A stretch of DNA of 63,516 nucleotides, from positions 1-63,516 of the forward strand of contig JAFVGK010000067.1 of assembly GCA_017475035.1 (NCBI GenBank). Direction: 5' to 3'. Within the stretch, counting starts at the first letter, position 1. Each line of letters begins with the position of its first letter. A program made the translations under genes and the position numbers. Below are positions 1-63,516 of this stretch, in pieces. This DNA comes from Blautia sp. (lineage in GTDB: Bacteria > Bacillota > Clostridia > Lachnospirales > Lachnospiraceae). The notes beneath the pieces were generated by a model that worked only from the letters and a program-made list of their open reading frames with translations, had not been told where the DNA came from and ran no database searches.

Positions 1-1666
<1,666 letters not shown>

Positions 1667-1678
1667 ACGCGCCCCCCT

Positions 1679-3202
1679 TTATGACAGCCGGTCCGTAAAG
1701 TCGGAAGTATATCTTGCCAGAACGGCTTTCAGTTTCTCCTCTGTCTCTTCCCCAAGCGCCTTCGTATCACGAATCTCCTGCACCACTGCCGCGCCTTCTG
1801 CATCCGTATCCAGGAAGGAGAATAAGCCTTCCTCATAGGCACGTACCTTATCCACAGGAACCGAAGCAAGAAAGCCTCTCGTTACGGCATAAAGTATTAC
1901 AACCTGCTTTTCGACAGCCACAGGGGCATTCTGATTCTGCTTTAAAACTTCAACGATACGGGCGCCCTGATCCAGACGAGATTTTGTATCCGCGTCCAGG
2001 TCAGATCCGAACTGTGCAAAGCTTTGCAGTTCACGATACTGTGAATAAATCAGCTTCAAGGTACCGGCAACCTTTTTCATGGCCTTGATCTGCGCGTTTC
2101 CGCCTACACGGGATACGGAAATACCCGGGTTTACCGCGGGCATAATACCGGAATGGAACAGCTCCGTCTCAAGGTAAATCTGTCCATCCGTAATCGAAAT
2201 AACGTTTGTCGGAATATAAGCGGATACATCGCCTGCCTGTGTCTCTATGACAGGAAGAGCCGTCAGAGAACCGCCGCCATGCTCGTCATCCAGCTTTGCG
2301 GCGCGTTCCAGCAGCCTTGAATGCAGATAAAAGACATCACCGGGATATGCTTCACGTCCAGGCGGCCTGCGAATCAACAGGGAAAGCGCACGGTAAGCTA
2401 CCGCATGCTTACTTAAATCGTCATAGATAATCAGGACATCTTTGCCCTGATACATAAAATACTCTCCCATCGCGCAGCCAGAATACGGCGCGATATACTG
2501 CAAAGGACTTGCTTCTGAAGCTGTCGCCGCAACTACGATGGTATATTCCATCGCTCCGTTGCGGTGCAGATTTTCAACCAGAGCAGCAACCGTTGAACGT
2601 TTCTGCCCTATGGCAACATAAATGCAAATAACATCCTGACCCTTCTGGTTAATGATCGTATCAATCGCCAGAGTGGTTTTTCCGGTCTGTCGGTCGCCGA
2701 TAATCAGCTCACGCTGGCCTCTGCCGATCGGGATCATAGAGTCAATAGCCTTTATGCCGGTCTGCAGCGGCTGATTCACGCTTCTGCGCTCGCAGATACC
2801 GGGAGCCGGGCTTTCGATCGGACGAAATTCAGTCGTTTCAATCGGGCCGGCACCGTCGATCGGCTGACCCAGGGCATTCACAACACGTCCGATCATGGCT
2901 TCGCCGACAGGCACGGATACAACCTTGCCCGTCCGCTTCACTGTCTGGCCTTCGCCGATTTCCTCGTCTGAGCCAAACAATACGATAGACACACTGTTCT
3001 CCTCCAGGTTCTGTGCCATCCCGAAGCTGCCGTCCTCAAATTCCAGCAATTCCCCGGCCATGCAATTAACCAGTCCGCTGGCTCTGGCTATACCGTCGCC
3101 TACCATGAGAATCGTTCCTGTTTCGTTCTGCTGAATCGTATTCTCATAATACTTGATCTGACTGCGTATAACCTTGGATATTTCTTCAGGTTTCAGTTGC
3201 AT
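1679..3202 (-). CDS. atpA: F1 ATP synthase alpha subunit
   Basis: Non-catalytic nucleotide-binding subunit of the F1 hexamer, 507 residues, full length. The P-loop GDRQTGKT is near residue 170. It is followed by ATP-synthase motifs such as [15 protein letters not shown] and, nearer the C-terminus, the signature [14 protein letters not shown]. The order atpH-atpA-atpG-atpD is the usual bacterial one and the spacing to neighbours is under 25 bp. Confidence 0.98.
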
Positions 3203-3221
3203 AGATCTATCTCCATTTCCA

Positions 3222-3761
3222 TCACACTGCGGCTTCCTTCAACCGGCGGGACATTTCGTTCATTCTCGATAATAAGGTCCCGTCCAGCTGCCGGCCTCCC
3301 AGCTCCACGCGCAGGCCGGCAAGTACTCCGGACTCTGTTTTAGCGACAAGCCGGATTTTCTTCTGTGCGATTTGTTCCAGTTTCGCGGCAAGCGCGTCCT
3401 TTTGTTCTTCACTTAACGGTATTGCGCTGGTAACGACTGCCTCGACAATCCCATTGTCCGCATCGTAGCGCCGTGCGTATTCCTCGCAGCAGCCTGCGAA
3501 TTCTCCTAAAAGTCCCCGCTCACATAGTAATTTTAAAAAGTTGATCAGATAACGCTCTGCCTGCTCGCCAAACGCCTGCTCTATCATTCCCAGACGATCG
3601 GACAACGATATAGAAGGCTCGGACAAAAGCCTCGCATAGTCCGGATTTTCCCAAAAAAGACGGCGTATTTCACCGATCTGTTCATGGATTGTATCGGATA
3701 GCTTTTCGTCCACGGCAAGCTCATACAGACTTCCTCCATATAATCTGGCTGTGTCTGTCAT
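3222..3761 (-). CDS. atpH: F1 ATP synthase delta subunit
   Basis: Peripheral-stalk subunit that ties the top of F1 to the b-subunit dimer. It has 179 residues, the usual length. The N-terminus ([17 protein letters not shown]) and the C-terminal part ([20 protein letters not shown]) match the OSCP/delta family. Sequence conservation is low, as is normal for this subunit. It lies between atpF and atpA with gaps of 20 and 19 bp. Confidence 0.95.
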
Positions 3762-3781
3762 TTGAATCTCCTATTTTCCTA

Positions 3782-4276
3782 TCAGCCTACATTCGCGATA
3801 AACTCGTCGATCAATTTTGCATGATCCTCCGCGTTCAGCTCTCTCTCGATCACCTTTCCGGCAATCTCCATCGCCATATCCCCGATCTCGTCTTTAATCT
3901 CATTCACGGCTTTTCTCTTTTCCAGGGCAATATCGGACTGAGCCTTTGCCTTAATCTGGGCTGCTTCTGCCGAAGCTTCACGAATGATTTCTTCGCTGCG
4001 GGTCTCCGCCGTTTTCTGGGCGGAGGACAAGATCTCACCTGCCCGTGTCCTGGCAGACAGCATGTCTTCTTCAACTTTCGCTTTCATCGCCATGGCTTCT
4101 TCATTTGCCCTGGCGGCGTCCGCTATCTTAGAATCCGCTATCTGTCTGCGCTTTTCGAGGACTTCATTGATGGGTTTAAATAAAAAACGTTTAATCAAAT
4201 AGATCTGGATAAAGAGGTTACAGATCGTTGCCACAAAATTCCATGGAATAATCGTAACCAGATCCTGTACCTGCAT
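3782..4276 (-). CDS. atpF: Fo ATP synthase b subunit
   Basis: Stator subunit with one N-terminal membrane helix (about residues 8-30, from LVTIIPWNFVATICNLF) followed by a long Ala/Glu/Lys-rich helix that forms the peripheral-stalk coiled coil. It has 164 residues, normal length. The FxPI motif before the coiled coil (RFLFKPINEVLEKRRQ) is typical. A single b gene is present, with no b' paralogue. Confidence 0.95.
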   Translation of the reverse strand: MQVQDLVTIIPWNFVATICNLFIQIYLIKRFLFKPINEVLEKRRQIADSKIADAARANEEAMAMKAKVEEDMLSARTRAGEILSSAQKTAETRSEEIIREASAEAAQIKAKAQSDIALEKRKAVNEIKDEIGDMAMEIAGKVIERELNAEDHAKLIDEFIANVG

Positions 4277-4318
4277 GTGTAATCACCTCCTGTGGAACCT
4301 GCCTGACAGAAGAATCAA

Positions 4319-4627
<309 letters not shown>

Positions 4628-4656
4628 CTATATTGATGATTCTGATGCAAAAAAAC

Positions 4657-5415
4657 TTAGCTTTCCGCAGCGTTTGCAATATACATAACCGTCAGCATAC
4701 TGAAGATGAATGCCTGCATGCATCCCGAGAACCAATCAAAATACACGCCTGTGATCGCGGGGAGACCGACTGAAAGAAACGGGACCTTTGACAGCACATT
4801 TCCCAAAGCGCCAGGAAGCAGCCCGAAAAGAGCGGAACTGGCCACTGCCAAAGCTCCATAAATCAGGGTATCGATAACGACGCCTGATAAGATATTTCCG
4901 AAATGACGGCATGCCATGCTGATCGGCGTCGCCAGCTCAGAAAGGATATTGAAGGGCGTCAGTACAGGAATCGGCTGGGTAAATCCCTTTAAATATCCAC
5001 CGATGCCGCCCGCTTTGATTTTCTCCGAGGTGATCAGTATAAAAACAACAACGGCCCAGGCCGCTTCTGTTGAAAGATCGGCCGTCGGACTCCTCAGACC
5101 AATCAGACTAATCAGGTTTGATACAACGCTTGTGGCAAACAGGGCTGCTACAAAAGGTATCATATACCGAAACCTTTCACCCATATTGCCTACGACAAAG
5201 TGGTCTGCTGTCTCCACGATCAGCTCAGCCAAAGCCTGCCTCTTGGAGATATTTTCCACTTTCAGATCCCTTGTCAGGAAAATACACAGCAATGTGATAA
5301 CTGCCATGACAATCCAGCTGACGAGCATCGTTTCAGAGATGCTCAGTTTTCCCAGTATCGGGAAGTCGAAGGGAAATGTGAAAAATATCCTCGCTCCCGA
5401 TATGTCTATATCCAT
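4657..5415 (-). CDS. atpB: Fo ATP synthase a subunit
   Basis: Stator channel subunit, polytopic membrane protein of 252 residues. The functional arginine is in PISMACRHFGNILSG, equivalent to Arg210 of E. coli. I place the start at the ATG at 5413-5415 (MDIDISGARIFF) because AGGAGGTGG lies eight bases upstream. The frame stays open 18 codons further, but no better site is seen there. It is the first structural gene after a 385-bp gap from atpI. Confidence 0.95.
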   Translation of the reverse strand: MDIDISGARIFFTFPFDFPILGKLSISETMLVSWIVMAVITLLCIFLTRDLKVENISKRQALAELIVETADHFVVGNMGERFRYMIPFVAALFATSVVSNLISLIGLRSPTADLSTEAAWAVVVFILITSEKIKAGGIGGYLKGFTQPIPVLTPFNILSELATPISMACRHFGNILSGVVIDTLIYGALAVASSALFGLLPGALGNVLSKVPFLSVGLPAITGVYFDWFSGCMQAFIFSMLTVMYIANAAES

Positions 5416-5800
5416 AGACGCTCCACCTCCTGTTTCGTTGTGACCGGCTTTTTGAAAGCTTATCTGCACTCGTGCCGCAGCGTTTCTTTTGTTTCTACAG
5501 CAATAAAGAATATGCCGCGTTAGAGCCAGCCAATAAGAAAACAGAACAGATTGCAGGAATTTTTCCTTGTATGTTCATCAAAAAAACGCACACGGCGACT
5601 TCGTTTATTATTTCAATGAAATCGGAGAAAAATCAGGCAAGATGATCCATTTACTTATGGCTCGATCCTTAGGATCTGTGCTTACAAAACAGCATTGTAA
5701 GATAATATCGCAACGGTTTTAAGCTGGAAGCGCTTAAAGCCGATTGCTTCACGAATTGTGATTCCGGACAGCCTCTTCAGGACTTAATGATGCATCTGTT
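5416..5800. other. Intergenic gap between atpI and atpB
   Basis: Non-coding on both strands as far as I can see. On the minus strand a weak promoter-like pair (TTATTG, 18 bp, TATTCT with the -10 at 5507-5512) could serve atpB. A small hairpin CTTACAA/TTGTAAG lies near 5684-5704. A partial cre-like sequence, TGGAAGCGCTT, lies at about 5725-5735. None is strong. Because atpZ and atpI lie upstream on the same strand, the gap may hold a processing or attenuation site that separates them from the main operon. Confidence 0.4.
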
Positions 5801-6223
5801 TTATTTTTTGTCTGTAATCGCCTGAATCATACCGGCCAGCTTAATCCCGGCTCCCGGAAAAAGAAGGGGAAGAATCCCCGCAACGAAATGAAAACAGGGG
5901 GCTGCAATCGCCGCAACCACCCACAGAACCTGCATCATCATACGTCTGGCATAGCTCGCCCGCATATAACCGGCAGCCAACGCCTGATCACTGGTGTTTG
6001 CAACCTTTTGTACGGTCAGCCCCATAAGAAAAAAATTTCCGACAGCAACGATACCGCCGCATATACTGCCAAGAACAACCGTATAATCAAAAGGAACCGC
6101 TTCCGGGCGAATGGAATGCGCAATATAAAATATAAGCAGACTGACCAGGACGCCGATCAGCGTATAGATCGCCACATTTTTTGTCTCCTTGCGAACCGCA
6201 GGTGAGATCTTCTCCGGCCCCAT
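5801..6223 (-). CDS. atpI: ATP synthase subunit I-like membrane protein
   Basis: Small polytopic membrane protein of 140 residues with about four hydrophobic segments (from IYTLIGVLVSLLIFYIA onward). Position and topology match AtpI, which in other bacteria helps assemble the c ring or supplies Mg2+. Sequence conservation in this family is weak, so the call leans on context: it sits between atpZ and atpB on the same strand. Confidence 0.75.
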   Translation of the reverse strand: MGPEKISPAVRKETKNVAIYTLIGVLVSLLIFYIAHSIRPEAVPFDYTVVLGSICGGIVAVGNFFLMGLTVQKVANTSDQALAAGYMRASYARRMMMQVLWVVAAIAAPCFHFVAGILPLLFPGAGIKLAGMIQAITDKK

Positions 6224-6340
6224 AAAAAAGCCCTCCTCTTATATCACAGTTTTGTACATTGGCGTAATGTCTTCGGATGACGATATTTTATGACTGCATT
6301 GTCAAAAGCCTGATTCTACGGATCGCTTCACACCACGGTC

Positions 6341-6616
6341 TTACACATGACGATTAAAACCAATCCGTCGGTCCTTGTTTTCCTTTTTATCTTTTTTTTC
6401 TTTTTCATTACAGGAAAGATAGAATTTGTATAATACCATAGAAGATCCTCCCAGCCCGAAAAAGAACCCGGGAATAAAGATCCATCCGCCGAAGTTAAAA
6501 CGAGAAGTAAGATAAGCGCAAATCCCGACACATATCAAAAGAGGAGTGATAAAACTAAGACCCAGCTGTGTAAGCATTGCCAAATGTTGGAAAATATCTG
6601 TGTATTTTTTGAACAT
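6341..6616 (-). CDS. atpZ: AtpZ/AtpI-family small membrane protein
   Basis: A 91-residue protein with two membrane helices (about residues 14-30 and 40-60) and a very basic, charged tail. This is the pattern of AtpZ, which precedes atpI in many Firmicutes. The start is the ATG at 6614-6616 because AGGAGGT lies seven bases upstream; an in-frame ATG 21 bp earlier has no ribosome site. It is the first gene after the promoter at 6644-6672. Confidence 0.8.
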   Translation of the reverse strand: MFKKYTDIFQHLAMLTQLGLSFITPLLICVGICAYLTSRFNFGGWIFIPGFFFGLGGSSMVLYKFYLSCNEKEKKDKKENKDRRIGFNRHV

Positions 6617-6643
6617 ACGGTCCACCTCCTGACCCATAGTGCC

Positions 6644-6672
6644 ATCTTACCATATCTTTTTCCTAAAGACAA
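6644..6672 (-). promoter_or_regulatory. Sigma-A promoter of the ATP synthase operon
   Basis: On the minus strand: -35 TTGTCT (6672-6667), 17-bp spacer, -10 TAAGAT (6649-6644) with an extended TG two bases before it. The predicted transcript starts about 20 bp ahead of the atpZ ATG. Confidence 0.6.
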
Positions 6673-6677
6673 GAAAT

Positions 6678-7790
6678 TTAAGATAACAGATAGTCTGCCA
6701 ATGAGGGATCTTCTATGTTGTCCCTGGTAATCCAGACAGGAGGAAGCAGAATCTGATTCGGAAGCTCTTCAGCCTGCATCCGGGAAGCCGCACATACCGC
6801 AGCCCAGATTGCATGATATCCGACAGCATAGGAGCTCTGGGCGATCACGCCGATTTCTTCTCCTTTTTTGACGGCTTCCTGCTGTCTTTGGGTAGCTTCT
6901 ACTCCTATCATAGCCACGGCATCACGGGTTTCTTCCTTCTGGATGGAAAGGTATAATTCTGATGTCTCCGCATCCGTGCAAAAAACACCGGCAAGTGTGG
7001 GATACTGCTCCAGGACTTCCTGGATCGCCATTGTCATATCCTCCACCTCATCCTTTGAGACAATACGAACGACCTCTATGTCTCCATATGCCGAGATAAA
7101 ATCCTGAAATCCTTTGATACGGGCAGAATTACTCTGATTTTTTCTGCTGCCGGAAAAGACGGCGACCTTGCCCATTTTTCCGATTGCGACAGCAAGCCGG
7201 TATGCCCCTACTTCTCCGATCCGGTGATTATCTACCGCACGATATGCCGTTACCAGGTCTGAACTCTCAACATTAGAATCAAATGCAATCACGGGAATAT
7301 TATTCTCTGCGGCAACCTCAAGCTGTGCCTGACAGGATTCCTTATCAATCGGGGCGACACACAGTACATCAGGATTCTCCGAAAGCACGGCATCCAGAAT
7401 ATTGATCTGATTTTCCACATCCGTGTCGGAATCAGGTCCGTCGAAGGCCAGTGTAACCTGCTTATCTTTATCAAAGCCATAAGCCGCATTTATGTCCGCC
7501 ACTGCCTTTTTCATGCCATTGCGAAGCTCCTTCCAATAAGCTCCTTTTTTGGTCCTTCCCACAACGGCAATGGATATTCCTTCTTTTATTCTGATGGAAG
7601 TGTCTATTTCAGGGATCAGCAAAGGTTCCCCGGACTCCTTTTCTTCTTTTTTCTCATCAACCGCCCCTTCCTGCGCATAGATTTCAGCAGTCAAAGGAGC
7701 AACCCATTCTTGCATCTTTTCTTTTGTGCAGCCTGTGATCAATGTACTAACCATTCCCGCAAGCAAGATAAGGGTAACCAATTTTCTCAT
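6678..7790 (-). CDS. Sugar-binding lipoprotein (periplasmic-binding-protein type I fold)
   Basis: Extracellular substrate-binding lipoprotein of the RbsB-like Peripla_BP_4 family. From the ATG at 7790 it has 370 residues with a lipoprotein signal peptide ending LITGC (Cys21 lipidated). A Glu/Lys-rich linker follows, then the binding domain with GISIAVVGRTKKGAYW, NPDVLCVAPID and NNIPVIAFDSN. An in-frame ATG at 7829 overlaps the upstream stop as ATGA, so translation could begin there instead. No permease or ATPase gene is adjacent, so it is an orphan. It may serve the ytf importer 2 kb upstream or act as a sensor. Confidence 0.85.
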   Translation of the reverse strand: MRKLVTLILLAGMVSTLITGCTKEKMQEWVAPLTAEIYAQEGAVDEKKEEKESGEPLLIPEIDTSIRIKEGISIAVVGRTKKGAYWKELRNGMKKAVADINAAYGFDKDKQVTLAFDGPDSDTDVENQINILDAVLSENPDVLCVAPIDKESCQAQLEVAAENNIPVIAFDSNVESSDLVTAYRAVDNHRIGEVGAYRLAVAIGKMGKVAVFSGSRKNQSNSARIKGFQDFISAYGDIEVVRIVSKDEVEDMTMAIQEVLEQYPTLAGVFCTDAETSELYLSIQKEETRDAVAMIGVEATQRQQEAVKKGEEIGVIAQSSYAVGYHAIWAAVCAASRMQAEELPNQILLPPVWITRDNIEDPSLADYLLS

Positions 7791-7825
7791 GTCAAACGCT
7801 CTCCCTGTATTAACCTTTCCGACTT

Positions 7826-8569
7826 TCATGACCCAGAAATCCCTTTACCTTTTGCCATTTCCGTTTTTATGATATCAAGAAACGGCAGAAAAACATCATT
7901 CTGAGGGATCATCACTTCCTGAACTTTTTGTCCTGTACCCGGATGTATAAATGATAATGCCGCAGCACACAATGCCATTGCTCCGCTTTCCGGCGCGCAT
8001 CCGGTTTCCCCATATCTGGTATCTCCCAGGATCGGCAGTCCGATATGAGACAGCTGTACTCTGATCTGGTGATACCTTCCGGTCATCAGGCGGATATGTA
8101 AAAGCGCCCTTGGATCAGGCTTTTCAGCTCTTTTTATAACGTCATACTCCAGTAAGGCACGTTTTGCGCCCGGGGTACCCTTCGGCACCACCATGGAAGT
8201 ATGGTTCCTGCCGTCCCGGAGCAGATAATCCTCTAAAGTACTTCTCTCTTTTTTCATAGAAGGATCCTGACAATCCGCGCACAAGGCAAAGTATTCTTTT
8301 TTCATTTCTCCTTTGGCAATCTGCCGATCCAGAAACGAGGCGGCTTTTTTATTTTTCGCAAACAGGATAAGCCCCTCTACAGGCTGATCCAGACGATGGA
8401 CAACTCCTACATATCCGCCCTTCAGATATGCTTTTGCAAGATTTTCCAAATCCATCGCAGCAACACTCGCGGACTGTACGGCTATGCCGGAAGGCTTATG
8501 AAGTATCAGAATATCCTGATCCTCATCTATGATCCACTTTTCAAACTCTCTTTGTGTATAACGCGGCAT
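7826..8569 (-). CDS. RluA-family pseudouridine synthase
   Basis: Converts specific uridines in rRNA or tRNA to pseudouridine. It has 247 residues from the ATG at 8569. The catalytic motif HRLDQPVEGLILFAKN holds the essential Asp. GRYHQIRVQLSHIGLPILGD is the other family signature. No S4 domain is present. GAGAG lies about eight bases before the ATG; a TTG 15 bp upstream is an alternative. The target base cannot be told from sequence. The next gene may overlap by ATGA. The promoter is at 8630-8658. Confidence 0.9.
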   Translation of the reverse strand: MPRYTQREFEKWIIDEDQDILILHKPSGIAVQSASVAAMDLENLAKAYLKGGYVGVVHRLDQPVEGLILFAKNKKAASFLDRQIAKGEMKKEYFALCADCQDPSMKKERSTLEDYLLRDGRNHTSMVVPKGTPGAKRALLEYDVIKRAEKPDPRALLHIRLMTGRYHQIRVQLSHIGLPILGDTRYGETGCAPESGAMALCAAALSFIHPGTGQKVQEVMIPQNDVFLPFLDIIKTEMAKGKGISGS

Positions 8570-8629
8570 CTGTACTACTCTCAAATTTTATCGCTGGTGA
8601 CTGTGTATCTATAAAAAATTGACGCGATG

Positions 8630-8658
8630 ATTATACCCTAAATGAAGAAAGATTTCAA
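8630..8658 (-). promoter_or_regulatory. Near-consensus sigma-A promoter before the pseudouridine synthase gene
   Basis: On the minus strand: -35 TTGAAA (8658-8653), exactly 17 bp, -10 TATAAT (8635-8630). The predicted leader is about 55 nt before the ATG at 8569. Confidence 0.8.
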
Positions 8659-8668
8659 CACACAAAGA

Positions 8669-8702
8669 CGGTCATCATTTTCGTTTTCAAAAATGATGAC
8701 CG
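8669..8702 (-). terminator. Terminator-like hairpin before the 8630 promoter
   Basis: Twelve-base perfect arms CGGTCATCATTT/AAATGATGACCG around a 10-base loop. On the minus strand it is followed by a modest T-rich stretch (TCTTTGTGTG). It would close the transcript begun at the 9500-9528 promoter. Confidence 0.5.
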
Positions 8703-9083
8703 CCTCAGCAATCTTCTTTATTCAATTTTATACCTCGTACTATTCTTTATTTATATATCTTTCTATATTCAATTGTTCTTGGGCTTCTTTTTCTTTCTTT
8801 TCTTCTTATTTTCCTGCTTACATTACAGTTAAACCTGTATTGTTATGAGAATTTTACAGAGATCGGTCTGTGTTTTCACAACTACACGAACCTTTCACAT
8901 TGCCTTGCAGTAAGAATACAAATCTTCTTTCTTTATATCTTACATAATATCTTACGAATAATTACTAGCCATATGACATATCTGCAAAGCTCTATCTCAA
9001 TAAACGGCGAAGCACTTACCATCTATCGAATCTACTGATGCAAAGCTTTGATTCACATTTTCTGTACTGTGGATCGCAAAGTA

Positions 9084-9290
9084 TCATATCGGAATCACAT
9101 CTGCTGCTTTTTCTTCTTTTCTCTTTTCCTTCAAAGCTTCTGCCCAAACTTTGATTTTCTCTGCTGCAGGATGCTTCTGCTGATATACTTTTTCATCTGT
9201 CCGTTTCTTTACACGGATTATGAAATCTTTGTACCAGGCTTGCGGTAATACCCAACATAAGGATTCCCTCTCTTTATACTCCGCATGCAT
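9084..9290 (-). CDS. Small charged hypothetical protein
   Basis: A 68-residue reading frame that I do not recognise. It is rich in Lys and Glu, with a helix-forming middle (EKIKVWAEALKEKRKEE) and a Trp/Tyr-containing N-terminal part (CWVLPQAWYKDF). GGAAAAGAG lies three bases before the ATG, a plausible though weak ribosome site. It lies about 200 nt downstream of a strong promoter on the same strand. Coding-like composition is the only support. It could equally be a fragment of a decayed element or part of a non-coding RNA locus. Confidence 0.35.
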   Translation of the reverse strand: MHAEYKERESLCWVLPQAWYKDFIIRVKKRTDEKVYQQKHPAAEKIKVWAEALKEKRKEEKAADVIPI

Positions 9291-9499
9291 TTGCTCTTTT
9301 CCATTCTGAGCTTATTTTTATACAATCGGCATGGGGTTTCTCTCGCAGGAAAACGGAATCACCGCTCTTATGTTGATATCTGAAAGCTTCTTATTTCAAC
9401 GGAAACGCCTCCTCTCAGCTCACTGAAGTGATACCCTGATGTATCATGCTTCAATTTCTTTTCTCTCTTGCTTTCTCTTTTGTATTTTTTACAGTACAA

Positions 9500-9528
9500 A
9501 GAATAACATGGTTTTTATGTTTTGTCAA
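9500..9528 (-). promoter_or_regulatory. Strong orphan sigma-A promoter
   Basis: On the minus strand: -35 TTGACA (9528-9523), 17-bp spacer, -10 TATTCT (9505-9500). It fires into the gene-poor 8.7-9.5 kb region. An inverted repeat ATTGAAC (9565-9571) / GTTCAAT (9590-9596) just upstream of the -35 could be an operator. Confidence 0.7.
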
Positions 9529-9698
9529 GAGGTTTTTTCAATTTTTTTCATTTTAATCGCGCTAATTGAACGAATTTTATATAATTTATGTTCAATTTCA
9601 TCGACTATTAATTCTTTTTGCATAAGAAACAAACGGTAAAGAAGTCCGGCGGCAATCCAAAGGAGACCTCCGGAAAATCATAGATTGATTCAGCCAGC

Positions 9699-9738
9699 AA
9701 AAAATCATGCAAAAAAGAACGAGTTCCTTTTTGCATGA
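9699..9738 (-). terminator. Intrinsic terminator of the ytfQRT-yjfF operon
   Basis: Hairpin arms CATGCAAAAAAGAAC/GTTCCTTTTTGCATG followed on the minus strand by six T residues (9704-9699). It starts a few bases after the yjfF stop. The outer arm GGTCATGCAAAA recurs at other places in this window. Confidence 0.85.
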
Positions 9739-9752
9739 CCTTTTGTTTCTTT

Positions 9753-10802
9753 TTACTTCTTTTTCTTACCGCTGTATCCGATGACAGCCTGCTGGATCAC
9801 GATAAACAGCAAGAGGAGCGCCCCGGTAGCGATCTTGCCCCACCAGGAATTGAGATGCCCGTTAAAAGTGATCAGCGCAGGAATAACAGATTTCAGGAGT
9901 ACGCCAAACATTGTTCCCAGCATAAAACCTACGCCGCCGGTCAGCAGGGTTCCGCCGATGACGGCACAGGATATGACTTCCAGCTCGCCGCCCTGCAGCG
10001 CCATGTTCCACCCGGATTTTACCACAAGGACATAGGCAATTCCCGCGAGCGCAGAGCAGAAACCATTAAACGCGTAAACCATCACCTTCGTCCTGGCCAC
10101 GGGAAGTCCCATCAGTTTTGCGCTTTGTTCATTGCCGCCGATCGCGTATACATTTCTCCCGAAACGGGTGTGCTGGAGCATATAAGTGCCCAGGGCAATC
10201 ATCACAAGAAAGATGATAACATTCAGGCTGATGGAAGTGATCGGTTTAATTTTGACCCATTCCCCGTCCGAAAGCTTGTACAGGGTAATCTTTATCCCCG
10301 CCAGTTTGTTGATGAGAGGATGATCCACACTGATGGACTCACGTGATATCAGACTGCACACGCCTCTCGCAAGAAAGTTCCCGGTCAGGGTCATGATAAA
10401 TGGGGGCACATTCAGATAATGTATTCCCAGCCCCATCACGGTACCTAAGCCTACACCGATCAAAATCGCAATGATCATCATAATGACAGGCGATATTCCC
10501 AGTTTCGTATAGCCATACGCAATCAGCATTCCTGTCAGAGAGGCAACGGAGGCGACGGAAAGGTCAATACCGCCTGTGATCAGAACCATGGTCATGCCAA
10601 CCGCGGAAATCCCATAATATGCATTATCCGTAAAGAAATTGACAAACGTGCGCAGTGTGGTAAATCCGATGTTGCCATAACGCACGGCTCCATAGCAATA
10701 GATAATCAGAAAAATCCCGATTGTGGCGTAGACCATGATGTACTTCGGATTCATGATCCTGCCAAACAGGCTCTGCCTGGAATAACCGGCTTCTTTTTTC
10801 AT
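9753..10802 (-). CDS. yjfF: ABC sugar importer permease, YjfF-like
   Basis: Inner-membrane permease of the RbsC/AraH family, 349 residues with about ten membrane helices. Motifs include ITGGIDLSVASVASLTGML and the cytoplasmic segment FGRNVYAIGGNEQSAKLMGL. The ATG at 10802 is chosen because GGGAGGT lies eight bases upstream; a GTG two codons earlier overlaps the ytfT stop. It pairs with YtfT to form a heterodimeric channel. Within this family the operon is closest to the E. coli galactofuranose system. Confidence 0.9.
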   Translation of the reverse strand: MKKEAGYSRQSLFGRIMNPKYIMVYATIGIFLIIYCYGAVRYGNIGFTTLRTFVNFFTDNAYYGISAVGMTMVLITGGIDLSVASVASLTGMLIAYGYTKLGISPVIMMIIAILIGVGLGTVMGLGIHYLNVPPFIMTLTGNFLARGVCSLISRESISVDHPLINKLAGIKITLYKLSDGEWVKIKPITSISLNVIIFLVMIALGTYMLQHTRFGRNVYAIGGNEQSAKLMGLPVARTKVMVYAFNGFCSALAGIAYVLVVKSGWNMALQGGELEVISCAVIGGTLLTGGVGFMLGTMFGVLLKSVIPALITFNGHLNSWWGKIATGALLLLFIVIQQAVIGYSGKKKK

Positions 10803-10804
10803 GA

Positions 10805-12214
10805 TCACGCACCTCCCTTCGCCATTGCCCTGGCCTGTGCTCTCTTGGACATCCAGTTTCTGACGGGCTCAGACTGAAGCACAATTACAACCGCAATAAT
10901 CATTGCCTTGAAAGCCATCGTCGCTTCAGCGGAAATACCGAAATAATAAACGAATGTAACGATTGTCCGGATAATGATGGAACCTATGATCGTGCCCGCA
11001 AGGGAAAACTTACCGCCGGCCATATTCGTTCCTCCGATTACGACCGAAAGAATCGCGTCAGTCTCATAGTTTAATCCGGCATTGTTTGAATCACAGGACA
11101 TGATGCGGCTGGAATAAATCAATCCGGAAATACCGGATAAAAACCCTGTCAAGGCAAAGACAATCATTATGATTCTCTTTGCGTTAATGCCGGAAAGCCT
11201 TGACGCGCTCCGGTTGATGCCCACAGACTCTACAAATGTGCCGAACGCCGTTTTCCGCACAAATATCATTACAACCGCAACGACGATGACCGATATCACA
11301 ATCGGGGTCGGTAGGAAGAGACAGCTGCCCTGTCCGATCCAGCGGAAAGGAGAATACAATGTCGTATACTGCTTCCCGTTTGTCAGGATCTGCGCCACAC
11401 CTCTCCCGCTGACCATCAGGATCAAGGTCGCGATAATCGGCTGCAGGCCCAGCTGACCGATCAGGAAGCCATTGAACATCCCCATGGCAAGGCAGGTTAT
11501 AAGCGGCAGGATCAAAACCAGAATATATGGCTGCACCGAATAATCGCCCGGCGTATTATAGATGGTAACATCCCAGCGCAGAAGCTTCAGAGCGAAAGCA
11601 CCCGATACCGCGACAAGAGCTCCAACGGAAAGATCCGTGCCTCCCAGGGCAATAACGAGAGTCATGCCCATGGCAATAATCGTAATCTCCGAAGAACGAT
11701 TGATGATATCCACAAGGCTCCCATACAGCATGCCTGTAGATGGCTGATAACTGATCGAGAAAAAGTCAGGGCGGACTACGAGGCAGACAATCAGGATCAG
11801 GATCTCAGCGATAGCAGCCCAGGTAATCTTTGACCGCATCACAGCTGAAAAATCAAGATTCTTCGTCCGCATATAAAGGAAAAACGCCAGGATAAAAAGA
11901 ACAACCCCGGCAATCAGAAAATAAGGCTGCAGCCGATTCGCTTTACGAAGAGCCTCGATCCTGGAAAATCCTTTCGGAAATATCGCGTCAAAGCCTTCGT
12001 CATCTGTTTTCAAAGCTCTTTTAACGTTCTCACGAACCGTGGCTTCGTCGTCTTCATTAAAAAAAGCCGATCTCATATTGGCGTCTGAGAAACTCACCTG
12101 CGTTTCTTTATAAATGGCATCCTTTACCATACAGACGTTCGCAAAGCAGCCAACCCCCACAGCGAAAAGAATAAGTCCCAGAATGAGCGGGATCAGATAA
12201 CCTTTTTTCTTCAT
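10805..12214 (-). CDS. ytfT: ABC sugar importer permease, YtfT-like, with an N-terminal extension
   Basis: Permease of the RbsC family, but 469 residues rather than the usual 320-350. The permease core starts at about residue 125 (ITWAAIAEILILIV) and carries IALGGTDLSVGALVAVSGAFAL and FVESVGINRSASRLSGI. The extra N-terminus has a membrane helix at about residues 5-25, an exported-looking acidic segment of about 50 residues, and a second helix at about 95-115. The start ATG overlaps the ytfR stop as ATGA, giving translational coupling. The extension is a real part of the frame. Confidence 0.88.
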   Translation of the reverse strand: MKKKGYLIPLILGLILFAVGVGCFANVCMVKDAIYKETQVSFSDANMRSAFFNEDDEATVRENVKRALKTDDEGFDAIFPKGFSRIEALRKANRLQPYFLIAGVVLFILAFFLYMRTKNLDFSAVMRSKITWAAIAEILILIVCLVVRPDFFSISYQPSTGMLYGSLVDIINRSSEITIIAMGMTLVIALGGTDLSVGALVAVSGAFALKLLRWDVTIYNTPGDYSVQPYILVLILPLITCLAMGMFNGFLIGQLGLQPIIATLILMVSGRGVAQILTNGKQYTTLYSPFRWIGQGSCLFLPTPIVISVIVVAVVMIFVRKTAFGTFVESVGINRSASRLSGINAKRIIMIVFALTGFLSGISGLIYSSRIMSCDSNNAGLNYETDAILSVVIGGTNMAGGKFSLAGTIIGSIIIRTIVTFVYYFGISAEATMAFKAMIIAVVIVLQSEPVRNWMSKRAQARAMAKGGA

Positions 12215-13722
12215 GAAGCCGCACCTCCCCCTGCCGAACCTTCCGCGATAATCTGAAGGATCTTGTTCTGCGTATCCGAATCAAAGGGGCCTTCCAGTTC
12301 TCCGGCCTTCTCACCATCACGCATGATCACGATACGGTTGGAGCAGCGGATAACCTCCTCCAGCTCAGAGGAAATAAAAATCACGGATACTCCATCCTCG
12401 CACATCTTCAGCATCAGTCTCTGGATCTCTGCCTTGGCCCCGACATCGATACCACGCGTCGGCTCATCCAGGATCAGCAGATCCGGCTCTGTTGCCATCC
12501 ACCTGGCAAGAATGACCTTCTGTTGATTTCCGCCGGATAACTCTCCGATCTTTTTCTCGGCGTCAGGCGTCGCGATCGAAAGGGCTTTGATATACTTGTC
12601 GGCCAGCTCATTCTGCTCCTGCCTGGTCAGCGGATGCAGGAAACCCCGCTTGGCCTGAACCGCGAGCATGATATTTTCACGGATCGATAAATCTCCGATG
12701 ATACCGTCTCTTTTTCTGTCTTCCGAACAAAACGCCACACCGCTCATAATTGCGTCAAAAGGCTTTTTCACTTCAACTTCCTTTCCCGCAACGGAAATCT
12801 TTCCTTTTGTCGCACGATTTGCCCCGAAAATAAGCTGGGCCGTCTCTGTTCTTCCTGAACCCAATAAGCCCGCAAAACCAATCAGCTCACCCTTACGGAT
12901 TTCCAGCGAAATGTCTTTTACCGGTCCCGGCGCGCCGACATGATCCATCACCAACATTTTTTCGGCGCCTTCGGCAACCTCTACCGGATGCAGATTGAAG
13001 ATGACATCCATATCCTTGCCGATCATTTTCGTAACCAGTTCAATCTTGCTGATTTCATTGATCCCATATGATCCGACAAGATGTCCGTTACGAAGAATGG
13101 TCATTCGGTCTGAAATCGCATAAATCTGGTCCAGGAAATGAGTAATAAAGATAATACCCAGGCCTTCCTCTTTCAGTTCCCTCATTACACTGAAAAGAAG
13201 CTGTACCTCATTCTCATCAAGAGAAGAGGTCGGTTCATCGAGAATGAGAATCCTGGCATCAATATCGACCGCCCTGGCTATGGATACCATCTGCTGAATA
13301 GCCGTGGAATAATAGGAAAGCGGCCTCGTCACATCAATATCCAGATGAAAGCGCTTCATCAGCTCTCTCGCTCTTTTGTTGATCACACGATGCTTAAATT
13401 CCTTTCTCCCGACGAAAATGTTTTCCGCCACCGTCAGATTCGGGCATAAATTAATCTCCTGAAAAACAGTAGAAATTCCCATTTCAATCGCATGCAGCGG
13501 GCTGACTGGTGTAATTTCCCTGCCCTCCAGCAAAATGGTACCGGCGTCTTTATGATTTACGCCAGTCAGACATTTGATCAAAGTGGATTTTCCTGCTCCG
13601 TTTTCTCCCAGCAGGGCATGAACCTCGCCGCGGCGCAGGGTGAAATCCACACCGTCCAGTGCCTTGACACCCGGGAACTGGATCTCGATCCCCCTCATTT
13701 CCAATAAATTTTCATTTGGCAA
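12211..13722 (-). CDS. ytfR: ABC sugar importer ATP-binding protein, YtfR-like (two ABC domains)
   Basis: Energises the YtfT/YjfF permease by ATP hydrolysis. Two tandem ABC domains of about 250 residues each, as in RbsA/XylG. The first has Walker A GENGAGKSTLIKCL and Walker B ILILDEPTSSL. The second has the degenerate Walker A GLLGSGRTE, the signature LSGGNQQKVILARWM and LLILDEPTRGIDVG. The start is probably the TTG at 13722, eight bases after GGAGG; the GTG at 13731 is too close to that ribosome site. Overlaps ytfT by ATGA. Confidence 0.93.
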   Translation of the reverse strand: MPNENLLEMRGIEIQFPGVKALDGVDFTLRRGEVHALLGENGAGKSTLIKCLTGVNHKDAGTILLEGREITPVSPLHAIEMGISTVFQEINLCPNLTVAENIFVGRKEFKHRVINKRARELMKRFHLDIDVTRPLSYYSTAIQQMVSIARAVDIDARILILDEPTSSLDENEVQLLFSVMRELKEEGLGIIFITHFLDQIYAISDRMTILRNGHLVGSYGINEISKIELVTKMIGKDMDVIFNLHPVEVAEGAEKMLVMDHVGAPGPVKDISLEIRKGELIGFAGLLGSGRTETAQLIFGANRATKGKISVAGKEVEVKKPFDAIMSGVAFCSEDRKRDGIIGDLSIRENIMLAVQAKRGFLHPLTRQEQNELADKYIKALSIATPDAEKKIGELSGGNQQKVILARWMATEPDLLILDEPTRGIDVGAKAEIQRLMLKMCEDGVSVIFISSELEEVIRCSNRIVIMRDGEKAGELEGPFDSDTQNKILQIIAEGSAGGGAAS

Positions 13723-13770
13723 ACCTTTCACCTCCTCCTAAAACGAAGCATGTACGTTGACTCAATATCT

Positions 13771-13830
13771 CCGGATGACGGTTTTGCTGTTTCGGCAGCC
13801 GGGCTGCCGAATACAAAATCCGTCTCCTTT
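13771..13830. repeat. Repeat family A copy (GGATGACG...AGACGG palindrome)
   Basis: Imperfect palindrome of about 60 bp with central arms TTTCGGCAGCC/GGCTGCCGAA, bounded by TCCGGATGACGG and CCGTCTCC. Related copies lie near 24925, 49555, 55086 and 58965. It sits in the ytfQ-ytfR gap. Confidence 0.75.
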
Positions 13831-13967
13831 GAATACCTGTGATCCCGCATGTCTAAGGCTCAAATCTTCCTTTTCGCGGCTCTGTGAGCACACGGAAGAA
13901 GACTCATCTGAATGATCCCTGCCAACAGGGTAAAAAGAAGGCGGCGCCTCCTGTCCTCCCCCGAACC

Positions 13968-14035
13968 GCCCGTCACCGACAAGAGGCATCTTCCTTCGGG
14001 CGGGTGACATCTTCCTTTGGAAGGCCCGGGGATAA
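13968..14035. repeat. Repeat family G copy
   Basis: Contains GCCCGTCACCGACA and GTGACATCTTCCTTTGG, both also found at 39789-39834. It lies just downstream of the ytfQ terminator in transcription order. Confidence 0.6.
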
Positions 14036-14068
14036 GAAAAACAGGGCGGTGCAGACAAGCACCGCCCC
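14035..14068 (-). terminator. Intrinsic terminator or attenuator after ytfQ
   Basis: Perfect nine-base arms GGGCGGTGC/GCACCGCCC with a six-base loop, followed on the minus strand by TGTTTTTCTT. Its place between ytfQ and ytfR suggests partial termination, giving more binding protein than transporter. Confidence 0.85.
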
Positions 14069-14120
14069 GTTCGGTCATATGGCAGCAGATACTGCCATCA
14101 TTATCTAACTATTACCAGAA

Positions 14121-15125
14121 TCAATACAGACGCTCGTCGATAACGTCAGCTGCCAGAACAGAGGTCGTGCCTTCTACTTCGATACCGCCTACGCAGTCAA
14201 ATACGCCTTCATCCGGATGGATGATCGTCTTATCAAAGACTTCGCCTGCCTCAAGAGCCTCGATCGTCGGTACAACGAAGCTGCCATACAGAGGTGTGCA
14301 CTCAACTGTGCAGTTCATGTCGCCTGCCACGATCGCTTCGAAAGCAGCCTTTACAGAGTCGCAGCCAACAATAACGATATCTTTGCCCGGTACAAGGCCG
14401 GCAGCCTTGATGGCATCGATTGCGCCAAGTGCCATATCATCATTCTGAGCAATCAGGACATCGATCTTGTCAACGGATTTCAGCCAGCTCTCCATCAGGG
14501 CCTGGCCTTCTGCACGTGTGAAGTTACCGGTGTTCTGCGCAACAACCTTCATGAACGGATAGTCAGCCAGAGCAGCCTCATTGCCTTCGGTACGTCCTAC
14601 CTGAGCATCGGACCCTGTGGTGCCTTCCATGATGGCAACGTTAACATCCTCTCCGTCACGGCCAAGGCTCTTCATATACTCGCCTGCCCACTGGATCTGA
14701 CGACGGCCTTCCAACGGGAAGTCTCCGCCGAAAGCAGCGACATAGTCAATGCTGTCTGCGCAATCCGGAATACGGTCCAGAAGAATCAGAGGAATCTCGT
14801 TCTCATTTACCTCTTTGAGGATCTCATCCCAGCCGGAGGTAACAACGCCTGTGAAGAGGATGTAATCAACACCCTGGGTAATAAAGTTATTCAGAGCCTG
14901 AATCTGGTTTTCCTGTTTCTGCTGTCCATCGCTGTAAACAAGTTCCCAGCCCTCATGCTCCTCGATCGCCTTGCAGACATCGTCTGTATTAGCCGTACGC
15001 CAGTCAGACTCCTGTCCGATCTGAGAAAAGCCAATCGTAATGTCAGCATGGGCAACTGCCGTCATCGATGCCATCATACCTGCTGCAACAGCGCATGCAA
15101 CCATCAACTTAACTGCCTTTTTCAT
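14121..15125 (-). CDS. ytfQ: Galactofuranose-type sugar-binding protein, YtfQ-like
   Basis: Secreted substrate-binding protein of the ytfQRT-yjfF importer, 334 residues. An Ala-rich signal peptide ends near AVAHA (about residue 27). No lipobox Cys is seen. The mature start ITIGFSQIGQESDWRTANTDD and SDGQQKQENQIQALNNFITQGVD closely follow E. coli YtfQ, including the Trp-Arg of the sugar pocket. IAQNDDMALGAIDAIKAAGL is the other family signature. The ATG at 15125 follows GGAGG by about seven bases. Furanose specificity is inferred from this similarity. Confidence 0.93.
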   Translation of the reverse strand: MKKAVKLMVACAVAAGMMASMTAVAHADITIGFSQIGQESDWRTANTDDVCKAIEEHEGWELVYSDGQQKQENQIQALNNFITQGVDYILFTGVVTSGWDEILKEVNENEIPLILLDRIPDCADSIDYVAAFGGDFPLEGRRQIQWAGEYMKSLGRDGEDVNVAIMEGTTGSDAQVGRTEGNEAALADYPFMKVVAQNTGNFTRAEGQALMESWLKSVDKIDVLIAQNDDMALGAIDAIKAAGLVPGKDIVIVGCDSVKAAFEAIVAGDMNCTVECTPLYGSFVVPTIEALEAGEVFDKTIIHPDEGVFDCVGGIEVEGTTSVLAADVIDERLY

Positions 15126-15159
15126 AAACAAACCTCCTTTTATGGAAAATGCCCAAAGG

Positions 15160-15221
15160 ATATAAGTATAGCCCTTGGTTTGTCAACGATTTTATTCTAT
15201 CACTTTTTTTGAACTTGTCAA
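15160..15221 (-). promoter_or_regulatory. Tandem promoters of ytfQ
   Basis: Two TTGACA boxes on the minus strand. The upstream promoter is TTGACA (15221-15216), 16 bp, TAGAAT (15199-15194). The downstream one is TTGACA (15186-15181) with a weaker -10 (TATATC, 16-bp spacer). The repeated TTGACAA could also be read as a direct-repeat operator. Confidence 0.65.
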
Positions 15222-15384
15222 CGGTTTATTCAAAAATAGCAATTAAGTAGTAAATACTTGCACGGCTTCGTTATAAGTGGTAGACTGAATTTACAGTTCT
15301 TATCAGAATGGCTGTAAGTATAAGAGGACAGTCCTGCTGCCGAAACAGCAAAACTGTCCTCTGAAGGTATTGAGACAATATTTT

Positions 15385-15479
15385 GTAATCGAATAAAATG
15401 CCTGCATTCTGATTCGTTTACCGCGCCGGATTTACGCCGCAGCAAGCGGCATGATTCCGCAGTAAATTCGTGCGCATAC
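15385..15479. repeat. Repeat family B, copy 1
   Basis: A 95-bp element nearly identical to 18486-18580. It contains a palindromic left part ending in GATTCGTTTAC and a right hairpin with outer arms around GCCGC/GCGGC, ending AGTAAATTCGTGCGCATAC. Confidence 0.85.
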
Positions 15480-15513
15480 TATAAAACCGCGTTATGGGAG
15501 GCACCGCAGGAAA

Positions 15514-16029
15514 ATGCAAAAAAGCAACCTGGTATTGATCGGCATGCCCGCCGCAGGAAAAAGCTCGGCAGGGATTGTAGCCGCAAAGCGTCTGGGCATG
15601 AGATTTATCGATACAGATCTTGTGATCCAGGAACAGACCGGACTTACCCTTCCGGAACTGATTGCGATTCATGGAAATGACGGTTTTCTTTCTATTGAGA
15701 ACGAAATCTGCGCAGCCCTTGACGCTCAAAAAACCATCATTGCCACCGGAGGCAGTGTTGTCTACGGGGCAGAGGCGATGAGGCACTTAAAGGAAACCGG
15801 AAAAATCATCTATCTTTCCATTGATTACAACAGCCTGTGCGGCCGGCTGAAGGATCTTGCAGGCAGAGGCGTCGCGCACCGTGAAGGACAGACTCTTTTC
15901 GATCTGTACAAGGAAAGACAGCTTCTGTATGAAACCTATGCCGACGTGACGATCCATCAGGATCACACAGAGCTGAACCTCACCTGGCTGGTAGATCAGA
16001 TTGTCTCCTGCCGTACCGGCGAGACCTGA
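15514..16029 (+). CDS. aroK: Shikimate kinase
   Basis: Phosphorylates shikimate at the 3-hydroxyl, the fifth step of the chorismate pathway. It has 171 residues, normal length. The P-loop GMPAAGKSSAG is at residues 10-20. The shikimate-binding Asp is in RFIDTDLVI. The ATGGSVV motif (about residue 78) and the lid region with Arg follow. A GGGAGG sequence lies upstream of the ATG at 15514. It is monocistronic and convergent with the AAA+ gene; no other aromatic-pathway gene is near. Confidence 0.93.
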   Translation: MQKSNLVLIGMPAAGKSSAGIVAAKRLGMRFIDTDLVIQEQTGLTLPELIAIHGNDGFLSIENEICAALDAQKTIIATGGSVVYGAEAMRHLKETGKIIYLSIDYNSLCGRLKDLAGRGVAHREGQTLFDLYKERQLLYETYADVTIHQDHTELNLTWLVDQIVSCRTGET

Positions 16030-16090
16030 ATACCTGTTGAGAAACCCGCCTTTCCGACATTACGTCATGGCTGCCAATCGACGATGCCTG

Positions 16091-18031
16091 TCAGAACGAT
16101 CTGCGGTACAATTCAAATCCCAGCTCCTTCAAATTGCGAGGCAGCTTTCTCACCACAAGACGGATCTGCTCCTTTGCAGGTTCTTCAAGCTCCTCATAGG
16201 CAACCATCTCCGGATTCGTCATCGCTTCAGGATCCGCAATACCCGGTCTCCATCCCTCCTGCTCCAGTTCCGTCACCCAGCGTAAATGTTCCCAGGCAGC
16301 AAGCTCTTCCAGTGCAGGACCATACAGTTCATTGATGGTATCCGCTGCGCCGGGCATGATCGGCCTCAGTCCGATCGTTGACTTGTAATCCTGAAGTCTG
16401 ACCCCGATATTATAAATCTGGGAATAGTAAACAGCACGTTCCGTCTCGGAAAGTTCTTCCCAGGAAACAAATTCTTCTTCCTTTATAATATCCTCTTTTG
16501 AACTTCCCTCCGCTGCCATCGCAGATATAGCTTCTTCAGCTTTATCCGCACAGTCATTTCGATAAGCAATGGCGACATACCGGTCCAGATAGTCACCCAT
16601 CATCTGCTCAAAGGAAAGTCTCTTTCGAAAATCCTGGACATCAAGATGAATATCCAGCTGTTCATCAACCGGCAGACAGGAAGGAGTAAAACGACTCACT
16701 TCCGACAGCCGGCTCATCTCCAGAATGAATTCCAGCGAGCGCGCGCCATGACGATATTCCGAAACCGCCAGAAGCGCGGCCAGCATACCTTTTGAAATAT
16801 TCACAAGGCCTTTCGTCTCATCATAGATGCCGGATGAGCTTCGGATAATCTGACCCCGCATCAGCATCGCGCGGCGGATAATGTGGCTGCGGTCTGAAGG
16901 AGACAGGGGATTTGCCCCTTTGATATTCAGGATTCCCTCCAGGCGGCTGACAAAATCCGGTCCCTTAATCGTCTTGAAAGCTTCCTCCTCATCCGATGTC
17001 TCAGGAAGAAAGCCGTGGAAAGAAAAGGCCGTAGCTCCCGCAAACACAAAAACAGCCGCCTTGATCCTGCGTAGTTTACCATCCAGGGTATACTCTCCGT
17101 CCTGCATGGGAGCCAGGAAATATTTCAGCCATCCTCTCGCCGTACCGTTTAACTCTGAATCAAATTCATCAAAGAAAATCAGAGGTATTTTCCCCTTTTC
17201 ACACTGCAGTGCTTCATCCAAAGCCTCAAACAGATCCTCTGCGTCATCATATTGTGAAAGATTCAAAGAAGTCAGGGAAAAGTGCCCCATGCTTAAGGCA
17301 ATCTGTTTGACCCCAAAGGATTTTCCCGATCCCGGATGGCCAAAAACCGCAATGGAAAGCGGACGTAAAAGCTCTTCGTCCTGAAGCGTGCCATATCGGA
17401 ATATATAGTCTTCCATAAGCAGACGGATGGTATGGTAATTTTCCACCTCATCCTTATCCACAGTAGCAAGGGCGTTATAACGGCAGACAGGTACATGCCT
17501 GTACAATTCTTCCGGTCCGGCGATTACGATTTTCTCTGCCACAGAAAGATAACCGCCCTTTTGGTTCTTACAATATTCATCCAGAATGCAAAACGGAAGA
17601 AGGCCTGAAGCCAATGCCTTCATGCTTCGCTCCGGAACTTCCACCCGGCAGACCAGACTCTGGGACTCCTTTTTCAGAAGCATTTCCAATACAGGATAAA
17701 GAGGGGCGTCCTCTGCCAGCGTCAGCATTTCCTCCTGTTCCGGCGTAAACAGAAGAGTCCACCTTCCATCCTCTCTCATCAGAGCTCCCTGGGCATCCAG
17801 AAGAATCACCATCTCTGCCCTGTTCCGTAACGGAAGCAAAACATCATTTACTGCCATCTGAAGCAAAAACTCATCTACCGTCCGCTCATACGAAATCCTT
17901 CTCGTAATCGGGAAATCCAGATCCCTGAGATGTCTCATCTGAAGAAGCGGAATCTTGTCACTATCAAAAAAAGAGGAAAGCGGCTGCCCCGGAATATATT
18001 CCTGATAATATTTTTTTGCTTTCGCCTTCAT
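16091..18031 (-). CDS. AAA+ ATPase with C-terminal RyR-like domain
   Basis: A 646-residue protein. Residues 1-215 match nothing I recognise. The AAA+ core has Walker A FGHPGSGKSFGVKQ (about 229-242) and Walker B IPLIFFDEFDSE (about 277-288). DFVSRLEGILNI looks like the sensor/Arg-finger region. The last 75 residues (about 570-646) read LAAWEHLRWVTELEQEGW, then NPEMVAYEELEEPAKEQIR and LPRNLKELGFELYR. This is the pattern of the RyR (ryanodine-receptor repeat) domain in bacterial proteins. The upstream ribosome site is weak. It stands alone between aroK and a repeat-filled gap. The role is unknown; a nucleotide-sensing switch or stress/defence ATPase is possible. Confidence 0.8.
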   Translation of the reverse strand: MKAKAKKYYQEYIPGQPLSSFFDSDKIPLLQMRHLRDLDFPITRRISYERTVDEFLLQMAVNDVLLPLRNRAEMVILLDAQGALMREDGRWTLLFTPEQEEMLTLAEDAPLYPVLEMLLKKESQSLVCRVEVPERSMKALASGLLPFCILDEYCKNQKGGYLSVAEKIVIAGPEELYRHVPVCRYNALATVDKDEVENYHTIRLLMEDYIFRYGTLQDEELLRPLSIAVFGHPGSGKSFGVKQIALSMGHFSLTSLNLSQYDDAEDLFEALDEALQCEKGKIPLIFFDEFDSELNGTARGWLKYFLAPMQDGEYTLDGKLRRIKAAVFVFAGATAFSFHGFLPETSDEEEAFKTIKGPDFVSRLEGILNIKGANPLSPSDRSHIIRRAMLMRGQIIRSSSGIYDETKGLVNISKGMLAALLAVSEYRHGARSLEFILEMSRLSEVSRFTPSCLPVDEQLDIHLDVQDFRKRLSFEQMMGDYLDRYVAIAYRNDCADKAEEAISAMAAEGSSKEDIIKEEEFVSWEELSETERAVYYSQIYNIGVRLQDYKSTIGLRPIMPGAADTINELYGPALEELAAWEHLRWVTELEQEGWRPGIADPEAMTNPEMVAYEELEEPAKEQIRLVVRKLPRNLKELGFELYRRSF

Positions 18032-18082
18032 ATTTAATCATTCTAATCCTTATGTCGTATAAGGAGTTGCCTTTCTGAAATC

Positions 18083-18340
18083 AGGATCTGTGCATAAATA
18101 ACCTTTGCATCCGGCGCGTCTGAATCCGCTCAGGCTGCGTTCTAGTCAGTCGCCGCAGCCCGCTGCGTCTCCTTCCGCCGCCTTGCCTGGACGAATTTAT
18201 ACTCGTGTACGCAATTAACTGCCGTTTTATATTGAACTAATCGAGCGTTCACCCGTTATACGATAATCGTATCGGCAGACATTTACGTTATCGAGTATAT
18301 ATCCTGCATCATCCGTATAGGCTATTTTACACAGCTCCTT
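18083..18340. repeat. MITE-like inverted-repeat element, family C copy 1 (with nested insertion)
   Basis: A 258-bp element with inverted termini AGGATCTGTGCATAAATAAC and, at the other end, GCTATTTTACACAGCTCCTT. Related copies are at 49640-49770 (compact) and 63379-63516 (cut by the window edge). No reading frame of note. A second palindrome (18200-18298) interrupts it. Confidence 0.8.
18200..18298. repeat. Palindromic element nested in the family C copy
   Basis: About 98 bp bounded by inverted ends ATACTCG.../...CGAGTAT and inner arms ACTGCCG/CGGCAG. It lies exactly where the compact copy at 49640 reads GATTTTATCCTGC without interruption, so it is an insertion within the older element. Flanking TAT on both sides may be a target duplication. 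Confidence 0.7.
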
Positions 18341-18485
18341 ACGATATCTTTAAGCCGTAAATTTCACTTGTATACCAGTCTGTCAGATTTCGGTCAGGGA
18401 TTATAATCCATTTCACTTCTGGATCTGTAAAATGAAATGATTCCAATAGATTCTTCCTTTGGACGGTTCTGCGATAAAAGATATA

Positions 18486-18580
18486 GTAAACGAACAAAAT
18501 GCCTGCGTTTTGATTCGTTTACCGCACCGAATTTACGCCGCTGCAAGCGGCATAATTCCGGAGTAAATTCGTGCGCATAC
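18486..18580. repeat. Repeat family B, copy 2
   Basis: Nearly identical to 15385-15479. Palindrome GTAAACGAA...ATTCGTTTAC, then hairpin GAATTTAC...AGTAAATTC with GCCGCT/AGCGGC inside, ending GTGCGCATAC. It abuts the transpeptidase terminator. Confidence 0.85.
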
Positions 18581-18586
18581 CATAAT

Positions 18587-18634
18587 AAAAGGTCATGTAA
18601 AATGGGCAAAAACACTTTACATGACCTTTTATCT
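18587..18634 (-). terminator. Intrinsic terminator of the L,D-transpeptidase gene
   Basis: Perfect 15-base arms AAAAGGTCATGTAAA/TTTACATGACCTTTT around a 14-base loop. T-rich flanks in both directions mean it can work bidirectionally. Confidence 0.8.
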
Positions 18635-18654
18635 TTTAATCATATTTTAAAAAA

Positions 18655-19509
18655 TCAATAGTGAATCACGACCGGGGTTCCCTCTTCTACCATGCCGTAA
18701 ATCGCCTGCGCGGTAGAAAACTCCAGGTTAATGCATCCCTGGGACCCATCATATGTATAGATATCTCCGCCGAACTCTCCATTTCTCCAGGAAGCGTCAT
18801 GGAGACCTACGCCCCAGTCCGTAATCACCATCCAGTACACCACGTCATGGGCATATTCTCCGTTGGAACCGATGCCGCTCAGTGTTGTGGACATCGTCTT
18901 ATACAAAATCGGGAACGTACCTGTCGGCGTATCCGTGACGCCGGCGGTGCCGGTTACACAGTAATCACTGAGGATTATTTCATCACCATCGTAAACCGTG
19001 ACGATCTGATCCGTGATGCTTACATCAACCCAGATATCTGAGAAGGATCCCTGATAATATCCCTCTTCATCATAACTGTCGTCATCATCGAAATCATACC
19101 CGTCGTCATCGTAGTAATCATCATCGTAGTCATCACCATAGTCATCATCAAATTCGTCATCGAATTCATCTTCGTACTCGTCGTCAGATTCATCCTTCTC
19201 AACAAGATTGCCTTCTTCGTCATAGACGAAATCGTTGGGATTTTCATACTCTTCATCCGTGCCGCCATAGATATAAACAGATGCTACCGTTCCGTAAATA
19301 TCCGCTGCCGGATAATAAATTTCGCTTCTGGATGGATTATACTCACAAGTACCAAGCACCTCTACTTCTTCTCCGACATCGATCTGACCGATAACCTCCC
19401 CTGCATCGTCACGAATCAATGCCCAATGGCTCATCTCCATTGCAGAAGCGCTGACGCTAAGCATCAAAGCAAGTGCCGCTCCGAACCCAATAATTCTCGT
19501 CACTTTCAT
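18655..19509 (-). CDS. L,D-transpeptidase (YkuD family) with acidic linker
   Basis: Secreted enzyme that makes 3-3 cross-links or attaches proteins in peptidoglycan using a catalytic Cys. It has 284 residues with a signal peptide (residues 1-23, ending SASA), an SH3-like segment (about 25-85), a very acidic Asp/Glu/Tyr linker (about 95-150), then the YkuD domain. The domain begins at SDIWVDVSITDQIVTVYDG and holds the catalytic motif GSQGCINL with the upstream His in GVGLHDASW. GAGGAG lies eight bases before the ATG. The linker is unusual and could bind Ca2+ or span the wall. Confidence 0.92.
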   Translation of the reverse strand: MKVTRIIGFGAALALMLSVSASAMEMSHWALIRDDAGEVIGQIDVGEEVEVLGTCEYNPSRSEIYYPAADIYGTVASVYIYGGTDEEYENPNDFVYDEEGNLVEKDESDDEYEDEFDDEFDDDYGDDYDDDYYDDDGYDFDDDDSYDEEGYYQGSFSDIWVDVSITDQIVTVYDGDEIILSDYCVTGTAGVTDTPTGTFPILYKTMSTTLSGIGSNGEYAHDVVYWMVITDWGVGLHDASWRNGEFGGDIYTYDGSQGCINLEFSTAQAIYGMVEEGTPVVIHY

Positions 19510-19708
19510 GTTTTATACTCCTCTTTTTAAATTCTCGCAATGCTCCCCTCCGAGCATCGCGGCAACTATAGATCCGTCAGCGCAGGAATTTCCCCTTTGC
19601 AGCCGACAACAACTGATTATACCTCATATATGTTACAGAACAACTACAAATTCGTTAATCTTTTCAAAAGTACAAACCATCCATTCATGGACACAGAGCA
19701 AACCATGA

Positions 19709-19737
19709 TTGCGGTAAAAACAGAAAAGTGTTATACT
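19709..19737 (+). promoter_or_regulatory. Sigma-A promoter before the HD-GYP gene
   Basis: TTGCGG (19709-19714), 17 bp, TATACT (19732-19737). The start of transcription would be about 35 nt before the ATG at 19780, which supports that start over earlier in-frame ATGs. Confidence 0.6.
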
Positions 19738-19779
19738 GTCACAGACATTCAGAACAGCACAGAAAAGGAACCGTATCTT

Positions 19780-21216
19780 ATGAAACAATACTCTCTGGAA
19801 CGTCTGATGGAGATTGCCCTTGCACTTTCATCAGAAAAAAACATCCACAATCTCCTGCAGCGCATCCTGGAAGAAGCCATGGATATCACAAACTGTGATG
19901 CCGGCGTTGTCTACACTTCCCGTGATCATGTCCTGCACTCCCACCAGACCGTGATCAGATCAAAGCAGATCCGTTTTGTCTCAGCGGATGAAGATTACCT
20001 GTTTCCCTCTGTGCCGATGGAAAAAAGCCATGTCTGCGCCTATGCCGCCCTGTTTCACAAGAAAATAAACATCCCTGATATCGATTCCTGCGACCGTTTT
20101 TCCTTTACCATGACCCATGCTTTTGACCGTCTTCACGATTACCGTACGATCTCCATGCTTATCATTCCTATGGAGGACGAACGCCGCAAGAACATCGGGG
20201 TTCTGGAACTGATCAATGCGACAGATGAAGACGGCAAAATCATTCCGTTTGATCCCGCATGCGAATCACTGGTCTCAGCCCTTGCTTCCCTCGCCGCTGT
20301 CAGCATCACAAACCGCAGGCTGTCAAAATCCGTCCTGGATCTTCTCCACTCACTCGTCGCGGTTCTGGTCGACACGATTGATGCAAGGATGCCTTATAAT
20401 GCCAATCATACCCGCAGTATGGTGCGTTACGCAGAACGCTTCATGGACTGGCTGGATCTGAAAAACCACCCTTTACGCTTTTCCGAGCAGCAAAAAGATC
20501 CCTTTTTGATGAGCGTATGGCTCCATGATATCGGAAAACTGGTGGTTCCCAGCGAAATTATCGATAAGCCCACCCGCCTTGGCAGCCTTGAACAGCCGCT
20601 GATGCATAAAATTGATATTGCCATCCTTATGGAAAGGCTCCACGCCGCAGCAGAAAACAGAGATTTCACAGAGCAGGAAAAGCGTCTGGAAGAAGCCAGA
20701 AAAACAATCCGCCGTATCAACACGGTTTCCTGTCTTACAAATCAACTCCTTGACGATATCACGGCACTTGAAAAAATCACCTGTTATACCATGAATGATG
20801 AACGGATCCCGCTTCTTTCTCCCGCTGAGGCAGAAGCGCTGCGCGTAAAAAAAGGAACACTCACCGCACAGGAAAGACTGGAAATACAAAAACACGTTGT
20901 CTACACTTCCCGTCTGCTTGCAAACGTCCAGTTCCATGATGACTACGAAAAGGTACCTGTCTGGGCGGGAATGCATCATGAGCTTCTCGACGGTTCCGGC
21001 TACCCCGATCATAAAGCAGGCAATGCTCTGCCTCTTGCTGTACGGCTTCTGACTATTTTTGATATATATGACGCCCTGACTGCGGAAGACCGTCCCTACA
21101 GGCCGCCGGTAAAACCGGAAGAAGCCTTTGCCATTCTCGGAGAAATGCGCGATGAAGGAAAAATCGACGGAAGACTTCTTCGCCTGTTTAAAGACAGCCG
21201 TGCCTGGCAGCATTGA
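19780..21216 (+). CDS. GAF / HD-GYP domain signalling protein
   Basis: Predicted cyclic-dinucleotide phosphodiesterase. From the ATG at 19780 (AAAGGA upstream) it has 478 residues. A GAF sensor domain spans about 10-180. The HD-GYP domain has NANHTRSMV, the metal pair WLHDIGKLVVP, EIQKHVVYTSRLL and HHELLDGSGYPD. The usual HHER Arg is Leu, and about 100 helical residues separate HDIGK from the next metal His, more than in classic members. FDIYDALTAEDRPYRP is typical. Probably cytoplasmic, since no membrane helices are seen. The substrate, cyclic-di-GMP or another dinucleotide, cannot be told. Confidence 0.88.
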   Translation: MKQYSLERLMEIALALSSEKNIHNLLQRILEEAMDITNCDAGVVYTSRDHVLHSHQTVIRSKQIRFVSADEDYLFPSVPMEKSHVCAYAALFHKKINIPDIDSCDRFSFTMTHAFDRLHDYRTISMLIIPMEDERRKNIGVLELINATDEDGKIIPFDPACESLVSALASLAAVSITNRRLSKSVLDLLHSLVAVLVDTIDARMPYNANHTRSMVRYAERFMDWLDLKNHPLRFSEQQKDPFLMSVWLHDIGKLVVPSEIIDKPTRLGSLEQPLMHKIDIAILMERLHAAAENRDFTEQEKRLEEARKTIRRINTVSCLTNQLLDDITALEKITCYTMNDERIPLLSPAEAEALRVKKGTLTAQERLEIQKHVVYTSRLLANVQFHDDYEKVPVWAGMHHELLDGSGYPDHKAGNALPLAVRLLTIFDIYDALTAEDRPYRPPVKPEEAFAILGEMRDEGKIDGRLLRLFKDSRAWQH

Positions 21217-21235
21217 CATCTGCTGCCGGGCACGG
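21199..21235 (+). other. Strong stem-loop overlapping the HD-GYP stop codon
   Basis: Arms CCGTGCCTGGCAGC/GCTGCCGGGCACGG pair almost perfectly around an eight-base loop that contains the stop. No T-run follows, so this may act in 3' end stability rather than intrinsic termination. Confidence 0.45.
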
Positions 21236-21362
21236 AAACATCATGTCGGCAGAATCGTTGCTCTGAAAGTCAGCCCGGCCCGCGAGGCGTGTGGCTGTAA
21301 TGGGATGCACCCATGCCTCAGTTTTCATTCCCGGCAATACCAGACCTGCGGTGCATGGGGAT

Positions 21363-24300
21363 TTATTTTATAAAAGTAAATCCGTAAAAATCAAACCGGC
21401 TCCCCGGAAGAAATACAAAAGCCACCGAACATTTCTGATCCGGCACCTCGATTTCAAATTCCTGTTTTGTCCTCGTCCCGCTGTTCCGGAAGGAACACAA
21501 GGATATTTTTTCCTCCTTTGTCTCATCTGAAAGAATTCTTACCGTAATTGCCTGCGCATGCAAAGGCGTTGCTCCTTCCAGGCAGATTGTCACAATCCCG
21601 CTCCTTTCAAAATCCATTTCTTCAAACAAAAGAGTGACATTATTACCGATTTCCCGTACTGCTTCATCGTCCCTGAAAAAATTATCTCCATAGATCCTGT
21701 CAGCGTCCAGGGCACGATTCCACCGATACGCCCGGTATTGCCTTTCAAAGACAAAGCCCTTTAAATGAATCTTGCGGTTCATGGAAAACCATAAGGCATG
21801 ATTTCCCTTGAGCACCTGATCCAATACCCAGGTCTCCTCCTGATATGTATTCCATATGGATTTTTTCTGATATGGAAGTTTTCCGACGAGATTCCCCTCC
21901 TCCGGCGGACCGTCCCAGACACATATCTCATAAGCATCGTCATCCAACGCAAATACAGGCAAGGTCATAACATCCGATCCTGTCTTGCCAAAATCCACAA
22001 CGGAAAACCCGACTGCGCTGAAACCATCTCTCGCAAAAGCGACCCCCTTTTCATTTCCTGAGGTAATCTCACCTCTCTCCTGGTCATGTAAAGCCGCGGA
22101 AATAAAGGTATAGGGATCCAGCCCCGCATCCGGGAATCCTTCTGCGTAAAGCTCTAGGGAAGAAAGGATTCTTGGATGAACGGCTCCGTTATTCACAGAC
22201 GCGCGAAGATAAAAAGCTCCGTTTCCCTTCACCGTCACCTTAGCCATACATATTTTGCGATCCTCCCCTTCCTTTACCCCTGCCCCGGGAATTCCTTCCA
22301 TCTGAAACGCCTCTGCCGGCTCTGCTTTGGCCCATGGAACATCCACTCCTGCCGCATTGATCACGCGAAGGCCGATTGCGGCGGGAACTGCGTCCTCCGG
22401 CAATGAGCGCAATATAAAAAAGCTTTCCGGATGCTCAGGGGTAAATTTCGTTCCCGCTACCGGCCTGATGTCGATCCGCCTGACAAGAATATCGTCTTCC
22501 GTTTCGAAAGAGCTGCATACATCGTCAAACAGCCTGCGCTCCACAGAAAGTATCTCGCTTTGTGTATCACAGATGGGGTCTTCTTTTCCGGGGAAAGGGG
22601 CTACGGGCAGTTCCATCCGGGCACCCGACAGCCCTTTCCCCGTGACCTCAGCCTGAATCACCCCCTCTTCGCTGCCTGCACCGATCATCGCCAGCAGCCT
22701 GCCGGAAAACAGCCTGCGGCTGGTCACCTGATAGCCATCCGGGTCCGTGCTGTCCCCGTTATCCAGCCCAAGCAGCATCCCGGCTCCCTTCACCTTTACA
22801 TGAACCCGGTTATTTGCGTTTTCTACAGGATATCCATCCGGATCAAGCACGGTAATCGTCAAAAAGCAAATATCCCCGGTGCCTGCAGTCAATGTGTTTT
22901 CCTCAGCATGAAGAAAAATCCGGCTGGCTTCCCCAAAGGAATGTCTGCGATCCTCACAGATCAGATTTCCTTCTCTGTCATAGCCTCTGGCAAGCAGCTC
23001 CCCTTCTTCATATGGCACCTGCCATACCCGGAGAAAACGTGCTGTTTCCGTTTCATCGGTTTCTTTTATTCCCAGACTTCTTCCGTTCAGAATCAATTCC
23101 GTCCTGGCGAGATTTGTCATGACCGGGACATCAATCAACTGACCCTGATTCCAGTCCCAATAGATGCCGATGTGCAGAACAGGCTGATCGGTCCAGGCAG
23201 CCTGATACAGATAAAAAGAATCTTTCGGGAAACATGCCGTATCAGCCTGTCCGAAATAGCTGTTTCTCGTATGGTAAGGGGTCGGTTCACCGATATAATC
23301 AATCCCCGTCCAGATAAACTGCCCAAGTGAATATGCGGTTTTAAGATCCTCTTCCAGCATCCGGCAGACATCCTGTGTTCCCCAGCTTGTATGACTGTTA
23401 AGAAGTGAAGAGCATTGTTCATCCTCATCAGAAAGTATCTCCGCTCTCATAGGGAAATGATAGATCCCTCTGCTCTGTACGGTCGAGGCAGTTTCACTGC
23501 CATATATGATCCAGTCCGGATGTTTTTCATGATGCTCCGCATAATATTTCTCCGCGTAATTATATCCCGGGATTTTCACAATATCCGCGCATCTCTGTGC
23601 CCCGTCCCAGGGCATATAATTGCTGGCAAAAGTCACCCGGGCATGACAAGGGTCATGCTTTTCCACTTCCTGCTTCAGAAGAGCCGTATACATTTCCCCT
23701 TTGCCTCCATCGATCAGGTCCGGGATTTCATTTCCTACAGACCAGAGTATCACGCAAGGGTGGCAGCGATCCCGACGTACAAAGGCTTCTATATCCTCCT
23801 TCCACACGTCTGTAAAAAAGCGCGCGTGGTCATATGCCGTCTTGGGAATCTCCCACATATCGTAGATCTCATCTTCCACCAGAATACCCATCTCATCACA
23901 CAGATCCAATAACTGTCTCGCCGGAGGATTATGGGAAGTGCGCAATGCATTTGCGCCCATTGCCTTCATCAGAAGAAGCTGTCTGCGGGCGGCTTTTTCC
24001 CGGAACGCGCTTCCCAGTGCTCCCAGGTCATGATGCAGGCAGACCCCCTTCAGCTTTACATGCTTTCCGTTCAGGAAAAAACCATCGTCTGCCGTATAGC
24101 ATATCTCGCGAAAACCGACACGGACACTCGTCTTTTCTCCTTCCCAGGAAAGAGTAAGGGTATAAAGAACGGGATCCTCCAATGACCAGGGCGTAATTCC
24201 CGCAAAAGCCATTTCCCGGCGTACCCTGCAGATCCGTTTTCCGTTACAGTCATACGCTTCCTCTTTGACAGAATTTTCTTCCGGTTCCATAACGGCCTGT

Positions 24301-24881
24301 CCCAGACAGGTTCCGGTCCGGTCCCATACGGACATCACCGGCAGATCGGAAACGTCAGAATCCCACCCTGCCAGCTCCGCCTCTGCCTCCAGAATCCACA
24401 TACCGTCCTTCTGCCTGGTATCAACCCGCAGCCCGTCAGGAATCAAATGACGTTTCGGCATAACAAGCAGTCGAACATCCCTGTAGATCCCCGCTCCGGA
24501 ATACCAGCGGGAGTTCGGGCTCTGATGACGGATATGTACTGCAATCTGATGTCTTCCTTCCGAGAGCCGTTCTGTCAGATCTATCCAGAAAGACGTATAT
24601 CCATGGCGGTGAACACACAACAGCATGGAATCCAGCCAGATTTCAGCATCCATGTATACTCCGTCAAAGCCCAGGCAGACGGCTTTATTCCCCATATCAT
24701 GTGAAACCATCAGTGTTTTAAAATACCAGCCGTCAGAATCTTCATAAAGGTGGTTCGCATCATGAATCAGATAATCATGCGGCAGGGTTACGATGACCTT
24801 TTCTGCCGCCCATGCTTGTGATAACGTACTGTTAAGAGGAAGCTTCACAAAAGCCCAGCCTTCATTCCATAATACATTCAT
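21363..24881 (-). CDS. Large GH2-family glycoside hydrolase (beta-galactosidase-like)
   Basis: Hydrolyses terminal beta-glycosides. It has 1172 residues from the ATG at 24881 (GGAGAAGG upstream; an ATG 15 bp earlier lacks a site). Order: sugar-binding jelly roll (about 5-165), Ig-like domain, TIM barrel with LRTSHNPPARQLLDLCDEMG, acid/base Glu in WSVGNEIPD (about 384) and nucleophile Glu in IYGSETAST (about 462). Ig-like modules (VPVMTNLARTELILNGRSLG, then DGYPVENANNRVHVKVKGAG) and about 400 further residues follow, some CBM-like. No signal peptide, so cytoplasmic. Divergent from the LplB-type importer, which probably brings its substrate. Confidence 0.92.
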   Translation of the reverse strand: MNVLWNEGWAFVKLPLNSTLSQAWAAEKVIVTLPHDYLIHDANHLYEDSDGWYFKTLMVSHDMGNKAVCLGFDGVYMDAEIWLDSMLLCVHRHGYTSFWIDLTERLSEGRHQIAVHIRHQSPNSRWYSGAGIYRDVRLLVMPKRHLIPDGLRVDTRQKDGMWILEAEAELAGWDSDVSDLPVMSVWDRTGTCLGQAVMEPEENSVKEEAYDCNGKRICRVRREMAFAGITPWSLEDPVLYTLTLSWEGEKTSVRVGFREICYTADDGFFLNGKHVKLKGVCLHHDLGALGSAFREKAARRQLLLMKAMGANALRTSHNPPARQLLDLCDEMGILVEDEIYDMWEIPKTAYDHARFFTDVWKEDIEAFVRRDRCHPCVILWSVGNEIPDLIDGGKGEMYTALLKQEVEKHDPCHARVTFASNYMPWDGAQRCADIVKIPGYNYAEKYYAEHHEKHPDWIIYGSETASTVQSRGIYHFPMRAEILSDEDEQCSSLLNSHTSWGTQDVCRMLEEDLKTAYSLGQFIWTGIDYIGEPTPYHTRNSYFGQADTACFPKDSFYLYQAAWTDQPVLHIGIYWDWNQGQLIDVPVMTNLARTELILNGRSLGIKETDETETARFLRVWQVPYEEGELLARGYDREGNLICEDRRHSFGEASRIFLHAEENTLTAGTGDICFLTITVLDPDGYPVENANNRVHVKVKGAGMLLGLDNGDSTDPDGYQVTSRRLFSGRLLAMIGAGSEEGVIQAEVTGKGLSGARMELPVAPFPGKEDPICDTQSEILSVERRLFDDVCSSFETEDDILVRRIDIRPVAGTKFTPEHPESFFILRSLPEDAVPAAIGLRVINAAGVDVPWAKAEPAEAFQMEGIPGAGVKEGEDRKICMAKVTVKGNGAFYLRASVNNGAVHPRILSSLELYAEGFPDAGLDPYTFISAALHDQERGEITSGNEKGVAFARDGFSAVGFSVVDFGKTGSDVMTLPVFALDDDAYEICVWDGPPEEGNLVGKLPYQKKSIWNTYQEETWVLDQVLKGNHALWFSMNRKIHLKGFVFERQYRAYRWNRALDADRIYGDNFFRDDEAVREIGNNVTLLFEEMDFERSGIVTICLEGATPLHAQAITVRILSDETKEEKISLCSFRNSGTRTKQEFEIEVPDQKCSVAFVFLPGSRFDFYGFTFIK

Positions 24882-24924
24882 TTTTCCTTCTCCCATAACG
24901 AAGATGTGAACGTTGACGCAAAGT

Positions 24925-24983
24925 CTTCGGATGACGATTTTGCCGCTTCAGCAATTGGGCTGCAGAGGCAGCAAAAATATCCG
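24925..24983. repeat. Repeat family A copy
   Basis: Reads TCTTCGGATGACGATTTTGC, then a palindromic middle, then GCAGCAAAAATATCCGG. It shares an upstream extension (GAACGTTGAC) with the copy near 13750. Confidence 0.65.
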
Positions 24984-24994
24984 GCCTGTTCCTC

Positions 24995-25048
24995 GTAAGT
25001 ATGTGATGTTCGGCCCGGATAAATCCGGCCATGGCATCGCATACTTAC
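24995..25048. repeat. Repeat family F palindrome, copy 1
   Basis: A 54-bp hairpin with outer arms GTAAGTATGTGATG/CATCGCATACTTAC and inner arms GGCCCGGAT/ATCCGGCC. The same outer arms with a different inner stem occur at 41252-41305. Confidence 0.85.
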
Positions 25049-25146
25049 GGCCGCCGCACAGGTCAGAAACATTTCTCTTCACAGCCGTCAACCTGACAAA
25101 TATTAACATAAAATTCAAAAAAATACTATCCTTTTTTCTTCTATTG

Positions 25147-25155
25147 TGCTATAGT
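25147..25155 (+). promoter_or_regulatory. Extended -10 promoter of the LplB-type importer operon
   Basis: TGCTATAGT, an extended -10, with no recognisable -35. It lies about 60 bp before the first permease ATG. A weak -35 would fit an activator-controlled sugar operon. Confidence 0.45.
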
Positions 25156-25214
25156 AAAAAAGTAATCTATGTTTATTTTTCACAATCATTGTTGAGTTAA
25201 GGAGGCGATTTCTC

Positions 25215-26168
25215 ATGGCTTCACCTAAAGCCAAAGTGCAAAAAGCCCAAAACAAAGCCGGTTTTCGGGTTTATATGCGCAAGTACTGGCAGCTTTATCT
25301 GCTGCTGGCTCTCCCCATGCTATATCTTTTGATCTTTAAGTACATCCCCATGATCTACATCCAGATCGCTTTTAAGAAATATAGTATCGTTCAGAGTGTA
25401 TGGAAAATGCCTCTTGCAGCGAATCATGGCTTCCAATATTTTATTCAGGCATTTTCCGACAGAGATTTCCGAAACGCCTTGCGTAATACCATTGTATTAA
25501 ACCTTCTTGATCTTATTATCGGCTTCCCGATTCCGATCATCTTCGCGATTATCCTGAATGAACTGCCATTCATGAAATTCAAGAAGTTTACCCAGACTGT
25601 TGCTTATATGCCCCATTTCCTTTCCTGGGTCATCATCTATGGTCTGGCACTGCAGCTCTTTGCGCCGAGCACCGGTCTGATTAATAACCTGCTTACAAAT
25701 ATGGGACTGGAAGCCATCCCGTTTTTGAATGAATCCCACCATTGGGTCGGCACATACATTTTCCTGGGAGTCTGGCAGAGCTTTGGCTGGAACTCCATTG
25801 TGTATCTGGCCGCAATCGCCGGCATCAACCGGGAGCTTTATGAGGCGGCAGCCGTTGACGGCGCAGGACGCTGGGCTAAAATCTGGCATATTACCCTTCC
25901 GAGCATCAAACCTACGATCGTTATTCTGCTCATTATGGCTATCGGCAATATTCTGGGCAGCAACTTTGACCGTCCTTACGCTCTGCAGAATAATCTTGTC
26001 ATGGACTGGGCTAACGTCCTCTCCACATACATTTACCGCCGAGGCATCAAAGGCCTGCAGTTCTCTCTGACCACCGCAGTCGGCTTCTTCCAGTCCGTTG
26101 TCGGCGTATTCTTCCTTCTCGGTGCTAACTGGCTGTCACAAAAGCTCGGCGAACGCGGCTTATGGTAA
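25215..26168 (+). CDS. ABC polysaccharide importer permease, LplB family
   Basis: Inner-membrane permease (MalF-like), 317 residues with about six membrane helices. The ATPase-contacting EAA motif is EAAAVDGAGRWAKIWHITLP (about 213-232). The start ATG follows AAGGAGG by about nine bases. First gene of a three-gene importer; no ATPase is encoded, so a shared MsmK-type ATPase elsewhere is likely. The divergent GH2 suggests a beta-linked oligosaccharide as cargo. Confidence 0.93.
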   Translation: MASPKAKVQKAQNKAGFRVYMRKYWQLYLLLALPMLYLLIFKYIPMIYIQIAFKKYSIVQSVWKMPLAANHGFQYFIQAFSDRDFRNALRNTIVLNLLDLIIGFPIPIIFAIILNELPFMKFKKFTQTVAYMPHFLSWVIIYGLALQLFAPSTGLINNLLTNMGLEAIPFLNESHHWVGTYIFLGVWQSFGWNSIVYLAAIAGINRELYEAAAVDGAGRWAKIWHITLPSIKPTIVILLIMAIGNILGSNFDRPYALQNNLVMDWANVLSTYIYRRGIKGLQFSLTTAVGFFQSVVGVFFLLGANWLSQKLGERGLW

Positions 26169-26180
26169 GGAGGTGCGGGG

Positions 26181-27050
26181 ATGAATAACACAAAGAAATT
26201 CAGCGTAGGTAATATCGTACTGGTCATCCTTTGCGTGCTGATCTGTGTGGTCTGCCTGGTTCCGATGATCAACCTGCTTGCCAGATCTTTAAGCTCCACC
26301 GATGCCCTGGTCAAGCATGAAGTTTACCTGATTCCGAAAGGCTTAAATTTTAACGCATATTCTCTGGTATTGAAGGATTCCAAATATATCCACGCATTTT
26401 TCTGGACTGTCTTTCTGACAATTGCGGAAACCTTTATCTGTCTGTTCATGACAACGATCTGTGCTTATCCATTGATTTTCAAAGATCTCAAAGGACGCGG
26501 CCTGATCAATGTCCTGATCACGATCACCATGTTTTTTAATGCCGGCACCATCCCGAATTACCTGTTGATGAAGAGCCTTGGCCTCTTAAACAGCCCTCTT
26601 GTACTCTTGCTGCCCGGCGCGCTGTCTGTGTATAACATGATTATCATGCGCAGCTTTTTCTATGGTATTCCGGATTCTTTAAGGGAATCCGCCCAGATCG
26701 ACGGAGCGAGCCACATGCGGATTCTCTGGAGTATCTATGTGCCGCTTTCCAAACCTGTTTTCGCGACGCTGGCTCTGTTTTACGCCGTAGGCAGATGGAA
26801 CGGGTATTCCGATGCATTGATGTATATCAATGATAATAAACTCTACCCTCTGCAGCTTCTGCTGTATAATATCCTGAACAACATCAACAGTGTAGAGGTT
26901 GCAACCCAGGAAGGCTTTTCCGCACCGGGACTTACCGAATCCCTGAAGATGGCCATCGTTATGTTCTCAACGATTCCCATTCTGTGTATCTATCCATGGC
27001 TCCAGAAATACTTCATTCATGGCGTCATGGTCGGCGCAGTGAAGGAATAA
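26181..27050 (+). CDS. ABC polysaccharide importer permease, YtcP/MalG family
   Basis: Partner permease, 289 residues with about six membrane helices. The EAA motif region is [20 protein letters not shown]. It starts 12 bp after the previous stop behind GGAGG, and ends MVGAVKE, the usual family C-terminus. Together with the preceding gene it forms the heterodimeric channel. Confidence 0.93.
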
Positions 27051-27118
27051 AACCCCATTCACCCAAACGGATCAGAATCCGTACATTCAGGCGAAGGATC
27101 GCCAAAAGGAGGATGAAC

Positions 27119-28735
27119 ATGAAAAAAAGGTTCCTTGTCTCACTTATGATTGCCTCTCTGGCTGTAACGGCAGCAGCGGCTGTTAATGCTTCGGAACTGA
27201 CGGACGGTAAATTTGCCGAAACAAAGCATATCACCGTCGAGGTATACGACCGCGGCATCGACGGAGGCTCCGATGTCACCAACAACATGTATACCGAATA
27301 CATCAAAAAGGGCATGCTGGAGGATCATAATGTCGAGGTAGAGTTTGTCGCTGTTCCCCGCTGGACAGAGGTTGAACAGATCAACAACCTCCTCGCTGCC
27401 GGAAGCGCTCCGGATCTGTGCGTAACCTATGACCTTCCTACGATCAAAACCTATTCCGCTATGGGCGGCGTCATCGACATGGCAGAATATGTCGATACAT
27501 ATAAAGATGAGCTTCCAAATCTCTGGAACTGGCTCACCGAGACCAATATTAACTGGGATCGTGACCCGAGCACCGGAGAGCTGTATGATATCGAAACCAA
27601 GCTTGCAAATCAGAACCGTACCAACTGCTTCGTGCGCAGAGACTGGCTGGAAAAGCTCGGTCTTGAAGCGCCCACCACAAAAGCAGAGTTTTACGATATG
27701 CTTTGCGCATTCCGTGACAATGCAGAATTGCTTCTCGGCGATGATGCCGCAAAGATGATTCCTTTCTCTGTCAGCTATGATGTAGGCTGGAGAGCCTCTA
27801 CCCTGATCGAATCCTTTATCGACCCGGATATGACCGACAAGGAATTCTACATCAATGGATTTGATGACAGAAAACTTACGGAGAACGGTGTAAGGGACGC
27901 CGTCGAGCTTTTGAATCAGTGGTATAATGAAGGCCTGCTCTGGAAGGATTTCGCTCTCTATACCGCAGGTGATACGACAGAGGATGATATGATGAAAGCC
28001 GGTTATGTCGGAGCATTCATCCACAACTGGGATTATCCGTACCGCAATGGCACAGATTCCATCCAGGCAAACCTCCAGAGACTGGTCGGCGAAGACGCGG
28101 CTTATGTTTCCATTGATCCCTTTGAAGACAAGAACGGCAATCATACCAAATGGGTTTCCGGACCGATCGACCGCAAGGTATTCTTCCCGATCACCAATCA
28201 GGAACCGCTGGCCTGCCTGCTTTATCTGGATTGGCTGAGCGTACCGGAGCATCTGGAATATCTCCAGATCGGCGACGAAGGTGTGACCCATGAGGTTCTG
28301 GAGAGCGGAGCAGTCAAGATTATTGCCGCGACCGGTGATGCTATCCAGAATTCCGGCTTTAATATTGACTATACCCTTACCTGCAATGGACTTCATCTCG
28401 CAGATGACGAAAGAACAGCTCTTTCCATCGCTTACAGCTATGCGGAAGTTGATCCCGAGCTTGTTGAAATTGCCAATGCGATTGCAAAGACAGAAAATCG
28501 CGAAATCAAAAACGCGAACTGCGGCGTCATTGAAGCAGAAAACGGCATGACCGAAACTCTGAACAGCAAACGTGATATCCTCCTGGATACCTCGGTCAGC
28601 ACAAGCGTCGAAAACTTCGCAGCAACCTTTGACAACGCAATGGCTGATTATCTTGGTTCCGGCGGACAGGCCATCAAGGATGAGCGTGAAGCGAAATGGA
28701 ACTCCATCTATGGCGACGCGGAAATGCTTCCGTAA
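27119..28735 (+). CDS. Extracellular solute-binding protein of the LplB/YtcP importer
   Basis: Binding protein (LplA-like, family 1), 538 residues. The ATG at 27119 lies six bases after AAAGGAGG. The signal peptide is residues 1-25, ending AAAVNASE, with no lipobox Cys, so the protein is not an obvious lipoprotein. That is unusual for a Gram-positive binding protein of this family. The domain contains VEFVAVPRWTEVEQINNLLA, APDLCVTYDLPTI and NCFVRRDWLEKLGLEAPTT. Third gene of the operon, followed by the terminator at 28942-29016. Confidence 0.92.
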   Translation: MKKRFLVSLMIASLAVTAAAAVNASELTDGKFAETKHITVEVYDRGIDGGSDVTNNMYTEYIKKGMLEDHNVEVEFVAVPRWTEVEQINNLLAAGSAPDLCVTYDLPTIKTYSAMGGVIDMAEYVDTYKDELPNLWNWLTETNINWDRDPSTGELYDIETKLANQNRTNCFVRRDWLEKLGLEAPTTKAEFYDMLCAFRDNAELLLGDDAAKMIPFSVSYDVGWRASTLIESFIDPDMTDKEFYINGFDDRKLTENGVRDAVELLNQWYNEGLLWKDFALYTAGDTTEDDMMKAGYVGAFIHNWDYPYRNGTDSIQANLQRLVGEDAAYVSIDPFEDKNGNHTKWVSGPIDRKVFFPITNQEPLACLLYLDWLSVPEHLEYLQIGDEGVTHEVLESGAVKIIAATGDAIQNSGFNIDYTLTCNGLHLADDERTALSIAYSYAEVDPELVEIANAIAKTENREIKNANCGVIEAENGMTETLNSKRDILLDTSVSTSVENFAATFDNAMADYLGSGGQAIKDEREAKWNSIYGDAEMLP

Positions 28736-28865
28736 ACCCGGCCCATACCCGGTTCTGAAGATTCTGTTGATTTCTTTACACAGATTCTGTGTATGATAAG
28801 AACAGAGAAAATGACTGATAGAAAGCCCCAAAAATAAGCAACCCCAGAAACGTTTGTGTTTTTTT

Positions 28866-28929
28866 CGTTTACTACGCTGAATTTACGTCATCATAAGCGA
28901 TATCATTTCACAGTAAATTTGCGCGTATC
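28866..28929. repeat. Repeat family B, diverged copy 3
   Basis: Shares GTTTAC, GAATTTACG, CAGTAAATTTGCGCGTAT with copies 1 and 2, but the central stem has drifted. Lies between the binding-protein gene and its terminator. Confidence 0.6.
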
Positions 28930-28941
28930 TAAACTTAACCC

Positions 28942-29016
28942 ATAGGGAATGTGAGAAAAAGTCGAGCTATTATATATACAATTTGCTCATTTCTTCTCCC
29001 ATTCCCTATTTTTTTC
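28942..29016 (+). terminator. Intrinsic terminator of the LplB-type importer operon
   Basis: Long stem ATAGGGAATG.GAGAA pairing with TTCTTCTCCCATTCCCTAT, followed by seven T residues. The loop is long (about 30 nt). Confidence 0.8.
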
Positions 29017-29247
29017 TTGAAATCAGAGTAATCTTATGATACAGTAACAGATAGATAGACAGTTAAAGTTTTAACGTAAATGGATAACCGCATCGAATGT
29101 GCAGCAACTGTACTACCCATCCCCTACAGACAGGGGTGTGCCCTGCTGCTTTACTGAAACAGCTTTCCCTGAAATATCTTTCCTTAAGCAGTCAGAAAGG
29201 CATCCTTTTTATGAATCAGAAAATTTGAAAAAAGAGGTAAATGAAAA

Positions 29248-29634
29248 GTGACGATCTCAGAACGCATCATTGATTTGATTAATCAGCGTGGCATGACGCA
29301 AAAAGAGTTTTCTCAAATGACAGGGATTGCGCAAAGCAGCATCAGTGACTGGAAGCGCAAAAAAACGAATCCTGTTTCTGAAAAAATAATGGTCATCTGC
29401 GAAGCTTTGCAGATCTCCCCCATGGAGCTTCTGTCAGGCACTGGCGATTCCGATGAAAGCGTAGGATCAAGCACCCTCATCATTGACAAATCATCCGAGC
29501 TTGGTCAGTTGATTATTGACATGCAGACTTTGGATCTCCATCACAGAGATCTTCTTTTTGGTTATATGAAGGCTCTCAAAGAAAGCCAGGACTTATATAA
29601 CCAGCGTTTTTCTCTTCCTAAAGCAGAGAATTAA
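29248..29634 (+). CDS. XRE-family helix-turn-helix regulator
   Basis: DNA-binding repressor-type protein of 128 residues. The HTH_3 domain spans about residues 5-62 with GMTQKEFSQMTGIAQSSISD as the helix-turn-helix. The C-terminal half (from about residue 75) is helical with no recognisable domain. The frame opens with GTG at 29248 behind AGAGGT. No target is evident; neighbours are a terminator and the convergent tad pair. Confidence 0.88.
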   Translation: MTISERIIDLINQRGMTQKEFSQMTGIAQSSISDWKRKKTNPVSEKIMVICEALQISPMELLSGTGDSDESVGSSTLIIDKSSELGQLIIDMQTLDLHHRDLLFGYMKALKESQDLYNQRFSLPKAEN

Positions 29635-29706
29635 ACTGTCTTTCCTGAAAGCGGTTTTTATCTGTGTGATATTTCGGCAGCAAAGAGCAATTGATGGCGG
29701 CATCCG

Positions 29707-30717
29707 TCATGACATAATCTCTTCCAGCAATCTTCTTGCGCAATTCCCGATTTCACTGTAAAGGAGATGCTCTGTGTAATCCATAGCCGGGAGTATCTCA
29801 GTACCTGGCGGTACCGAAAAACGTTTTATTTTTTCCTGGAGAGACGGATCTCCCCACGCCGAAAGCATGGAGTCAAACTGGTCCAGCTTTGCTTTTGAAA
29901 TCATATCATCCAGGACCGGCAAAAAGACAAAGTCGCAGCGATCCATCAACTGAAAGATATCTTCTGCTTCATGCCCGATATCCAAAATGATGATCTGATA
30001 ACTGCTTTTTTTGACCAGTTCTTCCAGAATAAAACTCCAGTCGTTCCATTCGGCCTGGTGAATATCCTGGGCAAATCTGACAGGGGGGATATAATCCAGA
30101 TGATTGACAGTGGCAATCATTCCATTGATCCGATGAATTAAGCCACTGTCCTGTTGTCTGGCGAAATAAAGTACGTCGCTGAGAGTATGGGTGTAATTTC
30201 TTCCCATCATAGTATGGAATCCGGAATAGCCCTCCAGGTTCAGATATAATACAGGACGGCTTCTGGCAAGCTCCTGTCCCATTGCCAGGGCAAATGAGGT
30301 CTTTTTGCAGCGTGAGACAGGAGAAAAAACTCCATATATGCTTGTCCCTTTTTTTCTCGCGGTCAGCGCCTCTGCCAGCGGGGTTTCCTTTTCACAATAG
30401 GCGGCTAATGTTTCCTGCAGTACGCAGGAGCCTGACTGATATTTATAGACGATCGACATTCCTTTTGTCAGTTCATTTGACTGCCCTTCTGTCAGCACCA
30501 CGATTTTTCCGATATCCAGTTCTTTTATCCTTTCATTCAGGGCTTTTGCCGAAATCAGCAATAATTCAATATGCTCGCGTCCGGCGAATTCCAGGAGAGC
30601 TTCCTCTTTTGTAAATGCATGCACATCAAATGGGATGTTGTTTTTCTGGCGGACATATTCCATAAAGCTGGCGGCGTAGTCTGCTTCCAGATCAAAAATG
30701 GCAAATATATTTTTCAT
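29707..30717 (-). CDS. tadZ: TadZ/CpaE-like pilus assembly ATPase-fold protein
   Basis: Localisation factor for Tad/Flp pili in other bacteria, with a receiver-like N-terminus and a MinD/ParA-like C-terminal domain. It has 336 residues. The receiver-like part is about 1-110. The P-loop region is degenerate (VFSPVSRCKKTSFALAMGQE, about 130-149), as is common in TadZ. IIILDIGHEAED is the Walker B-like strand. It begins one base after the prepilin peptidase stop. The CpaF ATPase, TadB/C and Flp genes that should follow are absent. Confidence 0.8.
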   Translation of the reverse strand: MKNIFAIFDLEADYAASFMEYVRQKNNIPFDVHAFTKEEALLEFAGREHIELLLISAKALNERIKELDIGKIVVLTEGQSNELTKGMSIVYKYQSGSCVLQETLAAYCEKETPLAEALTARKKGTSIYGVFSPVSRCKKTSFALAMGQELARSRPVLYLNLEGYSGFHTMMGRNYTHTLSDVLYFARQQDSGLIHRINGMIATVNHLDYIPPVRFAQDIHQAEWNDWSFILEELVKKSSYQIIILDIGHEAEDIFQLMDRCDFVFLPVLDDMISKAKLDQFDSMLSAWGDPSLQEKIKRFSVPPGTEILPAMDYTEHLLYSEIGNCARRLLEEIMS

Positions 30718-30718
30718 T

Positions 30719-31231
30719 TCAATATATCCCTCCCAGATAAAGTACGACGCTGCACAGAATCGGGATGGAAAAATGGAAGTTTTCTATTCTTTCCGTCCCG
30801 CCTTTTCTGTAAGGCATGATTTTTTTCGTTGTCCATACTTCCTTTACATAGTTCCGGAAATACAGGAGCCTTTCCCACAGTATCCCGTTTCCTAACAGGA
30901 TCATCAAGGACAGACCGCTTCCGACTAACATCGCGTAAAATATCCCATATGTTATTTCCCGGCTTCCCATCCATGCTCCGATTGCGCAGAACAGCTTGAT
31001 GTCACCTGCTCCGAGCATCCGGAATACAAAGAGCCAGCCCAATAGAAGGATCGGGCAGATCATACCGGCTGCGGCGGAAAGCAGGCCTGTCATACCGGAC
31101 TGCAGCAGGCGGGCGAGCATTCCTGTCGTTATGCCGAAAAGGATCCAGCGGTTGTCGATCCTGGAAGTGGAAAGATCCATTCCGGCTGCGATGATTACGA
31201 ATAATAATAGGAATAAGTTGCAGATGATCAT
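30719..31231 (-). CDS. Prepilin peptidase (A24 family, TadV/CpaA-like)
   Basis: Membrane aspartyl protease that cleaves the leader of Flp-type prepilins. It has 170 residues from the ATG at 31231 (AAGGAGGTG just upstream; an ATG 21 bp earlier lies upstream of that site). The catalytic Asp pair is in AAGMDLSTSRIDNRW and GAGDIKLF. About five membrane helices. It is in one unit with tadZ behind the promoter at 31281-31309. No prepilin gene is in the window. Confidence 0.87.
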   Translation of the reverse strand: MIICNLFLLLFVIIAAGMDLSTSRIDNRWILFGITTGMLARLLQSGMTGLLSAAAGMICPILLLGWLFVFRMLGAGDIKLFCAIGAWMGSREITYGIFYAMLVGSGLSLMILLGNGILWERLLYFRNYVKEVWTTKKIMPYRKGGTERIENFHFSIPILCSVVLYLGGIY

Positions 31232-31280
31232 GAAGCACCTCCTTGTTGTCATCTTTTTCGATGAGCTGTTTTATAGTGAA

Positions 31281-31309
31281 AGGGTATCAGGCGAGGTGTT
31301 TTCTGTCAA
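31281..31309 (-). promoter_or_regulatory. Promoter of the prepilin peptidase-tadZ pair
   Basis: On the minus strand: TTGACA (31309-31304), 17 bp, TACCCT (31286-31281). Just upstream, CGACAAA (31316-31322) and TTTGTCG (31343-31349) form an inverted repeat that could bind a regulator. Confidence 0.6.
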
Positions 31310-31408
31310 CTTATTCGACAAATATTTAATAATGATTATTTTTTTGTCGGATTTTGTATTTTTTCGACATTTTGTGGGATGGACAGCGGTAAACTGTTTA
31401 TGTGATAA

Positions 31409-31471
31409 CTTGACGCTCGGCTTCAAGGTTTGCGCCGGGCTCCCAGATCGAGGTCACATTCGCTCTGTCCG
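31409..31471. repeat. Repeat family D, copy 1
   Basis: Shares TTGACGC.CGGCTTC, TTGCGCCGG and CTCCC.GATC..GGTCAC with 53365-53424. Lies upstream of the tad pair. Confidence 0.65.
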
Positions 31472-31504
31472 CCTACTTTTTAGTTGTGAGCCGAGCTGGA
31501 TACA

Positions 31505-31613
31505 ACAGTTTCATCGACAAAAGCCTGTCCTACGGATCTTTTCGCAGCGGAGCTGCTCTCGCAATCCTGCACTCACTCGGAATCCCCTCATTTTTGCATG
31601 ACCTTTTGTTTCC
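31505..31613. repeat. Repeat family E copy with terminator-arm tail
   Basis: Contains CATCGACAAAAGCCTG, then GGATC..TTCGCAGCGGAGCT and GCTCTCGCAATCC, then the arm TTTTTGCATGACCTTTTG found in terminators of this window. Related sequences are at 6286, 48298, 49444 and 53141. Confidence 0.7.
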
Positions 31614-31687
31614 TGAATCATGATAAAATTTTACTTTCAAAGAGTGTGCATTTCGGAAGGCACTGCAGGCCCGATTTTATAAAATTC

Positions 31688-31716
31688 TTGCTTTTTTATT
31701 CCGGCTTCACTATAAT
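31688..31716 (+). promoter_or_regulatory. Sigma-A promoter of the GNAT gene
   Basis: TTGCTT (31688-31693), 17 bp, TATAAT (31711-31716). Confidence 0.75.
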
Positions 31717-31797
31717 CTCTAGGGTATGAAAGATTGAATAGAATGGTTCATCCGTATTGTTTCTTGCGGAGTGATTAGAAAGGTACCTTCACAGATT

Positions 31798-32547
31798 ATG
31801 CGTTCTCAAATCAAACAAATCGAGGATCTCTCTTTGAATGCCTGGCCGTCGCATAAAATGGAGCTTTATGATGGCTGGATTCTCAGGTTTTCTTATTTTT
31901 ATACGCATCGTACCAACAGTGTTGAGCAGTTTGGTCCGGAAACGCTCCCCTGGAGTGAAAAAATACCATATATCGAGAAGGAATACGCCCGTCTTGGTTC
32001 ACAGGCTATTTTCAAAATCAGTCCTCTGGTTTCCGATAATTTTGATTTCATGCTGGAGAACCGCGGCTATCGGGTCGAGCACACCACGGATGTGATGACC
32101 TTGCTGTTAGCTGACGCACAATTGGATGCCTCCACGAATGAGGTCAGCCTTCTGAACGGGATTCCTGAGGAATGGATGCAGGCGCTTTTCTCTTTGAAGC
32201 GTATGACAGATCCCAGGCATCTTTCCGTCGTTCCTTCGATGTACCGGGCGATTCCAAAAGAAACCATCTGTGCCTGTGTCCGATCGGACAGCAAAATCAT
32301 GGCTACAGGTCTGGGAATTCTGGATCGGGACTATATCGGTATCTACGCTATCCATGTCAGAGAGGATATGAGAAGACAAGGTCTTGCCAGGCAGATCTGT
32401 ACTGCCCTGCTCAAGGAAGGGCAAAGGAAAGGAGCGGACAAAGCCTACCTCCAGGTCGTTGAAGGAAATGCTCCTGCAAGACGTTTATACGAAAGCCTGG
32501 GTTTTTCTCATCTCTACACCTACTGGTTCCGAGTGCAGCCCACCTGA
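31798..32547 (+). CDS. GNAT-family N-acetyltransferase
   Basis: Acetyl-CoA-dependent transferase; the acceptor is unknown. It has 249 residues from the ATG at 31798. A GTG at 31771 is an alternative, and neither has a good ribosome site. The N-terminal part (LNAWPSHKMELYDGWILRFS) is the extra domain of a GNAT subfamily. The acetyl-CoA motif is IHVREDMRRQGLARQICTAL (about 190-209), followed by VEGNAPARRLYESLGF, both diagnostic. Monocistronic, with a tandem repeat in its 3' region. Confidence 0.88.
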   Translation: MRSQIKQIEDLSLNAWPSHKMELYDGWILRFSYFYTHRTNSVEQFGPETLPWSEKIPYIEKEYARLGSQAIFKISPLVSDNFDFMLENRGYRVEHTTDVMTLLLADAQLDASTNEVSLLNGIPEEWMQALFSLKRMTDPRHLSVVPSMYRAIPKETICACVRSDSKIMATGLGILDRDYIGIYAIHVREDMRRQGLARQICTALLKEGQRKGADKAYLQVVEGNAPARRLYESLGFSHLYTYWFRVQPT

Positions 32548-32549
32548 CT

Positions 32550-32800
32550 TCTCCTTTGTGCAGCTCTTTACCGTCAGAAAGAGAAAAAAATTCGCTCGTG
32601 GTTTGCCCTGACCGGAGTTACCAGCATGTCAGCTTTGCTGAAATCTTTCCTTGCGCAGCTCTTTAACAGACAGAGCAGAAAAAAGCGTCCGGATTCTGCC
32701 CTGGCCGGAGTCAGCAGCATGTCAGCTTTGCTGAAATCTTTCCTTGCGCAGCCCTTTACCAGGCAGAAACAGGGAAGGAGGTTCTTCACCGACAGCAAAA
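32550..32800. repeat. 93-bp tandem direct repeat (about 2.5 units)
   Basis: Two close copies of a unit starting GCATGTCAGCTTTGCTGAAA (at 32624 and 32717) and a decayed partial unit before them (CAGCTCTTTACC at 32561). The period of 93 bp keeps reading frame. It lies in the 3' untranslated region of the GNAT gene, before the terminator at 32832. Confidence 0.85.
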
Positions 32801-32831
32801 TATCTTTTCGGCGGGCACTTCTGCTGCCATA

Positions 32832-32878
32832 GAAAAACGGCTGTGTGGACTGATACTTGTCCACACAGCCGTTTTTTT
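32832..32878 (+). terminator. Bidirectional intrinsic terminator between convergent GNAT and symporter genes
   Basis: Arms AAAACGGCTGTGTGGA/TCCACACAGCCGTTTT with seven T residues on the plus side and AAAAA (T-run on minus) on the other. Confidence 0.9.
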
Positions 32879-32991
32879 CATTTTCCATACTGCCGTTTCC
32901 GGCCATCACGCAGGGATGCGTGCTGTCCGGATTAAGAAATCCATGAAGACTAAGGCAAAGATATGGAATCTGAGGTAAGGCATAAATCTCA

Positions 32992-34539
32992 TCAGGTGGA
33001 AGGATACTGTTTCATTGCTTCTTCCAGGCTCATGCCTCCTGCAATCGCTTCTCTTCTGAGTCCATTGACTTTCTGTATCTCTTTCATCTTCTCACCGGTA
33101 AGGGCATAGTTTTTCATTGCCAGCAAGGTTAATGCCCACGCGATCATCGGGATGACGCAGAATAAAAGAATGACGACGCCTTTCATTCCTTCGGTAAACG
33201 GAGTCTCGGCAGTGGGAAGATTCGCAAGACCGATCGCGCTGACAGCCAGGCCTACTACCGTTGCCGACAGGGAAGATACCAGCTTATCTACAAGTGAGAA
33301 CAGGGTTCCCATGATGCCGGGGATGTATTTTCCCGAACGATAGGTCTCGTAATCGGAGCAATCGGCTACCATCGGAATCGGCATGTCTGCCGTTGCGTAA
33401 TATGCGCCATAGCCAACGCCGAAGAATAAGACAAAGAGCACCGTATAGAGATTGATTGCGAAACCTCCGTTTGCTCCCATGAGACTTAAATGGAGGGCAG
33501 GGTTTTCCGGATTCCACATCAGAAGCAGAGCCAGAACTCCGACATAACAGATCAGGGCGATAGAGACATAGCGAAGCAGCGATGCCTTCTGGCCTTTTTT
33601 CTGAGAGGTACGCACTGTCAGAAGGAAGAACGGCGCCGAGAATACATAGCCTACGATCATCATCGGCAGGTACAGGCCGTCGTAATTACCCATCATGGAA
33701 CCATACAGCATGCACAGTACCGTAGTATTGGTTGCGATGGAAAGAGCAAGCTTGCAGCCTGCGCCGGCTACCATCAGCCGCTGCATCGGATTGTTGTTTC
33801 TGATGATCTCAATATACTCGGAAACCTTCACCTTCTGAGCTTTGTCACCGCCAATACCAAAGTATTTCGGCTGATCCTTTTCCCAGATCCCGATGATAGC
33901 AAGAATCGTCAGGAATACGGAAATAGCGATGCCGATCGGAGCGAAAGCCCGGTAAAATTCAGCTTTGGAGTAATCCGCCACATTTGCGCGGATGATCGGT
34001 GCCATAAACTGCATCGCGCCCATTCCCAGAAGGGAGCCGACCGTGTTGAAAATCGTAAAGAGGGGACGCTGGTTCGGATCACTGGTTAATACCGTCTGGC
34101 CTGCTCTTGTACAGGATGTCTGGAAGGTATAGCCGATCACCCAGATAAAGTACAGAAGAACAAAAGCCACATAGCGAAGCCACATCGTGCTCTCAGGAAT
34201 CAACGGGGTAGCAAGATATAAAAGCAGGATGCTGGCGGCCATAATGATATTGCCGATCAGCATAAAGGGACGAAACTTTCCGAATTTTCCATTCGTCCTG
34301 TCCATCAGAGCGCCGATAATCGGATCTGTAATTGCGTCACACAGACGCATCGCAGTAACCATTATCGAGGCAAACATGACGCCCAGCGCAAGTACATTTG
34401 ACCCAAAGGTGGCGATGTAGGCAAGCACCAGAACATAATAAACATTTGTTGCACCATTATTCAGCGGAAAAAGGACAAGCTGATATAATTTTGCGCGATT
34501 GACGGTCTGACCGCCCTGCGCAGTTTTCTCTTCGCTCAT
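32992..34539 (-). CDS. Glycoside-pentoside-hexuronide (GPH) cation symporter
   Basis: MelB-like secondary transporter importing glycosides with Na+ or H+. It has 515 residues with about twelve membrane helices. The family signature DAITDPIIGALMDRTNGKFG includes the cation-site Asp residues. Last gene of a GH2-GH3-symporter operon, 54 bp after the GH3 stop. Its substrate is probably a glucoside, glucuronide or galactoside cleaved by the neighbours. Confidence 0.93.
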   Translation of the reverse strand: MSEEKTAQGGQTVNRAKLYQLVLFPLNNGATNVYYVLVLAYIATFGSNVLALGVMFASIMVTAMRLCDAITDPIIGALMDRTNGKFGKFRPFMLIGNIIMAASILLLYLATPLIPESTMWLRYVAFVLLYFIWVIGYTFQTSCTRAGQTVLTSDPNQRPLFTIFNTVGSLLGMGAMQFMAPIIRANVADYSKAEFYRAFAPIGIAISVFLTILAIIGIWEKDQPKYFGIGGDKAQKVKVSEYIEIIRNNNPMQRLMVAGAGCKLALSIATNTTVLCMLYGSMMGNYDGLYLPMMIVGYVFSAPFFLLTVRTSQKKGQKASLLRYVSIALICYVGVLALLLMWNPENPALHLSLMGANGGFAINLYTVLFVLFFGVGYGAYYATADMPIPMVADCSDYETYRSGKYIPGIMGTLFSLVDKLVSSLSATVVGLAVSAIGLANLPTAETPFTEGMKGVVILLFCVIPMIAWALTLLAMKNYALTGEKMKEIQKVNGLRREAIAGGMSLEEAMKQYPST

Positions 34540-34593
34540 GAATTATTCCTTTCTCATGAAACCGGAATCAGAATGATATTTTCCGATCACAGA

Positions 34594-37500
34594 TCAGCCG
34601 GCATTCTCTGCTTTCCACGCTTTCTTTTTCTTAATGCTTTTAACAAGCATGATCAGGCAGATCAGGGTCAGAAGTCCGGTAAATCCGATCAGGCCATAGA
34701 TCGCCAGCTGCCACCATGGCGTATTCGGGGCAATGTGGGTCTCATTGGTCCAGCCGTTCATGGCGTTGGAATTAACGACCGTGTAAAGAATACGATGCAT
34801 CGCTTCACGCATCTCTGCGACCATATAAGGATCGCCGCCCATCGTAGAAGCTGCTACCGTGTGAATCATCGGCATCGGGCTGTCCCAGATATCGGAACCG
34901 CCGATCAGACCGTCCGCGACATCCATGTAATTGCTCAGGCCTGAGAAGTCCGTGATGGACATGCCGCGCATACCGCACTCATCGCGCAGATAAGCCGTCT
35001 GCAGATTGTAGTTCTCACCGGACCACTGTGTACCCCAGCGGTTGAAGCCGGACATGACGCACCATGCGCCGCCGTCGATAATCGCGCGATCCGCGACTTC
35101 AAGATAAAGCTCTCTCGCCGCCTGTTCCGTCAGCCAGGTATTTACGCCGCGACGGGAGGTTTCGGAATCATTCAAGGCGACATGCTTTAAGTATACGTAA
35201 ACGCCCTTGGACTGAATGCCCCTGGTCTCCGCGGTGCAGATCGCTCCGGCTACAAAGGGGTCTTCGGAATAATATTCAAAGTTTCTGCCGGAATACGGAG
35301 TTCTGTGCATATTGATTCCGGGTCCGTAAAGTCCGGAATATCCCATTGCCAGGCAGTCATTACCGATGCAGCGTCCCACGTCCTCCATCAGCTCAACGTT
35401 CATCGTTGCAGCCATTACGTCTTCAGAGGTGTAGCACATCGCGGAAGCACCGCCGACAAGAGAAGCCGTCAGACCCTGCGGGCCGTTCTCGTCCTTTGTC
35501 GCCACCTTGGAAACGGATTCGCAGGCAGCGGTGTTGTGGAAGCCCAGGGTAATCGTATTGACCATTTCCTCAAAGGTCAGCTGATCAAGCAGCGTATCCC
35601 ATCTTTCATCATCAAAATCCGCGCCAATCATTTCTGAAATCGACATCTTCCCGCCGGAAGCGGTAGTCGGCATCGGAGTATCAGCATGATCCGCTGCATT
35701 ATACAATGTAAAGGCAAGAGCCGCAGCAAGGTCATCATTTGCGGAAAGAACCGTTCTGGCAGCCGGGAATGTTCCCTCCCAGTCAGAGCGGCTGAGGAAC
35801 GTTACCTCTCCCGGAGCGACAGAGCTCTTGTTCGGGTCAGATTCATCAAAGAGGTTAGTGATCGGGTTTCCGGTTGCTTCGGAAACAGCATAGGTTGTCT
35901 GATCTAAGGCTTCGTTTTTCCAGACATAAGTCATGTCGGCATTTCCGGCTGCGTCCATGCCATCGGATTCTTTATAGCCCTTTGCGGCAAGAATGTTATT
36001 GATGGCTTCATGAGAGCCCATAGCCACAGTAAAGTAATAGTCTCCCTCATCCAGAATGTAGGTCTTTGCGTTATTCGCGTCATAGGTACGAAGCTCTCTC
36101 TTCGGCACCGTAACCGTAACCGTTTCGGATGCGCCGGGTTCAAGAACCGCAGTCTTTCCGAAGCCGCAAAGTTCAACGGAAGCTTTCTCAATTCCATTTT
36201 CCTTATCATATTCCGTATATGGGGACTGGAAATATACCTGAACCGTCTTCTTACCGGCTGTTTCACCGATATTTGCAACATTTACGGTAACGGCAAAGCT
36301 GTCATCAGCCTCTTCGACCGCAAAATCACTCAGTTCAAATTCGGTATAGCTCAGGCCATAGCCAAAGGGGAATGCAACTGTTTTAGAATAATCAAAATCG
36401 CCAGCCTTATCCGTTTTTAAAACCACGTCCTCATACCGGGTTTCAGGATAACGGTAGCCTAAATAAATGCCCTCCTGGTAAACGCTGTACATACCCTGCA
36501 CATCGCCGCCTTCCAGGGAAAGATTGTAAGCTTCATATCCCTGATAAGGAACCGTATAGAAATTCACGACGGCAGGATTTGCCATATTGTCATACCAATA
36601 GGTATCCACAAGAGAGCCGGACGGAGCCGTCTCTCCGGCAAGCAGGCGTCCTACGCCGTTTGCGCCGGTCTGGCCGACATCACCGATCCACATGCAGGAA
36701 TCAATGCCATAGTCTTCTCCGCAGATTTCCGGATTCAGGAAATCCAGCTCGATCGCATTCGAGGTATTGAGAAGTACTACAATCCTCTTGAAGGTGCCGT
36801 CATCCTTCAGGGCTTTCAAACCCGCGAGAAGGTCTCTCTCTTCCTGAGAAAGGGAAAGATAATCGCCGTCTCCTTCAGCGCCCATTCCATATTGAACCTC
36901 TGCCATGTTGCTGGAAAGATCCTGTTCCTGTGTTCCTCCCTCTCCCACCTGGCTTGTAACATTTGTGGAAGTAGTCAAAGAAGCACTCGGGTCCCCATCC
37001 GGAAGATCCGCGCCTTCACCGCCGGAACGGGAGAAGACAACGATCGCGGCATCGCCATACTCGGCGAAGGAAGCACTGTTGTCTTTCTCCACCTCAGCCC
37101 AGGGCGCTTCATTTACCGCATACTGGGTATTTGCCGCCAGCTGGTCGGAGATCGCTGCCGGAGTAACACGGCTATACTTGTCGGACTTCGATACATACCA
37201 GTCCCAAAGTCCCTGATTAATCTCGATCCCCTGATCCTTCAGAGCATCCTTCAGGGAAGGCGCTGCGCTGGTATCGACAGAACCGGATCCCGTGCCGCCG
37301 TACATCAGATCTACGCTGCCTCTTGCAAACAGAGAAACCTTTGCTCCGGAAGCAAGCGGAAGCGCCGCATTGTCGTTTTTCAGAAGAGCCGCGCCTTCCG
37401 CTTCCACATCCGCGCAAAGCTTCTTCTCATAATCCCAGCGGGCGTCATCCGACTCAAAATCCCCGGAAAAATAGACGGCATTCTCGTCGAACCCGACAAC

Positions 37501-37656
37501 CTTGGAATAGGATGTACCTAAAGCCACGTTGATTGTTGTCGCATACATGTTTGCAATGTGATTTCCTACGATAGACGCAATCGTGAGGATGGCGCAGAGA
37601 GCAGTCAGCACAGACCACAACACTACTTTTGGTTTCTTTGCCTTCTTTTGATTCAT
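34594..37656 (-). CDS. Membrane-anchored GH3 glycosidase with reversed domain order
   Basis: Beta-glucosidase/xylosidase-type enzyme of 1020 residues. The ATG at 37656 follows AAGGAGG. An N-terminal membrane helix (about 10-32) comes first. Next is the alpha/beta sandwich domain usually C-terminal in GH3 (FARGSVDLMYGGTGSGSVD) and a fibronectin-like domain (FGYGLSYTEFELSDF). The TIM barrel comes last, with nucleophile Asp in RGMSITDFSGLS (about 903). A second membrane helix closes the protein (LAIYGLIGFTGLLTLICLIM). Reversed GH3 enzymes are known from ruminal Clostridia. Here anchors at both ends would hold the catalytic part outside the cell. Confidence 0.93.
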   Translation of the reverse strand: MNQKKAKKPKVVLWSVLTALCAILTIASIVGNHIANMYATTINVALGTSYSKVVGFDENAVYFSGDFESDDARWDYEKKLCADVEAEGAALLKNDNAALPLASGAKVSLFARGSVDLMYGGTGSGSVDTSAAPSLKDALKDQGIEINQGLWDWYVSKSDKYSRVTPAAISDQLAANTQYAVNEAPWAEVEKDNSASFAEYGDAAIVVFSRSGGEGADLPDGDPSASLTTSTNVTSQVGEGGTQEQDLSSNMAEVQYGMGAEGDGDYLSLSQEERDLLAGLKALKDDGTFKRIVVLLNTSNAIELDFLNPEICGEDYGIDSCMWIGDVGQTGANGVGRLLAGETAPSGSLVDTYWYDNMANPAVVNFYTVPYQGYEAYNLSLEGGDVQGMYSVYQEGIYLGYRYPETRYEDVVLKTDKAGDFDYSKTVAFPFGYGLSYTEFELSDFAVEEADDSFAVTVNVANIGETAGKKTVQVYFQSPYTEYDKENGIEKASVELCGFGKTAVLEPGASETVTVTVPKRELRTYDANNAKTYILDEGDYYFTVAMGSHEAINNILAAKGYKESDGMDAAGNADMTYVWKNEALDQTTYAVSEATGNPITNLFDESDPNKSSVAPGEVTFLSRSDWEGTFPAARTVLSANDDLAAALAFTLYNAADHADTPMPTTASGGKMSISEMIGADFDDERWDTLLDQLTFEEMVNTITLGFHNTAACESVSKVATKDENGPQGLTASLVGGASAMCYTSEDVMAATMNVELMEDVGRCIGNDCLAMGYSGLYGPGINMHRTPYSGRNFEYYSEDPFVAGAICTAETRGIQSKGVYVYLKHVALNDSETSRRGVNTWLTEQAARELYLEVADRAIIDGGAWCVMSGFNRWGTQWSGENYNLQTAYLRDECGMRGMSITDFSGLSNYMDVADGLIGGSDIWDSPMPMIHTVAASTMGGDPYMVAEMREAMHRILYTVVNSNAMNGWTNETHIAPNTPWWQLAIYGLIGFTGLLTLICLIMLVKSIKKKKAWKAENAG

Positions 37657-37750
37657 GATGCTTCCTCCTTTTTGTTTTTCCGCTGTTCTTATGAGGGTCA
37701 GACAGCGGTTATATTCAAACATCCTTTCAGGGGATGCTTTGAATCTCCAT

Positions 37751-39694
37751 TCAGACCCAGTTCGCACTCTTTGATTTTGATTTTACGAGCTTATAGGCAG
37801 GATTCGGCTGATCCACCTTACGAAATACTGCCGTATCTTCGCAGGAGCCGGCAACAGCTTTCACTTCATGCTCTTTCGTAAGCGGAATCCTGAACGTGAA
37901 AACATGCTCTCCGGAAGCGTTTCCCGCTTCCTTTCCGTCAAGATAAAGCTTCACCTCTTTCTGGTTCGTATAAACCTTTACCTCAATTTCGGATTCCGTC
38001 CGATCCGTAAATCGCTTGGAACAGATATGGACAAAGGGATCCTCTGACCACCACGCCTTATAAAGATAGAAGCTGTCTTTCTTTGTTTTACGGTCAAAAG
38101 TTATCATGCCTTTATGGTTCATGCCGGGCTCGCCGCCCTGATCCCTGGCATCTGCGGCAAAGTCAAACATATTCCAGATGTGCGTTGCCCAGAGGAAATG
38201 ATTCCTCCGGAAGCACTCAAGCATATATTCATGGTAAATCGCCTGATATTCTTCCGTATGGTCACCGCGTTTCGGATGGCTGGAATGAAGATTCGGCATT
38301 CCCTCCGCACCATACTCAGAATATCCCAGGCAACGTTTCGGATAAACCAGATGGAAAAATCTCATCCAAAGATCATTCAGCCACAATCCCGGCACGTACC
38401 AGCCCAGATACAGGTTCCAGCTGACAACATCGGTAATATGCGCTGCTTTATTAAACGGACCGCACATGGCATAGCAGGCCAGCGTCGTAAACCGGGTCGG
38501 ATCCATCTGATGGCACAGATCATTCAGCACATGATGATTATCCAGCATATCTGCCTTGTCTTTCGTGGAAATCGTGATCTCGTTGGATACACCCCAGCAG
38601 ACGATGGACGGATGATTGTAATTTTGCGTAATCAACTCCTCCATCTGGCTGATGGTGTTTTCCCTTCCGCCAGGCATATGCTCGGAAATATACGGAATTT
38701 CGGCCCAGACAACCATTCCCCGCTCGTCGCAGAGATCATAGAAAAACTGGTCATGCTGATAATGTGCCAGGCGGATTGTATTCGCCCCCATCTCGCAGAT
38801 CAGATCCATATCTTCGATATGCATTTCTCTGGTAATCGCGTTGCCGAGGCCTTTTCGATCCTGATGTCTGGAAACGCCATGAAGAGGATAGCTTCTTCCG
38901 TTCAGGAAGAATCCCTTTTCAGGATCATATGAAAAATCTCTTACTCCAAATCGCGTCTTTACTTCATCTATGGTTTTACCCCCGCAGATCAGCCTGGCCT
39001 CGGCAGTATAGAGATTTCCTTTTCCGATCCCATCCCAGAGCAAAACATTGTCAAAGCCGATTTTGCAGACCGCGTTGCCTGAAGAAAGCTTCCCTCTGGC
39101 ATCTGCGGCCTTATGCCCTTTCGGGTCAAGAATGGAAACTTCGATCTCTCCTTCCGGTACATCCGCCCAGGTCTCTACCTCAACCTCGACAGACTGATAG
39201 TCCTTCACCGGTTTTGCCGTAACCTTGATTCCCTCAGAACCCAGCCGGTCAAAAGAAAAATGACATTCCGGGACGATGCGGAGCAGAACATCTCTATAGA
39301 TACCGCCATAGAACGTAAAATCCGCTTTTTGCGGGTAAACCTTGTCATTGACACTATTGTCAACCTGAACGGTGAGCCGGTTTTCATCCTTCAGGATATC
39401 CGTCACATCAAAACGAAAAGTAGAATAACCTCCGTCGTGAGTACCCAGCAGAGTCCCGTTTAATTCCACCCTTGCTGAGGCGTTCACTCCTCTGAACTCC
39501 AGATAAACCTTCTCTCCCGCCTCCGTAACCGGCTTTGTAAATACCTTATGATACCTGCAGGTCCCACGAAAGTAATCATTCCCGCCATCCTGTCCGTCAA
39601 CCGCATTCCATGTATGCGGGATATCTACAGATTGTTCCTTTCCGTCTTTGTAAACAAACGTCCAGTCCCTGTTGATTATTATTTCCCTTCTCAT
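37751..39694 (-). CDS. GH2-family glycoside hydrolase (beta-galactosidase/glucuronidase type)
   Basis: Cytoplasmic exo-beta-glycosidase, 647 residues from the ATG at 39694 (AGGAAAGAG upstream). Jelly roll with GYSTFRFDVTDILKDENRL, Ig-like domain, then TIM barrel with GVSRHQDRKGLGNAITREMH. The acid/base Glu is in WGVSNEITI (about 372) and the nucleophile Glu in LGYSEYGAEG (about 459). The sugar specificity cannot be fixed: the NxK motif of glucuronidases is not clear, so galactosidase is more likely. First gene of the operon with GH3 and the GPH symporter. Confidence 0.92.
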   Translation of the reverse strand: MRREIIINRDWTFVYKDGKEQSVDIPHTWNAVDGQDGGNDYFRGTCRYHKVFTKPVTEAGEKVYLEFRGVNASARVELNGTLLGTHDGGYSTFRFDVTDILKDENRLTVQVDNSVNDKVYPQKADFTFYGGIYRDVLLRIVPECHFSFDRLGSEGIKVTAKPVKDYQSVEVEVETWADVPEGEIEVSILDPKGHKAADARGKLSSGNAVCKIGFDNVLLWDGIGKGNLYTAEARLICGGKTIDEVKTRFGVRDFSYDPEKGFFLNGRSYPLHGVSRHQDRKGLGNAITREMHIEDMDLICEMGANTIRLAHYQHDQFFYDLCDERGMVVWAEIPYISEHMPGGRENTISQMEELITQNYNHPSIVCWGVSNEITISTKDKADMLDNHHVLNDLCHQMDPTRFTTLACYAMCGPFNKAAHITDVVSWNLYLGWYVPGLWLNDLWMRFFHLVYPKRCLGYSEYGAEGMPNLHSSHPKRGDHTEEYQAIYHEYMLECFRRNHFLWATHIWNMFDFAADARDQGGEPGMNHKGMITFDRKTKKDSFYLYKAWWSEDPFVHICSKRFTDRTESEIEVKVYTNQKEVKLYLDGKEAGNASGEHVFTFRIPLTKEHEVKAVAGSCEDTAVFRKVDQPNPAYKLVKSKSKSANWV

Positions 39695-39716
39695 CAGCAC
39701 TCTCTTCCTTTCCTGA

Positions 39717-39722
39717 ATTATA
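39717..39722 (-). promoter_or_regulatory. -10 element before the GH2-GH3-symporter operon
   Basis: Perfect TATAAT on the minus strand, 22 bp before the GH2 ATG, without a good -35. This fits an activator-dependent sugar promoter. Confidence 0.4.
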
Positions 39723-39788
39723 GTATGATTCAGACGGCCCAATCTCATGCTAAAAGGAACTCGCTTCTTTTTTGTATGAGATTGGACT

Positions 39789-39834
39789 GCCCGTCACCGA
39801 CAGGTGATATCTTCCTTTGGGCGGCTCTGGGAAT
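39789..39834. repeat. Repeat family G copy
   Basis: GCCCGTCACCGACAGGTGAT followed by ATCTTCCTTTGGGCGG, matching parts of 13968-14035. Confidence 0.6.
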
Positions 39835-39924
39835 AGGGTAGAGGGAGGCCTGTCCGACCTCTACCCTCCGGCTGGACGGCGTTCGCCGATAGGCGAAATA
39901 TTACATTACGACGTCCCCGCCATA

Positions 39925-39965
39925 AGAAAAAGAGCAGAGAGACATTGCTTCTCTCTCTGCTCTTT
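39925..39965 (-). terminator. Intrinsic terminator of the folT operon
   Basis: On the minus strand: arms AAAGAGCAGAGAGA/TCTCTCTGCTCTTT then TTCTT. Begins at the folT stop codon. Confidence 0.85.
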
Positions 39966-40537
39966 CAATACATGGACTTGGTCACAAATGCCGTGATCGG
40001 GCTATAATAAACCATACATGTGACCATACAATAGCACGGACACAATATAGCAGTCTGAACAAGCCTTCCCGGAAGTATCGCGTAAAGATGATATCCCAGC
40101 AGTAAAACCAGACCTGCCGTCGTCAGGATAAGGGAACACACAACAGCTGCCAGAATGATGGAAGCTATCAGAAGGATCGTCCGTGCCTTGATGTTCTTTA
40201 ATCTCCCTCCAAATATCTTTACTGAAAGGGAAGGGATCACTCCCCATCCCATTGCAGCTGCCGTAATAAACGGATTGACAACAAAACCTTTTAACAAACA
40301 TCCGAGAATATCTGCTGCAAAGCCGCAAACGGCTCCGGCAACAGGTCCCATCCACAAACCTGCGAGAATCGTCGCTACACTTCCAAAGGAAATCCTGTAA
40401 GCACCCAGATCAACGACAAAAATCCTTGTCAGAACAATCTGTATCGCTATCAGCAGGGAAAGATTCACCAGTTTTTTAATCCGAAACGCCGAGCCTGAAT
40501 CTTTACGTCTCTCTTGCGTTTTTTGCACATCTTGCAT
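39965..40537 (-). CDS. folT: ECF transporter substrate-binding subunit, folate family (FolT-like)
   Basis: Membrane S component that captures a vitamin and docks on a shared energising module. It has 190 residues with about six helices. RISFGSVATILAGLWMGPVA and CGFAADILGCLL follow the FolT consensus. No EcfA/EcfT genes are nearby, as expected for a group II ECF system. It begins three bases after the preceding gene's stop, so the two are co-transcribed. Confidence 0.82.
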   Translation of the reverse strand: MQDVQKTQERRKDSGSAFRIKKLVNLSLLIAIQIVLTRIFVVDLGAYRISFGSVATILAGLWMGPVAGAVCGFAADILGCLLKGFVVNPFITAAAMGWGVIPSLSVKIFGGRLKNIKARTILLIASIILAAVVCSLILTTAGLVLLLGYHLYAILPGRLVQTAILCPCYCMVTCMVYYSPITAFVTKSMY

Positions 40538-40540
40538 AAA

Positions 40541-40945
40541 TCAGCTGTCCTCATTGATGTCAAAGGAGAATGTCCCATCGGCTCTGACCGTTGCTACGAT
40601 CTCTTCCAATCCGGTCTCAAAAAATACTTTGCTTTCTTTTTCTCCAAACTCGAAATGCACTTCTGCCGCAAGCTCGGCGAATGTCTCGAGGTAGCCATGA
40701 TAACCATGCACGAACTCCCTCTCCACTTTGCTTTCTTTAGAAATCTGGTCTCCCTGACGCATATCCTGATAATACAGAAACAGATTTGTTTCTCTTACCT
40801 GATTTGCGCATTTGCAGGATTGAAAGTAGCTGCCTACAATCATATAGATGATATACATCATCTGCATCTGGATGCTGTTGACTCTTTCTGCCTCCATGAC
40901 TTCCGCTTCCTTGAAAAGATCGACTTCTGTATACGCTTTGCTCAT
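40541..40945 (-). CDS. Hypothetical protein co-transcribed with folT
   Basis: A 134-residue cytoplasmic protein that I do not recognise. A helical N-terminal half with a CKC motif (SYFQSCKCANQVRETN) is followed by an acidic second half (FAELAAEVHFEFGEKESK). The start is the ATG at 40945, seven bases after GGAGGAGG; an ATG two codons earlier is too close to it. Lies behind the promoter at 41188-41216 and the leader terminator. A role linked to folate is suggested only by the operon. Confidence 0.7.
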   Translation of the reverse strand: MSKAYTEVDLFKEAEVMEAERVNSIQMQMMYIIYMIVGSYFQSCKCANQVRETNLFLYYQDMRQGDQISKESKVEREFVHGYHGYLETFAELAAEVHFEFGEKESKVFFETGLEEIVATVRADGTFSFDINEDS

Positions 40946-41003
40946 CAACATACCTCCTCCATGAAAATGATATCAGGATCTCATAAAGTATCCTACAACA
41001 AAA

Positions 41004-41181
41004 CAAAAAAAGGGCTGCCAAGCCTGAACATGGACAGACTCCACCTTTTATGTCTGCTCAATCCATTCTCAACATCCCTCTGAGAGATCCTCATACATCC
41101 TCGACTCAGGAAATCTAAAGTCAGTCAACAGTGTCAAGTCTAACCTTCTTCTGCAACTTAAGCTGCCGACTTCTATCGTCG
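41004..41181 (-). ncRNA. Candidate small RNA or leader RNA upstream of the folT operon
   Basis: About 177 nt between a strong promoter and an intrinsic terminator (GGCT tggc AGCC then seven T residues, 41025-41004) on the minus strand, with no reading frame. Pairing elements include TCTCT/AGGGA and nested stems ATGGA/TCCAT with CAGAC/GTCTG. It could be a free-standing small RNA or a riboswitch-like attenuator. I could not match the tetrahydrofolate riboswitch consensus. Confidence 0.5.
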
Positions 41182-41187
41182 ATACAC

Positions 41188-41216
41188 ATTTTACATGACC
41201 CCATGTCAGATGTCAA
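41188..41216 (-). promoter_or_regulatory. Sigma-A promoter of the leader RNA / folT operon
   Basis: On the minus strand: TTGACA (41216-41211), 17 bp, TAAAAT (41193-41188). Confidence 0.75.
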
Positions 41217-41251
41217 GCATATAAACAGTTTTTTCGACATGTGCGGTGATT

Positions 41252-41305
41252 GTAAGTATGCGATGTTACGACTGAATTTATCCAGTCATAGCATCGCATA
41301 CTTAC
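41252..41305. repeat. Repeat family F palindrome, copy 2
   Basis: A 54-bp hairpin with perfect outer arms GTAAGTATGCGATG/CATCGCATACTTAC and inner ACTG/CAGT. Starts 20 bp past the TPR gene stop and may protect that transcript's 3' end. Followed by GCACAGGTC as in copy 1. Confidence 0.85.
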
Positions 41306-41325
41306 GAGGCACAGGTCGAGATTTT

Positions 41326-42102
41326 TTACGGCATTGTACTGCGATGATATTCCCGCATGATTTCCTCAAGCTTTGCATCAATATCAGCCGGCATGATGGC
41401 CTGTTGATCCTTTTCCTCAAAAGCCTGTATTTTCAGCTTCACCTTGTCAAGGACTTCGTCTCCCGCGCCAAGGCCTGCAGCGTAGGCAAGGTATGCATCT
41501 CCGTCATAGAACGTTCTGGCGGCGAGAAGACAGCTGATCAGTTCCTGTTCGTCTTTTGACTGCTCATATGCCTTTGCGAAAAGCTCCGCAGCCTTCTCCA
41601 TCTGGAAAAGCCTGCTGTAAGCACAGCCGAGATTATGGCAGATATTTCGGGTAAGACCGCTCTGATCCTCCCCTTCTTCCGAAAGAAGCTCCGTATACAG
41701 ATCAATTGCCTTTCGGTACATCCCGTTTTTCATGAATGCGTCGCCCTTTTTTTTCCGTCTTTGTCTGGAAGGCATGGCGTCCATTTCTCTCAGTTCCACA
41801 TTCAGTTTTTTCAGTTCTTCATAGGAAAGATAATTGATCTCCTTAAAAATCGGATAAATCAGGTCTCCTGTGGACACAGCCTTGGAAAGATAAGGCCGAA
41901 GCCTCTGTGCGAGAGCAGGCAGCTTCAGCTCTGTTGCCAGCCAGAAACACAGTTCTTCATTAAACAGGCTTTTATCCGCAAGGTACAGATTATGGCACAG
42001 ATAATAACATAACTCCTCTAACGAGAAAATATTCATCTGTATGTTCTTGATAAAAAACGGTGTCGTTGCCCTGGGTGTCTGACAGAGAATGTATCCGCCC
42101 AT
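41326..42102 (-). CDS. TPR-containing protein of the 1175-aa protein operon
   Basis: A 258-residue cytoplasmic protein. The C-terminal half contains TPR-like repeats: KNGMYRKAIDLYTELLSEEG (about 124-143) and HNLGCAYSRLFQMEKAAELF (about 154-173), then a helical tail. The N-terminal part (FSLEELCYYLCHNLYLADKS) is helical and unassigned. The ATG at 42102 lies directly behind a G-rich ribosome site. Nineteen bases separate it from the actin-fold gene, so it is likely a partner of that protein. Confidence 0.78.
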   Translation of the reverse strand: MGGYILCQTPRATTPFFIKNIQMNIFSLEELCYYLCHNLYLADKSLFNEELCFWLATELKLPALAQRLRPYLSKAVSTGDLIYPIFKEINYLSYEELKKLNVELREMDAMPSRQRRKKKGDAFMKNGMYRKAIDLYTELLSEEGEDQSGLTRNICHNLGCAYSRLFQMEKAAELFAKAYEQSKDEQELISCLLAARTFYDGDAYLAYAAGLGAGDEVLDKVKLKIQAFEEKDQQAIMPADIDAKLEEIMREYHRSTMP

Positions 42103-42121
42103 CCCTCTCCCCCCCTTTGCT

Positions 42122-43396
42122 TCATGATTCCTGTGACTGGGCGCTTTGCCACTGCACCACCTCTGTCCACACCTTCTGGCTTGAAGGAAACATCTCTCCA
42201 AAGCCCAGATCCGTTACCTTGATGGAACAATCGTCCCGGTTCAGGTAAGACATTTCCAACAGCAATCTGGTGGTTCTTTCCGGGCGCTCGGGCAAATCCT
42301 CCAGCTTCATCGCGACTTTCTTTTTTTCCTGACTTCCGGCAGATGAGATCACAAAAACAAGCTCCGTCATCTGATCCAGGATCATCTCCACTCTTACATG
42401 ATACTCGTACCAGTTCTTTCCTGCATCTATCAGAGAATAATAAGTCGGGGCGCCCATGATGCGCATCTCCATCCCTACGTTATCCAGTACCATATTATCG
42501 CTGAAAAATCGATACCCCTTCAGGTTATTGTCTTCTTTTCTCTCCTTGGCAGCCGCGCAGGCTCCCTTGCTGAAAAGATTGTTTCCGTAAAAAACCTTTC
42601 TTTGCTGCTGGCAAAGCACCGGAATGCTTCTGACCGCCCATTCCTGAAAAAAGCTCTTCCCGGTCAGAAGTATCGTAGAATACAGCTCCGTGCTTAACGT
42701 TTCCTTGACAAAAAGAGTCAGTTCATCATCCCATTTTGTCTGCTCCTGGGACAGTTCCCTCTCTCCCTGCATGGCCAGGCGGATCGTAATCGGGGGCTTG
42801 CCGGATTGTACCGATAATCTGCGAAATCTGACAATGCTTCCCGAAAATTCATACCACCCGATATTGCGGTTCCAGTTTTCTCTTCGGGAAGTCATGGCAT
42901 AATAGAAAAACGCCTGCGCATAATCCAGAAGAAAATACTCCTCCCTTCCGAACCCCATCTCCTCACACGCCGCGGTTATATTCTTAACCAATGCAGGTGT
43001 CAGGACAGGTACGGCAACCGCAATGCATCTGGTATTTCTTACAGGATTTGTCAGGCCGCTCAAGCCTAACAACCCCTGGAAAAAACCGGCAAGTATTCCG
43101 GAAAGAGGCATGCGCTCGCCCCCCACCAGGACTTCATCTTTGTCAGATTCCGCAAGGGTATACAGATCAGATAATAATATTCCCTGATTCTGAGAAGAAA
43201 AGAATTTTGCTTCACTTCCGACATGAAACCCTTTTCGTCCATGACGGACACAGACTGCCGTTGGTATCTCATATTCCTTGCTTCCGACTACCTCTTCCAG
43301 GGATGTCGGCTCCTGCGCCTTTCTGTCATAGAAGGTAATCTGTGAAGCTTCTCTGCCAAAATCAATCCCGAAGATAACGTCCCGTGTTTCTTTCAT
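42122..43396 (-). CDS. Degenerate actin/Hsp70-fold ATPase-like protein (DUF5716-like)
   Basis: A 424-residue protein. The N-terminus IFGIDFGREASQITFYD matches the phosphate-1 loop of Hsp70/actin proteins. ILLTGKSFFQEWAVRSIP and later FYGNNLFSKGACAAAKE resemble the adenosine and connect motifs. The phosphate-2 loop is poor (WYEFSGSIVRFRRLSV instead of DLGGGT), so ATPase activity may be reduced. The ATG at 43396 follows AGAGGG. I recall a Pfam family DUF5716 of this kind in Lachnospiraceae but cannot check. It lies 82 bp after the 1175-aa gene. Confidence 0.75.
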   Translation of the reverse strand: MKETRDVIFGIDFGREASQITFYDRKAQEPTSLEEVVGSKEYEIPTAVCVRHGRKGFHVGSEAKFFSSQNQGILLSDLYTLAESDKDEVLVGGERMPLSGILAGFFQGLLGLSGLTNPVRNTRCIAVAVPVLTPALVKNITAACEEMGFGREEYFLLDYAQAFFYYAMTSRRENWNRNIGWYEFSGSIVRFRRLSVQSGKPPITIRLAMQGERELSQEQTKWDDELTLFVKETLSTELYSTILLTGKSFFQEWAVRSIPVLCQQQRKVFYGNNLFSKGACAAAKERKEDNNLKGYRFFSDNMVLDNVGMEMRIMGAPTYYSLIDAGKNWYEYHVRVEMILDQMTELVFVISSAGSQEKKKVAMKLEDLPERPERTTRLLLEMSYLNRDDCSIKVTDLGFGEMFPSSQKVWTEVVQWQSAQSQES

Positions 43397-43477
43397 TCTA
43401 CCCTCTTTTTCTATCCCTCCACACAAATGACCGCATCGCAGAAAACTGATTGCGAATCGCTGTGAAAGTCTTGAAAA

Positions 43478-46400
43478 TCACTGTAAAACAAACATCTCGT
43501 CTGCATAAGCTTCCTGTCGCAGATAGTCCTCCATCCCGGCAAAAACCTCTTCTGTTTTCAACGCTCTTCGGGCAGAGAGCATCTGATTGATCCTCTGATA
43601 TCTGCTCAAGGAAGAATTTTCAATTTTAGACAATGTCAACACCCGCTCCGATGTACGGAAGGTTCTGTCCCTGCACTCCACCTGAAAATAATAGTGGATG
43701 CTCTCTCCATAAAACAAAGCGAATGGCCGGTTGAAAATCCCCTGATACATTTCAGGCATAACCTCGCTGCGATACTGTGTCTTGGAGCCCAGGCCGGTAT
43801 CCAGCCGATAATGAAGAGTGATTTTGGCATTCGGGTCTTCGTGCAATTCCACGTAGACTTTATCCTCCAGTTGATACGGCGCAAGCAGCTTAGGCGGAAG
43901 ACGCCGGAAGAAGCTGAAGGTCATCTCTTTCTCCTGACATTCCCTCAGCATGGTTTCTTCGATCTTCGCTACCGGAAGATCCCTGGTTTTTCCTCTGGAA
44001 ACCTCTTTAAACAGAGCAAGACGGCAGATCCAGTTCGTTTCCCATTTCCCTTCATACGCCTGGTAGAATAGTGAAAGCACCCCCGGACTTACCGCATATT
44101 CCTTCACAACGCTTCCATACGCAAGATGGGACAGGTAAGCTCCGATCACTTCGTTTTTCCCATCATGAGAAAGATAAGCCTCTAAGATCTCCTCACTATC
44201 CTTTCGGTAATCACAGACAAACATCAGCAGGGAAAGGATTTTCTCTTCCAGCCCGCCGACATCCATACCATGCGAAACCATGCTTTTTCTCAGATCATAC
44301 AGAAATGAGATGGTTCCAAAACAATGCGCGGAAAGATATCGAAGCGTTCCGGCATCGAAATAGTGATCCCTGTAAAGCTGCGCGGCAAGCACAAACAATT
44401 CCTGGTCTTCTTCTCCGGCAACGGCTTCGACCCGGTTGCTGCACAACGTCAGCAAAAGATCATTGGCCGTTCCCTCTGTTCCGAAAGACTCCACCAGTTC
44501 CATGGCCCGGTCATATAAACCTCTCCGGATCAGGACAGACAGAAGCTTTGCTTTGTCAACCCCTGCATATTCCGCAAGATCCATCCTCATCAGCTCTGCT
44601 TCCAGGCCCTGTTCTTTGGCGGAATCATCAAACCAGTTCAGAATCCTTCGGCGAATCTGCGCTTTATACTCTTCCGTAAAAGCATCTGAATGAGCCAGCC
44701 TCTGAAAGAAAGAAACACTTCCCCTCGAAACATCCTGACCCTGCGCATAATGCAAAAGCAGCCCGGCATCCTCCACTCCCATGGCGAGCACCTGTTGAGC
44801 CAACGCTTCATCATCCAAAAGCCGGGTCAATTCATATTCTACGGTTGCCTCATATCTTCTCTGTTTATCATCCTGAAAAAGAATGACTGCATCCTTTGTA
44901 AACAGTCTGGGATATGCCACCCCTTTATTTAAAGGATATATTTCTTCTCTGACCAGCTGATCATGCCGGACAATCACCTGCCGCATAGAAGAGTTTTTAC
45001 AGATCAGCTGATGGGTAAACATCAGTCTCGAAACAGCCACGGCCTCTGCCACATTTTCCGGCTGCGGAAAAAACTCACGGTAAATAACCGCATGATCAGG
45101 GCTGATTTTTCCCTGCTGCAATTGCTTTGCGGCAAACTCCTTCATATGTACCTTATATAATCCATAAGTAGAAGGATCTGTCGCTCTTCTTCTGATGACG
45201 CCTGAATAGAGATACGCTTTCTTTGCGTCACCCAAAGAATCTGTATTATATTTAAAATACAAAAGCAGCGGTCTCGGAAGATCGACATAAGAAGCCATAT
45301 CCAAAGTCTCTATGAAATACTCATATAGCCTTGTGATCCTCAATCCTTTGTTGACGGCAAGGGAAAACCAGCGGAAATATTCTTTCTTTCGCGGGTTTCC
45401 GCGGATAATATATTTGCACAGGGCCTCCAGAGTTTCATCCAACGGATACACTTCATAACAAAGCATCAGTACCTTTTCGACCAGCGGAGAATAATCCTTG
45501 TCATATCCGCTCAGATATGCAAAGCGCATGGAAAGCTCCTGGGTCATAAGGCTGTTTTTTGCCGCGAACAAGAATGCCTGCACGTTAAAGGTACTTAACG
45601 TATGGATGGAACCAGGCTCCTCTAAGATACACTGCCAGGCTTCTTCATAAAGGAAAGGACTGTTGCAGCCTCTGTTATAAAGCTCTTCCATACGGTACAA
45701 CGCACGAATGGGATTTGTCAGCTCATGATCCAGCTGAAGCAAAAACCACAGAAGGATAAAGCTGTCGCCTTTGAGCATATATAGATTACGCAGCCTTGCT
45801 GCCACATGATCATAGTCCGTGCTCATGCCTGTCATCAGGCTCAGATAAAGATACCCACCCTCGATCACAGCCTCATCCGAAGAAAAGGATCTGCCAATCA
45901 AAGGTTCCAACAGCGCCCTCGCCTGTTCGTCTTTCTTTTCCTGGTGGAAAACCCAGGCTTCATACAGGAGATAAAACAGATTTTCCTCATCCATCTCCCT
46001 CAGCTGATGGAGGCAATAATGTGTCGATACAACCCACTCATTAAATGAAGTCCTCTGGCACTGGTAATCCAGATAGTCCTTCATCAGAGAAAGCCTGTAG
46101 CTCTTTTCCTGGGAAACACTCTGCAGATCCCGTCTCCTGGAAGAGGATACCATCACCAGAAAACGTTCCTTCTGATAAGGAGTCTTTAAAATCAGTTCTC
46201 CATACTGCCGGCCGGAACCGACCTTTGAAGCATCGATCACATACTCCACTTCATAACGGCTTCCGATAAAATCATCATTGGTTATTACTTTTCGTACCGG
46301 TTTGAGGAAATTTCCTTTCGTCTCAATCTCAAGGCGCAGATGCCCCCAGGTAGATCGTACGACAGTGAAGGATTCCCGTCTTGTCTGATCCAGGCTGTAA

Positions 46401-47005
46401 TATTCCGATTGTTTTTCCGGAAGTGATATCAGAACCTGATCCTTCAATCTGGATGCAATCAGATATTCCTCAAGGTTCTGGAAGGTGACTGTCTGCTGGG
46501 AAAAACATTTATATCTGGCTTTTTCTTTATGTGTCGCATCGTGCAGGAGCTGACTGTATTCTGAGGAGATAAAGATTCTGCAGGCTTCCCGGAAATCCCC
46601 TCTGGCAATCTGGGCAATCTCCTCATGAGAATGAACAGCGCCGAGAACGCTTTTCAGTTGTTTCTGTTCTGTGCAGATTTCAAAGGCAAGCCTCCCTTCA
46701 CCAATATTCGTGGTAAAAAGAAGCCAGCCTTCCACCTTTTCACCCGGTGACAGCCCAACGGCGTCCACGCCGTAGGGAAGACATACTGTCTGCCCGGAAA
46801 ACCTGGTCAATCCGGGTACCAGCCGACGGCTCGTAGAAGAAATATATCCCCGGACCGGCTGTTCGTCAGCCGCTCCAAGATAAATCTCGCTCTGCAACGT
46901 CTGACCGGCTGGCAGCGTCACGGAAATCTTTTCCTGCGAGAATAGTAGTTTTGGCTGCTCGTAAACAAATTTCCCTTCCAGCAGCTCTTTCATCCTCTTC
47001 TCCAA
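43478..47005 (-). CDS. Giant protein of unknown function (DUF5717-like, 1175 aa)
   Basis: No enzyme motif, signal peptide or membrane helix is evident. The N-terminal third is beta-rich with two Ig-like parts (SEIYLGAADEQPVRGYISST and VRSTWGHLRLEIETKGNF). The middle is long and helical, resembling a TPR-like solenoid (LFYLLYEAWVFHQEKKDEQA). The C-terminus is again beta-rich (YHYFQVECRDRTFRTSER) with a helical tail. The frame opens with TTG at 47005 (GGAGG seven bases upstream); an ATG at 46993 is possible. I recall Pfam DUF5717 for such proteins. It starts 13 bp after trhP. Confidence 0.75.
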   Translation of the reverse strand: MEKRMKELLEGKFVYEQPKLLFSQEKISVTLPAGQTLQSEIYLGAADEQPVRGYISSTSRRLVPGLTRFSGQTVCLPYGVDAVGLSPGEKVEGWLLFTTNIGEGRLAFEICTEQKQLKSVLGAVHSHEEIAQIARGDFREACRIFISSEYSQLLHDATHKEKARYKCFSQQTVTFQNLEEYLIASRLKDQVLISLPEKQSEYYSLDQTRRESFTVVRSTWGHLRLEIETKGNFLKPVRKVITNDDFIGSRYEVEYVIDASKVGSGRQYGELILKTPYQKERFLVMVSSSRRRDLQSVSQEKSYRLSLMKDYLDYQCQRTSFNEWVVSTHYCLHQLREMDEENLFYLLYEAWVFHQEKKDEQARALLEPLIGRSFSSDEAVIEGGYLYLSLMTGMSTDYDHVAARLRNLYMLKGDSFILLWFLLQLDHELTNPIRALYRMEELYNRGCNSPFLYEEAWQCILEEPGSIHTLSTFNVQAFLFAAKNSLMTQELSMRFAYLSGYDKDYSPLVEKVLMLCYEVYPLDETLEALCKYIIRGNPRKKEYFRWFSLAVNKGLRITRLYEYFIETLDMASYVDLPRPLLLYFKYNTDSLGDAKKAYLYSGVIRRRATDPSTYGLYKVHMKEFAAKQLQQGKISPDHAVIYREFFPQPENVAEAVAVSRLMFTHQLICKNSSMRQVIVRHDQLVREEIYPLNKGVAYPRLFTKDAVILFQDDKQRRYEATVEYELTRLLDDEALAQQVLAMGVEDAGLLLHYAQGQDVSRGSVSFFQRLAHSDAFTEEYKAQIRRRILNWFDDSAKEQGLEAELMRMDLAEYAGVDKAKLLSVLIRRGLYDRAMELVESFGTEGTANDLLLTLCSNRVEAVAGEEDQELFVLAAQLYRDHYFDAGTLRYLSAHCFGTISFLYDLRKSMVSHGMDVGGLEEKILSLLMFVCDYRKDSEEILEAYLSHDGKNEVIGAYLSHLAYGSVVKEYAVSPGVLSLFYQAYEGKWETNWICRLALFKEVSRGKTRDLPVAKIEETMLRECQEKEMTFSFFRRLPPKLLAPYQLEDKVYVELHEDPNAKITLHYRLDTGLGSKTQYRSEVMPEMYQGIFNRPFALFYGESIHYYFQVECRDRTFRTSERVLTLSKIENSSLSRYQRINQMLSARRALKTEEVFAGMEDYLRQEAYADEMFVLQ

Positions 47006-47018
47006 AGGTAAGCCTCCC

Positions 47019-48248
47019 TCATTTTCGTAGAATATCGTATTCTTCAGGCACCTGACTCAGACGCACGGTCAGTGCCTGCCTCGCATGCGGCGCGGAATCC
47101 ATTTCCCGCCCGTTTTCGTCCCTGATAGACTCTACTGTTGCCTTCTCGTCGGTTCCGTCCGGTTTCATAATCTCAATTGAATCGCCGACACAAAACTTAT
47201 TTTTCTGCGTAAGGCGGAAGGCGCCATCCGGCAATACTTCTTCCACATATCCCAGGTAGATTGCCTCACGTACATAAGTAGATTCTTCGTAAATCTGCGC
47301 CGAAGCATCCGGCCGTCCATAAAAAAAGCCTGTGGTGAACTGTCTGTGGGTGCAGGCGCCAATCTGACTATGATACCAGTCCATGTGCGCTTCGTAAGTC
47401 CCGTCACCTGCCAGGCAGTCATCAATCGCCCTGCGGTAGGTTCTCGCCACGGTCGCCACGTAAAGAGCTGTTTTCATTCTTCCCTCGATCTTGAGGCTGT
47501 CAATTCCCGCTTCGATCATATCCGGCAGATGCTCCACCATACACAGATCCTTAGAATTAAACAGGAATGTTCCCCGCTCGTTTTCAAATACCGGCATATA
47601 TTCTCCCGGCCTTGTCTCTTCTGAGACATAATACTTCCACCGGCAGGGATGTGAACAGGCTCCCCGGTTTGCGTCTCTCCCTGCCAGATAATTACTCAGC
47701 AGGCATCTCCCGGAGTAGGAAATGCACATGGCCCCATGAACAAAGGCTTCTATTTCCATTTCCGGCGGAATTTTATCACGAATTTCGGCGATCTCTTTAA
47801 GGGAAAGCTCCCTTCCCACCACAACTCTTTTTGCCCCAAGGCGATGCCAGAACAAAGCGGTTTCATAATTTGTATTGTTTGCCTGGGTACTGATATGTAT
47901 TTCAATCTGGGGACAAATTTCTTTTGCCAATGTAAAAATCCCCGGATCCGCAATAATCAGCGCATCCGGTTCCATCTCTCCCAGCTCTTTCAGATACACT
48001 CCCGCAGGCGCCAGATCCTCATTATGGGCGAGGATATTTACGGTAACATATACCTTTTTTCCATAGGAATGGGCAAACGCAATCCCTTCACGCATCTCAT
48101 CAGGAGTAAAATTTTTTGCCTTTGCCCTGAGTCCGAAAGCTTCTCCCCCGATATAAACGGCATCTGCCCCGTAGATCACTGCTGTTTTAAGAACCTCCAG
48201 ACAGGAGGCAGGAACCAGCAGCTCGGTTTTTCTCATATTTTTCAGCAT
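47019..48248 (-). CDS. trhP: tRNA uridine hydroxylase, peptidase U32 family (TrhP)
   Basis: Prephenate-dependent hydroxylase of wobble uridine 34, the first step to 5-methoxyuridine. It has 409 residues. U32 motifs include ADAVYIGGEAFGLRAKAKNF, EIHISTQANNTNYETALFW and the Cys cluster SGRCLLSNYLAGRDANRGAC followed by SHPC. Next to trmR, which methylates the product, as in the Bacillus yrrM-yrrN-yrrO order. In-frame ATGs at 48248 and 48236 are both possible. It leads the operon with the 1175-aa protein. Confidence 0.92.
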   Translation of the reverse strand: MLKNMRKTELLVPASCLEVLKTAVIYGADAVYIGGEAFGLRAKAKNFTPDEMREGIAFAHSYGKKVYVTVNILAHNEDLAPAGVYLKELGEMEPDALIIADPGIFTLAKEICPQIEIHISTQANNTNYETALFWHRLGAKRVVVGRELSLKEIAEIRDKIPPEMEIEAFVHGAMCISYSGRCLLSNYLAGRDANRGACSHPCRWKYYVSEETRPGEYMPVFENERGTFLFNSKDLCMVEHLPDMIEAGIDSLKIEGRMKTALYVATVARTYRRAIDDCLAGDGTYEAHMDWYHSQIGACTHRQFTTGFFYGRPDASAQIYEESTYVREAIYLGYVEEVLPDGAFRLTQKNKFCVGDSIEIMKPDGTDEKATVESIRDENGREMDSAPHARQALTVRLSQVPEEYDILRK

Positions 48249-48292
48249 ATTCTTTACAGCCCCGCCGCCCGCGGCGACATATTGTATGATTC

Positions 48293-48371
48293 ATGCGACA
48301 AAAGGTCATGCAAAATGAGTGGATTCTGAGCGACTGTAGAATCGCTTCGCAGCGAAGCTGCTCTCGCGATC
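48293..48371. repeat. Repeat family E copy with terminator arm
   Basis: ACAAAAGGTCATGCAAAATG followed by GGATTCTGAG and TCGCTTCGCAGCGAAGCTGC. The same parts as at 31505-31613, in opposite order. Lies between trmR and trhP. Confidence 0.65.
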
Positions 48372-49025
48372 CTATAATTTCACCGTAATACTGACTCCAT
48401 CGGCAACCGGCAGAATCGATGTAGTCACGGAAGGATCATGGGTCAGCCGATACAGATAAGCGCGCAGTCTGCGATAAATCGTACGATCCCGACGTTCCAG
48501 CAGCACATGAGGACGGATCAGATCCAGATCCATCAGAATATTATCCGTCACCAGCATGGAACCTTCATGCATCAAAGCGAGAATATCATCAAGCCAGTGA
48601 AGATACTGTCCCTTAGCCGCATCCTGAAAGATAAAATCATAAGTACCGGTAAGAGCAGGCAGAATATCCGATGCATCCCCTTCGAGCACGAGGATCTGTT
48701 CGCTGCGGCCGGCTTTTTCTATCAGCTCTCTTGCCCGTTCAGCACGTTCCTGATCCAGTTCGATCGTAGTCACTTTCATGTCCCGGGGACCATGCTCACA
48801 AAAGAAAAGAGCGGAAAACCCGATCGCTCCTCCGATTTCCAAAAGATGCTTCGGCGCTTTCGCCGCAAGCAATGTACGAAGCAATCCCTGGGTCTGGGGA
48901 CGGATGACAGGAATCCGTTCTTCTCGTGCCATAGCTTCTGTTTCCTGCAAAAGCCGCGGGTTCTCTTCATATAAAGAAGAAAGAAAGATGTTCATCCGTT
49001 CTTCTGGCCAATCATCCGGATTCAT
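48372..49025 (-). CDS. trmR: tRNA 5-hydroxyuridine methyltransferase (TrmR)
   Basis: SAM-dependent O-methyltransferase turning ho5U34 of tRNA into mo5U34. It has 217 residues. Motif I LLEIGGAIGFSALFF (about 81-95), ELDQERAERARELI, then DFIFQDAAKGQYLHWLDDIL with the metal-binding Asp, as in O-methyltransferase family 3. Its start overlaps the preceding stop as ATGA. Pairing with trhP supports the specific function over catechol-type methylation. Confidence 0.88.
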   Translation of the reverse strand: MNPDDWPEERMNIFLSSLYEENPRLLQETEAMAREERIPVIRPQTQGLLRTLLAAKAPKHLLEIGGAIGFSALFFCEHGPRDMKVTTIELDQERAERARELIEKAGRSEQILVLEGDASDILPALTGTYDFIFQDAAKGQYLHWLDDILALMHEGSMLVTDNILMDLDLIRPHVLLERRDRTIYRRLRAYLYRLTHDPSVTTSILPVADGVSITVKL

Positions 49026-49423
49026 CCCTTTTTGTCTTCCTCCTCTTCTTCACCGGCTAAAACACCCATAATACGTGTCGGAGTATAAGCAGTACTCAAC
49101 GTATAAATCCCGGGATTCAGCTTTCCCCTGTAATTTGACAGAATCTCCTGTACATAAAATACCCTGGCGTCTGAAACAAGCCCATTCACCTTCAGAACCT
49201 GTCCAATCTGATAATCAGACGCGCCCTGAGGTATGACAACGGTCACCATCTCTCCCTCGCCAGGACTGATCGCCTGCTGATTAAAGACCTGGTAGCCAAA
49301 CTGATAGGACTGTTTTCCCAGCCAGAAGACCAATACCGCGACACACACGTAGAAAATAATATGAAAGATCAGACTGACTAAAGCGAGTCCCGCACGCTCC
49401 ATCTTTCTACGTATCTTTCCCAT
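49022..49423 (-). CDS. MltG/YceG-like protein lacking the catalytic domain
   Basis: A 133-residue membrane protein. One helix at about 12-36 (LALVSLIFHIIFYVCVAVL) is followed by a LysM-like domain, VTVVIPQGASDYQIGQVLKV and LNPGIYTLSTAYTPTRIMGV. Full MltG continues about 200 residues with the lytic transglycosylase domain; here the frame ends in an acidic tail. The position matches yrrL (mltG) in Bacillus. Probably non-catalytic peptidoglycan binding. ATG at 49423 follows AGGT. Confidence 0.82.
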   Translation of the reverse strand: MGKIRRKMERAGLALVSLIFHIIFYVCVAVLVFWLGKQSYQFGYQVFNQQAISPGEGEMVTVVIPQGASDYQIGQVLKVNGLVSDARVFYVQEILSNYRGKLNPGIYTLSTAYTPTRIMGVLAGEEEEEDKKG

Positions 49424-49443
49424 GGCACCTGTATCCTTTCATA

Positions 49444-49515
49444 AAATGATTGCATCGACAAAATTCTGATTCTTCGGATCGCTTCGCGGCAGAGCTGCTC
49501 TCGCGATCTGTTTTT
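49444..49515. repeat. Repeat family E copy
   Basis: AAATGATTGCATCGACAAAA region, then GGATCGCTTCGCGGCAGAGC and TGCTCTCGCGATC, whose ends GGATCGC/GCGATC pair as a hairpin. Confidence 0.7.
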
Positions 49516-49554
49516 ATTTCTCCTCTTACAATGCTAATTGTAAACCGACATACC

Positions 49555-49617
49555 GTCCGGATGACTATTTTGTTGCCTATCGCGCTTTGCGCTCCAGGAT
49601 AAAATATGTCTCCTTAG
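49555..49617. repeat. Repeat family A copy
   Basis: GTCCGGATGACTATTTTGTT, a short palindrome (CGCGCTTTGCGC), then ATAAAATATGTCTCCTTAGG. Confidence 0.6.
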
Positions 49618-49639
49618 GATAGCCGCGAAAATAAATCTT

Positions 49640-49770
49640 AGGAGCTGTGCAAAATTAACCTATACAGATGAGGTGCAGGATAAAATCGTCCAGGCAAGCC
49701 GACTGACAGCAATGCAGCCCAGGCGGATTCAGGTGCACCAGATGTAGAGGTTATTTATGCACAGCTTTGT
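49640..49770. repeat. MITE-like element, family C copy 2 (compact, inverted orientation)
   Basis: A 131-bp element with inverted ends AGGAGCTGTGCAAAATTAAC and TTATTTATGCACAGCTTTGT. Read on the minus strand it follows 18083-18340 but lacks the nested palindrome and one inner segment, so it shows the uninterrupted form. Confidence 0.8.
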
Positions 49771-49857
49771 GCGCGGAATATCACGGCATCTCAGCCGATA
49801 TCCGGAACTTCGATCTCAAGTCCTTCTACAATCGTCCTGCAAGCTTCTGAAGAAGCT

Positions 49858-50130
49858 TCACATGGCCAGCTCTGCGTCCAGGTAAGCATTTACCTGATCA
49901 TTTTTCCGCAGTTCTCTCGATTCCTGATATAAGTTTCCGACTACAGATAACAGATCCTGGCCCTGCGCATTATTTTGAAGATTAAAATTATCAGCCCGAA
50001 AGCGAAGCACTCTCTCTTTCAGCTTCGGATCCTCGCTCAGCAGATCCTCCTGATGCCGATACTCACGGTAAACTCTTGTATTGAGCAGAGCATCCAAAAG
50101 CATATCCACTTCATCCCTGATCTCGTCCAT
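49858..50130 (-). CDS. YlbF/YmcA-family protein
   Basis: A 90-residue all-helical protein (MDEIRDEVDMLLDALLNTRV, LKERVLRFRADNFNLQNNAQ). In Bacillus, YlbF and YmcA join YaaT to steer RNase Y. The ATG at 50130 follows AAGAGGT; an in-frame ATG 48 bp upstream is less likely. It lies 94 bp after the RNase J gene, consistent with a role around mRNA decay. Confidence 0.85.
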   Translation of the reverse strand: MDEIRDEVDMLLDALLNTRVYREYRHQEDLLSEDPKLKERVLRFRADNFNLQNNAQGQDLLSVVGNLYQESRELRKNDQVNAYLDAELAM

Positions 50131-50224
50131 CGTAACCTCTTTCCCGGCCCACACGACTATCCTCAGGATCGAGCCCAAAACATATGACCGGCAAAATAAA
50201 CCATGTATTTTGGGATGATCACCT

Positions 50225-52063
50225 TCATGCTTCCATAATAATAGGAAGTATCATCGGATTGCGTTTTGTTTCCTTCCAGACATAATCACCCAGAGCTTCC
50301 TTAACTGACGTTTTAATTTTGACCCAGTCCGTAATGTGCCGGGACAGGCAGCTTTCCACCGCCTTTTGAACTACGGCGTTCGCCTGTTCCATCAGATCTT
50401 CTGCCTCCCTGACATAGACAAAACCGCGGGAGACGATATCCGGCCCGGCGATCATCTGCCCGGAATGCCTTTCCAACGTCATCACAATAATAATAATCCC
50501 ATCCTCAGCCAGATGCTGACGGTCTCTGAGCACGATATTGCCGACATCTCCCACTCCAAGGCCATCCACAAGGATAGACCCTGTCTGTACGGAGCCGGAT
50601 ACTTTTGCTTCCTGCGCATTCATCTCCAGCACATTTCCCGACTTCAGCACAAAAATATGATCCTTCGGAATCCCGAGCTCTTCTACTACCTGCCGTTGTG
50701 CTGTCAGATGTCTGTACTCTCCGTGAACGGGAATCGCATACATGGGCCTTACCAAAGAATAAATGAGCTTGATTTCTTCCTGGCACGCATGACCCGAAAC
50801 ATGAGCATCCTGAAATATCACCCTGGCTCCCTTCATGGAAAGCTCATTAATCACCTTTGAAACCGCTTTTTCATTTCCGGGAATCGGGTGGGAGCTGAAA
50901 ATAATGGCGTCATTCGGCTTAATCGTAATCTTTTTATGAATATTCGCGGCCATCCTCGATAAAGCAGCCATGGACTCTCCCTGGCTGCCCGTTGTGATCA
51001 GAACGACTTTTTCGTCAGGATAGTTCTTTACCTGATCGATGTCAATCAAGGTCTGATCCGGAATATGAAGATATCCCAGCTCTGCCGCCGTCGAGATCAC
51101 GTTCACCATGCTGCGTCCTTCTACGGCGACTTTGCGGCCAAATCGATAGGCTGTGTTGATAATCTGCTGAACCCTGTCAACATTCGACGCAAAGGTAGCG
51201 ATAATGATGCGGGACGTCTTATACTCGTTAAAAAGACTGTCGAATACTTTTCCGACAGTCCTTTCGGACATCGTAAACCCCTGGCGTTCCGCATTTGTGG
51301 AATCACACATCAATGCAAGGACTCCCTTTTTCCCAATCTCCGCGAATCGCTGCAGATCGATGGCGTCCCCGAAAACAGGCGTGTAATCTACTTTAAAATC
51401 ACCCGTGTGGATCACAATCCCGGCCGGTGAATAGATCGCCAGGGCAGAGGCATCCTGGATCGAATGATTGGTTTTTATAAACTCTACGGAAAAATCACCG
51501 AGATTGATTACCTGTCCATGGCGAACCTCTTTCATCTTTGTTGAAGCAACAAGATTATGTTCCTCCAGTTTTTTTGTAATCAGGGCAAGGGTAAGCTTTG
51601 TCGAATAGATCGGGACGTTTACGTCTTTCAGCACATACGGAAGAGCGCCGATATGATCCTCATGTCCATGCGTTATTACAAATCCCTTTACCTTTGATAT
51701 GTTTTCCCTGAGATATGTCACATCCGGGATCACCAGATCAATCCCCAGCATATCATCCTCAGGAAAGCTTAATCCGCAGTCCACAACAATAATGCTGTCC
51801 TGATACTCAAACACAGTGATATTCATTCCGATCTGCTCCAGGCCTCCCAGCGGAATGATGCGGAGCTTTCCGGACGTATTCTTTTTATTTTTTTTCAACA
51901 CCGGCGCAAGCTTAGCTGTCACCGTATCCTTCCCGATCCCCTTATGCGGAAGAGCAGCCGGCGTGTACTTTACTGTTTTTAATGGTTTATATTTAACGGG
52001 GGAGGCTTTTGCATGCTCTCCCTTCGAACGATTTTTCTTCATAAACTGTTTGTCATTTTTCAA
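50225..52063 (-). CDS. rnj: Ribonuclease J
   Basis: Metallo-beta-lactamase/beta-CASP nuclease with 5'-exo and endonuclease activity in mRNA turnover and rRNA maturation. It has 612 residues: a basic, probably disordered tail of about 60 residues, then the catalytic domain with the metal motif VITHGHEDHIGALPYVLK. VIHTGDFKVDY, LALMCDSTNAERQGFTMSE and SGHACQEEIKLI are typical. One RNase J gene is present in this window; a paralogue may exist elsewhere. Confidence 0.95.
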   Translation of the reverse strand: MKNDKQFMKKNRSKGEHAKASPVKYKPLKTVKYTPAALPHKGIGKDTVTAKLAPVLKKNKKNTSGKLRIIPLGGLEQIGMNITVFEYQDSIIVVDCGLSFPEDDMLGIDLVIPDVTYLRENISKVKGFVITHGHEDHIGALPYVLKDVNVPIYSTKLTLALITKKLEEHNLVASTKMKEVRHGQVINLGDFSVEFIKTNHSIQDASALAIYSPAGIVIHTGDFKVDYTPVFGDAIDLQRFAEIGKKGVLALMCDSTNAERQGFTMSERTVGKVFDSLFNEYKTSRIIIATFASNVDRVQQIINTAYRFGRKVAVEGRSMVNVISTAAELGYLHIPDQTLIDIDQVKNYPDEKVVLITTGSQGESMAALSRMAANIHKKITIKPNDAIIFSSHPIPGNEKAVSKVINELSMKGARVIFQDAHVSGHACQEEIKLIYSLVRPMYAIPVHGEYRHLTAQRQVVEELGIPKDHIFVLKSGNVLEMNAQEAKVSGSVQTGSILVDGLGVGDVGNIVLRDRQHLAEDGIIIIVMTLERHSGQMIAGPDIVSRGFVYVREAEDLMEQANAVVQKAVESCLSRHITDWVKIKTSVKEALGDYVWKETKRNPMILPIIMEA

Positions 52064-52076
52064 CTAAAAACCTCCA

Positions 52077-52355
52077 TCATTCCTCGAACAAAATATCATC
52101 GTCTCCTATCACCTGCTCAAACACACGAAACACCGAGGTCAGCTCTTCTTCATCTTCTACCATCTCGTAAACCGCTTCTTTGTCCTCGGCCCCGGATATA
52201 TCCTTCATCACATACACGTACGAATCTTCGTCAGGAGACTCCGATACAAGCAGATACGTAATCCCGGCGATTACAGTCTGCTCCTCTACATAAAAGTCAA
52301 CGGTACTTCCGTCGTCAACCGTAAAACTGATCTTTTCCGTTTTCTCTGCGTTCAT
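52077..52355 (-). CDS. DUF1292-family protein (YrzB-like)
   Basis: A 92-residue acidic protein of unknown role, with the family pattern ISFTVDDGSTVDFYVEE then YLLVSESPDEDSYVYVM and a Glu-rich end. The ATG at 52355 has GAGG five bases upstream; a GTG at 52388 with AGGA is an alternative. It follows ruvX as in B. subtilis (yrzL-yrrK-yrzB). Confidence 0.85.
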   Translation of the reverse strand: MNAEKTEKISFTVDDGSTVDFYVEEQTVIAGITYLLVSESPDEDSYVYVMKDISGAEDKEAVYEMVEDEEELTSVFRVFEQVIGDDDILFEE

Positions 52356-52414
52356 ATCCACCTCAATGACACCCTCACACAGGTACACGGGTTCCTGATG
52401 GACTTTGCGGAAAA

Positions 52415-52852
52415 CTACTCCTGCCTGCCTTTTTTCGCATCCAGCCAGGACTGTAAAATCAATGCGGCAGCCATCTCATCCAGGTATTGTTTTCTTTTTT
52501 CCCGTCTTACATCCGCCTCGATCAATACCCGCTCCGCCTGCATCGTTGTCAGGCGCTCGTCCCACAGTTCCGTCTCGATCCCTGTTCTTCTCGCCAACAT
52601 TTCAGAAAACTCTTTTGCTCTTTCCGCCCGATCTCCCAACGTGTTATTCATATTTTTCGGCAGGCCGACCACTATCCGTTCCACCTGATACTCTTTCACG
52701 ATCTCTTCCAGCCTTGCCAAGGTACGCCGCAATTTATTTTCATGCTCTCTGCAGATTGTCTCCAGCGGCTGGGCGGTAATTCCCAGGGGATCACTCAATG
52801 CTGCCCCGACTGTCCTGGAGCCGTAGTCCAGTCCTAAAACTCTCCCGCTCAT
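52415..52852 (-). CDS. ruvX: RuvX/YqgF-family nuclease
   Basis: RNase H-fold nuclease, in other bacteria needed for 16S rRNA 5' end processing and proposed as a Holliday-junction resolvase. It has 145 residues, normal. The catalytic Asp is in RVLGLDYGSRTVGAALSDP at the N-terminus. ERIVVGLPKNMNNTLGDRA and LWDERLTTMQAERVL follow. The start overlaps the ireB stop as ATGA. Confidence 0.94.
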   Translation of the reverse strand: MSGRVLGLDYGSRTVGAALSDPLGITAQPLETICREHENKLRRTLARLEEIVKEYQVERIVVGLPKNMNNTLGDRAERAKEFSEMLARRTGIETELWDERLTTMQAERVLIEADVRREKRKQYLDEMAAALILQSWLDAKKGRQE

Positions 52853-53121
52853 GATTCCCAGGACCTGTTGCGAATATACTCCGTCAGAATCTCCTCCACC
52901 AATTCATCCCGTTCAACGCGCATAATCGTGGCACGTGCCCCGTTATGGCTGGTAATATACGTAGGATCGCCGGACATAATATATCCGACAATCTGGTTGA
53001 CCGGGTTGTAACCTTTCTCCTCCAGAGCCGTATAGACGTGGTTAATAATCTCCTTTACCTCATATGTCTGATCCGGCGCGGTACGAAAATACTGGGTATT
53101 GCCTAATGAATAATCTGCCAT
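52849..53121 (-). CDS. ireB: IreB-family regulatory phosphoprotein (DUF965)
   Basis: A 90-residue protein, in Enterococcus a substrate of the Ser/Thr kinase IreK affecting cephalosporin resistance. YEVKEIINHVYTALEEKGYN and GDPTYITSHNGARATIMRVE are the family core. Thr residues near the N-terminus (TQYFRTAPDQT) are the expected phosphosites. First gene of ireB-ruvX-DUF1292-rnj. Confidence 0.93.
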   Translation of the reverse strand: MADYSLGNTQYFRTAPDQTYEVKEIINHVYTALEEKGYNPVNQIVGYIMSGDPTYITSHNGARATIMRVERDELVEEILTEYIRNRSWES

Positions 53122-53140
53122 ATCACTCCTGCCCTTCTAA

Positions 53141-53182
53141 ATAAAATAACTGCATCAGCAAAAGCCTGATCCTGCTTTCAGA
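53141..53182. repeat. Repeat family E partial copy
   Basis: ATAAAATAACTGCATCAGCA then AAAGCCTGATCCTGC, as at 6286 and 49444. Lies upstream of ireB. Confidence 0.55.
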
Positions 53183-53237
53183 CTGAAGCCTTTTTAACAC
53201 AGTGTCCCTGACACCTGCGTCATGAAATCCATCCATT

Positions 53238-53268
53238 ACTGCCGATTTTTCCCATTCGGCAGTTTTTC
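53238..53268 (+). terminator. Terminator-shaped hairpin facing the plus strand
   Basis: Arms ACTGCCGA/TCGGCAGT, then TTTTT. No plus-strand gene leads into it, so its role is unclear. Confidence 0.5.
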
Positions 53269-53364
53269 CTATTGTAACCCAGTTTTAATGAAAATACAAG
53301 TGAATACTGTTGACCGAGACCGGCAAGTATATACGTTATCGCAGTTCAGGATTTTCACCGATAC

Positions 53365-53424
53365 CTTGACGCCCGGCTTCCGGGCTTGCGCCGGCTCCCG
53401 GATCAATGTCACTTTCATTCAGTC
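53365..53424. repeat. Repeat family D, copy 2
   Basis: TTGACGCCCGGCTTC, TTGCGCCGG and CTCCCGGATCAATGTCAC, as at 31409-31471. Lies downstream of mtaB. Confidence 0.65.
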
Positions 53425-53498
53425 TACGAAGATTAATCCTATGATGCTTGCTCCAGTTTTATCACGGTTATCCTTAATAATCACCCTGCACAACCGTT

Positions 53499-54824
53499 TT
53501 ATTCAACTAAGAGCAGATGCTCTCCCAGAAATCCCTGTACCTGTGCTTCGACGATCTGATTTACACACAGGCCGTCCGTCTTTGGCATGGCAGCCGGCAC
53601 ATATTCCTTGCTGTGCCCGATCAGGAAAATCTCGTCTCCGATCCGCTTTTCCTCTTCAAAAAGCACCGATACCTTCTTTCCGATCATTTCCTCCTCAAAT
53701 TCATGAATGCGCGTCTGATTCAGCGCAAGAAGCAGATCGCTTCTCTCCCCTTTTTTCGCTTCCCGTATCTGTCCGGGCATAGAGGCTGCTCTTGTTCCGT
53801 CTCTCCTCGAATACTTGAAAATATGGGTTTCATAAAAACGGATCTGCTTTATGAAATCATAAGATTCCTGAAACTCTTCCGTCGTTTCCCCGGGAAAACC
53901 AACGATCACATCTGTCGTCAGGGAAGGATGGTCGAAAACCTTTCGAAGCAGCCGGACTTTGTCCGCATACTCCTGACTTGTATACCGGCGGTTCATTCTG
54001 GCAAGGGTTGCGTCGCAGCCGCTTTGCAGGGACAGATGAAAATGCGGGCAAAGCTCAGGCAGGGAAGCTAATCTTTCCGCAAATTCTTCAGTGACAATAC
54101 GGGGCTCCAGAGAGCTTAAGCGGACACGTTCCACCGTATCGATATCACAGACGGCTTCAATCAGTGAGATCAAAGAAGTTTCCTGTCCTTTTTCAAAATC
54201 CGTCCCGTAAGAGCTTACATGAATTCCGGTTAATACCACTTCTTTACAGCCCTTCCCGGTAAGCACTCTGATTTCCTCCAGGATATCCTCAGGCTTCCTG
54301 CTTCGTACTCTGCCTCTTGCATAAGGGATCAGGCAATAAGAGCAAAACTGATTGCATCCGTCAGAGATTTTGATAAAGGATCTGACATGATCTCCGGGCT
54401 GATGCAGATATAATTCTTCATAGGGGCTGCCTTTCCCCAGAGATACATATCTTTCCTGTTTCCTATGATCCGCCTGATATTCCTGAATTGCTTCTGCAAT
54501 ATTCTGCTTGCAGTTATTGCCGATCACCAGGTCAACGGCCTCATCCGAGCAAAGCGCTTCTTTTCCCGTCTGGACATAGCATCCTGCCGCCACAACAATC
54601 GCGTCGGGATTCATTGCCTTTGCTTTATGAAGCATCTGCCGCGATTTTCTGTCGGCGATATTGGTTACCGTACAGGTATTGATGATATATATATCTGCCC
54701 CGGGAGCAAAAGGAACGATTTCATAACCTGCTTCCTCAAGAAGCTGCTTCATAGCCTCCGTCTCATAAGAGTTTACCTTGCAGCCCAGACTGTGCAGGGC
54801 GGCTTTTTTATTTTGCATATCCAT
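53499..54824 (-). CDS. mtaB: tRNA t6A37 methylthiotransferase MtaB
   Basis: Radical-SAM enzyme that thiomethylates t6A at position 37 of tRNA. It has 441 residues from the ATG at 54824. The N-terminal Fe-S domain has LHSLGCKVNSYE, INTCTVTNIADRKSRQM and AAGCYVQTG. The radical-SAM triad is SDGCNQFCSYCLIPYARG. A C-terminal TRAM domain follows. The ribosome site is weak, and a TTG 42 bp upstream is possible. In Bacillus this gene (yqeV) follows prmA-rsmE; here other genes intervene. Confidence 0.93.
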   Translation of the reverse strand: MDMQNKKAALHSLGCKVNSYETEAMKQLLEEAGYEIVPFAPGADIYIINTCTVTNIADRKSRQMLHKAKAMNPDAIVVAAGCYVQTGKEALCSDEAVDLVIGNNCKQNIAEAIQEYQADHRKQERYVSLGKGSPYEELYLHQPGDHVRSFIKISDGCNQFCSYCLIPYARGRVRSRKPEDILEEIRVLTGKGCKEVVLTGIHVSSYGTDFEKGQETSLISLIEAVCDIDTVERVRLSSLEPRIVTEEFAERLASLPELCPHFHLSLQSGCDATLARMNRRYTSQEYADKVRLLRKVFDHPSLTTDVIVGFPGETTEEFQESYDFIKQIRFYETHIFKYSRRDGTRAASMPGQIREAKKGERSDLLLALNQTRIHEFEEEMIGKKVSVLFEEEKRIGDEIFLIGHSKEYVPAAMPKTDGLCVNQIVEAQVQGFLGEHLLLVE

Positions 54825-55085
54825 AGATTCACCAGTTTTTCTTTTTTCATTGACTTTTTTGCCCAAGGCAAGTACAATAGGGATGCTCTTAACAAAGCTT
54901 AAAACCGGTACGTCGCTTTTTGTCCATATCAGTGGATTCTTTTTCCCACTGAAACATATGATTCCCCGTGCCGAAAAATCTGTTCCTGCCGCAGGCTCGT
55001 CTGCTGTGGGGCAGAGCCCGGCTGTACCGGATAGATATTCTCAACAGGAATTCGAACAAAAACAATGGCACGCCCGTGTGTCAGA

Positions 55086-55146
55086 GAGGAGAAGGATTCT
55101 GTCCCCGACAGCTCAGGCTGTCGAAACGGCAGAATCGTCATCCGAA
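55086..55146. repeat. Repeat family A copy (inverted)
   Basis: GGAGAAGGATTCTGT, arms CCGACAGC/GCTGTCG, then GGCAGAATCGTCATCCG: the reverse complement layout of 13771-13830. Confidence 0.7.
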
Positions 55147-55190
55147 AACAGTATCTCAGTATAAAACTGTGTTTTAAGAGGAGGTAAAAA

Positions 55191-55436
55191 ATGAAGACTG
55201 CAAGCATTCGACTGAATTCTATTGATAAAGTAAGAGCTTTCGTTACCGATATCAGCAAATTTGACTGTGATTTTGATCTCGTTTCCGGCAGATATGTCAT
55301 CGACGCAAAATCGATCATGGGTATTTTCAGCCTCGATCTCTCCAAGGAAATTGAGCTCAACATCCATGCGGACGGACCTTTGCTTGATTCCGTCATGGAG
55401 GTCGTATCCCGTTATCTTGTCGACGAAGAGGAATAA
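55191..55436 (+). CDS. HPr-like protein lacking the phosphorylatable histidine
   Basis: An 81-residue HPr-fold protein. The Ser-phosphorylation region is well kept (VIDAKSIMGIFSLDLSK, candidate Ser41). The active-site loop, normally TGLHARPA, reads LNSIDKVRAF, so His15 is missing. Such a protein cannot carry phosphate for the PTS and resembles Crh, which acts only in catabolite signalling through Ser46. GAGGAGG lies before the ATG and a good terminator follows. A regulatory role is inferred. Confidence 0.85.
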   Translation: MKTASIRLNSIDKVRAFVTDISKFDCDFDLVSGRYVIDAKSIMGIFSLDLSKEIELNIHADGPLLDSVMEVVSRYLVDEEE

Positions 55437-55538
55437 ATACCAACGCGCTTATTGGTACGGTTTTGTCTTTCATTGGCCAAAACCGTTTACGAAGCCCCGC
55501 TTTCAGGGCAATCCTGACAAGCTGTGAAAATGATATCA

Positions 55539-55570
55539 GGGAAAGCCGTTTCTGCGGCTTTCCCTTTTTT
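55539..55570 (+). terminator. Intrinsic terminator of the HPr-like gene
   Basis: Arms GGGAAAGCCG/CGGCTTTCCC, small loop, six T residues. The rest of the gap to thiI (55571-55789) shows nothing I can name beyond a small palindrome near 55755. Confidence 0.9.
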
Positions 55571-55789
55571 CATTTCAACTATAGTGAACGTCAAAAATAT
55601 CCTTACTTTTATTCAAATATTTCCGGAAAAATCTATTACAAAATGGATCAAAGTAAGAACTTCCATGTCGTTTATTATAACTATGCAGCTGATTTTTGAG
55701 GTATGCTCCCGGATAAAAAAGGCAAGTAATCCGGGACAGTAATTTCTGACGCAATCCTAAGGATTGCAGAATTATGAATGGATGAATGT

Positions 55790-56971
55790 TTAATCGATCT
55801 CGATCACCTCTGCCGTAGACAAAGCTTCCTTTACCAGGCGGTCAATGTCCTCTTCCAGCTTTCTTTCTGATTTCTGGATGACGGACAGAATCGGCTTTGT
55901 CACGGGATGCTTTGCGACAAAAATCGTACAGCAATCCTCATAAGGAAGGATGGATGTGTCAAACGTTCCGATTTTTCTTGCCAGTCGTACGATTTCCTCT
56001 TTATCGAAGCCAATTACCGGACGGAATACAGGAAGCGTACACACCTCGTTCGTCACAGCCAGGCTTTGAATGGTCTGACTGGCAACCTGCCCCAGGCTTT
56101 CCCCCGTAATCAGGCCCAGACATTTTGATTTTCCGGCAATTTCCTCGGCAATCCGCATCATGTAACGCCGCATAATGATCGTAAGCTCATCATGCGGACA
56201 TTTTTCATAAATATATAATTGAATGTCTGTGAAGTTAATGACATGCAGACGAATCCGGCCGGAATACCGTGCTACGAGTTTTGCCAGATCGATCACCTTT
56301 TGTTTTGCGCGGTCGCTGGTATAAGGCGGCGCGTGAAAATACACCGCTTCCAGCATCACTCCTCGTTTTGCGATCATATAGCCCGCCACAGGGCTGTCGA
56401 TCCCACCTGAGAGGAGGAGCATTGCCTTCCCGTTCGTACCGATCGGCATGCCGCCGCTGCCTGAAATCGTCGTTGAATAAATATAGATCCTGTCCCTGAT
56501 CTCCACGGACACAGTAAGCTCCGGTGTATGGACATCCACCTTTGCATTCGGAAAAGCTTCCAGAATGGCTTCTCCCATCTTAGCCGAAAACTCCATTGAA
56601 GGGACCGGATATGATTTCTTTGCCCGCCTTGTATAAACCTTAAACGTTCCTGCGTAATCAGGATGGACAGCCTTCATATAGGCAACGATATCCAAAGCCG
56701 ATTGTTCTGCACCGCAGTCTTCAAAAATCATGACGGGACAGATATAGACAATCCCGAACACCCGTTTCAAAGCTTCCAGAGCTTCTTCTTCATCATATTC
56801 CGCGGGACAGTACACGTAGATCCGCCCTTGTTCTTTTACAGTCTCAAAACCCTCCTGAACCTTCTCCAAAGCCAGACGGATCTGTCTTACAAGAGCGTCC
56901 TCAAACAGATATCGGTTTTTCCCTTTGATCGCAATTTCCGCATACTTGATCAAAAAAGCATGAAACGTCAT
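55790..56971 (-). CDS. thiI: tRNA 4-thiouridine synthase ThiI
   Basis: Uses ATP and persulfide sulfur to make s4U8 in tRNA, and may feed thiamine thiazole synthesis. It has 393 residues, the short form without a rhodanese domain. A ferredoxin-like start, a THUMP domain (about 60-165), then the PP-loop LLLSGGIDSPVAGYM (about 185). GAGGAG precedes the ATG. It lies 14 bp after iscS, which supplies the sulfur, as in Bacillus nifZ-thiI. Confidence 0.95.
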   Translation of the reverse strand: MTFHAFLIKYAEIAIKGKNRYLFEDALVRQIRLALEKVQEGFETVKEQGRIYVYCPAEYDEEEALEALKRVFGIVYICPVMIFEDCGAEQSALDIVAYMKAVHPDYAGTFKVYTRRAKKSYPVPSMEFSAKMGEAILEAFPNAKVDVHTPELTVSVEIRDRIYIYSTTISGSGGMPIGTNGKAMLLLSGGIDSPVAGYMIAKRGVMLEAVYFHAPPYTSDRAKQKVIDLAKLVARYSGRIRLHVINFTDIQLYIYEKCPHDELTIIMRRYMMRIAEEIAGKSKCLGLITGESLGQVASQTIQSLAVTNEVCTLPVFRPVIGFDKEEIVRLARKIGTFDTSILPYEDCCTIFVAKHPVTKPILSVIQKSERKLEEDIDRLVKEALSTAEVIEID

Positions 56972-56985
56972 TTTCTATTTACTCC

Positions 56986-58137
56986 TCATCTTCTCACAAA
57001 CTTCCTTAATGCGGGCAGCAGCTCCGCCAATGCACGCAGAGTAATATCCGCTTCTTCAAAGGTGTTTTCCGGTCCGAAGCTGAACCGGAGCGCGCTCTGT
57101 GCAAGGTCGGGTTCCAGACCGATCGCCTTAAGGGTCTGGCTTCCTTTTCTTTTATGACTGGAACAGGCGCTTCCGGCAGACGCATAGATACCTTTGTCTT
57201 CAAGAGCATGCAGGAGTACTTCACTGCGGACATCCTTAAAGCTTGCATTTACGATATGCGGCGCCCCGTCCGAAACGGAAGGCCCATTCACCGTTACATC
57301 CGGCAGTTCTGAGAGTCCCCGGCAAAAATGCTCCTTAAGCGCATATAAATGCTCCCTTTTTTCGCCCAGTCCTGTATAGCTGTAACGAACGGCGGCTGCC
57401 AGACCGGCAATCCCCGGTACATTGTCCGTGCCGGAACGAAGTCCGTCCTGCTGCCCTCCTCCCAGAATCTGAGGGATCAAACGGACGCCCTCCCTGACAA
57501 AGCAAAAGCCCACTCCTTTCGGTCCGTTCAGTTTGTGGCCGCTGACTGACATCAGGTCGATACCCATTCTTTTCGGATGAATCACATATTTTCCAAAGGA
57601 CTGAACGGCGTCTACATGAAGCAAGGCCTGGCTTTTTGTATGTACCAGATCCGCGATTTCCTGGATCGGCATCACGGAACCGATTTCGTTATTTACATGC
57701 ATCACGGACACAAGGATCGTATCGGGCCGCAAAGCCTTCTCCAATTCCTCCGGCCGGATACAGCCGCTTGAATCTACTCCCAAGACAGTAAGCTCATACC
57801 CGTTTTTCTGCAGATACTGCATCGGTTCCGAGACGGCAGGATGCTCTACCGCTGAAGTAATGATATGCTTTCCCTGTCTCGCGCAGGCTTTTGCGGTGCC
57901 AAAAATAGCCAGATTGTCTGATTCTGTCCCGCCTGAAGTAAAGATAATCTCCTTTTCCGAAACCTTCAGCGTTCCCGTAAGCACCGCCATGGCATCCCGG
58001 ACAATCCTTTCCGCTTCAATCCCTTTCCTGTGCAGCGAAGAAGGATTCCCATAATCGTCCGTCAAAGCACGCCTCACACACTCGGCAGCTTCCTCACAGC
58101 ACCTTGTCGTCGCGGAATGATCCAAATATATTTCCAT
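56986..58137 (-). CDS. Cysteine desulfurase (NifS/IscS family)
   Basis: PLP enzyme that takes sulfur from cysteine as an enzyme persulfide. It has 383 residues from the ATG at 58137 (GAGGAGAAGG upstream). The start is IYLDHSATTRCCEEA. The PLP Lys is in SVSGHKLNGPKGVGF. The active Cys is in YASAGSACSSHKRKGSQ. Pairing with thiI suggests it is the dedicated sulfur donor for tRNA thiolation. Confidence 0.94.
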   Translation of the reverse strand: MEIYLDHSATTRCCEEAAECVRRALTDDYGNPSSLHRKGIEAERIVRDAMAVLTGTLKVSEKEIIFTSGGTESDNLAIFGTAKACARQGKHIITSAVEHPAVSEPMQYLQKNGYELTVLGVDSSGCIRPEELEKALRPDTILVSVMHVNNEIGSVMPIQEIADLVHTKSQALLHVDAVQSFGKYVIHPKRMGIDLMSVSGHKLNGPKGVGFCFVREGVRLIPQILGGGQQDGLRSGTDNVPGIAGLAAAVRYSYTGLGEKREHLYALKEHFCRGLSELPDVTVNGPSVSDGAPHIVNASFKDVRSEVLLHALEDKGIYASAGSACSSHKRKGSQTLKAIGLEPDLAQSALRFSFGPENTFEEADITLRALAELLPALRKFVRR

Positions 58138-58165
58138 TTCCTTCTCCTCATTTGCCTGACATCGT

Positions 58166-58912
58166 TCAAGCCTCCAAAAAATAACCAAGAACGGCCAGAA
58201 TCATCATTCCCGCCGTTTCCGTTCTCAGAATACGTCTGCCCAGCGATATGGGCACCGCGCCTTCCTGTACGGCGAGAGACACCTCCTCTTCGGCAAAGCC
58301 GCCTTCCGGTCCGATAAAAACACTTACACTCTGCCCCGGACAGATTGAAGAGATCAGCTTACGGGTTTTATCCAGATCCGTCTCAAGCTCATAAGGAATC
58401 AGAACAATTTCCGATACCTCTTTTGCCATCCTTAATGCCTGATCAAACTCCAACGGCACGGAAACCTCCGGCACGAACAGACGATGGGACTGTTTCGCCG
58501 CGCTCTCGCTGATCTGCTGCCACCTGATGGATTTCTTTTGGGCCTTGTCCTTATCCAGCCGTACCACACATCTCTTCGTTTTCACCGGAACGATGGAAAA
58601 CGCTCCCAGTTCTACGGCTTTTTGAATCACAAACTCCATCTTATCACTTTTCGGCAAAGCTTGAAAGAGGTAAATTTTTGAAGCCAGCTCTGCTTTTGGC
58701 TCCTGCACATATAAAATATGCAGAACAGAGGCATCTGACGTATAAGCTTCGATCTCGCAATGATATTCCTTCCCTGCGCCGTCACTGATCCAGACCTCTT
58801 CACCGGGTTTCAGTCTGAGAGCGTTTTTCATATGATTGAGATCCGCTCCCGTTACCGAAACCGAGTGCCCTTCCATATCAATCTGAGCCGGGGAAACAAA
58901 GAATTGCTGCAT
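58166..58912 (-). CDS. rsmE: 16S rRNA m3U1498 methyltransferase RsmE
   Basis: SPOUT-class methyltransferase acting on 16S rRNA U1498. It has 248 residues. The N-terminal PUA-like part (VTGADLNHMKNALRLKPGEE) precedes the knotted domain with SVFIGPEGGFAEEEV and SLGRRILRTETAGM, the SAM-binding signatures. GAGGA precedes the ATG. It is between prmA and iscS. Confidence 0.95.
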   Translation of the reverse strand: MQQFFVSPAQIDMEGHSVSVTGADLNHMKNALRLKPGEEVWISDGAGKEYHCEIEAYTSDASVLHILYVQEPKAELASKIYLFQALPKSDKMEFVIQKAVELGAFSIVPVKTKRCVVRLDKDKAQKKSIRWQQISESAAKQSHRLFVPEVSVPLEFDQALRMAKEVSEIVLIPYELETDLDKTRKLISSICPGQSVSVFIGPEGGFAEEEVSLAVQEGAVPISLGRRILRTETAGMMILAVLGYFLEA

Positions 58913-58964
58913 ATTTCATCCTCCTCATGCATGACCCCGCACATCCCTGTGCGGGCGTCTGTTT

Positions 58965-59022
58965 TCGCATGACGTTATTTGCTTCGGCAGCCGTAAGTGC
59001 AGAAGCAAAATCAGTCTCCTTA
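58965..59022. repeat. Repeat family A copy
   Basis: CGCATGACGTTATTTGCTTC, a short palindromic part, then GAAGCAAAATCAGTCTCC. It abuts the prmA stop. Confidence 0.55.
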
Positions 59023-59970
59023 TTTCCGGGCGGTCAGGCAGACCCATTCTCCCTGCCTGGTGACCTCCGTAAGCCGCAGTCCTGCTTTTTCGATCGCTTC
59101 CCGAACCACTTCTTCCTTTACATCCAGGATGCCGGAGGTAATATACAGCCCGCCGTCTTTCATCAGCTTAACAATTACCGGAGTCAAAGGAATCAGAACA
59201 TCAGCCAGGATATTTGCCGCAACGATGTCATACTTTTTCCTGTTGGCTGTCTGAAATAATTCTTCATCATGAATCAGATTGCCCAGGTGCATGGAGAAGG
59301 CGTCATCCGGTATTTCATTAGACTGCATATTGTCGGCCACCGCATTCACCGCACAGGGATCCAGATCCGTGCCAAAGACATGTGCCGCTCCCAGCCTGAT
59401 TGCCGTAATGCCAAGGATCCCACTGCCGGTACCTACGTCCAGGATTTCCTCTCCCCCGTGAACATGCTTTTTCAGCTGCCGGATCACCAGCTGGGTCGTC
59501 TCATGCTTACCCGTTCCGAAAGCCGTTCCGGGATCGATATGGAGGATCAGTTTATCCCTGTCTTCTTCGCGAACCTCTTCCCACGACGGAACGATGACGA
59601 TATCATCTACGGAGAACTGATGGAAGAATTCCTTCCAGTTATTGATCCAGTCTTTATCCTCCGTCTCGGAAACCGAAACGCTGCCGTCTCCGACATCTAC
59701 ATAGGATGAAACCTGACGGATGACCTCCTTTACCTGACGAATGGTCTCCGGAACATCAGCCTCCTCGTCCAGATAAAAGTGCAGCGTCGCTTTTCCGTCA
59801 TCCTCCGGTCCCGGCGGAAGAATATCCACGAACATTCCATCCAGCTCTTCCTGGGTAAGAGGCTGTTTATCAACAATTTCAACGCCTTCGATTCCGATGT
59901 CCGCCAATTCGGAAATCAGAATATCTTCTGCCTCTGTCGTTGTCTCGATCGTAAACTGTTTCCATTTCAT
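59020..59970 (-). CDS. prmA: Ribosomal protein L11 methyltransferase PrmA
   Basis: SAM-dependent methyltransferase that trimethylates ribosomal protein L11. It has 316 residues. SAM motif: EEILDVGTGSGILGITAI (about 177-194). LHIDPGTAFGTGKHETTQL and ANILADVLIPL are diagnostic of PrmA. GGAGA precedes the ATG. It is the usual neighbour of dnaJ, here separated by a strong terminator. Confidence 0.95.
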   Translation of the reverse strand: MKWKQFTIETTTEAEDILISELADIGIEGVEIVDKQPLTQEELDGMFVDILPPGPEDDGKATLHFYLDEEADVPETIRQVKEVIRQVSSYVDVGDGSVSVSETEDKDWINNWKEFFHQFSVDDIVIVPSWEEVREEDRDKLILHIDPGTAFGTGKHETTQLVIRQLKKHVHGGEEILDVGTGSGILGITAIRLGAAHVFGTDLDPCAVNAVADNMQSNEIPDDAFSMHLGNLIHDEELFQTANRKKYDIVAANILADVLIPLTPVIVKLMKDGGLYITSGILDVKEEVVREAIEKAGLRLTEVTRQGEWVCLTARK

Positions 59971-59983
59971 TTCTTATCTCCCA

Positions 59984-60033
59984 TAAAAAAAGCGGTTCCC
60001 CGTTTCATTTCACGAATGAAACGAGGAACCGCC
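59984..60033 (-). terminator. Intrinsic terminator after dnaJ
   Basis: Long stem on the minus strand, GCGGTTCC.CGTTTCATT pairing with AATGAAACG.GGAACCGC, then seven T residues, just before prmA. Confidence 0.92.
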
Positions 60034-60041
60034 CCCTTGTT

Positions 60042-61166
60042 TCACTTATGCTTTCCCATGAAGCCCTTTCGTTTTCTGGCTTCATTGTCCCCGCCATTTA
60101 CAATATCATCATAATGACGCAAGGCTTCTTTTGCTTCCTGGCTCAGATTTGTCGGAACCTGAACGACCAGTGTGACATAATGGTCTCCCCGGACGTTTTT
60201 GTTTTTCAGCGACGGCACGCCCTTGCCGCGCAGCCGGATTTTGGAATCCGTCTGTGTCCCGGGCTTCACCTGATATGCCACCTCACCGTCAACGGTATTG
60301 ATCCTGACCTCTCCTCCCAGTGCAGCCTGCGCGAATGTCAGAGGAGCCGTCGAATAAATATCCATATCCTGCCGCTGGAAAATCGGATGGCGGGCGATAT
60401 TCACCTCGACCAGCAAATCACCTCTCGGGCCTCCGTTTTTGCCCGGCTCACCTTTATCACGGATACGGATGCTCATGCCATTGTCAATTCCTGCCGGTAC
60501 CGTTACCTGTATCTTCTTTCTCGAAGACGTGTATCCCGTTCCGCGGCAGCCGGTGCATTTATCCTTAATCATCTTACCGGAACCGCCGCACTCCGGACAG
60601 GTCTGCACATTTCGCACCATTCCGAACAAAGACTGCTGAGTATATACAATCTGTCCGGAACCGCCGCACTTCGAGCAGGTAATCGGAGAGCTCCCCGGAC
60701 GGCAGCCGGTGCCGTGACAGACGTTACACTCATCCTTCAGATTAATCTCCAGCTCCTTCTCACAGCCAAACACTGCATTTTCAAACGTTATATTGATCCT
60801 GGCGCGAAGGTTTGCTCCCCGCATAGGTCCATTATTTGCAGAACGGCTTCTGCTGCCGCCAAACAAATCACCAAAAATATCACCGAAAATATCGCCGAAA
60901 TCCATACCGGAATAATCGAAGCCTCCGGAGCCGCCACCCTCAAATGCGGCATGTCCGAACTGATCATACTGGCGGCGTTTCGTCGGATCACTTAAAACCC
61001 CATAAGCTTCCGTCGCCTCTTTGAACTTTGCCTCCGCCTCTTTATCCCCAGGATTTACATCAGGATGATATTTTTTTGCCAGCTGCCGGTATGCCTTTTT
61101 CAGCGCAGCATCATCCGCATTGCGGTCAACGCCCAATACTTCGTAATAATCCCTTTTTTCTGCCAT
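60042..61166 (-). CDS. dnaJ: Chaperone DnaJ
   Basis: Type I Hsp40 co-chaperone that delivers clients to DnaK. It has 374 residues. J domain at 1-70 with the HPD motif ([18 protein letters not shown]). Gly/Phe-rich region ([19 protein letters not shown]). Four CxxCxGxG zinc motifs ([32 protein letters not shown]). C-terminal client-binding domains follow. Confidence 0.97.
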
Positions 61167-61330
61167 ATTTTCCCCAATCCCTATGTCTTTCCCGATACAG
61201 AATACCCATGCAGAAACGAAAGCTCCTTCTGCATGACACTTTTGCCGCCTGAATCATCCTATAATGAACAGACCAGGGCATCCGGTCCTATCCGGAAAGA
61301 ACATAGTACAAAACTGTCAACCCACAGAAC

Positions 61331-61355
61331 GCCCCCGAAGAAATGCTTCGGGGGC
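61331..61355 (-). terminator. Hairpin between dnaK and dnaJ
   Basis: Perfect arms GCCCCCGAAG/CTTCGGGGGC, followed on minus by GTTCTGTG, a weak T-run. Probably partial termination or processing that lowers dnaJ relative to dnaK. Confidence 0.65.
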
Positions 61356-61379
61356 AATCCGTCAATACATGGGAGTTAT

Positions 61380-63302
<1,923 letters not shown>

Positions 63303-63378
63303 TCATTCCTCCAATATTCAGATTTATGCCGCCGCATTCTTTTCATGCGGAAGCATATTGTTTGCATTTCATCATCTT

Positions 63379-63516
63379 AGGATCGCCCCGTAAATAAATG
63401 GAACATCTTTCGCGTCTAAATCGTCGTCTGCTGCGTTGTCGTCAGTCGTCGATGCCCGCATCGACTCCATCCTCCGCCTTGCATACGGCGATTTATCCTG
63501 CGAAATCTTGTTCCAT
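63379..63516. repeat. MITE-like element, family C copy 3, cut by the window end
   Basis: Starts AGGATCGCCCCGTAAATAAA, passes TCGCGTCTAAATC and GCTGCGTTGTCGTCAGTCGT, then GGCGATTTATCCTGCG. Inner ends ATGGAACA/TGTTCCAT form an inverted repeat. Lies directly upstream of dnaK. Confidence 0.7.

Follow-up and report, generated by a model that had tools for sequence, protein, structure and literature searches.

DnaK and other Hsp70 proteins (PF00012) consist of an actin-type nucleotide-binding domain (NBD) followed by a substrate-binding beta domain. The DUF5716 protein described here shares this arrangement, colinear by both profile and structure, although it lacks the ATPase residues and the C-terminal lid, and neither an Hsp70 partner nor GrpE is found at its locus in the Lachnospiraceae. 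Hsp110 (Sse1) is related to Hsp70, assists a second Hsp70 and combines ATP binding with a long C-terminal extension; DUF5716 is likewise an Hsp70 relative, the extension being a feature of Hsp110. In the part of PMC7083937 that concerns it, Ssz1 of RAC is described as a non-canonical, lidless Hsp70 that does not hydrolyze ATP and forms a stable complex beside an active Hsp70; it is eukaryotic, has the J-protein Zuo1 as its partner and still binds ATP. DUF5716 resembles this portrayal of Ssz1 in being a lidless Hsp70 relative predicted to be without ATP hydrolysis, but its proposed partners are a TPR protein and a DUF5717 protein rather than a J-protein. According to the relevant sections of PMC7159879, GAP1-N2 GTPase neighborhoods, centered on the GTPase and GAP1, regarded as conflict systems and associated with multicellular prokaryotes, can include an HSP70, a GrpE, a second HSP70 from which the peptide-binding domain is missing, and FNIII-TPR proteins. 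Bacterial DnaK duplications are surveyed in PMC11019930, and the larger cluster reported below likewise has additional Hsp70 genes; the main text of that survey has no words beginning Lachnospir, Clostridi or pseudo. In the open-licence literature, we found no publication on DUF5717, one for DUF5716 that is unrelated by its title, and no title that describes the operon.

The window, a stretch of 63,516 nucleotides from Blautia sp., contains three adjacent ORFs on the same strand (Table 1), as a sequence-only reading of this DNA had already noted. In gene order from trhP, the intergenic gaps are 13 bp, 81 bp and 19 bp; the first and last agree with that reading, which gave the middle one as 82 bp. 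The TTG start of DUF5717 at 47005 agrees with the family consensus start in the alignment, and the DUF5716 start is the ATG at 43396, which follows AGAGGG, the longest possible ORF beginning at 43426. The Pfam names that had been given for the first two proteins were correct: DUF5717 matches PF18984 (residues 1-860; E 8e-228; 758.9 bits, cut-off 25) and PF18983 (residues 867-1172; E 1.5e-76; 258 bits, cut-off 25), and DUF5716 matches PF18980 (E 2.9e-91; 305.9 bits, curated cut-off 34.7). The third protein is a TPR protein, as proposed (TPR_7, E 5.5e-8; 32.7 bits, cut-off 27.9), and has a conserved N-terminal motif (alignment A8, 37 rows).

Table 1. Features of the three-gene locus in the window
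Feature	Coordinates	Strand	Extent and basis
DUF5717 protein	43478-47005	-	1175 aa; ORF and PF18984/PF18983 matches
DUF5717 domain 1	46631..46984	-	residues 8-125; profile-profile comparison
DUF5717 domain 2	46106..46420	-	residues 196-300; homologous to domain 1
DUF5716 protein	42122-43396	-	424 aa; ORF and PF18980 match
DUF5716 actin/Hsp70-type nucleotide-binding domain (predicted)	42533..43384	-	transferred from L068 model
DUF5716 substrate-binding beta domain (predicted)	42152..42514	-	transferred from L068 model and profile
TPR protein	41326-42102	-	258 aa; start ATG 42102; TPR_7 match

Searches of the PDB with the single window proteins gave no convincing match. The DUF5716 family profile matched DnaK (2v7y, E 2.2e-8) with the NBD and the substrate-binding beta domain colinear; the second colinear segment (profile 346-405, DnaK 398-461) is weak taken alone (6.8 bits). 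An AlphaFold model was made on a natural DUF5716-TPR fusion, L068, which was chosen for its long frame and is 22% identical to the window DUF5716. This model (pLDDT 91.6) has DnaK 7krv as its best Foldseek match (E 3.4e-16), the alignment extending over 535 columns against a 538-residue DnaK chain, and identity in the structural alignments is 9-14% among the matches listed. The best 50 Foldseek rows also include RAC/Ssz1 (7x3k at rank 26, 6sr6 at ranks 48 and 49) and Hsp110 Sse1 (2qxl, rank 47). Residues ~300-420 of the model, which follow the NBD, are all-beta and correspond to the substrate-binding beta domain; the helices beyond them in the fusion are those of the TPR protein. In unfused DUF5716 proteins we found no helical lid (SBD-alpha), their C-termini lying shortly past the beta domain in the alignment rows inspected (every third row). 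The profile and structural matches thus agree with the actin/Hsp70 fold and Hsp70-type ancestry that the sequence-only reading had proposed.

At the positions of DnaK D8, T11, K70, E171, D194 and T199, the window DUF5716 has D, R, Y, Y, E and I, consistent with the earlier description, in which the phosphate-1 loop was good and the phosphate-2 loop poor. The six residues are jointly intact in none of the 58 family DUF5716 proteins, and K70 and E171 are each absent from all 58, while D8 is retained in 47. By its sequence, DUF5716 is an Hsp70 with an NBD and a substrate-binding beta domain but without a lid or an intact ATPase site. Loss of its ATP turnover, which had been suspected before, is probable from these substitutions. 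Six positions are invariant among 63 DUF5716 proteins: G252, F255 and G283 in the NBD, and D401, G403 and G405 in the beta domain, the latter three being what an important binding role of the beta domain would predict. DUF5716 diverges rapidly (median identity 26.5%, versus 86% for DnaK in 5 sequences).

The two N-terminal domains of DUF5717 are related to one another (hhalign 95.6%, E 1.2e-8) and, by our reading, putatively beta-rich. A candidate third copy in the C-terminal part (1030-1150) was rejected, scoring 1.6% and 0.6% against the first two. The two domains are followed by a putative long, TPR-like helical part and a C-terminal part, and TPR_2 matches 6 of 19 homologues of the C part. 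The DUF5717 profile found nothing convincing in the PDB (best E 0.071), and a Pfam scan gave no FNIII match alongside the tandem domain and TPR-like part.

Across the family, DUF5717 and DUF5716 are each present in 197 of 200 genera and are both absent from the same three. The sequence-only reading had regarded the three genes as a dedicated unit, to be doubted if they were rarely adjacent or if structure prediction showed no actin fold; the model described above has that fold, and DUF5717 adjoins DUF5716 in 125 of 127 genomes. All three genes occur in a single order in 63/63 loci read, and DUF5716 and TPR form one ORF in five of these, although such fusions are rare (4 in the 60 loci chosen without regard to frame length). 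In one genome (G224), DUF5717 is placed away from DUF5716-TPR. Given PurB, the evolutionary distances of the three proteins correlate (0.79, 0.72 and 0.62), which can also reflect linkage and species history. The suggested link to tRNA modification through trhP did not hold, since no trhP homologue was found near the trio in any of 62 other family loci or in the 20 larger-cluster loci read; in the three genomes where both could be placed, the distance to trhP is ~40 kb in G311 and ~85 kb in G247, and in G023 the two are on different contigs. Linkage to folT is likewise not conserved.

In other families of the same order, the homologous genes belong to a larger cluster, DUF5717-Hsp70-GrpE-DUF5716-Hsp70-Hsp70/VWA, then TPR, whose order is identical in 20/20 loci as far as the sequence stretches reach. 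The sequence-only reading did not include this cluster, with its three intact Hsp70s and GrpE protein, and its layout appears to be undescribed. The three companion Hsp70s retain all six ATPase residues in 19/19, 16/16 and 10/10 sequences (45/45 in total), whereas the six are jointly intact in 0/16 cluster DUF5716 orthologues; D8 and D194 are retained in 14 of these 16, and with D8 also kept in 47 of the 58 family proteins, nucleotide binding by DUF5716 may persist. Two cluster DUF5716 proteins match both DUF5716_C and HSP70 in Pfam (1.8e-25 and 1.9e-16 in L188; 2.2e-33 and 1.8e-14 in L187). In the tree, family DUF5716 and the cluster orthologues form one clade (0.98), whose sister is Hsp70-B (1.0). 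A RAC-like J-domain partner was sought, and there was no DnaJ match in the eight window proteins or the cluster proteins scanned. DUF5717 residues ~1-300 and ~300-1170 are encoded by two separate genes in 12 of the 20 other-family loci.

Among 103 genomes outside the family, DUF5717 was found in 43, the cluster GrpE in 43 and both in 42. The two lie within ~10 kb on one contig in 31 of these 42; ten of the remaining 11 belong to one family (f68), and the two genes are on different contigs in all of the 11 except G449, where they are ~45 kb apart on one contig. Beyond the order there were eight weak matches, and the five read (all but G167, G172 and G897) are TPR-type or unrelated genes with no Hsp70 cluster.

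From the predicted gene order and flanks, the family trio and the larger cluster look like occupants of the same chromosomal place. A divergent aminotransferase lies upstream in 26/63 family and 10/20 larger-cluster loci, and valS flanks 10/63 family loci and 4 of 12 stretches downstream of the larger cluster, 11 of which have TPR and 5 a coiled coil; most flanks are not common to both. These common flanks point to one locus from which four genes are gone, and therefore to a family that kept the scaffold and the dead Hsp70 and lost the ATP-cycling Hsp70s and GrpE; that this is loss rather than gain rests on the order-wide spread and the common flanks, not on a rooted reconstruction. A full-length protein of the cluster GrpE type was found in 0/200 family genomes. 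Family genomes carry six further Hsp70-like frames, of which G000 has three and G386, G349 and G311 have one apiece (a marginal frame on G000 C162 is left out of the comparison). They were considered as cluster Hsp70s, and four of them score best to DnaK. The G349 frame is slightly nearer Hsp70-B (111.6 versus 95.7 bits) and that of G311 has a single, weak match, to Hsp70-VWA (17.6 bits). None of the six scores above 260 bits with the cluster profiles, whereas true cluster Hsp70s, although themselves part of the training set, reach 902-1400.

We consider it rather probable, from these comparisons, that the trio encodes one complex, the descendant of a dedicated Hsp70 chaperone machine that was once larger. 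An alternative to which we give appreciably less credit, though more than to any other, is that client handling ended with the loss of the ATPases and that the trio now forms a structural or membrane-tethered assembly, with DUF5716 as an Hsp70-shaped interaction platform like other actin-fold pseudoenzymes. The absence of an intact ATPase site and the fast divergence of DUF5716 would suit a static role of this kind, as would a coiled-coil membrane protein directly after the trio in 31/63 family loci (two hydrophobic stretches in 27 of the 31, one in 4) and the coiled coil downstream of some larger clusters; but three of the six invariant positions fall in the substrate-binding beta domain, and 32/63 loci have no such membrane protein next to the trio. 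It was rejected as a conserved fourth gene of the window: a search of 18 genomes recovered it from 2, and it was not found in the genome of the window.

That the genes form a biological-conflict, defense-like chaperone-threshold system is improbable. With the GAP1-N2 neighborhoods, as far as PMC7159879 presents them, the larger cluster shares HSP70, GrpE, another HSP70 with one domain missing, and a putative beta-repeat protein fused to TPR; its Hsp70s, GrpE, VWA, TPR and tandem domain are like ingredients, and its evolution is very fast. The GTPase and GAP1 that define those systems are, however, absent from the scanned cluster proteins of L188, L187 and L192 (no Pfam/NCBIfam match). The three window proteins have no PADLOC match, and those of the cluster Hsp70s and of the coiled coil are weak (E 4e-5 to 5.5e-9); presence in nearly all genera is unlike that of patchy defense genes. 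Least credible, and already contradicted, is that unrelated genes are held together by neutral operon history alone. Neighbors do change, as trhP and folT illustrate, and in G224 the trio is split; yet adjacency is nearly constant, the genes are jointly absent from the same three genomes, fusions occur, and their order is kept even though four interleaved genes differ between the two loci.

If the trio does form a complex derived from an Hsp70 machine, the TPR protein would bind DUF5716 directly, as suggested by the single chain that both form in some species. DUF5717, with its paired N-terminal domains and long helical part, could be a scaffold on which both client and pseudo-Hsp70 are held, and the DUF5716 beta domain would serve as a clamp or adaptor for clients that needs no ATP and does not cycle, comparable to yeast Ssz1. 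Clients might be handed to the housekeeping DnaK, a step proposed from co-presence, or just be kept assembled. Since the genes are nearly universal in the family but change very fast in sequence, their clients may be specific to each lineage and quick to change, or the proteins may assemble with themselves. Chaperone function might have been lost altogether in the family. More tentatively, and with somewhat less than even confidence, we propose a multi-Hsp70 operon, undescribed before and present in one bacterial order, that comprises three ATP-competent lidless Hsp70s (one VWA-fused), an exchange factor with a GrpE domain, a dead Hsp70 and TPR-type scaffolds. One entire family would have dropped all of its ATP-using parts, keeping the dead Hsp70 and scaffolds as a core chaperone complex that evolves fast, works independently of ATP and is the bacterial equivalent of Ssz1. 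Hsp70 action is usually explained through the ATP cycle. If the proposal is true, a lineage in which the dead Hsp70 is the sole survivor of such a set, in nearly all genera sampled, would offer a natural experiment on ATP-free Hsp70 action, and the unnamed Pfam families DUF5716 and DUF5717 would gain a testable identity.

On the minus strand of the window, three adjacent genes encode DUF5717 (1175 aa), DUF5716 (424 aa) and a TPR protein (258 aa), as the sequence-only reading had proposed, and each has a Pfam match (see table). For DUF5717 and DUF5716, Pfam supplies names and no function, and neither has an NCBIfam model. A hydropathy scan predicted no membrane segment for any protein of the window trio; among family homologues it predicted one in 3 of 63 DUF5717 and 1 of 58 DUF5716 proteins. 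The trio of the window sits in a gene setting unlike that of other loci: its trhP, O-methyltransferase, RNase J, mtaB, 136-aa ORF and folT are absent from all other loci searched, and the suggested link to tRNA modification through trhP therefore did not hold up.

Genes of the window and of two comparison loci
Feature	Location	Strand	Remark
DUF5717	window 43478-47005	-	Pfam match
DUF5716	window 42122-43396	-	Pfam match
TPR protein	window 41326-42102	-	Pfam match
dnaK	window 61380-63299	-	canonical; 14 kb from trio
MltG/YceG-like stub	window 49022-49423	-	133 aa
GH3-like protein	window 34594-37767	-	1057 aa
Larger Hsp70 cluster	L188 1672-14676		best example
Coiled-coil membrane protein	L082 5651-6847		family locus

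Two other genes of the window were read in passing: the MltG/YceG-like stub covers only profile positions 1-66 of 275, below the Pfam cut-off, and the GH3-like protein, read from its translation alone, has hydrophobic ends and two GH3 halves that seem order-swapped.

Of 196 genomes drawn from across the class, 8 matched DUF5716_C, and all 8 belong to Lachnospiraceae, the family of the window. Among 200 genera of this family, 197 encode DUF5716 and 197 DUF5717, the same three genomes lacking both; these are drafts of 140-210 contigs, in which an assembly gap is possible. The expectation that the genes co-occur was confirmed: DUF5717 and DUF5716 are adjacent on one strand in 125 of the 127 genomes for which both places were listed (in one exception both genes lie at contig ends, in the other they are on separate contigs and not near an end), and the trio is complete, in one order and on one strand, in 63 of 63 loci (the window, two chosen for odd frame lengths and 60 chosen from lists). 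DUF5716 and the TPR protein form a single reading frame in five of these, namely four of the 60 listed loci and L068, itself chosen for its frame; one locus has an additional 270-aa frame between DUF5717 and DUF5716. A coiled-coil membrane protein of about 395 aa lies directly 3' of the TPR gene in 31 of the 63 loci, with two membrane stretches in 27 of the 31 by hydropathy scan; it was matched in 2 of 18 genomes searched and was not found in the genome of the window. The trio proteins diverge fast, with a median pairwise identity of 25-27%, as compared with 86% for DnaK (five sequences) and about 84% for PurB (23 genomes). Their inter-protein distances correlate at 0.79, 0.72 and 0.62 allowing for PurB, and at 0.66, 0.72 and 0.43 with PurF instead (17 genomes), which linkage and common history may also explain.

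The actin/Hsp70 fold first read in DUF5716 is borne out by two comparisons. A profile of 63 DUF5716 proteins matches DnaK in the PDB along the initial portion of the nucleotide-binding domain (E 2.2e-8), and a second, colinear segment matches the substrate-binding beta domain weakly (6.8 bits). The natural DUF5716-TPR fusion at L068 (709 aa, 22% identity to the window DUF5716 in the alignment) gave a structure model with a mean pLDDT of 91.6 and a pTM of 0.82, and nearly all of the 50 PDB matches listed were Hsp70-type chains (best E 3.4e-16), RAC/Ssz1 and Sse1 among them; TM-scores were modest (at most 0.39 of the query in the rows listed), the query including the TPR half. When six ATPase positions (DnaK numbering) were scored on a MAFFT alignment with DnaK, none of 58 family DUF5716 proteins had all six intact: Lys70 and Glu171 were kept in none, and Thr11 and Thr199 in one protein apiece, while 47 proteins retain Asp8 and 24 retain Asp194. 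As no protein retains the full set, ATP hydrolysis by DUF5716, though not necessarily nucleotide binding, is unlikely, in agreement with the weak or absent turnover initially suspected.

A DUF5717 profile search of the order Lachnospirales was positive in 57 of 117 genomes, comprising every one of the 14 Lachnospiraceae genomes and 43 of the 103 from elsewhere in the order. We read 20 of these 43 other places, together with 12 downstream stretches, and in all 20 the gene order, within the stretch, was DUF5717, Hsp70-A, GrpE protein, DUF5716, Hsp70-B and Hsp70/VWA; four loci are cut off early, three by the end of the contig and one by the end of the stretch read. DUF5717 is encoded by two genes in 12 loci and is one gene in five, while its N part was undetected in three. 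The labels come from profiles built partly from the same 20 loci; the family's own profiles independently match the DUF5717 and DUF5716-like genes, and in two loci (L179 and L189) DUF5716 was assigned by position only. The downstream stretches contain the TPR protein in 11, the coiled-coil protein in five and valS in four of 12. At L188, Pfam detects HSP70 in A (E 1.8e-77), B (E 2.5e-57) and the VWA protein (E 2.5e-95), where a VWA domain follows HSP70, as well as a GrpE domain (E 1.4e-14) at the C-terminus of a protein of about 600 aa, and the DUF5716 orthologue matches both DUF5716_C and HSP70; at L187 the four proteins scanned agree. All six ATPase residues are kept in A (19/19), B (16/16) and Hsp70/VWA (10/10), and in none of 16 cluster DUF5716 orthologues (Asp8 14/16, Asp194 14/16). 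In a tree of 92 sequences, for which the 58 family rows had been reduced to 21, family and cluster DUF5716 group together (0.98), sister to B (1.0) and then A (1.0). Several families of the order carry three putatively ATP-competent lidless Hsp70s, one of them VWA-fused, with a GrpE-domain protein, an apparently undescribed cluster.

Outside the family, the cluster GrpE protein occurs in 43 of 103 genomes (matched partly or in pieces in ten), 42 of which also have DUF5717; one genome has DUF5717 only and one GrpE only. Carriers include Defluviitalea phaphyphila, Petrocella sp. and Candidatus Epulonipiscium MAGs, and none of the 41 database titles of carriers, as displayed, bears a Lachnospiraceae label. 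In 31 of these 42 genomes the GrpE and DUF5717 genes share a contig and are no more than about 10 kb apart; ten of the remaining 11 belong to a single other family (f68), in part of which the cluster is therefore broken up. In wider searches, the cluster-type DUF5717 profile matched 13 Lachnospiraceae genomes plus four marginal ones among 293 of the class, and four Lachnospiraceae plus four marginal genomes among 348 of the phylum; in the five of eight marginal places inspected, no such cluster was found.

Within the family, a full-length cluster GrpE protein was detected in 0 of 200 genomes, the 25 matches being 24 short ones to the GrpE end only and one other fragment, all in frames of 200-263 aa. 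An HSP70 census of 20 genomes found the three cluster Hsp70s besides DnaK in all eight other-family genomes, and cluster Hsp70s at the trio locus in none of 12 family genomes; four family genomes contain a further six Hsp70-like frames, none of which closely resembles the cluster types. Three of the six are in the window's genome (5.03% listed contamination), on contigs C171, C150 and C167, with lengths of 671, 878 and 580 aa, and are DnaK-like, not cluster-like. On the upstream side, a divergent CobD/HisC-like aminotransferase gene is present at 26 of the 63 family loci and at 10 of the 20 from the cluster; on the downstream side, valS is present at 10 of 63 family loci and in 4 of 12 cluster stretches. 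These common flanks point to one chromosomal place for trio and cluster, and therefore the simplest explanation is that the four interleaved genes were lost from it in Lachnospiraceae.

Hsp70 systems are already known; the four-Hsp70 cluster and its ATPase-free remnant appear to be a new version of them, and we found no description of DUF5716, DUF5717 or the operon among the open-licence PMC papers listed. Of the published layouts encountered, the closest is the HSP70/GrpE theme in GAP1-N2 neighbourhoods (PMC7159879, section 29), although those have GTPase and GAP1 parts, neither of which we found in the cluster proteins scanned. By analogy, the nearest working model for DUF5716 would be yeast Ssz1, described as binding ATP without hydrolysing it, lacking a lid and handing nascent polypeptides on to an active Hsp70 (PMC7083937).

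We propose that the TPR protein binds DUF5716, that DUF5717 serves as a scaffold, and that the DUF5716 beta domain would clamp clients or partners without ATP; the chief rival is that the complex is a static scaffold rather than such a clamp. In the other loci read, the neighbours of the trio differ from those in the window, where dnaK is nearby. The active partners of DUF5716 in larger-cluster species would be Hsp70-A, Hsp70-B and Hsp70/VWA with the GrpE protein, while in Lachnospiraceae DnaK would be the obvious candidate, or the complex may act alone.
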